Shown piece after piece: positions 1-64,000 of a stretch of DNA of 64,000 bases. The stretch spans positions 434,001-498,000 of the forward strand of contig CP038110.1 of NCBI GenBank assembly GCA_004519485.1, in the 5' to 3' direction. The notes beneath the pieces were generated by a model. It made no database searches and was not told the origin of the DNA. It saw only the letters and a list, made by a program, of their open reading frames with translations. Positions within the stretch are counted from its first letter, which is position 1. Every line of letters begins with the position of its first letter. Both the position numbers and the translations under genes were made by a program. Origin of the DNA: Nannochloropsis oceanica (Eukaryota > Sar > Eustigmatophyceae > Eustigmatales > Monodopsidaceae).

Positions 1-3000
1 CGTGACTTCCATCATCAAATTGCTCCGTGGTGCTGTTTCTGCTCCACCAGTGGCGGTTCCGGCATTGACTTCATTTTCAGGGACGAAATCCGCAGACGTC
101 GACGCTACTAGATCCTCAGCACCATCGCCATCGGCCGGAGCGGAACAAAAAGCAGCAACGAGTTGCCGAGCCTGCCCCCTGCCACATTCTTTGCACCAGG
201 TGCTAGGACGTTTGCTGATCAATCTATACCGATCGCTGGTCGCACTCTTTCTCATGATTATGTCAACCTGCATAGAATTTTCGTTTGAGTTTTGCGTCAT
301 TTGGGCCGTTATTGCGGCCTTATTCCACGCAGATTTGGTTTCCTTGCTCTACCTCGGCTTCTTCGTGGTGTTGGTGAGCCTGCCGCGGTCTGTGCTCCGA
401 TACTGGTGGAGGGTGGTCGTCCATGCTTTAGTATTCTTGGTCCTCGCCGAGTATATGTTCATTCTTCGCCTGCCGCCTGATCTTGTCTCGGTACCGCGCG
501 CCGGCTCTGCAGCCGGCGAATTTTTGGGTACCCGGCAATGCTCCATCTTTGCGCAGTACATGAACACTATGGGGGAGGTTACTCCCTACTCCTACGGGCA
601 ATGGTTTGGGCTCTGTATCACCGATGACCTGCTGGTTGTCATAGATTTTGTGATGCTTATGCTGGCGATCGTCCAGAACAAGCGGTTTAAGGCGGATGCT
701 TGGAAGACGCTACGCATCGACAAGCCTTTGTTTGCGATCCTGATTTTGGCCAAACCCAATTCAGAGAGGCCCCCTGACGCGGACGCCACTACCAACGGCC
801 TTTCTGTCGGGCGGATTCTCGTCTTGCAATATACGGGCTATGTGATCATGTTGACAGTGGTGATTATGAGCACGCTGACTTTCAACATCACGAGCTTGGG
901 CTATCTCCTACTTGTCGCACTCATGGTGCAAACCCATGCGCAGGAAGGGTTGCTGACGGTACGACGATACATGTGGACTCTCCTGGCTGCCTATGCGTGG
1001 CTCTGCTTGACGCTGCGCATTATGTATCAAATTCCGGGTTGGCCAACGAGCTGGAGCACAGGTTCGGGGCCGGTGCTTTTGGGCTTGCGCAAAGTCTACA
1101 GTTCGGCACACAGCAACGCCGAGTATCCGCCCGAAATGATCTTTGACACTGTAATCCTGATTTTGATTGTAATTCAGCGCCGCATCTTTTTATCCCCCGA
1201 CTTTCAAAAGGTCTTGGACGAGCTGTGGTACGCGGAACAGTATGTCCATGTCGCCCACGGATGCCACGTTGTGAATCAGTTAGAAAAAATCCGGGAGGAT
1301 GCCATGGTCCGCATCCGAACCCAAATTAAGACTATGTACGAGCAGCTTGACACGGTTGCACGGACACGCATGGCGCAAGCTGGCGATAAATTTTGGGAGG
1401 ACTACTTATTCAAGAACCGCAATGCCGCGACCTTTTCTTCCGGCCAGTATATCGGCGGCAGCACTGACGGCTCTGTGGACGCTGACCCGGACAAAGATGA
1501 CGACAGCAACGAAGGCGACCAGGCCAGCCAGCCGTTGTTGTTGCGGAAGCACAAGGCTGAAATCCGCGAAGATGCCTCCACATTAGTCTCACTCTGTCGG
1601 GAGCTTTCGGTGGCCACAAGTGAGCAAGACTCGCTTCTATCTGGGGCACAAGAGCTCGAAAGGGCGGGGTCGGACAGACCGACCACAGCGTCTTCATCTG
1701 TATCATCACGCACATCGCACACACGGCGTTCAGCATCGTCTCCATCATTGCCCATCGCTGGAACGAGGCGACGACCGGGTACCATCGGGACCATCGGTAT
1801 GAGTTTGGCAGACAATAGCATGGGGCAGCCATTGATGAGTGGCGAGGGCAGAACAGGGGATAGAACTACCAGAACGGGAACCCATATGGACCCCAGCTTG
1901 TCACTCATCACGCCTATAGCTTACGCATCCTCGTCGGGCAGGATAATGAGCCACAAGGCTGAGGACCACGAAAACGGCTCCGAAGGCTGCGATCAGCATG
2001 CATATAGCAGTGGTCCGGAACCGACGACTATAATCTCGACGTTGCTTGAGGCTGTGAATCAGACTGATTTCATGAGCATGAGGGACCCGTTGCAGATAAC
2101 AAAGGAGGACTTGGAGGATGCAGTGGCAGCCAATGTAGCGATGGCTCGGGCACGAACACCAACGATGCTATTGGATGCGCCAACTGCGGAGCAGCGCATG
2201 TCACCCGTGTCTGGGATGGGCCAGTGTCGAATGACCACCTTTTTAATGCCCGATTTGGTGGACATGGGCGAAGAGCAAGACACGGACATCACTACGAGCC
2301 AATCCCAGCGCGCGACCCAGCAGTCGTATACTTCACCTCTGGCCAGAGGCTCGAGCGCAATGTCCATCTCATCGTTGGCATCGTCGCCGCTACCACAATC
2401 TGCCCCACTGTCCCCGTCTCCGCTGTCCTCGTCCACGCAAGCGAGCAGCGACGGCATCAGCATCCCCTCCCGTTGGGGTTCTGAGAACGTAGCTCTGGGT
2501 AGCCGGTTGGAGCGGCTAGTGATGCGCTCATTCGAGGAGCTTAAGCAAAAGGAGAGTGAGCGCGACATCCATAAGGCAAATGAGGGGGACTATTCGGCTG
2601 TGGACATGTGCGAGCGCTTGCAGAAGCTGGGGCTCAAATTATTGCAAAACATGGTGCGGTTATTCAATTCGCGCAGTACTTCCTTGGTATATTTTGTTCT
2701 GGTAATGGCACATATGTATGAGCCCTCTCTCCTCAGTCTGATTTATCCAGTCTCGGTCTTTGGGTACGCTCTTCTGCAGAACCCTCGATCCTTGCCCCGC
2801 ATCAGCGGCAGCCTCATCCATCCCATGATCCAAAACCCTCCTCGGCACTTTTGGCATTTTCTGCTCGCGTACTCCTTTGCCATGCTGGTAATGAAGTTTG
2901 TATACCAATTTCCATTCTTCTGCATGTGCGGCAACAATTACTCTCACGGCAGTCAGTGCCCTTCTGCGCTGGTGGCGTTTCAGGATGTGTGTGAAGCCCG

Positions 3001-5614
3001 GTCATACCCGCATCTGGACTACTTCGTGGACCAGCCCATCGTCCGCGATTATTTCCTCGGCATCTTCAAGGTCTACAAAGCACTACGCTGGAATTGGTTG
3101 TCGGTGCGCTATGAGCCTGTAAACCACTTTGTGCCCGCGGAGCCTCCCGGAATGACCTCTGGCGCCATGCTTGACTCAGGGTTGTGGGGCTCGTTTCTCA
3201 TTTCTTTTCTGGGGGACTTCTTGGTATTGTTAGCCGTGCTTTGGCACACTCACGTGTTAAAGATTCGTGGTGTATGGTTATCGCGCGACCCCGAGTTCAT
3301 CAGTCGCGATGGAAAGGGGGAGGTGATGTCGTCTTCGCCGTTGAAGCGCGATGAGAATGGGGCGAGAAGGGATAGAGGGAATGAGGACGCCGACCAAGAG
3401 GTTAGCACGTTGAAGAGAGAGGGACAAGCGGCAACCGATGATGTAGGGTCCTCAGCAGTAGAAATGAAAACACCTGCTTCGCCCGCCACGCCGCTCACGC
3501 GCCAGCCTTCTGTGGCTTTCCGTACGTGCTGGCCTTTTTCGCACTTACGGACAAAGCCAGGCTGTGACTTATACGTGAGCCTCTTCTTCATCCAATGCAC
3601 CCTCTTCCTCTTTGTTCTTCTGGCCTACCAACACGCAGATCAGCTCTTTCAGTCCGTGCGCGAGAATCAGCTAAGTGGCGGCTTTATCGTGGTGCTCCTC
3701 CTGCACTTCGTCCTCATCGTCGCTGATCGCTGCCTCTACCTTCACCGGTCCATCAAGGGTAAATTTATCCTTCAAATGATCTTAATCTTCAGCACCTATG
3801 CAGTCCTACACTCCAATTTTACATTCCGCATTGGAATCAATCAGCACGGGCCCGTTTTTGTCTGGTATCTAATCATGTGCCTTTATCTCTTCGTCTCTGC
3901 CTTGCAGATCTCCTATGGCTACCCTCCCTTCATTCAAACCAACTGGATGACCAAACGCGCGCATCACTTCTGGGGGAACATATTCCGGCTCTATCGTGCC
4001 CTACCCTTTCTCTATGAGCTACGTATGCTGTTGGACTGGACCTGCACACCCACCACCCTCTACCTTTGGGAATGGATTAAGTTAGAGGACATCTACGCAG
4101 GTATATTTATAACTGAGTGCAATCTTGACTTCATGCGCTTCGAGAACCGAAAAAAGGGAGATAAACAACCGGCACGTCGCAAGTGGCTCTGTGGTTTCCT
4201 CTTTTTCGCCCTGCTCAACCTCCTTATTTGGTTGCCCCTCTTCGTCTTCAGCACCGGGTCCTTATCCGAATTCGGAAACCACGTCAAAATGGCCTCTCTC
4301 TCCGTGCAGCTCAACGGCTTCCCCATGCTCTATGAGGCAGCTAGCGCCGACTACATCTCTCCCCTCCTCCCTCCCGAGACCTGGTCCTCCCTTGCACAAG
4401 TCAACCCTGCCTTGGCTTTGCTCCCTGCCACCTCTACCAACGACTACATGCATGAATTGCAATTTGTCCGCCTCCCCCGTTCATCCCAAGAGCTCTGGAA
4501 AATCAGCCCTCCTGCCGAAGCGGACCTCCTGATAGTGCTAGAAGGAAGAGCTGACATGCCTACTGACTCAGTTTCAGCAACGAACAACCAAGTAGAAATG
4601 ACCTTACAATTTGCCTTTGGCACGCAAGACGGCTCAGTCAACCAAGGCGGACTCGTCCATCCCCTTGCCCAGGAGGAGAAACAGCAACTCACCGAAATCA
4701 TCCGCGGCACTCGCACCTCCCTCCGCCTCCAAGCCATTCTTCCATCCGTTATCCGCATTTTGGCCACCAAGGAGGTTACCCCCCTGATAAGTACGGGTGA
4801 TATCCTGGCTGATTGCATGCTGGCATTCACCAGGCTGGGCGATGACTCAACTGCTGGGACCGAGGCAGACCCTACTTCTGTACTTGACGGTAGGAATATT
4901 ACAACTGCGGTGACGGGGTGGTGGGACTTTACCTGCGGAAATGAAGCGGCTGGTGGGTGTGCAAGTCCGTTGGATCCCAGGGGACAGGATGCGGCAACAG
5001 TTCCATTGAACCTGGAAACGGGCGAGCCTGAACCGGGATGTAATCCGTCTGTGTATACAATCAGTAGTGAGAAGACTATTGGATCATATTTTGCAATCAC
5101 TTATGGGATTATTGGGCTGTACTTCACGGTTGTCTTTACCATAGGCCGGTTTGTGCACATGAGTGTGATGTAAGTTTTAATTTGAGTGGGGTAGATGAAT
5201 GGGATAGGGAAGCCTTTCAGTTTGTCTTTTGTATTCGTACCTGTACATGTACCTTTTTCTAAATGACCGCTCTTTCTTCTTTGTCTTCGATAAATTTATC
5301 ATAAAATTATTCCCCCTTTCTTCTCTTCTCAATCTTACCATTAATAAAGGAACAAGAAATACGCCATCCTCTACGATGACCTGCCTCGGGTGGAGGTACT
5401 TAAGGAGCTATGCGAGACCATTTACCTCGCCCGTATGTACAAAAATCTGGCCCTTGAAGAAGAGCTATATCGAGAATTGATAGATATATACAGAAGACCT
5501 GAAAGTGGTATATTCCAACGGACGGGTCCATATCGACATTGGCTGCGAGAAGCAGACGAGGATAAGAGTGACTATGATCGGATTGTTCAGGAGGGACTCG
5601 AGAAGTACCGATAA
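1..5614 (+). CDS. PIEZO: Piezo-type mechanosensitive cation channel, 5' partial
   Basis: Piezo proteins are very large plasma-membrane channels, opened by membrane tension, that pass cations including Ca2+. The frame is already open at the window edge, and the GTG at base 2 is an internal valine, so the N-terminal part lies outside. Exon 1 runs to 5169. The intron is 5170-5349 (GTAAGT...AAAG) and the last exon is 5350-5614; the junction codon is AT|G. About 1810 residues are visible against roughly 2,100-2,800 for the family. Diagnostic pieces are the anchor region (PFLYELRMLLDWTC, then EWIKLEDIYAGIF), the helix with NLLIWLPLFVFSTG, the cap-domain motif LWKISPP, a last membrane helix before the intron, and the cytoplasmic tail with LYDDLPRV and LEEELYRELIDIYRRPE. 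Many hydrophobic helices alternate with a long Ser/Thr-rich loop (about residues 480-850) and a charged loop (about 1090-1170). Family assignment is strong; gating properties cannot be inferred. Confidence 0.93.
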
Positions 5615-6410
5615 AAGGAGGACAAGGGAGAATGACAAACGGTGTATCTTTCGCACTCATGTGAAATATGTTATGTGGATTTAAGGGAAGGAACCTGAGG
5701 AGAGGGTTAAGGGTCATGGATGTGTAGAGCCTGGTCACAGGAAATATTCAAGTTAAATGATGAGCAACATGACTTCCCCTTCCCATGGATGCATATATTT
5801 TTTGAGAGTGAAGAAAATCAGACGATAAGTCAATTGATCAAAAGTAAAAAAGCAGGAAGAACATTTGCTTTGGCAAGTGCAGGCGAATGGGGAAAGACCC
5901 CTCACTTTTACTGCCGATATAATTCTTCCGTGAGCACATTCCTGAGCTCCTTTTGACGTGTTAAAGAGGTTTGATCACCCTTTCTACCACTTTCGGGGCG
6001 TTTCTTAGTTGTGAATTGTTTTGGCTTCAGAGTACTCGGGGTGAGGAGGTTAGAACGATGAGGCGGGTAATACAAACGTCAAACGTCGAAAAGCCCTCCA
6101 AAACAAAACCTTTCTTTCTTCCCTCTGCGAAAGCGACAAGACTTCCACAGATTCACAACCGTACCGGTCAATCACCTTCCTACCTACGCGGACGCTCGGT
6201 ACATAAAGGGATTCAGGGTACTGAGGAGGTCTTGTCGCTGAAGGCGATCAGGCCGGTGTAGGGAGGGTTGGTCCTCCCGTGCTACAAAAAAAGCATCGAA
6301 AGGCGTCACTGCCAGCAAGACAGCATCACGCAAACACACCACAACCCACAACCTACAAGTCCTAGCACACCTACACCATCACATTTCACAGACACGCAGG
6401 CACGCAAAAC
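5615..6410. other. Intergenic: Piezo 3' flank and promoter side of the TspO-like gene
   Basis: I see no convincing gene. The small open frames here resemble nothing I know and lack codon character. The stretch holds a 14-bp inverted repeat (6132-6145 and 6226-6239, one mismatch). A C/A-rich tract at about 6310-6400 leads into the start codon and looks like a 5' UTR. Confidence 0.5.
6132..6239. repeat. Inverted repeat, 14-bp arms, 80-bp spacer
   Basis: AGCGACAAGACTTC at 6132-6145 is mirrored by GAGGTCTTGTCGCT at 6226-6239, 13 of 14 positions complementary. It lies 170-280 bp upstream of the TspO-like start. It could be a paired protein-binding site or chance. Confidence 0.5.
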
Positions 6411-7727
6411 ATGCGCAGCATCTCTTTAGCCCTTGTCTTGCTCGGAAGTGCTGCCTTATCCCAGCTTGGGAGTGCTGCCTTACCCCAAGCACCCCTTCGT
6501 CGGGGCAACCAAGACGTCGAGCAAGCCCTGCGCACTCGGGGTGGGGGCTGGAGAAGCAAACAGCCCCCCCCCCCCTCCCCCCATGAAATTGTAGAGCCCC
6601 CTGCCCCAGTCTCTTGTGGTGGGGGCTGGAGAAGCAAACAGCCCCCCCCCCCCTCCCCCCATGAAATTGTAGAGCCCCCTGCCCCAGTCTCTTCACCCCT
6701 CCCCGCGCCCGCCTTGCCACACGCGAACCTAAAAGCAGTTGCAATCCTTAGCGCCGCCGTGGGATCCTGGGCAGTGCTGCGAGCACCGGAAGTACGCACA
6801 TGGTTCCAAGACGTGAGCCCGTTGCACTCGAAATACTTTCCCTTGTCCCGGCATCAAGTCCTCATCTTCCTTGCCTGGCTAACCAACAAGATCGCCGTCC
6901 GTGTCCCCGGTCGATCTGATGGCAAGAGCTGGAAAGACGCCATGGCTTCGCCTGTGCGTTTCTTTACTCCTTCTGGCTATGCATTTGCGATTTGGGCCCC
7001 CATCTTCCTTGGGGAGCTCATGTTGACTTTTTACCAACTCGGGTCAAGCCGTCTCGCCCCTGCCCTCCACCCGTACCTCGCCAGGATTGCCCCTCCATTG
7101 GCGCAGGCCTTTGCGGCACAGAGCCTGTGGTGTTTGGCGTTTCGGCCATGGGTTGGGCGGATGCAATTTGTGCCAACAGCATTGCTGGCAATGACAGCAG
7201 TGGGCTTGTCACGCGTGCATACCATCTTGAGGGAAGGTGTCGCGGCGGGTGCGATGCGGCCGTGGGATTATGTAATTGTGCATTTGCCTTTGTCGCTTCA
7301 CTTTGGCTGGATCACCTGCGCAACGCTCGTTAATTTGAATGGGTGGTTTGCGGTTGCCCCCTCTCTGAGGACAGGAGACAAGCTGGGACTTGCCCTCGCC
7401 TCGGTCAATGTCGCCGTAACATTGGGTGGACAAATCACTCTCGCGTCGGGCGATCCCGTTATTGCGCTGGTGGTGGCCTGGGCCCTCTACGCAGTGGCAG
7501 ATGACTTGCTACCATCCAAGTCGATCTTGAGAAAGAATGGTCTGGTGGGCGATGATGCACTGGATTGCCTGGAGATCTCGGCGCGGGTCTCGGCGTTTCT
7601 GCAGGCAGGGTTGGCTGGTGCAGTGATGTTGTGGAAGCTGCTACTTAGGGCTGGCGTGGTGGCTCCTGGAGATGCGGTTAGATTGATGACTGCGGCATAT
7701 GAACCGGTAAAATCTCTTTTCACATGA
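6411..7727 (+). CDS. TspO/MBR-related membrane protein with signal peptide, probably plastid or endomembrane
   Basis: A single-exon protein of 438 residues. Residues 1-23 form a hydrophobic signal peptide (MRSISLALVLLGSAALSQLG). A Pro-rich linker follows, with an exact 26-residue tandem duplication (about residues 44-95). The C-terminal 300 residues carry at least five or six hydrophobic helices and the motif FFTPSGYAFAIWAPIFLGE, which matches the start of the core in TspO/MBR-related algal and bacterial proteins. TspO proteins bind tetrapyrroles or cholesterol, but this divergent group is uncharacterised, so no ligand is claimed. The signal peptide plus basic Ala/Pro-rich stretch could be a bipartite plastid signal, although no clear AF motif is seen. 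The ATG at 6411 follows a C/A-rich leader and is the first in frame. Confidence 0.7.
   Translation: MRSISLALVLLGSAALSQLGSAALPQAPLRRGNQDVEQALRTRGGGWRSKQPPPPSPHEIVEPPAPVSCGGGWRSKQPPPPSPHEIVEPPAPVSSPLPAPALPHANLKAVAILSAAVGSWAVLRAPEVRTWFQDVSPLHSKYFPLSRHQVLIFLAWLTNKIAVRVPGRSDGKSWKDAMASPVRFFTPSGYAFAIWAPIFLGELMLTFYQLGSSRLAPALHPYLARIAPPLAQAFAAQSLWCLAFRPWVGRMQFVPTALLAMTAVGLSRVHTILREGVAAGAMRPWDYVIVHLPLSLHFGWITCATLVNLNGWFAVAPSLRTGDKLGLALASVNVAVTLGGQITLASGDPVIALVVAWALYAVADDLLPSKSILRKNGLVGDDALDCLEISARVSAFLQAGLAGAVMLWKLLLRAGVVAPGDAVRLMTAAYEPVKSLFT
6541..6696 (+). repeat. Exact 78-bp tandem duplication inside the TspO-like coding sequence
   Basis: Two adjacent 78-bp copies, beginning at 6541 and 6619, each encode 26 residues (GGGWRSKQPPPPSPHEIVEP onward). 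Both contain the same run of 12 C bases. Such runs mutate quickly, so the identity implies a very recent duplication, gene conversion, or an assembly artefact. The period is a multiple of three and keeps the frame. Confidence 0.9.
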
Positions 7728-8394
7728 CGGAGGGAGGGATGGAAGGAGGGAGTGGGAGAAGAAGGGAGGGGTAGATGATGGCAGTTGTGGGGATGGGAGA
7801 GAATATATCAAAAGAGACAAAAGATGAATTCAAAGGAAGAAGAAATGTGAATTGGAACGTGCGTGCATTTTTGACACGCAATGAATCGCTTCTTAGGTAT
7901 CGCTTTGCAATAAGTCCTTTGGAGGAGGCAAGCGAGGAAGTCGAAACAAACGCAAGTCCCCACTGTATTTGCGAACTCTATCTAATAAAAAATAATGAGG
8001 GTAAATGTGGCACTCAGATAATTCATCTCACGTATGTCGCATTCTGTTTTTATATTCAATGAGAAAATGATTGATAAGGTGGTTCGGATGCCCATCATTA
8101 CAATCTCATTTCTTTCATTCGCATCTCTTGGCGGGTCGATGGGGACCGGACAGGCATATCGCATCATATTTCCTTACAAAAAATAGAGGAAAGAGTATGC
8201 TTCTTTCTAGATTTCTGTATCTTCATGTCTCGCTTTATTCCTCTTTGACGACCCCTTTCTCTTTCTCGCTTTCTCTTTCTCATCTTCTTGTCTTTTTCCT
8301 GAGGGCAAGATTTTGGGTACACATATTATTTTTCAAAAGTATAAGGATTTGCTTGACGGTTTTAGGGCTCATTCAAAAACATAAGGCATTCTAC

Positions 8395-8443
<49 letters not shown>

Positions 8444-9146
8444 TCTCTCTTTCTCTCTGCCTTCTTTCCCTCCCCTTCCCCCCTTATGCGCGCCATCTTC
8501 CTGCAGATGGGATATTCTGTACGCACAATAAGGTATAGAAGGACCTCCTTCTTCTCCGCACCATACACAGGCACTCAAGATCAGGATTTGTTTTCCTTAT
8601 ATTCTATTGCATCGCTACCGCAAGATGCTTTATTGTGATCATTCTGCTAGCTCGAATTCGGTTTTTTCTTCTCTACTACTCATGCAATCTGGTAGAAAAC
8701 TATTGTCGCAGTTGCGGTTACTGAACCTTTATGGCGGGTAAGCATCGCCTTAAGTGGCGATTAACCTAATTCATATATATGCCGTCTCTAACTGGTGGAA
8801 ACGGAGTGAGACATTAGAGGGCACATGCTGTCTTTTAATTCGTGAGGATATTCGTTTGTTATTTACCCGTGATCAACTCAGTCATTTAATCCGGTAGGTG
8901 GAGTGAGACGAGGATTTCTTCAAGCATCCCGGCTTGATTTAATCCTATCTTGCTCATTCATGGACACACACAACGCCACGAGCACATATATACATACATA
9001 GAAGGAAACCTCCCCAAGCGTCCACCCAAGGTATTAGGGCAGGAGGGAAGGAGGTGGTGTGGAGGGGGAGACTTTGGTTGCTTGGGCTCGAATGTGCACA
9101 GAACACGTACACCTTTTAAAAAGGCAGCGGCATGCACTTCCTCCAC
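7728..9146. other. Intergenic, convergent 3' flanks
   Basis: No gene seen. It contains a (CT)n microsatellite at 8399-8441 and a small hairpin at about 8743-8760 (ATCGCC, 6-base loop, GGCGAT). A TG/CA- and A/T-rich composition is typical of spacer. I looked for tRNA B-box sequences and found none. Confidence 0.5.
8399..8441. repeat. (CT)n microsatellite
   Basis: About 21 uninterrupted CT dinucleotides, followed by impure CT-rich sequence to about 8475. Confidence 0.95.
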
Positions 9147-11276
9147 TCATGCCGTCATTTCTCGCCCCAGCTCCAGCTCCAGCTCCTGCTCCTGCTCCTG
9201 CTCTTTCTCTCGTTCCTGTTCCTCCACCGCGCATCCCCCCCCATCCTTCATCATCAACGCCGCGTACACGTTCCGATGTGCCCGACAAAAGAACAGATCC
9301 GACAACCCCTGCTTCCCCTGATGCAAGCGTCTACACCCCTTTACTTGACACTTTCCTCCCCCACAAGACTCACACAAGTATCCAGGAGTTCTATACCGAT
9401 TCCTACACCCAGGTGTCCGACACAGACGGTTTGGCCGCTTATCAAACCAGCTCCCGAGTAGTATCTTGGGGGTGGGAACGATGACAAAACTGGCTGGGTC
9501 CATCGAATATTTCCGACGACTATGACGATTGACCGTCTTGAGGGGGGGCCAGTACCCTCCCCCTATCCCTCCGCTGCTTGCGGTGGTGGTGGGATGGAAA
9601 GGGAGAATGAAGGTGGCAGTGGAAGAGCTGCTGCTGTCGCCGGTGATGCTACTCCTGGTGCTGCTATACCCCTCTACATGGACCGACCTCCTCCGGCTCC
9701 TGCTGCCCGAGTCTGCGGCAAGAGCAGCAGCTGCTACAATGGCAGCATTGCGCCTGATCCTCGAGGTGGCGGGCAGAGAATGATGATGCGGCAACTCCTC
9801 ATCATCCTCTTCAGAAGTGGTCAAAGAGGGAGAAGAAATCCCACCACTCGAGCCTATGTAGGCTTCCGCTCCCGCGCTCGACGCAAAATGAGTTTCATAA
9901 TTTTCCGTCGTAAGCAAGCGCAGCTCCTCCTCACTACCGTTGATGCTGCTGCTACCGCTGCAGGTGCTGCAGGTGCTACTGCAGCTGCCGATGGCAACCT
10001 CTTCCTCCCCCTTATCGTCGTACAACACGGAGGCTCGATTGGTGATACAGCCTGCCGCATTGATGTTGCAAGAGCTGTTAATGTGCGGGTGTAAGCTATC
10101 TGTGGTATTGCCGTGGCGATAGAGGCAACACGGGGAGGTGATAGGGGCGGGGTTCACATCAGCTTTCAAGGTGCAGGATCGCTCGTGCAGATGGTGCTGG
10201 TGGTGTTGGCAGTGAGGCTTAAGGGGATGAGGATGAGATGAGAAGGAAGGCAAGATTGTCTTCTCAATGCTATTGGCAATGGAGGTGCTTGCATCGCGCT
10301 GATAATATGGTTGCTGGTGATGCTGCTGGTGGTGCTGGTGGTGCTGGTGGTGGTAGGAGTCGAGGCCTTGCCTTTCGCTGTTTATTTCCACAGAGGAAAC
10401 TTGGTTCGTATGTGCCATGTAATGGGAAGCGTCAGACAAATAATGCTTTTGCTGCTGCCGCTCTTGTTGACCATGGTGGGGTCGCGGGGAAAATGAATAG
10501 CTATCGGCACGATGCTGGGTCTGCTTGTACTTGTGCTGGTGCTCGGGGTGATACGAATATGGGGAGGGTTGTCGTTCGCCTTCTGCTCTATCCAGGGGAA
10601 AGGCATACAGACTGTGCCCTGAGCCGCAAGTTGCGTGTGTAGCAAGCATGTTCACATCCACGCCCTCCAGATGGCCCACGGCGTCCGCCAGGAAGTTGAG
10701 CTGTGGTTCATGTAGGTGTAAGATGTTAGTGACTGCTGGATCGACAGTAGAGATCAGAATGTACCGAATACACCCATACATGCACCCAGTAACATAATTT
10801 ACCTCCATCATCGTCGATTCGATAGGATCTCCAATAACCGCGGTTGGACTCATGCACGTGCTGGCAAATTCGTCGGCCCCGATACCACCTGCATCATCCC
10901 CTCTGCCTCTGGTACAGGCGACCCCTCCTCGGACCCGAAGGCGGGAGAAAGGGGAGTCTGAAATATGCAGCAAGAAGTCGCATGAATCGTCAGGCATCGC
11001 CACCCCTTTGGCTTGTTCTGATACATCTTGCTGCTGCTGGTGCTGGTGCTGCTGGGGTGGCCCATAACTGACTGGGGGCTGCTGTTCTGCTTGGTGAGGG
11101 GACTGGCAGTGTCCCGCAGCCTTTACAGGGTCCGGACTGGCCGGGATGTCAGTGGCATCGAGAGAGGCTTCCAAAAAGGCATTGTCATTCTCGTAAAGGG
11201 AAGAGGTGGCACCAGCAGCGGGGGAGGAGTGGTTGTCGGCACAAGAAGGGGTCGACAGAAGTCGAGAAGGTACCAT
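9147..11276 (-). CDS. Unknown low-complexity protein with a Cys/His-rich zinc-binding-like module
   Basis: The frame begins with ATG at 11276 and encodes up to 709 residues. Most of it is disordered, with His-, Gln-, Ser- and Asn-rich runs. The only structured-looking part is near the C-terminus: LCRTPGCRNRYRTPGYLCES, then CGGGKCQVKGCRR, then FFCRAH. Eight Cys and a His are spaced like a repeated C-x4-C/H zinc-binding unit, loosely reminiscent of WRKY19-type zinc fingers of stramenopiles. It ends in a Glu/Gln-repeat tail. A likely intron lies inside at 10701-10802: donor GTAAAT, branch-like CACTAAC, acceptor CACAG, 102 nt, no stop. Splicing would leave 675 residues. A DNA-binding or regulatory role is a guess. 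Confidence 0.6.
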   Translation of the reverse strand: MVPSRLLSTPSCADNHSSPAAGATSSLYENDNAFLEASLDATDIPASPDPVKAAGHCQSPHQAEQQPPVSYGPPQQHQHQQQQDVSEQAKGVAMPDDSCDFLLHISDSPFSRLRVRGGVACTRGRGDDAGGIGADEFASTCMSPTAVIGDPIESTMMEVNYVTGCMYGCIRYILISTVDPAVTNILHLHEPQLNFLADAVGHLEGVDVNMLATHATCGSGHSLYAFPLDRAEGERQPSPYSYHPEHQHKYKQTQHRADSYSFSPRPHHGQQERQQQKHYLSDASHYMAHTNQVSSVEINSERQGLDSYHHQHHQHHQQHHQQPYYQRDASTSIANSIEKTILPSFSSHPHPLKPHCQHHQHHLHERSCTLKADVNPAPITSPCCLYRHGNTTDSLHPHINSSCNINAAGCITNRASVLYDDKGEEEVAIGSCSSTCSTCSGSSSINGSEEELRLLTTENYETHFASSAGAEAYIGSSGGISSPSLTTSEEDDEELPHHHSLPATSRIRRNAAIVAAAALAADSGSRSRRRSVHVEGYSSTRSSITGDSSSSSTATFILPFHPTTTASSGGIGGGYWPPLKTVNRHSRRKYSMDPASFVIVPTPKILLGSWFDKRPNRLCRTPGCRNRYRTPGYLCESCGGGKCQVKGCRRLHQGKQGLSDLFFCRAHRNVYAALMMKDGGGCAVEEQEREKEQEQEQELELELGREMTA
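10701..10802 (-). other. Probable 102-nt stop-free intron of the Cys/His-rich gene
   Basis: On the minus strand GAG|GTAAAT...CACTAAC...CACAG|CTC has the expected donor, branch and acceptor order. The 34 codons inside are Tyr/Cys/Ile-rich and unlike the surrounding disordered protein. The length is divisible by three and there is no stop, so retained and spliced messages both stay open. Confidence 0.65.
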
Positions 11277-12440
11277 CTGTTTGTATTTTCATATGTGGTT
11301 GTTTTCGCGGTCAACGGGGCATGCAAATTCATTGAACGTGAACGCGCGAGCCCTTCATCTAGTAGACTGCGGCCGGAGGATCGCTGGGCCAAGGGACCGG
11401 AGGGTCGCTGAGCCTCCGGACCACGGCGCAGAACGGACATGAATGCGGAGAGAGAAAGCCCATCACAAAGATGCTGTCCGACTAGAAGTTATGCTTAGGA
11501 AGCATAATATGTGAGCGGCCCCGCGACTTTGGGCGAGCGTGGGTTTAGAGCTTGGTATCGATCTGCGCTCTGCTGCTAGTGTACGTGGGATCCAAAGCAA
11601 ATGCAAACTCTCAGGGTGTCTCGGTTGGACAAGCTCGGACCATGGTTGATGAAATAAAAAACCAGCGAGAAACGGGTAACAGCGATAAGCGATGGGCGTC
11701 TCACAACGGCGTCTTCTTCGCCAAGGAGTTCGTGCTGCAGGTTTATGGGTCGCTCAATAGAAACTGTGTCGTCTCTTTCCATGATCTTCGGTACAAGCAT
11801 GACCACGACATTGCTTGTGGTGTGTCCGTTTCATGGCTATACTGCGTGCTGAGTCGTGCGGTCCTTTGATTTCTTGGCCCTGTCCTGCAGCAGGTTCTAA
11901 GGAAACGTTGCACAAGGAGGGGGAGATCATGGAAGAGGCCATTACCATATCTGCCAAATAGGTCACATGGATTCGTATAACGATTGCTCTTCCTCGCCAT
12001 TCTTCTTGCTTTGCTTCCAACTCCTTTTCCAGTCTATGGCAGAGGCCAAGCTGCGTTGCCACAGAGGGCATGAAGATACGTAACTCCGTTGCTCCTTTTC
12101 CCCCTTCTTGCATTGCTTTCACCTCCTTCCCTAGACCGCGGATATCCCTCTTCAGAAGGCAACTGATTTAAGTTCCACTGGAGAAACCTGAGCACACAAA
12201 GTAATCAAACACAGCAAGTTCGCCAAAGGTCGCATCAGCATTCATTCTCTACTTCTTTCTTTTCTCATCTCCGTAGCTCGCTTCATTTCTCTTTGATTCT
12301 CATTTGGCCATTCATGGAAACATAAAGCCGCCCGTCTTGAGTCCTTGAGTACATCTATGTCTATGCCTCTATGTATGTATGTAAACACGCTTCCTGCCTC
12401 ATTCAATCTAACTCTACCCTCCTTCCCGGGCACTCCAACT
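11277..12440. other. Spacer with one doubtful minus-strand open frame
   Basis: Mostly spacer between the Cys/His-rich gene and the F-box gene. A minus-strand frame at 11754-12122 (122 codons) has a plausible amphipathic helix (LGLCHRLEKELEAKQEEW) but no family I recognise. It could be a small gene, a terminal exon or chance. Confidence 0.35.
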
Positions 12441-15400
12441 CTAATCCATCATCTCTCCCCCATCCTCTCCGACCTTCCTCTCCTCCTTCCTTTCCTCCTC
12501 CTCCCTTACACGAAAACTTTTCAACATGGCCACCGTCGCCGGTATAGGTTGCAAGCACACCATGGCATGCCCTTCTCTATGTCCTTGATACTCCTCCTTC
12601 GCCCATGCCCGGCCCTGAAACCGGTACCGGTGCGTCTCCACCGGCAGCTGGCGACAGGCCTGACACAAGTCATAATCCTGGCATATACAACATTTAAACC
12701 GTGGGCCCTTGAAATCTAAACAACCACACCGATCGCAACAAAACCCCAAATGCCTTCCCAAACTGTACTCCAGCGTTTCCCGTGCATTGGTATGGGCATG
12801 TTCGAAAAACGTGTTGCGGACACGGAAGCGTTGAGTCCCCAACTTTTCAAACAAGTCAGCCACTGTGTCAAGAAGAAGACGAGGGCGGAGACGGGAGCCT
12901 CGGGGACGAACACAGAGCGAGGCATCGGCCGAGAGGGACACAGGGAGGGAGGAAGGGCGGGGTTGCTGCAGCATAATGGAAAGCGGACAGCGTCTTTCCT
13001 CAACCTTGGCGGTTGGGCCCGTCCAATCAACGACTGAGGCTGCTTCCGTTAGCAAGGCATGCGCGAGATTCTGATATGCCCGTTGCACTTCCCCTTCCTG
13101 TCCCACCAGAAAGAAACACAGAATCTGTCCATTTTCGAGCCGAAGATCTTTGAGAGTTTTGGTCGGGTGATAGTCCAAGCACCGGAAATGCGATCCTCCC
13201 CTTTCGTATTCCTCATGCTTCTGACAATCCTGCCGGTCAAGTGCCGCCGTACTTCCACCCCCCACTCGCTCCACCCCACGCCCTCCGTTTCCCTCTCCAT
13301 CACTCAATGCAGGAGACTGCCAGTTCGTCGGTGGTGTCTCGACGACAATCCGAAGCCCCTTCCCTCCTCCCTCCCTCCCTCCCTCCTCCTCAGGCAGTGC
13401 CTCTTTGGACATATAATCCAAGAGGAATTTAATGGGCGTAGTGATGGGAAGGAGGGCATGTGCCCAAAACTCGATGGAAGATTCACTGCTACTGCTGCTG
13501 CTGCTACCGTCAAGAGTGATGGTGGTGGTGGTGGTGCCGTGGGTGGTAGTAGTGGTGGTATTCGTGTCATGTCCAGAAGGGACTAGACACTTCAGGAAGA
13601 GGAGGATGGAGTAAGGAGGCTCCTGCTCCTGCTCCTGCTCCTCGACCTGCTGTAGAGCGACATCGACAGCACTGTCAGCACCCAAAGGAGGAGGAGGAGG
13701 AGAAGGAGAAGGAGGAGGGGCATGATCCTGGTCGTCGCCTAACAGATCGTCCTCGCCGTCCTCCACGTCGTCGTCCTCCTCGTCAACTTCATCCATCATC
13801 ATCGGCAGCAGCGGCTGCTGCTCATGCTGCATCACCGGCTCCTCTTGCTGCTGCTGCTGTCCCCCTCCCTCATGCATACCCCCGACTGGTGCTGCCACCA
13901 CTTCCGCTGCTTCTACTACTGGTGGTGGTGGTGGTGGAGCTGCTGCTGCCAATTCACGCCACTCCGTGTGCCCCGCGGGTTCCAAAGGGTCAGGCAACAT
14001 CCTCAACCCCGGGGGAGTTACTTCAAGCGCCTCCTCCTTCCCCACCCTCACCAATCCCGCCCTTGCTTTCCCTCCTCCTGTCGCTGATTTCAGCCCACCA
14101 TCCCCAGCAATCTCCACCCACACCCTCGCCTCGCCCACGCTATCCACATGTGCATCTAGAGCCATAGCGAGCGTCTGGTGCTCTTCCAATGTCTCAATCG
14201 AGGCCTCTGCCCAGTCCAAGTCCTCAGGCAGGGAGGGATGGTCGGAGGGAGGGAGGCTACGAACAAGCTCGCGGGGAGCAGCGGGCAAGTCCGCCCATGG
14301 TTGGGTGACAGTCCAGAGGCGGAGGGAGGAGGAAGAGGAAAAAGTCAAGGAGGGCGGGAGCAGGTCCCGGGCAAGGAGGCGGCGGAAGGCGGCGACGGTC
14401 ATACATTGAAAGACCTCGTAGACCCGGAATGGTGGTGGGTGGGTGGGAGCGAGGGAGGAAGAGAGGGAGGGGTTGGAGCTGTCGGTGTCCTTAGTGGGAG
14501 GGGCGACAGCAGTGGTGGGTGCGCACGTCCAGGACGCGGGGGACGAGGACGGGTTGGCAACTGCCGAAAGAAGAGGAGGAGGAGGGGGAAGAAGAGGAAG
14601 GGGGTTCAAATCCAACTCGTCCTCCTCCCCTTCCTCCTTCGCCTCTTCCCTCCCTTCCTCGTCTTCATCTTCTTCCTCCTTTTCCTCCCCCTCCTCTTCC
14701 ATGCCCTCCTCCATCTCCATTATCACCCCTCCCAATCCTCCTTCTCCATCTCCTAACCCTTCTATGTCAACCGCCGCCGTAAACGCCACCTGCGGCTGCT
14801 CCGCGGGTACCAAAGGAGGAGGCGGGGGGGGAGGGCTTAAGCACGACCTAACCTTCCCCCCCCTTGCCGTGAGAGCCGCATTGCTGAACTCAGCCAGGCC
14901 AAACCCTCGATACCCCTTCATTGCGTCCGACGTGAACAGTTTCAACGACAAACACGCCAGACGCAAATGGGCCTGGACTTTGATGGATCCCTTCTCGGAT
15001 AGATAGCCGTTGGCATGTTCTTGTAAGCGGCGGAGGGAGACGAGGCGATGCACCCCCCATTCACGGCAATTGGGTTTAAACCGATCGTGGAGCAGGTTCG
15101 ATACTCACGGTAAGTTACGCCGAGCGCCCGTTTGGTTGACCACTGCCAAAGCGAAGGCCACGCAGCATTCCCATGTGTCGATAGGAGGCAGGCCATTTGC
15201 GCTGTGGATGTTGGGGAGGTAGTCGGCCATGGGATCCATGCACAGGCGTCCAGAGGGGGAGAGGCCGCGGACGTACTGGGTAGGGCAGCAGGTTAGATAG
15301 ACCGAGACGCCGGGCTTGGCGAGGGGTACGTAGGGGTTGCCGTTGGGATCGACGATTAGTTGGAAGGTGTAATCGCCCAGGAGGAAGGTGGGGGAAAAGC

Positions 15401-15809
15401 GGCGGGCGGTGTTGGTCAGGCAGTCGGTGACTTCCCATTCGAAGAGGGTGGAACGATCCCGCCGGTTCTGATCGCGGAGCAGCGTTTTCCATTCTCCGTT
15501 GTAAAGTTGGAGGGCTCCAAGCTTTTCGGCGTGGGGGTATGTGACTTGCCCGGCAGCTTCCCATAGGGCAGGATGGTCGCAGCACTCGTAGAGCTCGCAG
15601 CAGACTTGCGCGGAAGTGCTGAGGTCGCGAGCCTCCAGGTGAGAGAGGACCGAGTGAATCACGCCTGTGGGGAGTCGAAGAGATGAACCAAGGGACGCAT
15701 CGTTAGAGCCGCTGCGGCTTGAGGGGCGTACGGTTGTCCCGGGAGGCGGTGAACGAGCAGCGGCGGTAGTCTCGATCTGGGAAAAGGACGGGCCCAAAGG
15801 CGTGGCCAT
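12441..15809 (-). CDS. F-box, MATH, USP7-type ubiquitin-like and ZZ zinc-finger protein with one in-frame TGA
   Basis: From ATG 15809 the frame reads an F-box (about residues 48-92: LPTGVIHSVLSHLEARDLST, VCCELY, ALWEA) and then the first half of a MATH domain (FEWEVTDCL, FLLGDYTFQLIVDPNGNPY, WECCVAFALAVVNQ). A TGA at 15107-15105 interrupts it. The same frame then continues with no shift: DRFKPNCREWG, HRLVSLRRLQEHANGYL (MATH C-terminus), acidic and proline runs, two stretches like the USP7 HUBL/ICP0-binding domains (FRVYEVFQCMTVAAFRRLL; SILLFLKCLVP, PITTPIKFLLDYM, ENGQILCFFLVG), and a C-terminal ZZ finger (CDRCGC, FKCCICQDYDLCQAC). The total is about 1122 codons. USP7 has MATH, protease and Ubl domains; here no USP protease is visible. 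A role as an SCF substrate receptor is inferred. The TGA may be an assembly error, a true interruption or a readthrough site. Confidence 0.75.
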
Positions 15810-16421
15810 GGTGATGGCTCGGTTTTTTCCACTCCCGCTCCTCCTCGTCCTGACGCGTGCCGCGGCAAAGAGCGCCCTGGTGGAAAGCTTGATGTGGCAG
15901 TGATCAATGCGGATCGTTTGGGAGAGGAAGAGGGAATTTGAAGGCCGTCCCGCTCGAAAAATATTACCCTCCTCGGTCCTGGCTTTGGTTCGGGGAGAGG
16001 GGAAGGATTGGAAGGAAAAAGTGAGCTCGTTCGTTCAACGAAGTTCTTTGTGCGGCGGCCAAAGACAGGGAGAGGGACGACGGGGGTAGGACGCTCGGAT
16101 AGTTACTGAGTGAGGAGGGAGATTACGTGAAACGTGCCATCAGCTCCACATGTTTTTGCACAGCAAAAGGGCGAGAGGAAGTAGAGTTATGCAAGTGTAA
16201 CACACGCCATACCATACACGTTGAACATGAACATCAGGTCTCTTATCTTCTTGCTCACTCACCACTCTGCTCCCCATACACTCTCTTCACCAACGAAACC
16301 TTGTGCAGGACACGGTGTTGTTGTCAAGGTCATAGCATATTAAAGAAGACCGACGGCACAACCGTCCGCTTAGGTGGTTTCTGCGTTGTTCCGTCCGCCC
16401 TCCGCACAAGGAGTCTGGAAC
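15810..16421. other. Head-to-head spacer between the F-box gene and PDAT
   Basis: About 610 bp of promoter sequence shared by divergent genes. No TATA-like or other motif stands out with confidence. In-frame codons just upstream of the PDAT ATG contain no ATG. Confidence 0.5.
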
Positions 16422-19400
16422 ATGAGCCCGCAAGGAGAGGACGGCGGCCCCGCCGACTCGACGACGACGAGGACGACGACGTCTGAGGCGATGGCCATGC
16501 CGGCAGGAGCAGCAGGGACAGCAGCCACATCTGCATCAGACAGTCCTAGCAGTCACCAAGATGAAGGGGGTGGTCCTACCCAAACGGTCCACCGCGGGCC
16601 ACACCCGGACATTCACGACCAGGGGGACAAGACGAAAAAGAAGAAAAAGAAGAGGAAGGATAGAAAACTCCAGAATGAGAGCGAGGACCAGCAGCAACAA
16701 GACACCGACAGCCACGCATCAAGTCGCCCCACCACTCCGATCAACATGACCCCTCCCCGCTCATCCCACGCCCGCAGCCCTTTCGGCGCTGGCTCTCCAT
16801 ATGAACATACCCTCACACCTTCCAACATCGACATTACCGTCCTGGAAGGACTTGCCAGCGGCGTGGGCAGCAATAATGGCGGGCCTTCCCGTGACAACAC
16901 CCCCAGCCGCAGCCCCTCCCGCCGCTCACGTCACGCTCGTCGGGCCAAAATCGCCGCTACTACCAAGAAACGTAAAATATTGGGTAGTTTCATCCTTGGT
17001 GCTATCTTCGGAATGAGCATTTTGGGGTGGGTACTTCGTCACAAGTACCCACAGTACGTCCCCTCCCTCTCCCCCAACCTGAACCTCAACATCTCCGCTG
17101 TCCTCCCCGCGGGGTTTGGCCTCGGCCTAAGTGCGGGGGAGTTAAACAGCACTATCCTCACCGATATATATGGATACATGTCCTGGGCTTCTACTCCGGA
17201 GACGTACCCGGGCCTACAAGCGGCAGAAAAGAATTATAGTGCCAAGTATTCAATTGTCTTAATCCCGGGGTTTGTGACGACGGGCTTGGAGGTCTGGCAG
17301 GGGGAGGAGTGCGCGAGCAGCTTGTTTCGGAGTCGCTTGTGGGGGGCAGTGAGCATGTTGCAGGTACGTACGTGCACGTGAGGAAAAACACGTGAGGATA
17401 GACTAGATACCTCCCTTCTTCCCTCTTTCTTTCCCCCCATCAATGATGGACCACTCCCTCCCTCCCTCCCTCCCTCCCTCCAGACCATGCTAATGAAGCC
17501 CGAGTGTTGGACGAAGCACATGGCGCTCGACATGGAGACAGGGCTGGACCCGCCCAACATACGGATAAGAGCGGCACAAGGACTGGAGGCCGCGGACTTC
17601 TTCATGCCAGGGTTTTGGGTTTGGGTGCGTGATTGAGGGAGGGAGGGAGGGAGGGAGGGAGGGAGGGAGGGAGGGAGGGAGGGTTCAGCAAGGAACACAC
17701 ACTTATTCGATTCACCCCCATTTTCGACTTCTTAGGCGCGTCTTATTCGAGATTTCGCTGCGATCGGGTACGATCATTCCAATCTCGCCCTTCAGTCTTA
17801 CGACTGGCGGCTCTCCCTCCACGACCTCGAGCGACGCGACCACTATTTCACCCAGCTCATGTGGAAGATCGAGGGCTTGGTGAAGATCAATAAGGAGAAG
17901 GTGGTGCTCGTTGCGCATAGGTTAGGAAGGGAGGGATGAGGGAGGGGGGGAAGGAGGAAAGGAAGGAGGGGAGGGAGGGAGTGAAAATCTCCCTCCTCGG
18001 CTGGAGCTGTCGGAGCGGATCTCTCACTCATATACTACTGTCTCCCTCCCTCCCTCCCTCCCTCCCTCCGTTTACCTCTCAGCTACGGCTCTAACGTCAT
18101 CGTCTATTTCTTTGCCTGGGTCGAATCCCCCAAGGGCGGGAACCGGGGAAAGAAGTGGTGTGAAACGCACATTAAGACGTTTGTCAACATTGCCGGGCCG
18201 TTACTCGGAGTGGTGAAGAGTGCCTCAGCGTATGTGAGTGGGGAGATGCATGATACAGGTAGGCGCGGGAGGGGTAAAGGGATGGAAGAAGGGACAGTAA
18301 AAACATGATTGATGCTTTGGATTTCAAATCAGAAGCGTCTCATTCGACTCACCTTCCCCTTCCCTCCCTCCCTCCCTCCCTCCCTCCTTCCCGCCCTTAC
18401 TTCCCTTGTGCCGCCCATAGCCGAGCTAGGACCTCTGGAAGGCATTTTGTTCGGCAAGAGCAACAACGCGTTCCATCGGACCAACCGTCGGCGTTTGTTT
18501 CGAAGCTGGGGGAGCCTGACTGCCATGCTACCCAAGGGAGGCAACCAATTATGGGGTAATTTGACACACGCTCCGGAGGATTTGGAATGGGACGTGGTGG
18601 TTTCAGGGGTGGGAGGGATGGAAGGAGGGATGGAGGAGACGTGTTTGCCGCATTTGGAGAAGGAGACGGGAACCTTCAGCTCGGAGGAGATGGAGGGGAA
18701 GAAGAGGGAGGGGACTCGGGACGGGGAACCTGCAGCAGCAGCAGCAGCAACAGAGGCTGCAACAGGGGCAGATGGGATCACAAGAGAAGAAGGAGCCAGA
18801 GGGGAAGGAGGAGAAGAGGCCTGTATCACGCATGGTGAAGCGCGTCGGCATCCTCTGCACCATGGACAGATATTGGAGTTCACCCCGCTCACCCCCCTTG
18901 TCGCTGATGCTGATGCTGCCCATGCTGCTGCTGCTCCTCCTGACAGGCCCCCTCCGCGGCTTTCTGATACTACGTCACGTCCTTCCAAAAGCACGAATCG
19001 GAGCGTGGAAGGAGACCACCAGACGGCTAAAAGCGCCGAGGAGGCAGCAGCCGCAACCCAGCCAGCAGCTCAGGTGGAAAAGGACGATGCGGCCTCTGCG
19101 GGTATCACTGCCTCTCTGCCTCCTTCGAACAGAACATGTAAGGAGGGGAAGGGGGGCGGGCCGGGCCAGGCAAGGGTGAATTGGACGATGGATGACGTTA
19201 TTCGTTACTTGAGCACCGACCCAGAGGACCCTTATTTGAGGCGAAGAATGACAGAGGATTATTACTTCGGCCCGCCGGTGAGGGACTTTCGGAGGGAGAA
19301 GCACGTGAAGGATGATAGGAAGTACTGGACGAACCCCTTGACTGTGCAATTACCCATGGCACCCTCCATGCAGATTGTGTGTTTCTATGGTGTGGGCAAG

Positions 19401-19811
19401 GCGACGGAACGGGCGTATATTTACAAGGGAGATACGGAGGGACGGCCAGACGTGATGGACATAAGCGTGAGTGACGCTTTGAGAAATATCTCGGGGGGGG
19501 TCGTCAAGGCAGAAGGCGACGGGACCGTTACGCTGATGTCCCTAGGGTTTCATTGCGCACGGCTGTGGAGGGAGAGGGTGCACAATCCCGCTGGCATTGG
19601 CGTGACCACGAAAGAGCTGTGGCATACCACGGGTGGTTTGCTGTCGATGCGCGGGGATGGAGGGAGTGCAGATCATGTTGATATCATGGGGAATACCAAG
19701 ATGGCTGCGGATTTGTTGAAAATTGTGAGTGGGCAGGATGAGGAGGAGGTGTATGGGCAAGATGTGTATTTTTCGAGGATTCGGGAGATCAGCGATAAAG
19801 TGTCTTTGTAG
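16422..19811 (+). CDS. PDAT: Phospholipid:diacylglycerol acyltransferase (LCAT family)
   Basis: PDAT moves an acyl group from a phospholipid to diacylglycerol, making triacylglycerol at the ER. Exons: 16422-17363, 17484-17624, 17736-17920, 18083-18258 and 18421-19811, joined in phases 0, 0, 2 and 1, for 944 residues. Residues 1-185 are disordered. One membrane anchor follows (about 190-207: GSFILGAIFGMSILGWVL). The LCAT core shows IVLIPGFVTTGLEVWQGEEC, the lid-like MALDMETGLDPPNIRIRA, YDWRLS, the nucleophile Ser in VAHSYGSNV (split over the exon 3/4 junction, AG|C), the Asp in EGDGTVTLMSLGF and the His in ADHVDIMGN. All three catalytic residues are present. A non-conserved insertion of about 180 residues, rich in Glu, Ala and Gly, lies between the Ser and Asp blocks (18600-19150). 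Intron 3 starts GTTAGG. Start: first ATG in frame. Confidence 0.95.
17364..17483 (+). other. PDAT intron 1 with (CCCT)n 3' tract
   Basis: GTACGT...CCAG. The 3' end is an extended CCCT repeat (about 17457-17481) acting as the polypyrimidine tract. Confidence 0.9.
17625..17735 (+). other. PDAT intron 2 with (GGGA)n tract next to the donor
   Basis: GTGCGT...CTTAG. Twelve GGGA units at 17635-17683 begin 10 nt after the splice donor. They could form RNA G-quadruplexes or pair with the CCCT tract of intron 1 across exon 2. Confidence 0.9.
17921..18082 (+). other. PDAT intron 3 holding both G-rich and C-rich complementary tracts
   Basis: Donor GTTAGG, acceptor CTCAG. A GGGA/GGAA-rich stretch (about 17926-17985) and a TCCC repeat (18041-18069) in the same intron could fold into a hairpin that brings the splice sites together. 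Confidence 0.9.
18259..18420 (+). other. PDAT intron 4
   Basis: GTAGGC...CATAG, 162 nt, with a TCCC repeat at about 18361-18390 before the acceptor. Coding resumes with GCC (Ala) formed across the junction. Confidence 0.88.
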
Positions 19812-20694
19812 CTAAGAAGTAGTGTGAAGAGTAATGGAAGTACGTGTGCGCGTGCATGGCCCAATCTTTACAATTGGTGGAAGATGTAGCAGTGGTGGGA
19901 TAGTGAGATGAGAGGGGAAAGAGAGAGAAAGTGTGAGCGAATAAGAAAAGTGAGATGTAGCAAGCACTCTGGGAAGAAGGTTTGGAGTGCAGATGGGAAA
20001 AAGGCCGCAAGCAAGCACAACAAATGAAGCAACGAAGATGGCCGGGTAGAATCTACTCCATACCAGCCTACATTGTCTTATTAGTTACCTGCTACCACAT
20101 ATGGCCCCTCCTCCCCTTCCTGCTAACCCCGCTCATCCGGCTCATCCTGCTCGTCCTCCTCTCCCCCTCCTCGTCCTCCCCATCTTCACCCTCCTCCTAC
20201 TCCTTCTCCTCGTCCTTGTACTCGTCCTCGTCCTCACCCAACACAACGACTCACCCAATTTCCTTGCATGGCCTTCGACATTTCCCATGGCGCACATGTA
20301 GCTCCCGGGAGCTGTGTTCAGCACACTGCTGACACCCCGGTGTCTTGCATCGATTGCCACCTCCGTGTTCATACATATCCCTTCCTTACCCGTCCCCGAG
20401 AGCTAGCTGTATTCAGCACTCTGCTTGCATCCCGGTTTCTCGCATCGATTGCCACCTCCATGTTTTGTGCCCTTTCCCTCCAATAATAAACATATAGGAA
20501 AAAGGCTAGCGCTTCGCATCATGATGATCGCCAAATTCTACTCACAATTCCGGCGCACATCAAACTCCAAAAACTCTATTTGTGAAGCTGTCTGCAAGTG
20601 AGGCCTGCCTCACTATCCTTATCGTTCTACCTCTCCTCCCGCAACCCGAGATCTTTCACACACCCATCCACAGACCAACCTCCCCATCCCCCTC
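19812..20694. other. Spacer between PDAT and DCTN4
   Basis: No gene seen. It contains TCCTCC-type low complexity at 20130-20240 and a diverged direct duplication (20310-20369 and 20405-20464). The last 100 bp are C-rich and presumably hold the DCTN4 promoter and leader. Confidence 0.5.
20310..20464. repeat. Diverged direct repeat, about 60-bp units, 95-bp offset
   Basis: Both units read AGCTGT-TTCAGCAC...GCATCGATTGCCACCTCC-TGTT. I count 8 mismatches in 60 aligned bases with no gap, at 20310-20369 and 20405-20464. It is an old local duplication of unknown meaning. Confidence 0.75.
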
Positions 20695-22785
20695 ATGGCC
20701 CTGAGCGCCGAGCGCCTGCTGCGGCCTCTCTTCCCTCCCGATGGCCACGAGGACGGGAAAAATGACCACACCTACGGGGAAGACGAGGGTACGCCGGGTG
20801 TTAAGGTGGTGCTGGCGGACTATCAAGGGTGGTGGGCGCCCTTAACACACTTGTTTTACAGCAATGCCTCGCGATCCCTGGTGAGCGCGCATCCTGAAAG
20901 CAGCCTGGAGGAAGTCGAGTCGTTTTACTGCACGAATTGCTTAAACTATTTTGCCGAGGCGGAGGCTGCTGCATCATCTCACCGTTGTCCACAGTGCTTT
21001 GACTGTCCCCAGTGCAAGAGCGCATTGGTCATCATGCCTGTGGCCGCGGACAAGGGCGAGGAGGGAAAGAGCGGTGAGACTAATAGTGATGGTGGAAGCG
21101 GCTACGCCTTCCGATGTGGATACTGCCTATGGTCATCTTCAAAGACTCTGGGGTTGGTTGAAACCAAGCCTGAAGATCTGGCAAAGAGAGTGATGGAGGC
21201 TAAAGCTTCTCCTCAAGACGTCCGCTTTCGTTCGTTGGTAAGCCAGCTCCGAGAGCGCGCGGTGGAGGTGGCGAGAGACCGTCACTTTCGAGGGCGTCGA
21301 TTTATTCACATGGGTGGCGAAGAAAAAGCAGGGGGGAATGGAGGAGGTGGACGACGGTGGCATTTGGAGGACTTGGAGAAGAAGGAGGCGCAGCAGGCAG
21401 CACAGACAACAGAAGTAGCCCAGGACGTGAAACGAACTGCAGTTTTGTACAGTATGGTTGAACAAGAGGAGGAACAGGACAAGGGAAAGGGTAGCGACAG
21501 CAACAGCAGTATTGACAGTAAAAGTGGTGGTAACCGGTCGTATTCTCTCTCGGCCGAAGAGCACGATTCTGTCCCTCCTTCCCTCCCTTCTTTGACCTCT
21601 CTCAACGGCATCACCACAGCAGAGCAACGTCAACACGCCTGCAGCTCCCACCAGCCTTCATCTACCTCCTCCCTAATCCCTATGCGCCGTCTTCTAACGA
21701 GCAAACGCTCACGGCGGTGTCGAGTGGACGTCGAAGAAGGAAGACCCGGTATCTTGTTGAAGCCTAAGGTCAACCCCTTGGAGGGGGATTCGTCGATGAG
21801 AAGTCACGTGGGAAAGTGGTGGCAGAAGGACGCAAGTGCTGTGCATGTGTTACCGTTTGTAAGTGTCGTGCAGGCGCGGGGGTTGGAGTGTGTTTTTCAT
21901 GGAGGGGGAGAAGGAGGAGAAGAAGGAAGAGAAGAAGGAGAAGGAGGAGGAGGAAGAGAAGAAGAAGAAGGGGGAGAAGGGAGCAGCAGTAGGGGTAAGC
22001 CCAGCCCTCTCTCCTTCGTTCTTCGTCTGCGAAATTCGCTCAATGGCAAAGTTAGAATTGCACTTGTCCCACCTCCTACTCCGCCATTAGAGGGCAGCAG
22101 CAGCAGCAGCACCATGCCTTACTACCTCAGGCATCTATCGGTCGCTTTGGGTAGCAGCTTCAGTAGCAGCAGTAGCAGCAGAAGCAGCAGTAGCAGCGGT
22201 ACTTGTAGCAGTAGTCGTACACGTGATTGTAGTTTTGGCGATGACAATATCAACATGAATGTACTTTATGCCTACGTGCCTGCATTGGGCCGCGAGGATG
22301 GGAGGGAACAAGGGAGGGTGGAGGAAGGAGAGGAGTTGGAGCTCGAGGCTTGTGAAGACGAGTATTTGGAGGACGAGAAGGTGGATGAGGATCAAGACAC
22401 CTTGGACATGCTTGCATTACAAATGTTGGAAAGACAGGAATTGGAGGAGAGCAATAACAATAGCAGTAGCACTAGCAGTAGCAGTAGCACTAGCAGTAGC
22501 AGCAGCAGCAGTAGCAGCAGCAAGATGTTGTTGCAACGAAAATCGCGTGCTTGGCTTCATGTGGTGGTGAGGCCACCGTCGTCCCCTCTTTCGGTGGTGG
22601 GCGAGGCAGCTGTGGGGGTGTTGCTGTTTTTGCGGCTTACGAGCGACCGCAGTGAATTTAGCAGTACCCGAGGGGAGACTGCTTCGATAGTTGTGCCTGT
22701 CTGTCTGGCCTTCACGAGGGGGAGCACGGAAAACACACCGGAAGGTGATTTTGTAGGACACCTGACACGATTAGGCTTAGAGTAA
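20695..22785 (+). CDS. DCTN4: Dynactin subunit p62 (DCTN4) homologue
   Basis: p62 is a pointed-end component of dynactin, the activator that links dynein to cargo. The single exon encodes 696 residues, longer than the roughly 460 in animals because of low-complexity insertions. Family signs are the N-terminal Cys-rich region: FYCTNCLNYF (about residues 77-86), HRCPQCFDCPQCKSAL (about 96-111) and FRCGYCLWSSSKTLGL (about 138-153), spaced as zinc-binding pairs, followed by a conserved helical part (VRFRSLVSQLRERA). The C-terminal 60 residues (LHVVVRPPSS, GVLLFLRL, VVPVCLAFT) fit the beta-rich end of the family. Poly-Ser, poly-Glu and Gly/Glu tracts (residues 400-430 and 480-510, and about 580-605) are species-specific. 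Cytoplasmic. Start is the first ATG after a C-rich leader. Confidence 0.85.
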   Translation: MALSAERLLRPLFPPDGHEDGKNDHTYGEDEGTPGVKVVLADYQGWWAPLTHLFYSNASRSLVSAHPESSLEEVESFYCTNCLNYFAEAEAAASSHRCPQCFDCPQCKSALVIMPVAADKGEEGKSGETNSDGGSGYAFRCGYCLWSSSKTLGLVETKPEDLAKRVMEAKASPQDVRFRSLVSQLRERAVEVARDRHFRGRRFIHMGGEEKAGGNGGGGRRWHLEDLEKKEAQQAAQTTEVAQDVKRTAVLYSMVEQEEEQDKGKGSDSNSSIDSKSGGNRSYSLSAEEHDSVPPSLPSLTSLNGITTAEQRQHACSSHQPSSTSSLIPMRRLLTSKRSRRCRVDVEEGRPGILLKPKVNPLEGDSSMRSHVGKWWQKDASAVHVLPFVSVVQARGLECVFHGGGEGGEEGREEGEGGGGREEEEGGEGSSSRGKPSPLSFVLRLRNSLNGKVRIALVPPPTPPLEGSSSSSTMPYYLRHLSVALGSSFSSSSSSRSSSSSGTCSSSRTRDCSFGDDNINMNVLYAYVPALGREDGREQGRVEEGEELELEACEDEYLEDEKVDEDQDTLDMLALQMLERQELEESNNNSSSTSSSSSTSSSSSSSSSSKMLLQRKSRAWLHVVVRPPSSPLSVVGEAAVGVLLFLRLTSDRSEFSSTRGETASIVVPVCLAFTRGSTENTPEGDFVGHLTRLGLE

Positions 22786-23313
22786 AGGAACGGAGAAGGA
22801 AGAAATAAAAGCCAAACAGCCATGTCGGAGCGAGGCTGCGACATGTGAATTAAGAGACGATAAGGACAAAGATGGAAATAAACCAAAAAGTGTGTGGTGT
22901 GTGAGCGGGTCCCTATTTTTTTTTAAATTTCTTCTGTTTGCTAATCAGAAATGTAGTAGAAAAAGTTCTCTCCTCCTGTGCTTCAATTCTTTCTTTCCCT
23001 CCCTTGTGGCGGGAAGGAGAAAAAGACACACGAGGCAACCGAAATCCCCGGGGGCTGCACACGAATGTATCTTTTCCCCCCTCCACCTCTCTATTGATAA
23101 AGGCCCGCTTTCAACCCTTCTCTGCTTTAAAGAATGTATCCCAATTACGTCCCACGCGCTCGTTCGCTCCATCGCTCTTCCTTCTTAATGCATGCAGCCA
23201 TGTCGAAATTCACCCTCTTCCCTCCCATTTCCCACACCACCTCCCTGCCCTCCATCCGCCTTTCCCTCCCTCCCTCCCTCCCTCCCTCCCTCTCTCCCTC
23301 CCTTCCTGCCTCT
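22786..23313. other. Spacer between convergent DCTN4 and UGP-PGM ends
   Basis: No gene seen. A CCCT repeat at about 23265-23310 touches the 3' end of the UGP-PGM coding region. Short T-rich and A-rich runs near 22800-22930 are probably transcript ends. Confidence 0.5.
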
Positions 23314-26300
23314 TCACGTGATCACCGTTGGCTCCGTCCTTCCTGTGAACTCCTGCAAATTGGACAGCTTCAGCGCCACATCCACCAACTCCCCTAGCGC
23401 CTCCAACGGGTGCAGCCCCAGCATGGTCTTGTCAGGCTGGTACTTCTCCAAATACATACGGACCGTCGCCCCGCTACCCGCCGTGCCTGACAAACGGAAA
23501 ATCACACGCGACCCATCTGTGAATAAATACCTGAGTACGTGGAGGAAAAAGAAGGGCAAAAGGAGGGACAGAGGAATGACCCGAGTGAAAACATACAAAA
23601 TACGACCCCCACCCCAAAAGAGAAGCTTGATTCGGTAACAAAGGCATCACACCCCCCTCCCTCCCCCCCTCCAAACCTGATCCCTTGATGAGATGACACA
23701 GAGCCATCCACCGGGTCTGTGTATTCAAATTCGTCCGCCACTGCAACAACATATCCACCTCCAAGCTTCTCGCCCGTGACTGCCGCAAAGGAAGAAGTCA
23801 TGAACGTAACCATGGCCTCGGCCCTCGTCTTATCCACACCCTCATAGTCGTAGCGGACGTAATAATTTCTGTGAGACGATAAAAAAGGAGGGAAGGTGCG
23901 TGAATGTGTGGAGGTCAATGATGAAAATTGAGCGGCGGATTGCGCAGCTAATGCTGGTCCTGGTGCTGGTACTGCTGGTGCTGCTGCTACGCGAAGCACA
24001 TGTCATAAAGAAGCCGCCTCACCTACGCACACACAGTCGTACACTTATCCTCCCTATCGCTTTCTAACTCTCCACCCCCTTTTTTTTTCAAGACCTACCT
24101 GCCATACGTCGTCCAATGCTCCCTCACGATGCTCTCCACAGACACCAAGGGCTCGCCCTCCTCCTTGTTGTAGTGCGCTAAAATCGACATCCAAGCCAAT
24201 ACTGCCCACATCCCATCCTTCTCCCTCACATGATCACTCCCCGTTCCGAAACTCTCCTCCCCACAAATAAACGGCGTGTAATTCGCCCCCCCCATCTCCC
24301 GTGAATCCATCAGGTTCCCGAAGAATTTCCAGCCGGTCGGCGTCTCGAACAAAGACAGATTCAACCGTTTCGCCACCAAGTCCACCGCTCCACTCGTGGG
24401 CATCGACCGCGCCACGCCTTTCAACCCCCCCTGGTCCCGGAAAAACGGGATAACGTCGGCATGCGCCACGATGATAGCCAGGCTATCACTAGGAGTCACG
24501 AAAAACTGCCTCCCCAAAATCATGTTCCGATCCGCATCGCCGTCCGCTGCTGCGCCAAACGCCGGGATGACCACCCCCTCCTTCGCTTCCACCGGGTTGC
24601 CCTTCGCATCTACTCCCATGGCATGGACCAAATCGTGGGCATACGTCAAATTAGGGTCCGCGTGCCCCCCCCCAAAATCATCTTTCGGAACCGCGTTCAA
24701 GAGGCACTTCTCGCTTGCCCCCAGCTCTTCACAAAATACCTTACGCGCATACGGCCCCTGCACCCCACTCATCGAATCATACACGAATGAAAAATCTTTC
24801 CTAGCCAACAAGGTCTTGATCGCCTCAAAATCAAAAATAGATTTCAACAGCTTCACATGCTCCTCCAACCCGTCGAACACAGTCACCACCACCCCTGCGC
24901 TCCCATCCGCTGATGCCACCCTCGTATTCCCCACCTTACTCACGTCCACATCGGGAAAATCTGGGGCGATTTTATATGAGGTCAACGTGGTGGTGTACGT
25001 GTACATGGCATTCGTCACCTTCTCAGGCGCGGGGCCTCCGTTCTCAATGTTGTACTTGATGCCAAAGTCCTCTGTCGGTCCTCCCGGGTTGTGCGAGGCC
25101 GATAAAATAAATGCTCCAAACGCTTTCTGCCACACAGGTCCCTTCTCTCTGATCACGGCACTCGCCGCTGGGGTCGATAACAACCCGTCCTTTGCAATCA
25201 TAATACGCTTCACTCCATTGGCCACGGCCATCTTGGTGATGATCTGAATTGCCTCCGGATTAAAATAACGACCATCCCCACCAATCACCAGCGACCCCCC
25301 CAAGGTAACATCGGTTCCGAAATCAGCCACCGCATTAAACACGGCCTGGACGAAGTTGTTCAAATAGTGGGGAGATTGGAACTCGACCACCTTTTTCCTC
25401 AACCCTGACGTGCCGGGCTTCTGACCCGGGATAGGGGCGGTTGCCACGGCCGTGGGACGTAGGGCACCGAGGCCAGGAGCAGAAGTCAAGTCGATGGTAG
25501 CGTCTTTATAGATACCCTTGGGAAGGACCTTGGGTTCCTTGCTGCTGTTGATGATGCTGGTGGTGCCTTGGACGATGACACCAGAGGAAAGCCAGACCTC
25601 GCCCTGGATGGACACGCGATCGGCGCCGACGAGGGAAGGAACACCGCCCTTCGTGGCGGCCTCCAGTTGTTGCACGAGCTTATAGGCTTTATCGTCAAGG
25701 TTGATCAAAGGCGCGGTCCCGTTGCGGGACGGGGCGAGGGCAGGGGTGCCATCGGGGGTAAGGACGTAGGTGTCCGAACGGAGGAGGAAGAGGTCGCTGC
25801 ATTTCTTGACGGGCACGAAGCGGGTGCGGGGGACGACGACTGCAGAAGAACCGGTGAAGCATTCAATGGCTGCACCCATGGCGGTCTCGAGCTGCCACAC
25901 AGCGGGAGATTTGGAGTCCTTGGGATCGACGGTTTTGCCGTTCTTGATCATGGGGAGGGGGATCAGCCCACCTGCAGCGCGGATGGCCTCCTTGAGCTTG
26001 TCGAGACGGACCCACAGATTGTTGGTGTTGAAATACTTGTGGATCGTCACATCCTGGAAGGCCGCCTCGTCCGTCTTGGCGCACTGGGCAGACTCGCGAA
26101 GGATCAATTGTCCATCAGAGGTACGTACGGCCAGGTGTCCCCCTTTCTTATCTGCCTCCGTTCGCTCCGCGCATTCCACCATGAAGCTGGAGCCGGACTC
26201 GGCAAAGTATGTCAACAAAGACAAGTCCAGCGTGGCCCCAAGATTATCCGAGTTGCTCACAAACATGTACTTGACCCCATCTGCCAACAGGCGATCAAGT

Positions 26301-26854
26301 GTGCCCGATCCATCCAAAGCTGCATACAGATCACCATGACCAGGAGGGCACCATTCCTGGGAGCGGTTCGTAGGCCATTCCACAGGGGCAAACGTAGCCG
26401 CATCCACCTTGGGGACTTTGTTCTGCAGCAGCTCCAGGTTGGGATCAGCGACGAGCGTGGGATACTTGGTCAAATAACTCAATGTGTCGGAGGAGGTGGA
26501 AAAGGAGTTCATGAGAATGAAGCGGACATTGCTCTTGAATTGCTGGCGGAAAGCCATTACTTGCTTCGCAGTCAGATCGAGGAAAGTGTCTTTCCCCTTG
26601 ACGGGCAACAGGGACTTCGCCTTGTCCAATCCCATGCTGGTCCCCAGGCCACCGTTCAACTTAAGGACGACGGTTTCTTTAAGCAGCTCGGGATTGATTT
26701 TAATCTTGGCCTTGAGGTCCTTCTCGAGGTGGGGAAACCCGGCCGCGGGGGTAATGTCGGACTCGGCGATGATGCCTGAGGCGCCCGAGACGAGTGCGAG
26801 GTAAGAGTTTTTGAAGGAGGCGATTGCAGCGTCGCTGAGATTTTCTTTGCGCAT
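23314..26854 (-). CDS. Fused UDP-glucose pyrophosphorylase and phosphoglucomutase
   Basis: The two halves interconvert glucose-6-P, glucose-1-P and UDP-glucose, which feeds beta-glucan, glycolipid and cell-wall synthesis. Exons on the minus strand: 26854-24099, 23868-23677 and 23530-23314, joined as AG|A and AG|G (both Arg), giving 1054 residues. UGPase (about 1-470): LKLNGGLGTSMG, CPPGHGDLYAAL and MFVSNSDNLGATLD. PGM (about 490-1054): the phosphoserine loop SASHNPGGPTEDFGIKYN, metal loop AADGDADRN, sugar loop CGEESFGTGSDHVREKDG, and the phosphate-binding end FRLSGTAGSGATVRMYLE supplied by exon 3. All catalytic signatures are intact. The N-terminus (MRKENLSDAA) lacks a signal peptide, so it is probably cytosolic. 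The same fusion is known in diatoms and other stramenopiles. Confidence 0.96.
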
Positions 26855-28051
26855 CTTCGCCTGGTTAAATTTGAGGGAGGGGAAATGTGGGAGGGTTTGG
26901 AGGGAGGGTGAGGAAGAGGTGGATAGAGCAAGGGAAGACGGAGACAGAGAAGGGTAGCGAGGTCATTCACATAGGAATCAAGATGCGCGTGGTACGTAGT
27001 GGACAGAGGAGCTGTACTTGTTATCAAAGAATGACCCCTCGATGAAAATTCAGCCTTTCCATGCACAAGGAGACGATTCAAAAACGTGAATGGTACACAT
27101 GGTGTCGTACTCATAGCAGAGTGCCCACAAGGGACCTATCCTCGTGGCCGCCGTGCACGCTTGCTTGCTTCTGCTATGAGCCACGACTAACATTGAAACA
27201 AGCAGACCCTTCACTTTTCTCATGCTAGCATGTATGACACCCTTCTACCATACCCCCAGTGACCCATTCATTCAACCACGATTCACGTACCTCAAAAGGG
27301 GCAAACATTTGCTCGGGAGAGGCAGACATGACTGCAGTTGCTCGCGACCGTGGGGATGAAACAAGGCAAAGGCCCTCGATGGCGTGCTCGCGTGATCTGT
27401 GCATTTGTGTGTGGTGTCTGGATAAGAAATAATTTCCGTGGTGGGGGGAGAGTGGTGCATGGAGACGCCAGGTCGGGTTCCTGATCTTAGGTGCACCAAA
27501 AGCCTCGACTCGAATCCATTCTTCCAGGTCGTGAGCAAATCCAGCATACATCCGCTCTGCTATGGAAGTTCCCTGGCAAAGTCCAGGAGCCGCGGGCTAG
27601 GCTGTCGGATGCGCCGCTGCTCTCCACCACATGCACAACAAGATCTGAGGGGGTTGCATGAATGTTGCGCTGTCTTCTCGTCGCTAAAAAGGGGAACAAC
27701 GTTTTGCGCCATATTCAAAGCACGCAGCGCTAACACTGGTAAGACATGAGGGCTAGGCAAGCCCAGGGACCAGGCGAGGTAGTCTTGCCATGAGAGCGTA
27801 GAGCCAAGAGCGTGTGGAACATCTTTGTGGGACGAGAGAAAATATTTCAACGTCTGCCCGGGTGGCAAGCAAGCAAAAACTGCTGGCCCGGTCCCAACCC
27901 GCCAGTGTTCATCATGTGTTTCCTTTTCCCTTACTGTCCTGTTGCTTGTTTCCTTCAGTATTTTGGTGAGCTTCATTCGTTATTGATTGCGTAAATGAGT
28001 GCAACTCATCCTCAGCTCGCCCTCCCTCGTTCTTCTTTTCTCCCTTATACT
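26855..28051. other. Spacer, possibly holding a small unknown gene
   Basis: About 1.2 kb between the UGP-PGM start and the DHFR-TS stop. A minus-strand frame at 27560-27976 includes LSWQDYLAWSLGLPSPHVLP and looks mildly protein-like. It has no family I recognise and no clear partner exon. Nothing else supported. Confidence 0.35.
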
Positions 28052-28973
28052 CTACACCGCCATCTTCATTTTGATGTTCTCCTGCGGCGTGTACCCCTCA
28101 ATCCGAAAATCCTCAAACACAAAGTCGTCGATGCATTTCTTGTCCGGGTTAATGAAGAGCCGAGGAAACTTGGCCGGGGTTCGCGTCAACTGCTCCTTCA
28201 AGGCCTCGACGTGATTCGAGTAAACGTGAGCATCCCCAATTGTGTGCACGAACTCCCCTGGCGCCAACCCACACACCTGCGCCACCAAGCTGGTGAGCAA
28301 TGCATACGAAGCAATATTAAACGGCACACCCAAACCCATATCCGCGCTGCGTTGGTACATCTGGCAGGACAGCTCCCCATTTGCCACATAAAACTGACAA
28401 AACATGTGACACGGGGGCAACGCCATCTTCCCCAGATCCGAAGGATTCCAGGCTGAGACAATGATCCGTCGATCTTCCGGATTTTTCTTTATCGTCTCAA
28501 TTGCATTTGCCAGCTGATCGATGCCCTTCCCGGTGTAGTCCGCGTGCATATCCTTGTATTCAGCCCCAAAATGCCGCCACTGGAAGCCGTACACCGGTCC
28601 TAGGTCTCCCTCCTCCCGATTGCTCAACCCTATTTTGTCCAGGTACTCCCTGCTAGAGTTTCCGTCCCAAATTCCAATCTTTTTGTCTTTCAATAGATTC
28701 GAGTTTGTCTTGCCACTCACAAACCACAGCAACTCCTCCGCGACCCCCCGCCAAAATACCCTCTTAGTCGTTAAGAGAGGAAACACATTGTTCCTGAGGC
28801 TAAATCGAAGCTGTGCTCCAAACTTGGACAAGGTGCCTGTCTGTGTTCGATCCCCCCGATGGTTGCCCTTCTCAATGATTTCGCGGACAAGATCCAGGTA
28901 TTGCTGCTCTTCTTCGTTCCTTTCCTCTTCCTTCTTTCCTCCCCCAGCCGGAGCCGACGCACTGCCCTTAGTT

Positions 28974-29037
<64 letters not shown>

Positions 29038-30157
29038 GGTTGTTGCTGCTGCTGCTGCTACTGCTGCCATAGAAAGGTGGTAAAGCCCTGTAATTCAAAC
29101 GTTCAAAGCGCTGAAAACGGAAGTGCAAATGATTCTGGGTCAAGGTCTCGGTCGAGGTGACGAGTCCATAAACAGTGGCAGGGATGGTAGGGAAAAAGGC
29201 GTCACAATCCGCGAACAGCGGCGTCGGGCTGTTATTCGAAATCTCCCTCTCTCCTCCCTGCCCTCCCTCCTGCCCTTCCTCATCGATGGCGGTGAATTCA
29301 ATGGCTTCGCATAGGTCGGAGGATAAAGCTTCTTTGTAAACAGCAGCCCCGCCGATCACAAACACTTTCTCGACCGCCGTTGCATCCTCCCCCGTGGACA
29401 ACAACGCCAATGCCTCGGGTAACGAGGCCGCAACACGCACACCTTGTGGGAGGTTTAGTTGCTCGCGGATTGCGGGATTGCGGGAAAGGACGACGTTGAG
29501 ACGATTTCGCAGGGGGCGGAATCTCTCGGGGATGGATTGCCACGTCCGACGGCCCATGATGACGGCGTTGGTCTTGTTGGGCAATGTGGTGGACGATGTG
29601 AGGTGTTTGAAATGTGCCATGTCTTCTGGAAGGTTCCAAGGAAGTTGGCCTTGCTTGCCAATGCCCAGGGACTTGGCGGTGGCGGCCACGACGATGGTAA
29701 AACCCCTCAGACCCTCCTTTGTGACGGTCGATGCGGCAGCAACAGCGGTGGCAGCGAGGGGAGACATGGGCTTTTTGGTTGCAAAGTAAGACGGAGTGTT
29801 GGTGCTGCTAGAGCAGGTGCTGGTGCTGGGGCTGGGGGGGGCAGTGGCAGTGGTGCAGTCGAGCACGACAAGCAAGAGGAGCGCAAAGCTGACGAAGAAG
29901 TAGCGGGAGAGAATGGAGAAAGGCTGCGTGACTCCAGCTGGTGGTGACAAGGGACGAGGAGACTGAAGCTTCACTTTTCCACGTGCGCGCTTCGTGGCGA
30001 GAGGGACTGTCCTGTGCGGGATAAAGCAGAATTGATTGGCGAAGCTTAGTTTGTGTGTTTGTGTGAAGGGCAGACGAAGAAGCCATAATGGAGGAAGGTG
30101 AGGAGGCTGAGGGCGCCAAAACATTGAATGCACCCGCCTTCTTCCACGCGTGGTCAT
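28052..30157 (-). CDS. DHFR-TS: Bifunctional dihydrofolate reductase-thymidylate synthase
   Basis: TS converts dUMP to dTMP with methylene-tetrahydrofolate and DHFR recycles the dihydrofolate. The single frame has 701 residues. DHFR (about 145-345): [44 protein letters not shown] and [15 protein letters not shown]. The linker carries poly-Ser and about 20 Asn from a (GTT)n/(AAC)n repeat. TS (about 415-701): [35 protein letters not shown], catalytic Cys in [32 protein letters not shown] and [10 protein letters not shown]. Upstream of DHFR are 130 extra residues with a hydrophobic segment ([13 protein letters not shown]). A second ATG at 29767 (MSPLAATAV) would give a compact enzyme, so organelle targeting from the first ATG is possible but unproven. 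It is head-to-head with dTMP kinase. Confidence 0.96.
28974..29045. repeat. (GTT)n trinucleotide repeat coding poly-Asn in the DHFR-TS linker
   Basis: About 20 TTG/GTT units, read on the minus strand as AAC (Asn), with one GTG interruption that encodes His. It sits exactly in the linker between the two enzymes, where length change is tolerated. Confidence 0.93.
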
Positions 30158-30678
30158 CTTCTTCCTTGCATGTCCTCCTCTGCGTGCTTGTCATCGTAAT
30201 TTTCATGGTCGTGGAGATCTAGTTGGGGTTGGCATAGTGGCAAGTGTGCGGCTATATAGAGGTTACCGCGTTCGCCAGAAACCCTGTGTTGGCGATCGAC
30301 CACTACGCCGACCTCCCCCTCCCTTCCCACACTGTTTTCATGCGTTGAGCCCGAACCCACCGCCAACATCGCAAAGCACAGGCCCTAACCACCCGCAGCA
30401 GCACGACAAAAAAAAACCAAAAACCAACGGTGGCGCGTTTACTTTCCTGGACGTGGCGGAACGCGGCCGTGTTTTCTACCTTGTGTGGTTCGTGGCGGCC
30501 GACTCTCTTGGTCTTTCCAGCTGCCGCCGCAGCATCATCCCTTACTACTACGACGGCTATCTGGCTACGCCCTTCCTCCTCCTTTGCCGCCGCCAGTGCC
30601 GCTGCTTTTTACAGAAGCAGCAATTGTAAGATTCGTCCCTTTCGTCCCCTTTCAGTCGTCAGCACTACTCGCTTGCTC
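30158..30678. promoter_or_regulatory. Shared divergent promoter of DHFR-TS and dTMP kinase
   Basis: About 270 bp from the DHFR-TS ATG to the start of the kinase-side open frame, 520 bp to its first ATG. It contains a TATATA at 30253-30258. ACGCG cores lie at 30146-30151 (palindromic ACGCGT, inside DHFR-TS codons 2-5), 30267-30271 and 30434-30438 (both minus strand). ACGCG is the core of the yeast cell-cycle box that controls dTMP-synthesis genes; use of it here is only inferred. Confidence 0.5.
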
Positions 30679-31401
30679 ATGACGGCCGGAGGCTCTTCTC
30701 AGGCCTCAACTGACAGCTCCGGCACCGGCACGATTAGCACCACCGCGGACATTCAACCCACCAAACAGCGCGGGGCATTAATCGTTCTGGAAGGCGTAGA
30801 CCGTTGCGGAAAAACCACGCAAGTCGCCCGGCTTGTCAAGTCGTTGCGCGCGAATGGGTTGGCGGCGGAAGCTATCCGATTTCCAGACCGCACTACTACC
30901 ATCGGCACGATGATCAATGCGTACCTTGCCAAGGCAACGGATTTAGACGACCACGCTATCCATCTTCTGTTCTCGGCTAATCGCTGGGAGGCGGTGGCGT
31001 CTTTACATAGCAAGCTGGCGGCAGGGACGACATTGGTGTGTGATCGCTACGCGTATAGCGGGGTGGCCTTCTCGGCGGCCAAACAAGGGATGGACATTGA
31101 ATGGTGCAAGCAATGCGACCGCGGGTTGCCGAAACCGGATGCGGTGATTTATTTGGATATTTCAGTGGAGGCCGCGGCGGGGCGCGGGCAGTATGGGGAG
31201 GAGAGGTACGAGACACAGGAGATGCAAGGGAAGGTGAGGGAGAACTTTCAGAAGTTAATGGAGGGGGATTCAATCTGGCATGTTGTGGACGCAGCAGGGA
31301 CGCTGGAGGAGGTGAGTGAGGGGGTGGGGAAGGTGGGTATGGCGACGGTGAAGAAGGTGGGGGAGGGAGAGAGGGGCCTTGAGACATTGTGGCCCTTGTG
31401 A
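30679..31401 (+). CDS. Thymidylate (dTMP) kinase
   Basis: Phosphorylates dTMP to dTDP, the step after thymidylate synthase. From ATG 30679 the protein has 240 residues, normal for the family. The P-loop is LEGVDRCGKTTQ. The dTMP-binding parts include RFPDRTTTIGTMINAYL, LLFSANRWE and DRYAYSGVAFSAAKQGMDIEWCK. The lid and nucleoside part include GLPKPDAVIYLDI and EERYETQEMQGKVRENF. The same frame stays open for 110 codons upstream, back to a TGA at 30346, but contains no ATG. Those codons look like a mitochondrial or plastid leader (Arg, Ser and Ala rich, no acid until late), for example VARLLSWTWRNAAVFSTL. Either an upstream exon or non-AUG start adds a targeting peptide, or the codons are 5' UTR. 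Confidence 0.92.
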   Translation: MTAGGSSQASTDSSGTGTISTTADIQPTKQRGALIVLEGVDRCGKTTQVARLVKSLRANGLAAEAIRFPDRTTTIGTMINAYLAKATDLDDHAIHLLFSANRWEAVASLHSKLAAGTTLVCDRYAYSGVAFSAAKQGMDIEWCKQCDRGLPKPDAVIYLDISVEAAAGRGQYGEERYETQEMQGKVRENFQKLMEGDSIWHVVDAAGTLEEVSEGVGKVGMATVKKVGEGERGLETLWPL

Positions 31402-32295
31402 GAGGGGTGGCTTGCCTTGGGTGGTTGATGGATGGGGTGGAGAAAGGAAAGAAAAGGGGCCTGTGCGAGTCAGTGAATGGGATGCAAAAGAAGGGGGATC
31501 AGTCAATGGGGTGCAAATGAAGGGGGGAAAGGGAAAGTAAGAGCATGTAGTCAGCGTTGTATACTGCAAGTCCTTTCGTCAATGTTGAGGGATAGATTCC
31601 TTTTTTTAAACCTTTCGGTGCTCCTTCCTCTATTCAACGGTCGTAATCTCTTCACGAGGGAATTGGATTTACCCGGAGGCCTCGCCTCTCGCCCCTGCCT
31701 TTCTCTCTCCTCTCTCTTTCTTTTCTTTGACTGCGCACGATTAGCATGTCGTCGGTCTTGATTGCATGTGAGGGAGTAAAAGTTTTTCCGCCCAACCCTT
31801 TTCGTCGAAGCGCCATGGCTCAGAGAGTCGCATGTAGATGTCACGATGACGCCTCCGTTCTCCTCCTACTCTATCTCTCTCAAATCTCAATCTCTTTATC
31901 CCGCCTTTTCCCTCAAAAAAATGACAATTTCTTTCTCTTTTTTTAGTCTCCTGTCGCTTTTCATCTCTTCATCCCTCCCCATTTCGTTGATATTCTACTT
32001 TCTATATATCTTCTATCTCTGCTCTTTGCTCCTGTTTTGGCGTGTGGATAGATGACTGTGCAACCGGAGCAAGAAGCCTTTGCAACGTCATCACCACCAC
32101 GTTCCCTTCCTAGCTCTTTCCATCACTTCTCCCCTTCCCTTCCCCCCTTCCTCCATGCAAAGGGCTTGCGTGGAAAAGAATGATGACGCATGCGAAAAAT
32201 GATGACGATTATCAAGTGACTTAAGCTGTATCTCCGTATCCCCCCCTCTCTCCTTCCTTCCCGCCTTCCATTCCTACTGTCAGAACCGGCTGAGC
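31402..32295. other. Convergent spacer between dTMP kinase and V-PPase
   Basis: No gene seen. T- and CT-rich with several poly-T runs (31597-31604, 31936-31945), as expected for transcript ends on either strand. Confidence 0.5.
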
Positions 32296-34605
32296 TTAGG
32301 TCGCCGAGCTCTCAGTGATGGTGTGGAAGACGCCGTTGCCGTCATAGATGGCCAAAAAGTAAGGGGAAAACACCAGAGAGATGATAGCCATGAGCTTCAT
32401 CAAAATATTCAGACTGGGACCGGACGTGTCCTTCAATGGGTCACCCACGGTGTCGCCCACCACCGCCGCCTTGTGGATGTCCGATCCCTTCCCTTGCAGC
32501 TCGCTGTCAGGGCTCTGCTTCTCAATGTACTTTTTGGCGTTGTCCCATGCCCCGCCCGTGTTGGACATGGATACAGCCAGTTGCACGCCCGAAACCAAGC
32601 CTCCGGTCAGAACACCCGCCACCGCGTACTTCCCAAAAAATGTACCGGCAATCAGAGGCGACAACATCACCAATGCCGCCGGTGGGACCATCTCACGCAG
32701 CGCAGCCTTGGTCGAAATATCGACACAACGCGTATAATCAGGTCGAAGGCTCGTTCCCTCGTTCAGGAGCTCGGGGCATTCGCGGAATTGACGCTCGACC
32801 TCCAACACCATTTCCATGGCGGCCGTGCCGACGGACTTCATCGTCAAAGCCGAGAACCAGTAAGGCAAATTGGAGCCAATCAAAAGGAAGGCAAAAGTTA
32901 CGGGGGACAGGATGTTCACCCCATTCCTGATGCCCACACGCACAGCAAAGGCACCGTACAAAGCGAGCGAGACCAGGGCAGCAGAGCCAATGGCGAAACC
33001 CTTGCCGATAGCAGCGGTGGTGTTGCCGGCCGCGTCGAGGGCATCGGTCTTCTCGCGCACCTCCGGGTAGTCTTGCAAGGCCATCTCGGCGATCCCCCCG
33101 GCGTTGTCGCACACGGGACCGTACGCATCGATGGTCAGGCCCGTGGCCAGGGTAACGAGCATACCAATTGCGGCCAGAGCCACGCCATACATGTTAAGGG
33201 TGTAGAAACCGATGAAAATGACAATGGCAAGGATGAACACGGGAATAATGCACGACTTATACCCGAGGGCAAGACCGTAAATGATGTTGGTGGCCGCGCC
33301 GGTCTTGCAGGCATTGGCGACGTCTCGGACGGGCCTAAACGAATGAGAGGTGTAGTATTCAGTGACCAAGCCAATGATCAGTCCACCCACGGCACCGGCA
33401 ATAACGGCACCAGCAGCCTTGGCCGGGTTTCCCTTAGGCACAGCCCCCCCCACGCCCGACACGGAGAAGTCAGAGGGAAGGAACCAGTAGGCGAGCCCAA
33501 GCACCACGGGGACGACGGCCAAGGTCGTGACAATCAGCTGGATCTTAAGCGCGTTCTCCACGTCCCTCTCCTTGCGCACAGGCAGCATGTGAGTGGCCAC
33601 GAAGGAAGCCAACAGGCAGATAATCAAGCCGGATGCCGACACCACAAGGGGGAAAAGCACGGCACTCCACGAGTAATCAAATAGGTAATTCTTCTCGATC
33701 GCCCCATCCACCAGTTCGCCTGCCTGACTCGCAATCACCAAGGCTGCACACGTCGACTCCGCAAAGGAGCCAAACAAATCAGCGCCCATGCCCGCCACAT
33801 CCCCGACGTTATCCCCCACATTATCAGCAATCACAGCCGGATTCCTAGGGTCATCCTCCGGGATCCCGTGTACGACCTTCCCCACCAAATCCGCACCGAC
33901 ATCCGCAGCCTTGGTGTAGATTCCCCCACCCACACGCCCAAACATGGCAATAGAAGATCCTCCGAGACCATACCCGGAAATAGCCTCCATAATCATAAAC
34001 CACTCATCCTTACGCGGGTACTGAATCTTGTACAGCTGTAGGGCGATGTACAAAATCAGGATCGCAAGCGAGGTGAGCGCAAAGCCCATGACCCCCCCGG
34101 CGCGGAAGGCCGTATTGAAACAATCAGTCCACCCGGGCTTCTGCGCGGCAATGGTGGTGCGGACATTTGCAAACACCGCAACCTTCATCCCGATCCAGCC
34201 GGAAAGCATGGAAGTAAAGGCACCGAGCAAGAAGGCAACCGTGGTGAGCGCTCCTTGGACAAGCCCGTCGTTAGTCGTGTTCCCGGGAACGCGAGACGCA
34301 CCCCATGAGACCAAGCCAAAAATGATACAAGAAAACACAGCGGAAAAAGCCACGCAAATCAAGTACTCGGCGTGCAAGAAAGCATCAGCACCCGTGGCGA
34401 TAGCCCCAGAAATTTCCTTAAGGCGAGTGGTCACCTCACTGTCTCCACTGCCGCGGCCCGATTCGCCATTGCTGGCAGAGTCCGTGTTCGAGACGATCTC
34501 TATGTCATTGATCAGCTTAAACTGTAGCCCCGCGAAGACGAGGCCAACAATAGAGAAGCCCACCACGAAGATGGACAACCATAGATCTTGGGATGCCGTC
34601 CCCAT
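32296..34605 (-). CDS. Proton-pumping inorganic pyrophosphatase, K+-stimulated type
   Basis: This membrane pump uses pyrophosphate hydrolysis to acidify vacuoles. The single exon has 769 residues and about 16 membrane segments. The substrate site is complete: GGGIYTKAADVGADLVGKV, EDDPRNPAVIADNVGDNVGD, DAYGPVCDNAGGIAEM, and the C-terminal NTGGAWDNAKKYIE and GDTVGDPLKDTSGPSLNIL. GNTTAAIGKGFAIGSAAL has Ala, not Lys, at the K+-determining position, typical of the K+-stimulated class. ATG at 34605 (MGTASQDLWLS) is chosen because no ATG precedes it in frame. It has no leader beyond the first membrane helix. High similarity to plant type I enzymes is visible by eye. Confidence 0.97.
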   Translation of the reverse strand: MGTASQDLWLSIFVVGFSIVGLVFAGLQFKLINDIEIVSNTDSASNGESGRGSGDSEVTTRLKEISGAIATGADAFLHAEYLICVAFSAVFSCIIFGLVSWGASRVPGNTTNDGLVQGALTTVAFLLGAFTSMLSGWIGMKVAVFANVRTTIAAQKPGWTDCFNTAFRAGGVMGFALTSLAILILYIALQLYKIQYPRKDEWFMIMEAISGYGLGGSSIAMFGRVGGGIYTKAADVGADLVGKVVHGIPEDDPRNPAVIADNVGDNVGDVAGMGADLFGSFAESTCAALVIASQAGELVDGAIEKNYLFDYSWSAVLFPLVVSASGLIICLLASFVATHMLPVRKERDVENALKIQLIVTTLAVVPVVLGLAYWFLPSDFSVSGVGGAVPKGNPAKAAGAVIAGAVGGLIIGLVTEYYTSHSFRPVRDVANACKTGAATNIIYGLALGYKSCIIPVFILAIVIFIGFYTLNMYGVALAAIGMLVTLATGLTIDAYGPVCDNAGGIAEMALQDYPEVREKTDALDAAGNTTAAIGKGFAIGSAALVSLALYGAFAVRVGIRNGVNILSPVTFAFLLIGSNLPYWFSALTMKSVGTAAMEMVLEVERQFRECPELLNEGTSLRPDYTRCVDISTKAALREMVPPAALVMLSPLIAGTFFGKYAVAGVLTGGLVSGVQLAVSMSNTGGAWDNAKKYIEKQSPDSELQGKGSDIHKAAVVGDTVGDPLKDTSGPSLNILMKLMAIISLVFSPYFLAIYDGNGVFHTITESSAT

Positions 34606-35988
34606 GGTTGTTGTTTCCGTGTGTGTGTTTGTTTGGTAGCTCTTACGACTAACCCAACTCAATCGCTCCCCTGTGAATGTGCAGGTGCAAGGAATGAGAC
34701 GCGAAATATTAGCGCATGTTTGATTGCCTTTATGAGTGTGCGCACAGATGGCGTGCTGGGCTGGTGCGGCGCCTCAGGCGGTGTGGTGGAGTCGCAGGCC
34801 TCCTGTTTTCGCTTTTTTTGTGTCGCTCTCCCATAGGGCCATCAGATCCTCAAGCGGGCAGCGTCCAACCTACCAAGCCCGCGCTTGCCTCTGGAGGCTT
34901 GTCCACATATCACATAACGGCTAGAGAAATATGGTAGGCTTGCTACATATGTAAGTGACGTCGAGGACAGGTGTTGATGTGTCGGGTGTTTAAATGCTGC
35001 GCACGGACATACGACCAATATTTGTTCTCTATCCCATGTTCATTCGATGCCTGCTACCATACCACCTCCAGCCGCGACGCGATGCCTCCCGCGCCGCCAA
35101 CCTGTTATAGTACGTATGAAGGATTTCCTAGACTGGATGGTAGTGAAGGGCAGGATGTACGTGGTTGCGGATGTATTGTGCGTCTTGTAGCCACAGAATT
35201 GTTTCTTTGTAACCTTGAGGCCCTGAGGTCTGACTCCTCCGACACATCTCCTAACGACCCGCCTGACAAGCCTATGAACCACGCCAATGGGAAAAGACAT
35301 ACGATAGGCTTCAAAGTTACATGTCTATAGCCAAAGGACATGAGTTTCTCTGTTAGGCGCAAAACTGGCGGCTGCCGTGACTTTCTTCGTTCGGCGAGAT
35401 CCCACTTTCTTGAGGGGAGCGAGGTTGAGGACTTGGAAGGCAGTCATCCCGAGCTCTTGGCCCGTGGTGAGCGACCCACTTTCTCAAGAGGATCCAGTAA
35501 AGAACCATCAGACAAGAAGCACATGACGGGCTTTGAATGTTGGGTCAACAGCCACAGGGCGTACACACAGACCAAGAAGCAGAAGCAGCATCGTCATAAA
35601 TCCGCGTCGCTCGTTTTCTGACAGCCGAGCGACTGGTCGAGACATCCGGTTGACGGCTTGATCATTAACCTGCTTTGGGAAGATTAAGGGCACTATGACT
35701 TTTCCTTTTTGTTCTAACAGAGAATGTTGGAGTTAGAGTTCGCTGGGTGAATGTCTTCTTGGACAGCATATCAGCCCTCTTAATTTAAAGGGGTCGGTCT
35801 GGAAATGGTGGAAGGCTCGAGGACCGTGCCGAGCCGTTCAAGCAAAAGAGAAAAAAAGAAGAAGCAAAACATGCCTGAACAAGCAATCCGGACTTTGTAC
35901 ATTCATTCGTACTTTGTTTCACGTTTCGAATTTCTTTTCCGTGCGGCATCATTGGCATACAGGCGCGGTATTGTATCGTCTCATTCCT
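34606..35988. other. Spacer upstream of V-PPase
   Basis: About 1.4 kb without a convincing gene. Several 60-120 codon frames occur on both strands but overlap each other and match nothing I recognise. It contains V-PPase promoter sequence and the 3' flank of the RHL1-like gene. Confidence 0.45.
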
Positions 35989-36172
35989 CTAACCCGAAAA
36001 ATCAGAATCATCGTCGTCGTCCTCGTCGACCCCCTCCCCTTCGTCCTCTTCCTCATCCTCATCAACATCACTGTCGACATCCACCACCTTCTTCCTCCGG
36101 GCCGCTATCACTGCCACCTTGCGCTTGTGCCGCCCTCCTCTTCTCTCGCCCTCGTCCTCGTCCTCGTCCTCA

Positions 36173-36207
<35 letters not shown>

Positions 36208-37560
36208 TTCCTCCTCCTCGTCGTTGTTGTCGTCGTAGTCATCGATTTTCACCATTTTTATTGCCGTCTTTTTCTTCCCTCCTTTTGTCGAACTCCCACC
36301 ACAGGAGGGACGAGCTTTCTTCTTGGCAGCGGCAGCAGAACCGGTAGAAGTGACCGCCTTGCGTTTGTTCCTATTCTTCGCAAAGCTATCACCAGAGACA
36401 AATTCATCCTCATCGTCCTCGTTGTTTCCCTCATCGCTTTCCTCGTCATCATCATCCATCAAGTCTATAACCTCACTCTTCTTCTTCCTCGCCTTCTTCC
36501 CTATAGCAGCAGCAGCATCACTCCTGCCAACGCCCTTCTTCACCACCGCTTTCTTCCCTGCACCACCGCCTCCCCCTCCCCCTTTCTCCTTCTCATCATC
36601 CCTTCTCGAAATCCGCATTCTCTCCCACGGGTCCTCCCCCTCCTGCACATTGTCCTCTTCCTCCTCTTCCTCTAACTCTTCCCCCACCTCGTTTTCCTCT
36701 TCCCAGTCCTCATCCATCCCCCCATACACAACCGTCGACGCGGCCCGCCTCTTCAAATGCCCTCTCAACGGCGAGGCCTTCGACTTCTCCTCCTCCTGCT
36801 TTTCCACTCCCTCTCCCTCCTCCTTCCCCCTCTCGTCCTCCCTCCCCTCTTCATCCCAAGAATCTCCCTCCTCTTCCTCATCCTCACTCTCTCCACCTCC
36901 TCCCGATGACCTCATAGTCGCCGCCCTTCGCGGCCGCCGTCCCTCACCTTCTTTCTCCTCATCCTCTTTCTCGCCTTCCTTGTCTTTTCCTCCATTCCCT
37001 CCCCACTTCCCCCCCCTCACATACATCTCCTCCGCCGTCAGTCCCTCGATTTGAAAATTCAAACTTGCCGGCATGGGCCAAGGTTTCTCTTCAGGGTTTT
37101 CTTTCGCGGTGCCCACCCACATTATCTCCGAGAACACAACAAGGGTATTCACAATGTCTTTACACGTCACGCTTTGCTTTCCTTCGAAGGCCAAAGGCAA
37201 CAGCCGTACTTCAGGCCTAACGATTCTTCCTTGGCATCTCATTCGACCTTGAGGGAAGTCCAGGTAGAGGACAGGTGTCTCTGTATCCATTTGTGCCAGC
37301 GTTCCTACCTTCCCTCCGGCTTGAGTGAGGGAGAGGGAGGCAGGGAGGAGGAAAACGTACCGGGTCTTGCGACCACCTTTGCGGACGATGTCACAGCCGT
37401 TCCAATTTTTGAGGTCTTTCGCCCGGAGGGAGGAGGGGACGGAAGAGGGGATGGAGGTGGTGATGGATTTGCGGGTTAGAACGTGGCCGATGCGGAGTTC
37501 GCTGGCCCGGAGAGCAGTGACGGCTGTGTCTTTTTCTTCTTGAGATTTTTTTGGGGCCAT
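35989..37560 (-). CDS. RHL1: RHL1-like subunit of the DNA topoisomerase VI complex
   Basis: In plants RHL1 binds DNA topoisomerase VI and is needed for endoreduplication. The protein starts MAPKKSQEEK at 37560 and has 523 residues. The conserved N-terminal 185 residues match RHL1: LKNWNGCDIVRKGGRKTRYV, FLLPASLSL, KVGTLAQMDTETPVLYLDFP, QGRMRCQGRIVRPEVRLLPL, TCKDIVNTLVVFSEIMWVGT and AKENPEEKPWP. The rest is a long, highly charged tail with alternating acidic runs (Glu/Asp) and basic Lys/Arg patches, including an (Asp-Glu)n repeat at about 36150-36210. Plant RHL1 also has a charged tail, though shorter. Expected in the nucleus. It diverges from the small plastid-targeted gene across about 1 kb. 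Confidence 0.85.
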
Positions 37561-38574
37561 GGTGGCGAAGTAATGGCACCAGAGCAAGAAAGTCGAGTTG
37601 GAGGGTGGTCAGAGACGAAAGCGGACGGAGTGTGACGATAGATTGGGCCGAGGTCTAATGCACATGTTGGGGGGGAGAGGGAGGTGGAGGGATGAGGAAA
37701 AGGGCAAGGGAAAGCTCCATAAAGGGCGACGGGCAGATGTAGAGGAGGGAGGAGAGTCTTCGGAGTGCCGTCAGCATGCACGAGTGTCTGCGTATGCGGG
37801 CGGTGTGGTATGGTGGTTGTTTTGATGTGCTTTTGGAGCGTAGCGGGAGATGTGATACATGGGGGGGAGGCTGGAAGCAAGCAAGGAGCGCGCCGTGAGT
37901 GGGCAACAAAAAGCAAGCCAGCTTGGGCGTTATGGACACGATCCCGAGGTTGTACCGTCTTGTGCCAGGGTATGTGGCCGTAGGTGTGCATTTGTGAGTA
38001 TGTTGTTTGTGTTGAGAAACGACAACCAAACTGAAGAACACAGTCGTGCTGCAAAGACGATTTCGGAGTCTGTGCCGCAGACCCTCTGCTCGCCTTTCCC
38101 TCCTTGCACGGCAACATCGGGGCCAGTGGCGTGGTGGGTGCCTCGCTTTTCCTTTTTCCTTCATTCCAAGGCCCCTGTATGTGTCTGGGCATACCTTCCT
38201 TTCCCTGTACTGACGACCAAGGTGCGGGAAGACGAGGCAAAGGCGCTCACGTGGCCCTCTCTCGAGAGCCACCCACCCCACCCGGCATAACATCACAGCT
38301 CGCGGATACTGCACACGGTCCAAGCTCACTGCCTTTACAAACAGCAGCATGAATCCTCGGCTTCCTTCCTCGTCACAAGAACGGGCTGACTAATGATTAA
38401 TGGTCGCTGCTTCTACGGCTTGATGACTTTCTGCGGACTCCCGAAAGCAGAGTTGACATACCTCTGCATCGATCGATCCACTTCACCTCGCCTCAGGTCA
38501 TCCGCGACCTGCATATGCGAAGCTCTCACTCATCCGCGCCCACTCCACCCTTTAAATCAACAGAGACAGAGGAA
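37561..38574. other. Divergent spacer between RHL1 and the small plastid-targeted gene
   Basis: About 1 kb. Open frames exist on the minus strand but two frames are open over the same bases, and none resembles a known protein. I treat it as promoter and leader sequence. Confidence 0.45.
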
Positions 38575-39559
38575 ATGGCCCGATTACTTGCGTTGCTGGC
38601 CCTGGCGGGCGCGGCTTGCGTCTCGGCCTTTGTGCCCATGCTCCCCCATTCTACCGGCTTGCAACATCGGCAAGGTGAGTGTCTGCGTTGTCAAGCGAGG
38701 AGGAGGGCAACACAAAGGCGGAGGGATAGGAAGATTCTTAAGAGGAAGATAAAACGAGGGCATGAGTATTTCCAGGCCTTGGATGGCAGAGCTGGGCGTG
38801 GTGGTGCGCTGGTATGGCGTTGCGGTCTGTGCAATCAGCAGAAGGCGTTGCCTTCATCGGGTTTGGGATGAGTTAACCAAAGACTTCGGTAGCCAAGCAG
38901 CATACCTTGCCGCAAACGCAACGCGAAGCAGGAACGAAGGGCGATGTTTTTTTGGGTACCACCAATCGCAAGTTGCAAGCATCTCACCGCTCCCTCCCCC
39001 CTTCCCTTCCCTTTCTCCTCTGTCCTTTTAACTCCCTCTCTCAGCCCGGCCACTGGCAGCGCCCCTGCAAATGGCCAAACACGCGCAGTTTAAAATTATC
39101 AAAAAGAAGATGCACAAGCGACCCAAGAAGGTGGGTCTGCTGCCTCGTAACTTTTTCCATTCCTTCCTCCCTCCCATTTCTTTTCCCATAATTGGTTGAA
39201 GCCTTCTTTGTCCTGCCTGCCATGTTACTAGCCGGCGTGTTATGTATGCTCCCAGCGAGACATTAGGTAACCGTCCCTCTCTCCTCATATTTTGTCTTCT
39301 CTCGCTCCCCTTTCCCATCCACCCACAGAGCAACCCCTCCGACCGGAACCGCGGCGGCCACTCCACGCACGCCGTCGACAACCGCGACATGAGCGGCCCG
39401 GGATGGCTTTTCCCTGACCAAGAAGGGTGGGTGGCGTATGATGAGGCTGTGCACGGAGAATTGGACGAGGAGATAAAGGAACTGACGGAGGGCCTGGACC
39501 CGATTTGGGTGCGTATTGTCGACCCTAAGACGGGGGAACCCAAGTTGGAGAGCTCGTAA
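38575..39559 (+). CDS. Small plastid-targeted protein, possibly the plastid ribosomal protein bL38c/PSRP6
   Basis: Three exons (38575-38674, 39045-39130, 39329-39559) join in frame to 138 residues. Residues 1-20 are a signal peptide, MARLLALLALAGAACVSAFV, containing SAFVP, the Phe-type cleavage motif of red-lineage plastid preproteins. The basic core KIIKKKMHKRPKKSNPSDRN resembles the KxRPxKTxPxD signature of plant plastid ribosomal protein PSRP6. The acidic tail (about 60 residues, with PGWLFPDQEGWVAYDEAVHG and IWVRIVDPKTGEP) is not in plant PSRP6 and I do not recognise it. The ribosomal assignment is tentative; plastid import is better supported. Confidence 0.6.
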
Positions 39560-40829
39560 TGAGGGAGAAATGATGGCGGGTATAAGACGGAGGTTACTCT
39601 ATATACATACACACGGAAGAAGCGGAGATTTGCGGGAGGAGGAGGATGAAGGGGGATGAGGGGCAGGGCAGGTGGTTTGCATGCCAGCCGAGGGGAGAAT
39701 GACGTGTGTTTAGGGTCCAACAAGGCGTGTGTGTGTGTGTGTGTGTGTGTTTGTGTGCGTGTGTTTTATCGATCACACTTGTGGGAGAAGGAGAAAACTT
39801 TTCGGTTGACTCGTCTTTACAGCTAGTTAACACGCGCATGTGCGTTCCACACTCACATGCTGAGGACACACACAAAACTTCAAAAAAGACAACGAAGTCG
39901 AGAAAAGAAAAATAATACAGAACAAGAAGGAAACCCAAGCTTGAACAGAAAGAGAAATGATGAGCAATGATCCCTATTTTTTCACGTGATAGTATTAAAA
40001 ATGCATGATCATATAGTGATGTGTGTTGGTCCTTCCCTCTCGGCAGCAGTGCATGAGAATTATTTTCTCTCTCATTTCTTTTCCCTTAAAACCACTCATC
40101 TTACTTCTTCCTCTCTTCTTCTCTCACTTTTTCTTCTTATATTTTATTCTGGATTGTTCATAAATTTCTGTAAAATACCTTCGCTCTTTTCCTTCCCTCT
40201 CGTCTTTCCACCCTCCTTTCCGAAACAGCGAGTTATGTGGCAAGGCGTGCTCGCGATCAAACCCCTTTTTGCTGTACTTTCTACCCTTGACTTTGACCGT
40301 TTATGGTCGTTGCTGCATTTCCCTCTTCACATCACTCCCTCGCGATATTTTCCGAAATGCTCGCTCTCTCCGCCTCTGTTGCTTTCCTTGACACCAGGAA
40401 AAGATTAATGCGTGCACCCTCATTCTCTCTGCGCACGAAACATTCTGATCCCCTTCTTTTCCCTCCTCTTTTCTCTCCTACGTCCTAATCTAAACTATCA
40501 TTAATCCATCACTACCTTGTTTCAAATTTCTTGCATTTGTGTTATTTCTTCTCTTTTCCAAGCAGGCTCTCTTACTACCTTTTCTGTGGCCTGCAACTCT
40601 TTCGACCAATGCCCCCAATCCCGACCTTCAAAAAGTGGATGAATTGAGCAAACGATCAAGGAGGAAAAAGAAGTCACTAAGTGGAAATGTTTCGAAAGCA
40701 TCCTCGTGACACAGACGGATCGTCCTCCACTTTTTCCTTTGCCCCCCCCCCGCTATGCCTCTACAGTCTTTAGACTCATCGTCTGCACCGACCCTTCCCC
40801 TCTCCCTCTCTCTTCTCTCTCTCTTCTCT

Positions 40830-40864
<35 letters not shown>

Positions 40865-40941
40865 CTCTCTCACCGCTTTCCCTCTCTCTCTCTCTCTTCT
40901 CTCTCTGTGTTCTTTCTCTCTCTCTTCTTCCTCCTTTCCAC
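39560..40941. other. Spacer with (GT)n and CT-rich repeats
   Basis: No gene seen. (GT)n at 39727-39750 and impure CT repeats at about 40795-40935 that run up to the LCB2 stop codon. A/T-rich between. Confidence 0.5.
39727..39750. repeat. (GT)12 microsatellite
   Basis: Twelve GT units followed by interrupted TTGTGTGCGTGTG. Confidence 0.95.
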
Positions 40942-42923
40942 CTATCCCATCGCCCTCTTCGCATACCGCAGCCTTAGTAAATCCACCAACTCCTCTATCA
41001 CATTCAACGCCCGCTCAATCTCCTCACGCGTATGCCCCGCACTCACGCAAATCCTGGTCCGTGACAACACGATCGGCGTCGCTGGGAAACCCACAACCAC
41101 CACCGCCAACCCGCGCGCAAACGCCTCTCGTGAAAACGCTGCAATCTTCGTAGGGTTGTAAAGCATCACTGGAATAATCGGCGAGTCATAATCACCGTAT
41201 ACATGACAACCCATCCGCACCAACTCCCTCCTCATATGATTCGAGTTGTTCCGCAAAGCCTCAATTTTCCTCCTCCCAGTCATTGTGCCATCCTCACCCA
41301 TGATCACCCTCAAGGCCTGGTGAACCTGCTTACACACCACCGGACTCAGGCTATTGTGATACATACTCCCCGCGCTCGCTCGCCGCAGGTACTGGATCAT
41401 CTTGCGGTCCCCTGCGACGTACCCCCCCATCCCCCCAAAGCTCTTCGTGAACGTCCCCATCATCACGTCCACATCCTTCGGATCCACGCCCGCGTACTCG
41501 CAAATCCCCCTCCCCGTCTCTCCCAACGCCCCTATCGAATGCGCCTCGTCCACGTACAAATACGCGCCAAATTTCTTCACCACCTCCACAATGCCCTTGA
41601 GGTCACAAATCTCCCCCTCCATTGAATAGATCCCCTCCACCATCACCAGAATCTTCTTCCACGGCCGACGCGTCCGTGGCATGCCCCCCGCAATCGCATC
41701 CCTCAACACCCTCTCAAGACTCTTCGCATTGTTGTGGACAAACGTGCGGACCATAGCACCACTTGCCCTCGACCCCGCCACGATCGACGAGTGGTTCATC
41801 GTGTCGCTCAGGATTAAACTCCCTTTCCCCACCAACGCCGGGATCGTCGTTGAATTCGTCCCAAAGCCCATATTGTACACCAACGCCGCTTCCTTCCCTA
41901 CGTACCGCGCCACCAACTCCTCCAGCTCCACATGTGCTTTCGAAGTCCCCAAATCCATCCTCGCCGAGCACAAGCAACTATTCAAGGTATCAAGCGTTGG
42001 CATCACTTCGGCCTTACAACTTGTCTGCCAATCATCCGCGAATCCCAAATAATTGTAACTCCCCAAATTCATGCACTCCCTCGTCCGCTCCGTCAATACC
42101 ATCGTTTTATTTCCATCCGGTGAATCCCGTTCCACAACTGTGATCCTTCCCCCCGGGGCACTACACACTGGCCTCTCCCAGCAATCCCTGATCCGATGAT
42201 ACAGTCGCCGGGTGTAAAAATTCTCCCAATCCTTCAACAGCGGCGCGTAACCCGGTGGAGGCTGCGTGGCCAAGTACCGTGACACCCCAAACAACCTTCC
42301 AAAAAAATCACGAATGTGCCCAAAGAGAATCAAGACGGCATAGCCAAAATAGGTGGATATGGCAGCAAACCACGTGATGGGAATTTCGTGCCCTCGTTCA
42401 TAAGACATGGGATGGTCCTCTAAACCCTCGACGGTTGAAAAGGGGCGGTCGAGCACGGCGAGGGGGCTAAGGGGAGATACAGAGGGAGAGGAAGAGGAGG
42501 ATGAAGAGGAAGTCGAGGCCGTCTCCACTGCAGGCTCTGCTTCAGAGGCCTTGCTTCTGCGGAAGGACGTTAGGCGCTTAATTTCAGCAAATGGGCTGCG
42601 GCTGCTCTTGGGGGTCTTTACAGGGGCCACAGTGGCATCAGAGGAGGAGGAGGAGGCCCGGCGAAACTTATGGCCGTTGGTTGAGGTGGTAGAAGGAGAC
42701 GGGGCAGCCCCCCCCGCGTCGCTCTTAGCCTTCTTGCCCCGTGTCAGCACCTGGAGTGAAAATTATAGGTTTTTTAGTCCGATGTGTACCTGCCTGCCTG
42801 CCTTGTGTCTCTAGCATCACAATCTACACACAGACATGCACACACACCGACACACGCATGCGAGACCGCCCTGCTTTCCTCTATCGTTCGCTTGCTCCCA
42901 TCGGCATTTGTCAAACTTACCAT
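40942..42923 (-). CDS. LCB2: Serine palmitoyltransferase, catalytic subunit LCB2
   Basis: Condenses serine with palmitoyl-CoA, the first step of sphingoid base synthesis at the ER. The main exon is 42750-40942 and begins with GTG just after an acceptor (TTTTCACTCCAG). An ATG lies at 42923-42921 directly before a GTAAGT donor, so splicing of 42920-42751 joins ATG to GTG-CTG-ACA (MVLTRGKKAKS). The frame upstream of that ATG is also open, so an earlier start remains possible. From ATG 42923 the protein has 603 residues: a disordered head, a membrane helix (about 130-150), then the PLP fold with NYLGFADDW, DEAHSIGALGETGRGICEY, the PLP lysine in GTFTKSFGGMGGYVAGD, and GFPATPIVLSRTRICVSAGH. All features are those of LCB2 rather than LCB1, which lacks the lysine. 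Confidence 0.94.
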
Positions 42924-43302
42924 GATGATGCTGCTGCTCTTCTTTTCGTCTGCCAACGGCGACGATCGGCACACGACGGGAACCACGTGTCTCTGTGTGT
43001 TTTTGTGGTGAGGAATGTAGAATTCATAAGCCTGCCTGAGGTAAAGGTGACTGAGTAGAGCGTGCGGCAAGAGAAAAACAGGACTGATTGGCACCTCAGT
43101 CAGCGACTCAAGGAAATACCGTGACGGTAACGAACCAGCTCCCATAGCACAGTTAGTAAGATTGAAGACATTACATTGCAAAGCTGGAAGAAATTGACAG
43201 CGATGGCAAGTCAGCCATATCTATTAAAAATTGCTTTCTTCCTGCTTTTAAATCCTACTCTAGCTACCTCCTTCTCTCCCCCCCCTCCCTGCTCTCGTCC
43301 CT
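42924..43302. other. LCB2 5' region and E3BP-like 3' flank
   Basis: The frame feeding the LCB2 ATG is open through much of this stretch and contains other ATGs, so some of it may be coding if LCB2 starts earlier. No independent gene. Confidence 0.45.
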
Positions 43303-44976
43303 CTACAGCAAGAGCAATTCCGGCCTAGACATATAACTCTTAAATGCCTGCAAAAATTGCGCTGCCAACGCTTCATCCAACACCCTCCGATCAAACGATA
43401 AGGTAGCCGTCATCACCGTCGCACTATACGGCTTCAAACTCCCTACATCCTGCCCCATCACAAACTCAGGCGCCCTCACCCTCTTCGCCCCCCGCCCCAC
43501 CGCCATAATGGCGGCCTGTGGCGGGTTAATCACTGCCGAAAACTCATCAATCCCAAACATCCCTAAGTTCGAAATCGTGAAAGACCCTCCCTGAAACTCC
43601 TCCGGCTTAAGCTTCCCTTGTCTAGCCCTTCCCGCCAAGTCCTTCATAGTCGCACTTATCTCCGTCAGTCTTCGTCGGTCCGACATGGTGATGATCGGAG
43701 TGATGAGCCCCGTGGGGGTCGCGACCGCCACAGAGATATCCACTCCTTTATTCAGCACTGCCGTTCCTTGTTTCCCGTCCCAGAAGGCATTAGCTTCGGG
43801 CACGTCCCGGAGTGCCAAGGCAGCTGAGCGGATAATCACGTCATTAACAGACACACTTACTTCATACTCTTTCTGCAAGCGCTTGCGGAAGGTCAGTACG
43901 GTGTCAATCTCGCAATCAACCGTCTCATAGACATGGGGCACAGTAGCCTTGCTCTCGGCCAGGCGCCGCGCGATAATCTTGCGCATGTTAGAGTTTTTGC
44001 TGTCGGCAAAGGTACCAGGCATCGCGTGGATTTCAGAGATGTGCACAGGGGGGAGAGCTGCTGGTGCTATTGTTGCTGCTGGTGCTGCTGATGCTACTGG
44101 TGCTGTCGCTGCCACTGCGGGCGCTGCTTTTGCGGAGAATGCCGAAGGCGCGGGTGGAGAGGGAGGGGTGGCAGTTACTTGTCCGTTGGAAATGGCACGA
44201 ATCACATCTCCTTTTGTGAGTCGACCGCCTTTTCCCGTGCCGCGCACATCGGTTGAGAGGGTGAGGTGTTGGGAGTGGATGAGGTGGCGGGCAGCGGGAG
44301 AAAGGGCGAAGTCGCCCAGGTGGGCAGTAGGTGATGGGGACGAAGGAGGAGGAGGAGGGGAAGGAGAGGAGGAGGCCACAGCTGATGGTGCTGGTGCCGT
44401 TCCCGGTGCTGGAGTAAAAGGGAGCATGGGCATTTCGATTTCCCCTGCTTTGTCGGCCTCGACGAAGGCTTGATAAGCTGCTTGATCTTCCACGGAGATA
44501 GCAACGGGTTCACCGACCTTGATTTCGCGGCCCTTGGCGTCTTCGAGAATTTTGGCAAGGACAAATTCATCTTGGACATCGTAAGACACCACGGCCTTGT
44601 CAGTCTCGATCTCGCACAGCACATCCCCCGCCCCGCAAATGTCCCCGGGCTTCTTAGTCCATTCACTTATGGTCCCATGGGTCATGGTGGGGGACAAGGA
44701 GGGCATCATAATGGTGGTGAACTCCGGCACGGCCGCAAAGCCACGGCGGGTGGGCTGGAGAGAGGTCGGGCGGGAGAGATGAAAGCCGGTTATGCCCATA
44801 CTTCCACTGCTGCTCCTGCTTATGCTGCCGACTACCTCGGCCGTCAAGGGCTTCGTCAAGATGCTGAAAAGCCCTCTCCTGCTGCCGCTGCCACTTTTGA
44901 GTGTGGCATGTGCAGGGTTGGTGGCCCGGCCTAACGCGTGATGACGGGAGGAGGCGAGAAGACCCCGGCGCATCAT
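43303..44976 (-). CDS. Pyruvate dehydrogenase E2-like protein, E3-binding protein (protein X) type
   Basis: The single exon encodes 557 residues. The N-terminal 80 residues are Arg/Ser rich, as in a mitochondrial presequence. One lipoyl domain follows (about 85-165: MPSLSPTMTHGTISEW, with the lipoyl lysine in EIETDKAVVS). A Pro/Ala linker leads to a peripheral E3-binding domain (about 225-265: LSPAARHLI, GTGKGGRLTKGDVI), an Ala/Pro linker, and an E2 catalytic-type domain (about 330-557: MRKIIARRLAESKATVPHVY, FTISNLGMFGIDEFSAVINP). The active-site motif DHRxxDG is replaced by FDRRVLDE: His to Arg and Gly to Glu. Animal E3BP has the equivalent DSRVVDD. So it probably tethers the E3 dehydrogenase and carries a lipoyl group but does not transfer acetyl. 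A true E2 should exist elsewhere in the genome. Confidence 0.88.
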   Translation of the reverse strand: MMRRGLLASSRHHALGRATNPAHATLKSGSGSRRGLFSILTKPLTAEVVGSISRSSSGSMGITGFHLSRPTSLQPTRRGFAAVPEFTTIMMPSLSPTMTHGTISEWTKKPGDICGAGDVLCEIETDKAVVSYDVQDEFVLAKILEDAKGREIKVGEPVAISVEDQAAYQAFVEADKAGEIEMPMLPFTPAPGTAPAPSAVASSSPSPPPPPSSPSPTAHLGDFALSPAARHLIHSQHLTLSTDVRGTGKGGRLTKGDVIRAISNGQVTATPPSPPAPSAFSAKAAPAVAATAPVASAAPAATIAPAALPPVHISEIHAMPGTFADSKNSNMRKIIARRLAESKATVPHVYETVDCEIDTVLTFRKRLQKEYEVSVSVNDVIIRSAALALRDVPEANAFWDGKQGTAVLNKGVDISVAVATPTGLITPIITMSDRRRLTEISATMKDLAGRARQGKLKPEEFQGGSFTISNLGMFGIDEFSAVINPPQAAIMAVGRGAKRVRAPEFVMGQDVGSLKPYSATVMTATLSFDRRVLDEALAAQFLQAFKSYMSRPELLLL

Positions 44977-45381
44977 GATTAGGAAAGTACAGAAAGGCTA
45001 GCACCCTACCTAGAAGATAAGAGAATAATGACAGCGATGTGAGCGGTAATATAGCAGAGGTAGTAATGTTGCGTTTGAGTGGGGCGTGAGAAGGAGGCGG
45101 GCAATGATCGGCGTGACCTAACTCATCTTGCTCATCCTTGTTATGGCTCCCGATTTCATTCACTCTCCACAACATCCTCCTCCTCCTCCTCCTCCTCAAT
45201 TTCTCTTGTGTCCACCTCCGCCATTTGTCCCTAGCCATGTGTCATACCTCATCTAGTGACACTCTCCAACAACCATTCATTTCATCTACGTCTCTACACA
45301 TCACAGGCGATCGACCCCACGCCCTCCTCGCCTCGTACCCTCCTCACTCATCACCCAGCCCTCATCACTCCACAGCTGCAA
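44977..45381. promoter_or_regulatory. Head-to-head spacer, E3BP-like gene and MSH4
   Basis: 405 bp between two divergent start codons. Contains a TCC repeat (about 45177-45197). No motif is strong enough to name. Confidence 0.45.
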
Positions 45382-48300
45382 ATGGCTGCTGCTGCCACCG
45401 CCATCACCAGCCACTATGCAACTGTGGAGGACGAGCAAGATGACCTGATTGTCTGCGTTGTCGAGGTATGCGATGATTCTGGCGCGCGGCGCGCCTTGGA
45501 TTTACTTGGTTAGTTGACTAGTTGCCTAGAATAGACTTGAATCTTTAAGATGCAATCTTGAGGAGGAAATTTAATGGCGGGTGCCAGAATAGGTTGATTG
45601 TACAGTGCAGAGCATCACTCCCCATGGAATGTGTGCTCGTGTCTTGTGCAATTAACCATTCCGGGATTTGTCTGACACGGGTATGCCCGTCCTCGACCGT
45701 AAATTGTATGGAAATTCGATAAATTTGACCAGTCTCACCTATCCTGTCTATCTAATATTATCTAAATACCAATTACATCGATCCTTGTGCTTCCCTTCCT
45801 GCTCGATAGCACCCTCCTCTTATGTCCTTCCTACCCGCCCGGCTTCCTCACCTACTCCTCCATCTCTACTAGTCATCCCATGCCTGTCTTGCGCAGACAC
45901 ACCCTTCTAACCCCTCGGGACCCTTTTCATACCCTTCCTTAATCCCTTTGTCCCGTCCCTCCTCCTCACTCCACACGCAGAATCGTGGCCGCGAAGTTGC
46001 CATAGCGACCATGTCCCCCCTTCGGACCCATGTCCTCCAAACCCACGTCTGCCAAGACTCCCAGTCCTATGCCGAAACCATCGACCTCCTCCTCGAACTT
46101 CGCCCCCGGGAAATCCTCCTCCATGACGGTTCACGTAAAAAAACCCTGGCCCAAAAAATCAGCCTGTTGTCGCAGCATCCCGAGGTTCGAGCTCGTAGTT
46201 GCCTCCCCGTGTTTGTGTCCCGGAACTACTTCGACCAGGACCGTGGGGCGGAGTTAGTCAGGAAACTGAGCATGCATACCCTCGATCAAGAGTTGTTTTT
46301 GAGTTATACTTTCTTGGCGTCTGCTCATTGCCTGCTCAAGTACATGGGGTCGACCTTCGCGGTGAGGTTCCCCCCGAGGTGTTTGAAGGTATTGTCCGGG
46401 TATGGTTACGGGGGGCGGTTGGTGATTGACCGGCATTCAGTGAAGGATTTGGAACTGGTGAGTAATGCGAGGACGGCGTCGCAGAAGGAAAGCTTGTTTG
46501 GGTGCATCAACAAAACCAAGACTGACGTGGGGGGGAAGGAGTTGAAGAAAAATCTGCTGGCGCCTCTGACTGATAGGACGACGATTGAGGGGCGCTTAGA
46601 TTTGGTGGAATTCTTGATTGCACAGGGTGGGCCGGAGGTGATTAATTCGCTGCAGACGGCGTTGGGGTGTTTGACGGCACTTGATAGGATGCTGGCGGGG
46701 ATTGCTGTGGTCGAGGTTAAAGAGGATGTGACGAGTGCGAAGAAAATGATTCACACGGTGGTGTTGCTCAAGATGTTCTTGACACAGGCACTGCAGTTGG
46801 TGGATGAGTTGGCGCAGCTCTTGTCTAGACGGAGGGGGGAAGAAGGAGGGGAGGAAGTGGAGGGAGGGGAGGAGGGGGGGATGGAACCACCGGCGGAGGC
46901 ATTGGTAAAGGCGATTATAGCTGCATTAAGCCCTCCGGCATTTGCTGAGATTTCGGCGTTGCTCCAGGAGATGATCTCGGAGAGCACAGTTCATGAGCGA
47001 AATGCCAAGACGCGGCGATTGCAGGAGTGTTTTGCTGTCTCGGCGGGGTTGTGTGGATTGCTTGATGTAAGTACCTAGGGGTCGATTTCGTCCCTCACTT
47101 CTCCCCTTCCTCCATCCATTTCTTCCTCCCTCCCTCCTGCTTGAGCCCAGCTGTGCGTTCTTCCACAACCCCTCTCCCTCCCTCCCTTCCTCCCTCCCTT
47201 CCTCCCTTCCTCCCTCCCTCCCTCCCTCCTCCCCTCCCTCCCTCCCTCCCTCCCTCCCTCCCTCCCTCCCTCCCTCCCTCCCTCCTTCCCTCCCTCCCTC
47301 CCTCAGGTGGCCCGGAAGACCTTCCTTCAATCCGTGGAGGACATCTATGCCCTCGCTTCCACATACGCGAAAGAGCATGGACTCCCCGAGCTTCGGATGC
47401 TGCACAGCACCTCTCGGGGATACTACCTGTCCCTCCCTTCCTCTCTCGTGGACCTCCCCCCCCTCTTCATCCAAGCGTCGGTTGTGAAAAAACAACTTCA
47501 CTGCACGACACAAGAACTAGCGTCCTTGTCGCGCGCAGCAGACGAAAGCGCGAACCAGTGCGTCTTATTGACATGTGCCGTCTTGCGCGATACGTTGCTT
47601 GGCAGGGTCAGGGAGCATGTCGAAAGCTTGTTCAAGGCCGTGGAGGCGATTGCGTTGTTGGACATGATGCTTTCGTTCGCAGACCTGGTGGTGAGTGACG
47701 AGTTGGGGCCGTGGACACGCCCAATAATCTCGGGAGGAGGGGAGGGAGGGAGGGAAGATGGAGCGTTGGCGGTGAAGCAGGGGAGGCATCCAGTGGTGTG
47801 TCATTATGTCCCGGGGTTTGTGCCCAATGACGTGTTCGCGGGGAGGTTCGGGAATGTCGTGGTGGTGAGTGGGGTGAATGGAAGCGGGAAGACCGTGTTT
47901 GTAAAGACCCTGGCCTTAATAGTGGTGCTTGCTCAGATTGGGTGTTTCGTGCCTGCTGAGGCTGCTTCCATTCCTATCCGCGATCGACTATTGACTTCGC
48001 TTTCGACGTCTGATGATATGGAGTGTAACTTGTCCACGTTCATGTCAGAAATGCGACGGGCTGCCTATGTGCTCGACAGCCTCTCCCCTCGCTCCCTCGT
48101 CATTCTGGACGAGCTTGGCCGTGGCACCAGTACCATAGACGGGTCTGCTCTTTCCTACGCAGTTGCCGAAGCCTTGCTTTCTGCCCGGGCCCTGTCTTTC
48201 TTTGTCACGCACTACCGACTCCTTATCCTCTCCCCCGACCAGCACCAAAACGGGGGTCTCTCGAAGTTTTACGGCAATGTGAAGCATATCCATATGTCCG

Positions 48301-48746
48301 CCGTTTTAACGGAGGACACCCGTCAGCTTTCCTTCATGCATCGTGTGCAAGAGGGCCCTTCGGCGATTACATCCGGGTACGGTATTGCGTTAGCGGCGGA
48401 CGTTGGTTTCCCTGAGGACGTCATTGTTGACGCTGAGAGAGTGAAATGTTTGTTGGAGGCGCAAGAAGAGAGGAAGGAGGGAGGGGGAGAGAGGGAGGAA
48501 GGGGACGAGGAGGAGGGATGGAAGTATGAGGTTTTGAGACGGTTGATGTTGTTGAAAGAATGTATTGTGGGGGAGGGAGGGATGGACGGCGGGGTGCAGG
48601 GAGGGAGGAGAAAGACCCAGGAGGAGGTGAGGGAGCTCTTGCAGGCGTTACGGGCGAGTGTGCGATGGACGGAAGGAGGGCGGGAGGAAGGCGCCCTCAA
48701 GGAGGAGCAGGACGGAGGGGCAGCGCCAATGGAGGCGGCAGAGTGA
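45382..48746 (+). CDS. MSH4: Meiotic MutS homologue MSH4
   Basis: MSH4, with MSH5, clamps recombination intermediates and promotes meiotic crossovers. Exons 45382-45465, 45981-47066 and 47307-48746 join in phase 0 to 869 residues. It begins at the connector domain (LIVCVVE|NRGREVAIATM across intron 1); the mismatch-reading N-terminal domain of MSH2/3/6 is absent, as in MSH4. Core blocks: FGCINKTKTDVGGKELKKNL, LAPLTDRTTIEGRLDLVEFL and CGLLD|VARKTFLQSVEDIYALA (intron 2). ATPase: Walker A SGVNGSGKTVFVKT, signature STSDDMECNLSTFMSEM, Walker B LVILDELGRGTSTIDG, switch FFVTHYRLL. The usual GPNMSGKS is GVNGSGKT, still a valid Walker A. The C-terminal 120 residues are Glu/Gly rich and not conserved. 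No disruption is seen. Confidence 0.92.
47067..47306 (+). other. MSH4 intron 2 with a long CCCT repeat
   Basis: GTAAGT...CCTCAG. From about 47164 to the acceptor the intron is almost only CCCT/CCTT repeats, about 140 nt, a hypervariable polypyrimidine tract. Confidence 0.92.
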
Positions 48747-49338
48747 GGAAAGGAGACTGCTCTGTCGTGTTTTGAATGGACAGAAACAGGAAAAAATGGG
48801 AGAGAGAGTGAAGAGGGCAGAAGGAGAGAGATAATGTGAGTGGAGGTGCCTGTTGGTGTGTGTGTCCGCGGCAAGAGAGAAAACGAAAAAGAGAGTAAAA
48901 TACTGCTCACGCAGAGAGTAGGGCGGCGAAAGAGAAGGAGAACAGAGCGTCGATGTACATTTTTGTGTTGATACATTCAGCGAGAGCCCCCCCCAAAACA
49001 AAAGGGGATAGTGTAACAGGAGGAATAATCTTCTGCTTGTCTGAAGAGAGAGAAAAAGAGAGCCGAGAAAAGAGGGCGGAAAGCAGAGGTGTACAGAACA
49101 AGAAATCCAAGCCAAGCCATGATGTCCTCTTGCTTCTCTTGCATGCGATTTGATTTTATCTTTCTCACGTCTGATTGCTTTTCCCACCTTTTGCTTACTT
49201 ACATTTAGATCTTTTGTTTTTAGCGTCTGTGGCCTCATTGCCCTTTCTAATCCACCAACCCCTCCGCAATCGCCCCGACACCAGCATCAGCATCAGCATC
49301 AGCACCCTCCCTTCCTCTCCCCTCCTCCTCCTCCTCCC
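48747..49338. other. Convergent spacer between MSH4 and the Hsp70-like gene
   Basis: No gene. A-rich and GA-rich, with CAGCAT repeats (about 49281-49304) just before the Hsp70-like stop codon. Confidence 0.5.
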
Positions 49339-52300
49339 CTAAAAGCCCTTTTTCTGCTTCTGTGACCGAGGGCCTTTCTGTCCTCCTCGTGCCTGGAAGT
49401 CCATCAACCCTCTCGCGATTGCAGCCTGCATCGGAGTCATCATATCCATATCCTCAATCGTCCCATCCAGCACCCCCGCATGAATTCCCGCCCCGAGAGC
49501 AACGGCCTCGTCAGGATTAACCGTTACACGCGGCTTTCGCCCCGTGACTGCTTCAACCAAGCGCTGTATCGAGGGCATCCTGGTCGCCCCTCCCACCATA
49601 ACCACCTCCTCGATCACTCTCCCCTGCGGGAACTCCCTTATCTTCAACCCCGGGTTTCTTTTCCTTACCGCATTCAAATTCTTGTTGTAATTGCTCCGGG
49701 CCTTACTCACTTGCCGCCCTTTCAATGCTCTCTCCCTCATGAGTTCTGCCAGCTTCTTCTTATCACTCACCATCTCCTCCCCATCCATTTCCGCCAGCTC
49801 CCTCATCATCACCTCCCTCACGATACCCTTCCCCCCCTCCTCCATTGAACCAATCAACTGCCCTCCCAGCGCATCCGGGGCCACCTCCCCCGCCAATGTT
49901 GCTCCCGCCATCAACGCCGCCTGCCTCATCGGCTGTAATAACCGGTCGTACAAGTCTACACACAACCCCTCCATCACCTGCCTTGTTAGCTTCACTGCAG
50001 CGAGCCCCCTCCCCCCCCCTCCCAACCCAGGCAATGCAATTTCTGTTTTCTCTGAGCTTGACAGCCTGACCCTCGCTTCCTGCGCCGCCTCCATCAACCT
50101 CCTCTGTGTCGTCCTATCAGTGGGAGGACCCTGCCCGTCGTGCTGTTTCTTGTACTCACCCACCAGCCAATCCGCGATGCGCCTGTCAAAATCATTTCCC
50201 CCGAGGGTCGCATCACCAAACGTTGCCAGGACCTCCACCACTCCATCCCCCACCTCCAACACTGACACATCGAATGTCCCGCCACCCAAATCAAAAACCA
50301 TGATCAACTCCTCTTCTTCCATCTCCATGTCTAAGCCATACGCCAAGGCAGCCGCCTCTGGCTCCCTCAACAGCTTGACCCGCTGCAGGCCCGCCAACTC
50401 CCCGGCCCTCACCGTAGCCTCACACTGCGTCGGTGTGAAATATGCAGGCACCGTAATCACGGCCCTATTTATTTCCTGATTCAAATAAGCCGAAGCATCG
50501 CCCAATAAAGTCTTCAGGATCTCGGCACTAATCTCCTCGGGTGTCACCTCCCTCCGCAATGCCGGGCAGTAGATCGCCACCGACGTCGCCTTGAAATCCC
50601 TCACCTCCTCCCCGTCCTCCTTCCCTCCCTCCTCTTTGGCTTCGCGAGAGGAATGGCGTACCATATTCAAAGACCCTACTATCTCTTTCTCTTTTACCAG
50701 CTCCTCTAGGCTCCTCCCCATCAGCCGCTTCACGGACGAAAATGTGTTATCCGAGTCTTCCAACGCCGCTACCCTCGCCTCCTCCCCCACTACAACTCTT
50801 ACCCCCCCATCCTCCGTCCCTGTATCTTCCAGAAACCTCACTACGGAGGGTATAACATTTTCACCCGTTGCTCTCGAAGGAAGTATGATCGCCCGTCCGT
50901 CTCGGATGAGAGACAAGGCACTATTAGTCGTGCCCAGGTCAATCCCCACGCACGCCCCCACAGACTTCATTGCCTCCACCTCCTCCTCGCTCAATCTTCC
51001 TCCCGACAACGGCACGATCCCTTCTCTCCTTCCCTCCATCACTCCCTCCAGCGAAGGACCCGACACGAGTGATTTTTTATTCGTCAAAGGCCTCCGGTAA
51101 TTCTCGAGAGCCTCTGCTTCTCCCTCCAGGTCACCCACCTCGACCCCAAGCTCCTCCACCCGTTGCAACAGCTCCGACGCCCCCTCTAAATCCCCTTTCT
51201 CCACACTTGCTTTAACTGCCGCCAGCAATGCCGTCGGGTTCGACGACACGCCTCCAACAAACCCTTCCTCGTCCTCGTCCTCGTCGTCCTCGTCCTCTTC
51301 CTGTCCTCGACGCGCATTCTTCAATCCCGCGACCAAACTCCTCAACCCCTCCTCTACCTCCGCCGGGCTCATATCCTCTGGCCTTAAATGAGCCCCCAAA
51401 TCAAACATGTCTTCGTCCTCCTCCTCGCTTCTCATTTCATCGTCATTCAAGAGATCAGCCGCCAACTTCCTCCCCTCCTCGGACCCACTCAAAAACCTCA
51501 CCAAATCCTCCTCCTCCCCCTCATCATCATCGATATCATCCTCATCCAATGTCCCAAAAATCGCTTCTAAATCTAAATCATCATCATCATCATCCTCGTC
51601 CTCCCTCCCTTCCTCTCCCTCAGGCATTCGCCCGAAAATCTCCTCCGTCATTTTCTCATCATAAAATTCCATCTTCGGATCCATATCTTCATCAGGCGCA
51701 AACATGGCCTGCTGCGGCACGGCCTCCCACTCCTTATCACTCTCTATATCTTTCAACAAAAAATCCATGAGTCGCTTCTTATCCAGCGCCAGCATCTCCT
51801 CCTCGGATAATTTCTCCAACCATTCCATGGACCACCTCGTCGGCTCCTCTTTCCCGTTGCTCAGGGCCCCTCCGATGGCATCACGATTGTCATGGGCAGC
51901 CTTAATAGCAGCTTGCATGGCAGTATTTCCGTACATCGACGGCTTTTCCCCCCGTGCTCGGCCCATGGCCTCGTCAATCATCGCGTCACTAATAGCCAGT
52001 GGGTCATCCTCCACCTCCTCCTCGTCCTCCTCATTCGCTGGCATATTCCTCTCCTTTGACTGAGTGGATAGATTTTGTTGAGGATTTCGGGCAATGCTGC
52101 TGCTGCTGCTGCTGCTGCTGCTACTACTACTACTACTGCTGCCTCGCGCGTCCTCGTCGTCTCCTTCAATCTTCTTGCGGACGCCGCCCCACCGCCGGCC
52201 AGCATAGGCAATGACGAGAGGCGATCCCTGCCTTGAGGGTGTTGGTGTCCACGGCGAGCCTGCAATCGTCCTCGTCGATGTCGTCGTAGTGATGGTGCTA

Positions 52301-52407
52301 GGATGGTGATGGTACTGGGGCAGCTTCCAGTGGGTGATCCACGCTTGCGTTGCTTGCGGCAGGAGCGCCGGTAACAGCAGCAGCAGGACGATCATTGGAC
52401 GCCGCAT
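49339..52407 (-). CDS. Hsp70-like ATPase without substrate-binding domain, with long acidic N-terminal extension
   Basis: From ATG 52407 the protein has 1022 residues. It opens with a signal peptide, RRPMIVLLLLLPALLPQATQAW, probably for the ER or, as a bipartite signal, the plastid. About 450 mostly acidic, helical or disordered residues follow. An Hsp70 nucleotide-binding domain starts near residue 482: CVGIDLGTTNSALSLI, NRAVITVPAYFTPTQCEA, EPEAAALAYGLD, MVFDLGGGTFDVSVLE, VMVGGATRMPSIQRLVE and NPDEAVALGAGI. About 95 extra residues are inserted in lobe II between LAGEVAPDALGG and RVIEEVVMVGG. After the ATPase only about 35 basic residues remain, so the interdomain linker and the peptide-binding and lid domains are missing. 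The ATP motifs look intact. A chaperone role cannot be assumed. A likely 5' UTR acceptor (ACCTTACAG, about 52457) lies upstream. Confidence 0.85.
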   Translation of the reverse strand: MRRPMIVLLLLLPALLPQATQAWITHWKLPQYHHHPSTITTTTSTRTIAGSPWTPTPSRQGSPLVIAYAGRRWGGVRKKIEGDDEDARGSSSSSSSSSSSSSSSIARNPQQNLSTQSKERNMPANEEDEEEVEDDPLAISDAMIDEAMGRARGEKPSMYGNTAMQAAIKAAHDNRDAIGGALSNGKEEPTRWSMEWLEKLSEEEMLALDKKRLMDFLLKDIESDKEWEAVPQQAMFAPDEDMDPKMEFYDEKMTEEIFGRMPEGEEGREDEDDDDDDLDLEAIFGTLDEDDIDDDEGEEEDLVRFLSGSEEGRKLAADLLNDDEMRSEEEDEDMFDLGAHLRPEDMSPAEVEEGLRSLVAGLKNARRGQEEDEDDEDEDEEGFVGGVSSNPTALLAAVKASVEKGDLEGASELLQRVEELGVEVGDLEGEAEALENYRRPLTNKKSLVSGPSLEGVMEGRREGIVPLSGGRLSEEEVEAMKSVGACVGIDLGTTNSALSLIRDGRAIILPSRATGENVIPSVVRFLEDTGTEDGGVRVVVGEEARVAALEDSDNTFSSVKRLMGRSLEELVKEKEIVGSLNMVRHSSREAKEEGGKEDGEEVRDFKATSVAIYCPALRREVTPEEISAEILKTLLGDASAYLNQEINRAVITVPAYFTPTQCEATVRAGELAGLQRVKLLREPEAAALAYGLDMEMEEEELIMVFDLGGGTFDVSVLEVGDGVVEVLATFGDATLGGNDFDRRIADWLVGEYKKQHDGQGPPTDRTTQRRLMEAAQEARVRLSSSEKTEIALPGLGGGGRGLAAVKLTRQVMEGLCVDLYDRLLQPMRQAALMAGATLAGEVAPDALGGQLIGSMEEGGKGIVREVMMRELAEMDGEEMVSDKKKLAELMRERALKGRQVSKARSNYNKNLNAVRKRNPGLKIREFPQGRVIEEVVMVGGATRMPSIQRLVEAVTGRKPRVTVNPDEAVALGAGIHAGVLDGTIEDMDMMTPMQAAIARGLMDFQARGGQKGPRSQKQKKGF

Positions 52408-52871
52408 CTTGCTTTTCGCAGTGCCCCCAGGATCCCTTGGCACGAGCTGCACCCCTGTAAGGTTTAAAATAGGTAGGTGGTCAGCAACGTGGCGATGGCA
52501 TCTGACTTGAAGGGCCATACATGTGTGTGGGGGGGATGGAGACAAGGATGGGGGAGCGCATGGTGGGGCTGCTTGCCGGGGGGGCACGAGAATCATCCAG
52601 ACGAAGACGCATTCATGCTTGTGACCTTTAACCACCAGCCCGCGCCACACACTCGGCCAGGACCAGAACGTCTCTTCCAGGTCTAGATGTAGCTAGTGAT
52701 GAAAGTTATCCTTTCATAAGTCAGCTTCCTCCCTACATCCACAGGCAAGGGCACAAAGCAAGCTATCAGACGCCTGCATTCTTTGCCTCCTCCGTCGCGT
52801 TTTTTCTCCACTATTACGTTATCAATTAGACCCCAGCGCACTCCATTACTTCTACTACATCATTAAACACA
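52408..52871. promoter_or_regulatory. Head-to-head spacer, Hsp70-like gene and LSM4
   Basis: 464 bp between divergent ATGs. It includes a probable Hsp70-side 5' UTR intron acceptor at about 52457. No other motif is claimed. Confidence 0.4.
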
Positions 52872-54158
52872 ATGGTAAGATCATTGGGATAACATGCCAG
52901 CGTTTCCTTGGACTCTTAGAACTTCGTGCCCGAGCCTGAACCAACCTGCCCCTCCTTCCTACCCACCGTCTACTTAGTTGCCCTTGTCCCTCCTCAAGAC
53001 GGCGCAAGGCCACCCAATGTTGGTGGAGCTTAAAAATGGCGACACTTACAATGGCCGGCTAGTATCGTGTGATACCTGGATGAACATCACGTTGAGGGAC
53101 GTCATCTGCACGTCACGGGTAGGAGAGGGTTAGAGAGGGGTGGGAAAGATGGGAGAAAAGGTCCGAAGGGTGAGAGAGAGGTTGCAATAATATGATCTGA
53201 ATTCTGATTGAGAAGTGGGCGGATAACCTGAGGCAGAAAGTATGTATCATCGTTTAGAGCGCTGCAGAGGGGGTAACGAGGGCGTTGGCGTGACATGCTT
53301 TCTGTTTTGTCAAAACGCGTAAAGGAGATGGGGAGCAGACAATTACTTACAACATCTCCTCCACTCCTTCCCCATTGGTCTTCGTCCACCATGATTGCGC
53401 AGGATGGTGACCGCTTCTGGAAGATCCCCGAGTGCTACGTGCGTGGGAACAGCATCAAGTACCTGCGGGTGCCGGAGGAAGTGATCGACATGGTCAACGA
53501 GGAGGACTTGGAAAGGGAACGTGCGTATGCCATGGGGTGGGGGCTGTCGAACACTTCGTTTGCTTTATTTTCAATTGTGGTTCATACTGCTTCCAAGGAG
53601 AGATGATGGGGGTATCTCTTTGTGCATGTGTGTTTGTGTGTGTTTGTTATCGTGTGGTAGCACCAGGGGGCGGTTGAGTTTTTGTGTGCATGTGTCTTCT
53701 ATTTCCTTTCCCTTGTCACGGTGAAGCAATCTTTTCCATCACATTCTGTTCCTTTGTCAAACCATGTACAGGCAGGGGAGGTGCCGGGCGAGGACGCGGG
53801 CGATTGGGTGGGGGCCGGGGAGGACGAGGTAAGGGAACCGAACGGAAGGGAGCAAAATGGATGTAGGGACAGAGAACGTGATAGAGACAGACACAACCCA
53901 GATCGCAATTTCACTTAAACCCGCGATCACACACACTGCTTTGCTTATACCAACGAATCCCAAACAGGGTATGGTCGAGGTGGCGGGGAGGGTCGTGGTG
54001 GCGCCCGGGGAGATTTTCGCGGCGGGCGTGGCGGGGGTGACCGAGGGGGACGAGGGGGAGGGAGGGGGGAGTATCGTGGGGGAGGAAGGGGAGATTACAG
54101 GGGAGGACGCGGAGGGGGAGGTGGACGAGGAGGGGAGGGCCCGAGTGGAAGACAATAG
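52872..54158 (+). CDS. LSM4: U6 snRNA-associated Sm-like protein LSM4 with RGG tail
   Basis: LSM4 is part of the Lsm2-8 ring on U6 snRNA and of the Lsm1-7 decapping ring. Five exons: 52872-52874 (only the ATG), 52978-53118, 53403-53520, 53772-53828 and 53968-54158. They join without frame loss to 169 residues. The Sm fold is nearly identical to animal and plant LSM4: [80 protein letters not shown]. The last two exons encode an Arg-Gly-Gly tail of about 80 residues ([19 protein letters not shown], then repeated GRGG and RGDYRGG), a target for arginine methylation and an RNA-binding element. Intron 1 (GTAAGA...CTTAG) begins right after the start codon. Confidence 0.95.
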
Positions 54159-54470
54159 GGGCCTCTGCTGTGTGTTGGTGGGTGAGGGAAAGGAGGAGAA
54201 TGAAGGAAGAGGAGAAGAAGGCAACGATAGGGGAAAAAAGATGAGAAGAAAGAAAGAAGTATAGGACTGGAAATTGATCTGAATGTTTTTCATGGTAATG
54301 ATTGTTGTTGACTTTTACTCTGTGTCTTAGGTCTTGCGGTCGGTAAGTTCCGATCTGCCGTCTAACGTGGTCCGTGCCCGCCGCCCGCCCAAGGCCTGAT
54401 GATGATGTGCTTCCTGGGTTTTCACACAACCCATATGTCCATCACACTACACACAGACACCCACAACATC
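54159..54470. other. Spacer between LSM4 and the DUF3119-like gene
   Basis: 312 bp, presumably the LSM4 3' UTR and the next promoter. Nothing specific seen. Confidence 0.45.
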
Positions 54471-55399
54471 ATGCTGAGCTTTCGAGCGACCCTCCTGGTT
54501 CTCCTGCCCGCTATTGCCGCAGGCTTCCTGGCCCCCACGCCGGCTCTCAGGTACGCCCTCGTTTTGTTCCTTTTCGTGATGACGATGCCTGTCGCGCCAT
54601 GAGGTGGCTTAAGTGTGCATAAGACCTAAAACAGCTAATTAATCGGGTTATTGACAGTGTGTACTGTACAGAAGATTCGCGACAGGCGCCGCGATGAGAA
54701 GACGGCTGCAATCTGAAAATCACCCTTACACTCGTACTCCGTCCTGTCAACCGACACACAGCCTCACCACCCACACGCGCAGCACGCCTGCCCGCTTGAC
54801 GGTCACGGCCCTGAACAGCTGGGGGGGCAAAAAGGCGAAAGTCGCGCCTGTGGTCGTCGAGCCCGAGATTATTGCCCCCGATTATCGTGTAGCCGCCGGC
54901 TTCTTTTTGGCTGGAGTAGGCCTAGCGGTCCCCCCTCTGTCTAACCCGGGGGCGGGCGTTCCCTTGGCGGTGATCGGCGCCTTTCTGGCCAGCCGGACGC
55001 AGAGAGTTCGATTTGTGTTTGATGAGGAAGCGATGGAGGTGATGACCGTTGGCGAAGATGGGGAGTTGAGCATGGAAAGGGAGAATTTTGCGGTGGGCGG
55101 CCGGAATCGGTGGGCATACAATACGTTTACGAATTGGGAGGTGCGTCATTTATTTGTTGGCGCACGCAAGATAAAACCAGAGGTGTTGCTGGGATATCAA
55201 CAGAAAATTTATCTGACTCACTCATCGTTCCCTTTCTCCTCTCTCTCCCTAGTTTTACCCCTCCCCGCAGGTGCCTATCCTCGTTTACTTCAAGGAGACC
55301 CAGACGAAGCCCGAGGGCCAGATCCACTTCTTCCCTGTCATTGGTAACCCAGCGAAATTGTTGGAGAACTTTAGGAAGTACGTACCGCTCGGCAAGTAA
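54471..55399 (+). CDS. Plastid-targeted DUF3119-like membrane protein
   Basis: Exon 1 (54471-54550) encodes a signal peptide, MLSFRATLLVLLPAIAAGFL, followed by APTPALR, which fits the red-lineage plastid bipartite signal. Exon 2 ends at 55140. Three in-frame acceptors are possible for its start (54672, 54762 or 54784), so the transit peptide length is open. Exon 3 is 55253-55399. The mature part has two hydrophobic segments (YRVAAGFFLAGVGLAVPPL and GAGVPLAVIGAFLASR), then RVRFVFDEEAMEVM, FAVGGRNRWAYNTFTNWE, VPILVYFKETQT and QIHFFPVIGNPAKL. This pattern is that of DUF3119, a family of unknown function in cyanobacteria and plastid-bearing eukaryotes. Total about 180-215 residues, depending on the acceptor. 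Confidence 0.75.
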
Positions 55400-55816
55400 T
55401 GGTCATGTAAGGGGGGAGAGGGGGAAGGAGACGTGAAGAGTGAGAATGGTGTGGTTGGACCAGCTGTGGTAAGAGTGTTGTAAGAATCGAAGAAATGGAA
55501 ACGATGACTCTAAATCACTTCACTGTCGACATCAGGAATTGTCAATCTGTGCTTCTTCTTTTCCTTCTTTTGGTGGGGAGAACTGCCTCCTGATCGGAAA
55601 TTTGCGCGAGCGTTGACTTGGTCGTAACTAATAATTATGCTCTTGTGTGCTTGCTCCGAGAGATTATTTCGCTTTTGCCTCTGCTGCTATTAATTACCGC
55701 TGCTATTGCTGCTGCTGCTACTACTACTAGCTCAGATATCAACTCCTACGAATTATTCTCCGCCACCCTCCCTCCTATCTTCCCCCCCCCCCTCCTCCTT
55801 CCCTCCTTCCTTCCTT
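55400..55816. other. Convergent spacer, DUF3119-like gene and WDR75
   Basis: 417 bp without a gene. Contains CTG/CTA triplet runs (about 55680-55730) and C- and T-rich tracts up to the WDR75 stop. Confidence 0.5.
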
Positions 55817-58800
55817 CTAACAAGTGGTAGGCGCCTTTCTCCTCCCCGAAGCGCGGGTCGCCCGGGGAGTGCTGATCTTACTGCTGCTGCTGCTGCCGCC
55901 GCCGCCGCCACCGTTCCCAATGCTCGCACGCCTCACTGACTTGGGCGTACTTTTATCACTCTTATTCTTGCTGCTGCTACCAGTGCTCCTCCTCCTCTTG
56001 CTACTGCTGCTGCTGCTTCCTTGCATTGTCCGCACGTGATTTCCATGTCCGTTCATCCCTGCCTCCACCACTACTATCCCCTGCTCCTCCTCCCCGTCTT
56101 CCCCATCCATCGTTTCCTTCTGCGTCTGCTTCTTCTTTTCTGCGCTCTTCCCTCCATTCTGCTGTACATGCGACACACCCAGTACTCCATCCTTCCCGAC
56201 GTTGCTGCTGCTCATGCCACGCTTCTTGTTGCTACTGCCAAGATTACTGCTGTTGACACTCCTGGTACTGCTACTTTTCCCACCCCTGAAACCCTCCACC
56301 AGTATAGCCATCAGATCTTTATTTAATCCCGGCGAAGGCAAAGCTCCACCAGACACATGGAGTCTTTGCTGCTGATGCTGCTGCTGTTGCTGCGGTAGGG
56401 GGTTCTTTGGAGCAGCAGAGTGCGGTGGCTCTTGCGCTGAGGGAGGCAAGGCTAACGAAGGGAAAGATGGAGGGAGGGCAATCAAGGAGGAAGACGTGAA
56501 AGAGGTGGAGGTGGAGGTGGAGGAGGAGGGAAGGAGACCAGAGAGGAAGGTATCGAAAACCGCAGAAGGCTTAGGTAAATGGCCTGTCGTTGAGGTTCCC
56601 AGCAACTCTGACACTAATACTGGCTTATGCCTTTTGGTTGCCCTCTCCCCACCGCTGCCTCCTCCTGCGGCTGCTGCTGCTGGTGCGCCTAATGACCCCG
56701 GTGCGCCTGCCCCTGCGTGGAGCGCAAGGAGTTGTCGTTTTCCACAGCTGCCGCTGCCGTTCTCGTTGCCGCCACCTTTCTCCGGAGCAACAGCTGCGGC
56801 TGTGGCACCTAACAAACGTGCATTTGATCCTAGCTGCTGCTGGTGGTGGTGGTGCCGCTGGAGGAAGGGAGGGAGGGAAGACGCTAGGATACTGACTCCT
56901 TCCCGAGTCATGACACAAACGCCGCCATGGCCGTGACTCGTGCGGGAGTCAACGAAAGCGAGGGAGAGGATAGGGCCAGCACGAGGAGGAAACGGGTGCG
57001 TTAGGATAGCCCGCGCCTGGAATGCGTTGAAGAGAACGATGGACTGTTTTGGTGCCGAGGGGGAGAAAGAGGGAGAGGAGGAGGAGGAGGAGGAGGAGGA
57101 GGAGGAGGAGGAGGAGAAAATTGATCGTTTGCCATCCTCCTCTCCTTCCAAGACTGCCGCGAAATGGACCACCCCTCCTTCCTCCCCTTCCTTGCCTTGT
57201 TCCCCCCCTTCCACTAGCACCGCCTGGGGGTCTGCTCGGGGAGAGGGGACACAGAGATGACGCACCCTCCCCGCTGCATATTGTTGGACAGGAGCGAGGG
57301 ATAGGAGGTCCCAGACTACTAATGTTTTCTGACTTGCCGTGACCAGGCGGGAAGTATTGGGAATAAATTCGACCGATTGGATCTCCAGGGTAGCCTTGGT
57401 CGAAGCGGAGGAAGGGAGTGGAGGAGGGAGGGAGGGATCGAGGACAAGCATCCCCACTAGGCGGACGGCTAGCGGATCCCAAAGAGCGACGTTCGCCCCA
57501 CACCCGACAGCGAGTAGAGAGCCATCACCCGAGAACGCCACGCATCGCGACACACCCCTCTGAAAAGGCACATTTGCTTGGCAAGTCCAATTGTGGCCCG
57601 TCCCCCCCCTTTCACCCTCCCTCCCTCCCGCCTCCTCTTCCTCCTCCTCCCCCCTGTCGGACACTCTCGCCCAAAGGGAAAAAGCGCCCGACGCCGAGCA
57701 CGAGGCCACCAAATCCATCCGCGGGTGATATACCAGTGCCAGCAATTGTCCCTGTCCCTGACTCTCGTGCGGTCGGTCGACAACTGACACCAACGAATAT
57801 CCCTTACTTCCCTCCCTCCCTCCTCCTCCCCTCTCCCAAAACTTCAGACTCCCCCTCTTGATCCCCTCTTCCCCCACCCTCGCCTCCACCGTGACTAAAA
57901 ACCGACCCTCAGACGACAAAGACGCGTGTGTCACCCACGGAGGGGCCACTTTCCCTCTCTCCTTCCCTCCCTCACCCCTAACCTGCGCCTCGCTCCCTCT
58001 CGACACCACATTGGTGCTGACGACTTCCACCTCACCCGTGACCTCACCTTTGGCCACGTCGAAAAATTGAATCTTGCCGGGCAAACAGTTAGAAACCAGT
58101 ATGCCAGGAGACGATCCTCCCCAAATGCGCGCCGCCTTGAACATATCTTTAAATCCTCCTGTTGCTCCTGCTGCTGTGGCTGTGGTGGTGGAAACATGGG
58201 CGAGGCCTCGGTGTTCCCAGCAGATCTTGAGGTCGAGGGGGTGAAGGACTCGGAGGCTGTTTGCTTGTGTGGCGACTGCGCACAGTGATCCGTCCTCGCT
58301 GAGGGAGAGGTGGGTCAGGGGGGCGCCGAGACGGGGGAGGAATGTGGTGGGCTGTCCGCCTTTGGACAGCTGGCAGACAACGAGCACGGCTTCTTCGCCG
58401 CCGGAGAGGAGATAGTGCCCGTCGGGAGTAAAGGAGAGGCAGGAGACGCCATGGGCGTGCCAACGCTTGATCTCGCTGCGGAACATCTTGCGTTTGAGTA
58501 GGTGCATGCTGCTGTTGCTGCTGTTGTAGTGGGTGTTGCCATTGGAATTGGAGGAGAGGGAGTGGAAGGGCTTGGCTTTTGCGTGTTTTAGCTTGGAGCC
58601 TAGTTTGTTGTAGAGGGTGTGCCAGATGTACACGCGACCGGTGATGTCTCCAGTGGCGATATCAGGCCGAGTGGGATGCAGGGCTACCGATTGGAGAAAG
58701 GAGCCGTCTCGAGGGGTGAGGTCATCAAAGACAACCTCAGACGAAACCTCGCCGGTGGGGATGTGCCAGACAATGAGCCGGGTGGAGCAGGCGCCAATGA

Positions 58801-59479
58801 GATGATCGCCGGTGGAGGTGGATTGGAGAAAGATGGGGAAGGTCTTGAGGGAGAAAAGCTTGGTGCGGGTTTTACCTGCTATGTTATAGATGATAACCTT
58901 GTATGATAATTTCTCCTCTTTGACAGCTGTGGCAGTTGCTCCTGTTGGTTTCTGCCTTTGTTGCTTTTGTTGTTGCTGTTGTTGATGACGGTTTCTGTGT
59001 TTGGGATAGCCCATGGTCAAGTAGAGGGTGTTGGTCGGGTCGGTAGGGGCGACGCACAACGCCAAGACCTCCGCCTCGGCAATCATGTGACTGTGCAGAC
59101 ACGGCTCCTCCTTCAGATAATCCCAAGCTTGCACACGTCCATCTTTTCCACCGCTAAACAAGAGATGCCCAGGGCCAAACGCCAGGCAGGTCACCCCGCC
59201 GGGGTGGGCGTCGTCAAAGCGGGCGACGGGCTCTCCAGTTTGGGTTGAGAGCAAGAGGATGGAGGCACCCAGGCCACATGCCAACACGTCTCCGTCTTGA
59301 TTGAAGCATGGCTTCACCTTGTGCAGGTCCGAAGAGATGATGTGCATGCTCATGGTGGTGCTGATGTTGCTGGTTTTGGGGAATGTGGTTGTGCTGAGGG
59401 TGGTGGTGGAGGAAGGGGGTTGGGGGGCTAAACCTGGGGACCCTCTTTTCTTTATGCTTGGGGTGACCGCGGCCGGCAT
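55817..59479 (-). CDS. WDR75: WD40-repeat nucleolar protein WDR75/Utp17
   Basis: WDR75 is a UTP-A subcomplex member of the SSU processome, needed for pre-rRNA transcription and 18S rRNA maturation. Single exon, ATG 59479, 1220 residues. The N-terminal half holds two WD40 propellers: repeats include HPGGVTCLAFGPGHLLFSGG KDGRVQAWD, LQSVALHPTRPDIATGDITG RVYIWH and AHGVSCLSFTPDGHYLLSGG EEAVLVV, followed by FLPRLGAPLTHLSLSEDGSL, the arrangement typical of WDR75. The last 300 residues are disordered, with poly-Ser, Lys-rich nuclear-signal-like stretches (SKRRRSTGSSSKNK) and Gly/Ser runs. It is larger than human WDR75 (about 830) because of low-complexity insertions. Other WD40 ribosome-biogenesis proteins are the main alternative. 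Confidence 0.8.
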   Translation of the reverse strand: MPAAVTPSIKKRGSPGLAPQPPSSTTTLSTTTFPKTSNISTTMSMHIISSDLHKVKPCFNQDGDVLACGLGASILLLSTQTGEPVARFDDAHPGGVTCLAFGPGHLLFSGGKDGRVQAWDYLKEEPCLHSHMIAEAEVLALCVAPTDPTNTLYLTMGYPKHRNRHQQQQQQKQQRQKPTGATATAVKEEKLSYKVIIYNIAGKTRTKLFSLKTFPIFLQSTSTGDHLIGACSTRLIVWHIPTGEVSSEVVFDDLTPRDGSFLQSVALHPTRPDIATGDITGRVYIWHTLYNKLGSKLKHAKAKPFHSLSSNSNGNTHYNSSNSSMHLLKRKMFRSEIKRWHAHGVSCLSFTPDGHYLLSGGEEAVLVVCQLSKGGQPTTFLPRLGAPLTHLSLSEDGSLCAVATQANSLRVLHPLDLKICWEHRGLAHVSTTTATAAGATGGFKDMFKAARIWGGSSPGILVSNCLPGKIQFFDVAKGEVTGEVEVVSTNVVSRGSEAQVRGEGGKERGKVAPPWVTHASLSSEGRFLVTVEARVGEEGIKRGSLKFWERGGGGREGSKGYSLVSVVDRPHESQGQGQLLALVYHPRMDLVASCSASGAFSLWARVSDRGEEEEEEAGGREGERGGTGHNWTCQANVPFQRGVSRCVAFSGDGSLLAVGCGANVALWDPLAVRLVGMLVLDPSLPPPLPSSASTKATLEIQSVEFIPNTSRLVTASQKTLVVWDLLSLAPVQQYAAGRVRHLCVPSPRADPQAVLVEGGEQGKEGEEGGVVHFAAVLEGEEDGKRSIFSSSSSSSSSSSSSSPSFSPSAPKQSIVLFNAFQARAILTHPFPPRAGPILSLAFVDSRTSHGHGGVCVMTREGVSILASSLPPFLQRHHHHQQQLGSNARLLGATAAAVAPEKGGGNENGSGSCGKRQLLALHAGAGAPGSLGAPAAAAAGGGSGGERATKRHKPVLVSELLGTSTTGHLPKPSAVFDTFLSGLLPSSSTSTSTSFTSSSLIALPPSFPSLALPPSAQEPPHSAAPKNPLPQQQQQHQQQRLHVSGGALPSPGLNKDLMAILVEGFRGGKSSSTRSVNSSNLGSSNKKRGMSSSNVGKDGVLGVSHVQQNGGKSAEKKKQTQKETMDGEDGEEEQGIVVVEAGMNGHGNHVRTMQGSSSSSSKRRRSTGSSSKNKSDKSTPKSVRRASIGNGGGGGGSSSSSKISTPRATRASGRRKAPTTC

Positions 59480-59939
59480 AATTTCTGGCTCAGATTCGAC
59501 AAGCGCGTGGTGATCTTCGAAAAGCTTATCTTGTGCCCTTTTTGAGGGGGCTGTAGGATGTGTGGGAGGAGAATTTGGATGGGAAAATGGAATGATATCC
59601 TATTGTCATATGGGCAGGGGCAGGCAAGCAGTGGTGGGCGAAGAAGGCGTCAGACCCAAACGAGAAACAACAACAAGCATGGCCCGCTCGCCCAAAGCAA
59701 CGCCATATAATATTCTGCAAAGTGCCTTGCCGCGCCACCCTTGTGTCTGGTACTTATGTGAGAGTCTACTTATGGATGCTAACGATGCCGGAAGCCCGGT
59801 GCCTGGATGCCTTGGGCTCAATCTCACTCACTGCGCAACTAACTCACTCCTCTCCTTATCATCATAAGTCAGGGGCACCCAAAACCGGCATGCGACAGCC
59901 AATTCCACTCCCTCGGCCGGCGCACCAAACCAAGGCAGA
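59480..59939. promoter_or_regulatory. Head-to-head spacer, WDR75 and LRR/Sfi1-like gene
   Basis: 460 bp between divergent ATGs. No motif is strong enough to name. Open frames here are short and unlike known proteins. Confidence 0.45.
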
Positions 59940-62532
59940 ATGACCTCTCCAACGTCGTCGTCATACGCCGAGCTCTTCCTAAGGAAGAAGGGGGTGTTGC
60001 CTCTCTCCAACTACAGTAGTGGCACACACAGCCAATGTCTCCAGCTTCAGCACGACCCCCACGACATTTTCCCCGGCAGCAGTGTGGCTAGCACCGCTCC
60101 CGCTACAGCCTCGCCCCGTCTCCCCTTCTCTGTCGGCCTCGACATGTCAGGTCGCCAAGTCTTTTTCCCTGCCACCTCGCCTGGGCGTCGAGGACAATCC
60201 CCGATAAGGCGTCCAACTGCTACCGCTGCTACTGCTGGCACCGGTGCAACAGCTGCTGGAAAAGGGGCTGCAAATCAATCGATGGTCTCATCTCTTGGGG
60301 TCGGATCGCCGACACAGAGAAGTGTGGTGTCGTGCCCACCTGAGGGAAAGTGTAGACCACCTTACAATGTCAGGAGTGGTAGCAGCAGCACCGCGAGAGG
60401 AAGAGTAACCAGTGGCAGGAGCAGCACAGGGCAGAAATCACAACCACAACAAGCAGCAGTAGCAACAAATTTACCCCTACTAGCACAAACGCGTAAGCAC
60501 CCTCCTCCTTCGACTCGTCCTCGTCCTCATCGCCGTCCTTTCCCCCCCGTCAACAGTCCCCCTTACCCCTCCTTTCGCCCCCACTTCCCTCTTTCCTTTG
60601 TCCTTGACAAGTGTTTACCGCAAGTTTTGTTAATGAACGGGCAAAGGCTCAGCGCCGTTGGCCGGGGGATAACAGTAATTGATCGTCTCTATCCCGCAGC
60701 AGCACGAGGAGGAGGAGGAGGAATGGGGGGAAAACACCAGCAGCAACACCAGCAGCAGCTGCAGCATGTGTTTACCGAGAGGATGGCTCGTCAAATCACC
60801 ACGGTCTATCTGAGTGATAACGATATCTCTTCTTGCCGTGGACTGGAGCAATTCCCATTCTTGTCCTCCCTCTCCCTCTCCAACAATCTTCTCTCCCGCC
60901 TCGAGGACCTTGACCCCCTTCCCTGCCTCCCTTGCCTGGCTTCCCTTCTTCTGACGGGAAACCCCCTGGTCGAGAATGAACCGTGTTATCGTTTGTGTGT
61001 CCTGGGACTGCTGCCCCGGCTGCGGGTGCTGGACAAGGAGGAAGTCACAGCAGCCGAGAGGGAGAGGGCGGGGGAGGTGTGGAGGAGGCGGAAAGGGTGG
61101 GTAGAGGAGGGAGTGAGGGGTGTGTGTGAGGAGGCGCAGTTGCGGCATGTGGGGCAATTGCTGGCGGTGCATAGAGAGATGAATGACGTGGCCTTAGCAC
61201 GTGGATGGGGTAATGGCAAGGGCAGCAGCGGTGGTGGTGGTGGTAATGATCCTTCTGGGCTTGTGTTTTCGTCCTTGGTAAAGAAAGGGGGGGTGGAGGG
61301 GGTGCAAGCAGGCCGTGCTTTGAGGAGGTTAATGCATTTGAAGCCTCTTCATGTGCAAGTGAGAGGGGATGGGATGCTGAGAAGGAAGTGGGAAGAGTAT
61401 TTCCTACAAGGAAAAACAACGAGAGATGTTTTGGAGGAGGTGAGCAGGAGGGAGAGAGGGAAGGAGGGAGAGAAGGAGGCATGGGAGGAAGCGTTTGAGG
61501 TGGTCTTGCGGAAGCAAGAGGAGAGGGTGGAGGAGGCAAGGAAGGAGGCAATAGTGGCACTGGAGGAGGCGAGAGTGATAGCCAATACTGGAGGAGGAGG
61601 AGGAGGAGGGGGGGGGAGGGAAGAAGAGAGGGGGGGAGGAAGGGGAGGAGGGAGTGCGTCATCTTCGCCGGGACGGGAGATGATATATGAGGGCGATGAT
61701 GAGGGAGGGAGGAAGGGCGAGGAAGAGGGAGGGAGGGAGGGAGGATATCGTTTTGAGGAACATTCTCAACGACGTTCGACTACTTTGATTTCGCCGGTGA
61801 GAAGAAGGGCAGGATGGGGGGAGGGAGGAGGGGGAGGAGGAGGGCGGGAAGGAGGGCGGGAGGGAGGACGGGAGAGCCAGTTGTCCTCTCCTGTTGGGGG
61901 GTGGACCAGCCATCACACTCTTGGCAGGTCACGAGCCCGTCTAGCCCTGCGTCCCCCCCTTCCTCCCTTTCAACCTGCTGTTTCTCGCTCCTGGCCACCA
62001 CTACCACACGCGCATGCCGCTGCCCCTCCCTCCCTCCCTTCCTCCCCCTCCCCAACCTCTTTGGCATCACGGGCGTCGTTTTCATTGCTTGACCCGGTGG
62101 CTCGTCGACAGGAGGTCCACAGACGTTACACCCAACTGTTGAAAACCCGTTTTGGACGAGGAAAAGGAGGAGGAGGACGGGGAGGAGGAGGACGGGGAGG
62201 GAGGGGCGGAGGGATGTTGGGGTTCGGGAGCAGTAGTAGACGGGCAGTGATTGAGCCTGTGGTAGTGAGTAGGATGAAGAGAGGAGGAGGAAAGAGGGGG
62301 GGAGGGAGGGGGGGAGGGAGGGCAGGAAGGAGGGGAGATGAGGAGACTTTGTTTCCGGGAGAGGTGGAAGCGAGCTCGGTGGGTTGGTTTGATGAGGAGG
62401 ACGACGAAGAGGAGAAGAGTGAGGGAGGGAGTGGAGGAGGGGAGTATTATGGATTGACTTCTTTTGTGAGAGCCAAAGGAGGAGGAGGAGGAGGAGGAGG
62501 AGGAGACCAGTATCAGCACCGGCAGCAATGCT

Positions 62533-62577
<45 letters not shown>

Positions 62578-64000
62578 GTCAGCAACAGAAGCATTCTGCC
62601 TCAGCACCGCTAAGCCCTTCGAGTTGTGTGAGTGTGATAAGTATGGTGGGCTCCCTACCTCCCCAGCAGGAGGACCCGGAGGTAGAGGGAAAAGGAGGGA
62701 AGGAGGAAGGAGAAGGAGGAGGAGGAAAAGGAGGGCCGAGCACACTTTCGCCCACACGCAGAGGGAGGAGGATCGACGAGATGTACGAAGAGGGGGAGGA
62801 CGAGGAGGACGAGGAGGACGAGGAGGAGGGCATTTCTCTCTACCACCCTGAAGCCCTCCCTTCCCCTTGCCGTCACGACCTCACCGAGGAGGAACGCCTC
62901 TTCCACTCTTCTCTCCCTCCTTCCCTTCCTCCTTCCCGCCTTGTCCCCGATGGGAGCATCAAGGGCCTTCAGCAGCAAGTGGCTTTTCTATACACCCACC
63001 TCCACGCCCTCGTCGAGAATGAGGAAGAGCTGTCTGTCCTACATCAAACCTTGACACATAAAATAAGGCAAGTGCAACGGGCGCGCCTTGACGAAAGCGA
63101 GATGATGGTGGAAGGAATGAGCAAGGCGGAAAGGGAATATGCGAGGTTGGGGAGGCTGAAGGAGAAGCTAAGAAGAAGGGTATTGGTGATGAGGAGGGAG
63201 GGGGGGGAGATAGCGAGGGAGGAAGAAGAGAGGGATGAGCTGAGAAGGAGAAGGGCGGTGGTGGTGGAGGAGGGAGGGAGGGAGGAAGGGAGGAGAAGGG
63301 AGGCAGAAGCGCGGGGGAGGATGTTAAGGAGGAGGATTGAGGGAGCGAGGGAGGAAGTAAGGGAGGGCAAGGCGTGGGCGGAGGGGGACGAAGAGCTAGC
63401 AAATGCTGAGGTGACGTGGCGAGGCCTGAAAAGGGCGGATGAGTACCGAAGAGGGCTGGTGGGTCGACGCTATTATAAACTGAATCGGCTGGTGCGAGAG
63501 CGAGTGTTTGGTAGGGAGGGATGGAGGGGGGAGGTGGTGGCGCGGAAGGAGAGGAAGGGGAGGGTGAAGAGCTTTGGAGTGAGGCTGCGGAAAGTGATGG
63601 CGTTGGAGGGGTTGTGGAGGTGGAGGAAGAGGGCAAGGGAGGGGAGGAGGGCTGCGATTGTGGCTGAGAGGCATTTGCAGAGTGTGCAGCGGAGGGTGAT
63701 AGCTTTGTGGGTGCGGGAGGTAGGGAGGGAGAAGGGGAAGAGAAGGTTGAGGGCTGGGAGACTATTGAGGGTGATTAGAGGGGGTTTAAAGAGGTGGAGG
63801 GAGTGGGCATGTGAGAGGAGGAAGGAGAGGGAGGAGGGGAGGGAGAGAGAGACACGGCGGCTGATAAAGAGATGCTTGAGGACATGGGTGGCGGTGATGG
63901 AGAGAAGGGAGTACGGGAAGAAGTTGAATGAATGTTTTTGGTCCTCTGGAGGGAGAGAGGGAGGGAGGGAGGGAGGGAGGGAAGGATGGAGGTTTCATTC
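59940..64000 (+). CDS. Large LRR, coiled-coil and Sfi1-like-repeat protein, 3' partial
   Basis: From ATG 59940 one frame stays open to the window edge: 1353 codons plus two bases, with no stop. Residues 1-275 are Ser/Thr/Pro/Ala rich. About 280-380 form an SDS22-type leucine-rich block: ITTVYLSDNDISSCRGLEQF, LSSLSLSNNLLSRLEDL, LASLLLTGNPLVENEPCYRL, and the cap LGLLPRLRVLDKEEVTAAER. Coiled coils lie at about 484-550 and 1007-1153 (for example QQVAFLYTHLHALVENEEEL). From about 1207 a Trp-spaced helical array begins (LWRWRKRA, RVIALWVREV, LKRWREWA, LRTWVAVM), like Sfi1 centrin-binding repeats. Between them are Gly/Glu/Arg runs and a 14-CAG poly-Gln (62535-62576). A basal-body, centrosome or spindle-pole role is inferred. 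A 207-nt stop-free segment (60493-60699, GTAAGC...CCGCAG) may be an optional intron. Long minus-strand frames here are shadows. Confidence 0.82.
60493..60699 (+). other. Possible in-frame optional intron (exitron-like) of the LRR/Sfi1 gene
   Basis: Bounded by GTAAGC and CTCTATCCCGCAG, 207 nt, divisible by three and without a stop. Retained, it adds 69 residues, many of them Pro/Arg; removed, the frame is kept. Composition alone does not decide. Confidence 0.45.
62535..62576 (+). repeat. (CAG)14 repeat coding poly-Gln
   Basis: Fourteen pure CAG codons in the frame of the LRR/Sfi1 protein, flanked by further Gln/His codons. Their phase supports the plus-strand reading. Confidence 0.95.

Follow-up and report, generated by a model that had tools for sequence, protein, structure and literature searches.

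A predicted two-gene family of Nannochloropsis oceanica joining an F-box to MATH, HUBL-like and ZZ modules, with one copy interrupted by an in-frame TGA

The deubiquitinase USP7 (HAUSP) and the plant proteins UBP12 and UBP13 are built from a MATH domain followed by a C19 protease and the domains HUBL1-5, and USP7 chooses its clients by the MATH and HUBL modules. F-box proteins such as SKP2, FBXW7 and FBXO3 carry LRR, WD40 or ApaG docking arms, and SPOP and other MATH-BTB proteins serve as adaptors of CUL3. Some F-box proteins act without CUL1, and in nematodes "F-box and MATH" denotes separate gene families. The MATH domain of USP7 is reported to bind the motif [PAE]xxS and one of its UBL domains the motif KxxxK (PMC13376213), the latter through the HUBL2 residues E759, D762 and D764 (PMC4457826). 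A single chain that carries an F-box, MATH and HUBL was not described among the titles and abstract beginnings listed from the open-licence PMC literature, and within that scope the original prediction that no described protein has such an order stands.

We examined a gene of Nannochloropsis oceanica within a 64-kb window, the whole stretch of DNA that was analyzed. In the open reading frame listing of this window the frame begins with an ATG at 15809 and ends with a TAG at 12443-12441, and it encodes in order an F-box, a MATH domain, two HUBL-like segments and a KCMF1-like ZZ finger (Table 1). As assembled, the locus holds two open reading frames, and the one that starts at the ATG ends after 234 codons at an in-frame TGA inside the MATH domain. 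The divergent neighbor of the gene (16374-19811) is an LCAT/PDAT-type acyltransferase, with PF02450 at 2.9e-24 in the open reading frame 18309-19811, to which the frame 16374-17381, itself without a Pfam match, was joined by eye.

Table 1. Features of the F-box gene, in coordinates of the 64-kb window
Feature	Position	Strand	Basis or remark
Whole frame	12441..15809	-	1122 codons (TGA counted as one) plus stop
F-box	15558..15677	-	PF12937 9.5e-9, PF00646 1.7e-5 (Pfam)
MATH domain, ends approximate, cut by TGA	14955..15446	-	PF22486 4.1e-9 with TGA read through
In-frame TGA, codon 235	15105..15107	-	aligned paralog codon TGG (Trp)
Acidic and Pro-rich low-complexity spacer	14430..14852	-	almost wholly missing from the C16 paralog
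HUBL1-like segment	14085..14429	-	C16 paralog sequence match 1.5e-6; trimmed alignment; PF12436 on trimmed sequence
HUBL1-HUBL2 low-complexity insert (acidic, Gln, Pro)	13620..14084	-	sequence and alignment
HUBL2-like segment with Thr/Ser and Gly/Glu inserts	13095..13619	-	trimmed alignment, Pfam on trimmed sequence, hhalign; pocket residues R-L-E-N-G-Q
Conserved segment before ZZ	12756..12884	-	22/40 residues identical to paralog in tested block
ZZ zinc finger, KCMF1-like	12624..12749	-	PF00569 4.2e-5; KCMF1 ZZ in PDB 7e-8; Cys/His positions

The original prediction had placed all of these modules in a single frame and named a profile search as its check. In the Pfam scan the F-box (PF12937, 35.3 bits against a curated cut-off of 24.3), the ZZ finger (above its cut-off, with the Cys and His ligands in place by a position check) and, once Trp is put in place of the TGA, the MATH domain (MATH_2, 37.2 bits against a cut-off of 32) were recovered, and to this extent the single frame is borne out. 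The proposal fails in the frame as assembled, where the TGA cuts the MATH domain and the part before it scores 22.1 bits alone (1.9e-4), under the cut-off, and it is weakened by the HUBL model USP7_ICP0_bdg, which has no match in the untrimmed frame. A genome-wide MATH_2 search scored the C-terminal part of the domain (14994-15176, with the TGA inside) at 26.5 bits, and at 44.5 bits with its in-frame neighbors.

The window's own genome (29,264,788 bases in 32 contigs) was searched with both halves of the window protein, and a single further gene built from these parts was found on contig C16. The F-box and first MATH part match it at 1.5e-33, and matches to the C-terminal half of the protein cover the MATH end (1.1e-8), HUBL1 and the ZZ finger (2.9e-24). 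The C-terminal half gave 13 matches, one being the window itself and four lying on C16; of the other eight, seven touch low-complexity query sequence only and one (contig C8, 6.6e-5) the ZZ finger. The C16 gene keeps the module order in a frame that is open throughout, with one in-frame intron, and is 39% identical to the window protein over the whole alignment. This intron, called from sequence and alignment (GTAAGT...CAACAG, positions 2525-2659 of the extracted C16 locus sequence, L015), is 135 nt long, a multiple of three and stop-free; it divides the ZZ finger, is missing from the window copy, and its removal takes the ZZ score from 0.013 to 6.3e-8. Since the same module order recurs in an open frame, the architecture is more than chance and, judged from the two sequences, this genome holds a two-gene family.

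The HUBL segments are the weakest part of the architecture. After low-complexity inserts were trimmed by hand, PF12436 matched the window copy at 3.1e-5 (23.9 bits) and the paralog at 1e-4 (22.3 bits), both under the curated cut-off of 27. The two trimmed sequences cover overlapping parts of this same model among 24,736, and besides it the scan returned a single match, to the window copy at E 0.16. Of 10 scrambled controls, made by reversal or shuffling, eight were scanned and none matched any family at E<=10. The genome search with the C-terminal half did not return HUBL2 on its own; it aligns poorly between the copies when untrimmed and aligns once trimmed. A two-copy HUBL profile returned no PDB sequence at E<=10, and an AlphaFold2 model of the paralog HUBL region reached a pLDDT of 32.7 from a two-row alignment with the second HUBL misaligned. 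We regard a HUBL pair as likely in both F-box copies.

The prediction that the frame lacks a C19 protease was confirmed by the absence of any Pfam match to UCH/C19 and of any Cys-box or His-box pattern, the same patterns matching the genome's own USP7. That gene is separate and complete (contig C19, UCH at 2.1e-54). The space between MATH and HUBL in the window copy is, as described in the original prediction, acidic and Pro-rich low complexity. The MATH and HUBL1 parts lie close together in the paralog, and the spacer is therefore specific to the window copy and no mark of a lost protease. The notion of an F-box in place of the protease has accordingly to be abandoned, as the F-box lies N-terminal to MATH and the paralog leaves little room between MATH and HUBL1. 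A candidate USP core remnant just after MATH ("GFG" beside "TGMVGLKNQGATC") was rejected, its local scores against the genome's own USP7 being equaled by 587 and 1639 of 2000 shuffles, so that no remnant of the core was detected between MATH and HUBL.

Descent from USP7 was approached through the modules themselves. The MATH_2 search of the genome returned three genes, namely its USP7, the window gene and the C16 paralog, a count that refers to model PF22486 rather than to the older MATH model PF00917. This result makes an origin of both F-box genes from a USP7 duplicate plausible, and their MATH and HUBL modules may go back to a USP7-like gene whose protease was lost. In pairwise comparison with the genome's own USP7, 14 of 500 shuffles scored as high as the window MATH domain and none of 500 as high as that of the paralog; for the trimmed HUBL sequences the figures were 29 and 114 of 500, which is not above shuffles. 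Aligned by hhalign, both copies together placed HUBL2 at the expected position of USP7, weakly (probability 2.3%, E 0.02), and MATH likewise (probability 1.5%, E 0.034). The whole window protein found no USP7 by phmmer, and the paralog reached the USP7 MATH domain at E 0.2 only. At the positions of E759, D762 and D764 the window copy has R, N and Q, the paralog G, N and Q, and the genome's own USP7 E, T and D, in an alignment made by eye against human numbering and in a register with weak hhalign support. As aligned, the three acidic residues of the USP7 KxxxK pocket are replaced in both F-box copies and their HUBL2 pocket differs from that of USP7, a difference that speaks against a simple capture of USP7 clients there.

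The TGA at 15107-15105 aligns without gaps with a Trp codon of the paralog and is flanked by conserved residues, R-N and S. The 887 codons that follow contain no stop, against counts of 12, 15, 21, 29 and 37 for the five remaining frames. Identity to the paralog is similar on both sides, with 58/131 and 11/22 residues in hand-chosen blocks before the TGA and 15/35, 22/40 and 20/23 in those after it, the last being the first part of the ZZ finger. The lesion is single and, because no later stop has accumulated and identity is alike on either side, we infer that it is younger than the duplication. The window copy may thus be broken by a mid-gene stop; the likeliest readings are a null allele of recent date in a gene that has otherwise been maintained, or a variant specific to the strain.

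Readthrough of the TGA, or an error of the assembly or strain, would give the full 1122-residue protein and is a possible though less than probable account. In its favor, no other stop interrupts the frame over the next 887 codons, and the TGA codon aligns to Trp in the paralog and, in a weak hhalign match, to an aromatic residue (Tyr) in the genome's own USP7. Against readthrough, UGA-G is not known as a strong context for it, and the fold predicted for a 96-base stretch that spans the TGA and continues beyond it is not unusually stable (z 0.75, with 150/200 shuffles folding at least as well). A mistaken base is unlikely if the sequence belongs to the published assembly of N. oceanica, which was reportedly polished with about 105-fold Illumina reads (PMC6610115); in that case a real change is likelier than an error. 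A split of the gene into a 234-residue F-box protein and a separate HUBL-ZZ protein started downstream would agree with the two open reading frames as assembled, and we consider it improbable because the break falls inside a domain, leaving a part of MATH on each side, and the paralog is one frame. Removal of the TGA by splicing is slightly more doubtful still: the region offers in-frame GT...AG pairs 15 nt and 99 nt long, but either would delete residues conserved in the paralog (R-N, or also the D-R-F...WGVH block), and both are short compared with the 135 nt of the paralog and with the mean N. oceanica intron, reported as 370.9 bp (PMC6610115). Selenocysteine is very unlikely, although two of the genome's five tRNA-Sec matches exceed the gathering score (all 14 control genomes match too, 5 of them over that score), because the partner residue in the paralog is Trp rather than Cys and a permissive Rfam scan of 10800-16400 returned 87 matches, none of them to a SECIS family. 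The two tRNA-Sec matches above that score stand in tandem at contig C18:642369-642628, and from them the alga probably makes selenoproteins.

The F-box was also compared with known structures. A two-copy F-box and MATH profile gave 30 PDB matches at E<=1, with F-box only protein 3 best at 0.0069; 27/30 fall on the F-box region, and the remaining three are GAPDH, a chance result. Named F-box proteins or SKP2 make up 22 of the 27, and the other five are KDM2A, KDM2B, cyclin-F, a chain labeled P19 and an "expressed sequence", the first three of which we take to be F-box proteins. The window F-box alone had no PDB match at E<=1. An AlphaFold2 model of F-box and MATH had a pLDDT of 35.2, and Foldseek on it returned 34 matches at E<=10 (best 2.9) that are chance only. 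By these profile matches the F-box of both copies resembles the SKP1-binding F-boxes. The same genome encodes SKP1 (2.3e-28 in the genome search), cullins (two full-length matches among 12) and at least 15 F-box matches, a lower bound that includes both MATH-HUBL-ZZ copies. The proposal that docking modules share a chain with the F-box is thus upheld for the order itself, found twice and once open throughout in a genome with SKP1 and cullins, and not for the window copy as assembled, in which the TGA breaks the chain.

The ZZ finger is closest in the PDB to that of KCMF1, followed by HERC2, BIG, p62 and PRT1. It contains C-D-R-C and D-Y-D, by eye presumably the counterparts of p62 D129, D147 and D149; the C-D-x-C and D-Y-D pattern is common in ZZ fingers. 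The three p62 residues are reported to bind N-terminal Arg (PMC6197226).

On balance, and with reserve, we favor placing the window gene in a two-member family of SCF-type F-box proteins whose docking arm consists of MATH, two USP7-type HUBL and a KCMF1-type ZZ finger, with the C16 paralog as the likely working member. The F-box would bind SKP1 and so join an SCF (SKP1-CUL1-F-box) ubiquitin ligase, MATH would bind short linear motifs, the HUBL pair would offer a second docking surface with a pocket unlike that of USP7, and the ZZ finger would add recognition of protein N-termini or tails. The product would be an adaptor of SCF that docks clients by three surfaces, with a specificity of its own. 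An F-box protein outside SCF, either a scaffold with no ligase role or a competitor protecting clients of the USP7 type, has precedent in the F-box proteins that act independently of CUL1 and seems unlikely here, as F-boxes from solved SCF proteins (SKP2, FBXW7, F-box/WD 1A) are among the matches of the two-copy profile. We give somewhat less weight to a bolder scenario, in which a USP7-like gene of this group of algae shed its protease and acquired both an F-box and a ZZ finger of the N-degron type, becoming a ligase adaptor that opposes the genome's own USP7 on overlapping clients via MATH, one copy being switched by a stop codon in MATH. The related idea of the original prediction, that the outcome for USP7 clients is reversed from deubiquitination to ubiquitination, is possible but found no direct support: neither copy has the three HUBL2 acids, their HUBL segments resemble those of the genome's own USP7 no more than shuffles do, and a USP core remnant was not detected.

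Searches beyond this genome covered viruses and prokaryotes only and are silent on other algae; none of the candidate relatives in viral contigs (19 pattern matches) or genome contigs (29) was confirmed by tblastn, the pattern around the TGA was absent from the viral contig collection, and the prokaryote-oriented NCBIfam library gave no match. Elsewhere in the window, 28052-31401 holds a bifunctional DHFR-thymidylate synthase gene on the minus strand (PF00303 1.3e-117, PF00186 1.3e-30, with a long Asn run) head to head with a thymidylate kinase gene on the plus strand (PF02223 1.4e-45), their open reading frames lying ~270 bases apart. A dynactin p62 family protein with long acidic and Ser runs is encoded at 20695-22785 (PF05502 1.3e-18). 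A MutS homolog in two open reading frames lies at 45948-48746 (MutS_III 5.7e-20, MutS_V 1e-51, MutS_IV 7.1e-8) and is MSH4/MSH5-like by eye only; Msh4 and Msh5 are listed as present in N. oceanica though loss of meiosis is argued there (PMC6610115).

If the favored assignment to SCF is true, the client-docking arm of a deubiquitinase is re-usable for a ligase, the family is a natural test of whether MATH and HUBL modules carry specificity independent of the enzyme, and it provides a route coupling MATH to a cullin ligase other than MATH-BTB. The two algal proteins share with USP7 and UBP12/13 the order of MATH followed by what is likely a HUBL1-2 pair of the USP7_ICP0_bdg type, but no C19 protease was detected in them, nor any match to HUBL3-5 or to the C-terminal part of USP7, and an N-terminal F-box and a C-terminal ZZ finger are added. 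With KCMF1, HERC2, PRT1 and p62 the window protein has the ZZ finger in common, including C-D-x-C and D-Y-D-L-C and closest to KCMF1, whereas by phmmer it matches no other part of those proteins. Like the SCF substrate adaptors SKP2, FBXW7 and FBXO3, the two proteins begin with an F-box followed by protein-interaction modules, with MATH-HUBL-ZZ instead of LRR, WD40 or ApaG as the docking arm. SPOP and the other MATH-BTB adaptors of CUL3 likewise couple MATH to a cullin-ligase adaptor module; the algal proteins differ from them in having an F-box (CUL1) instead of BTB (CUL3), with HUBL and ZZ as extra parts.
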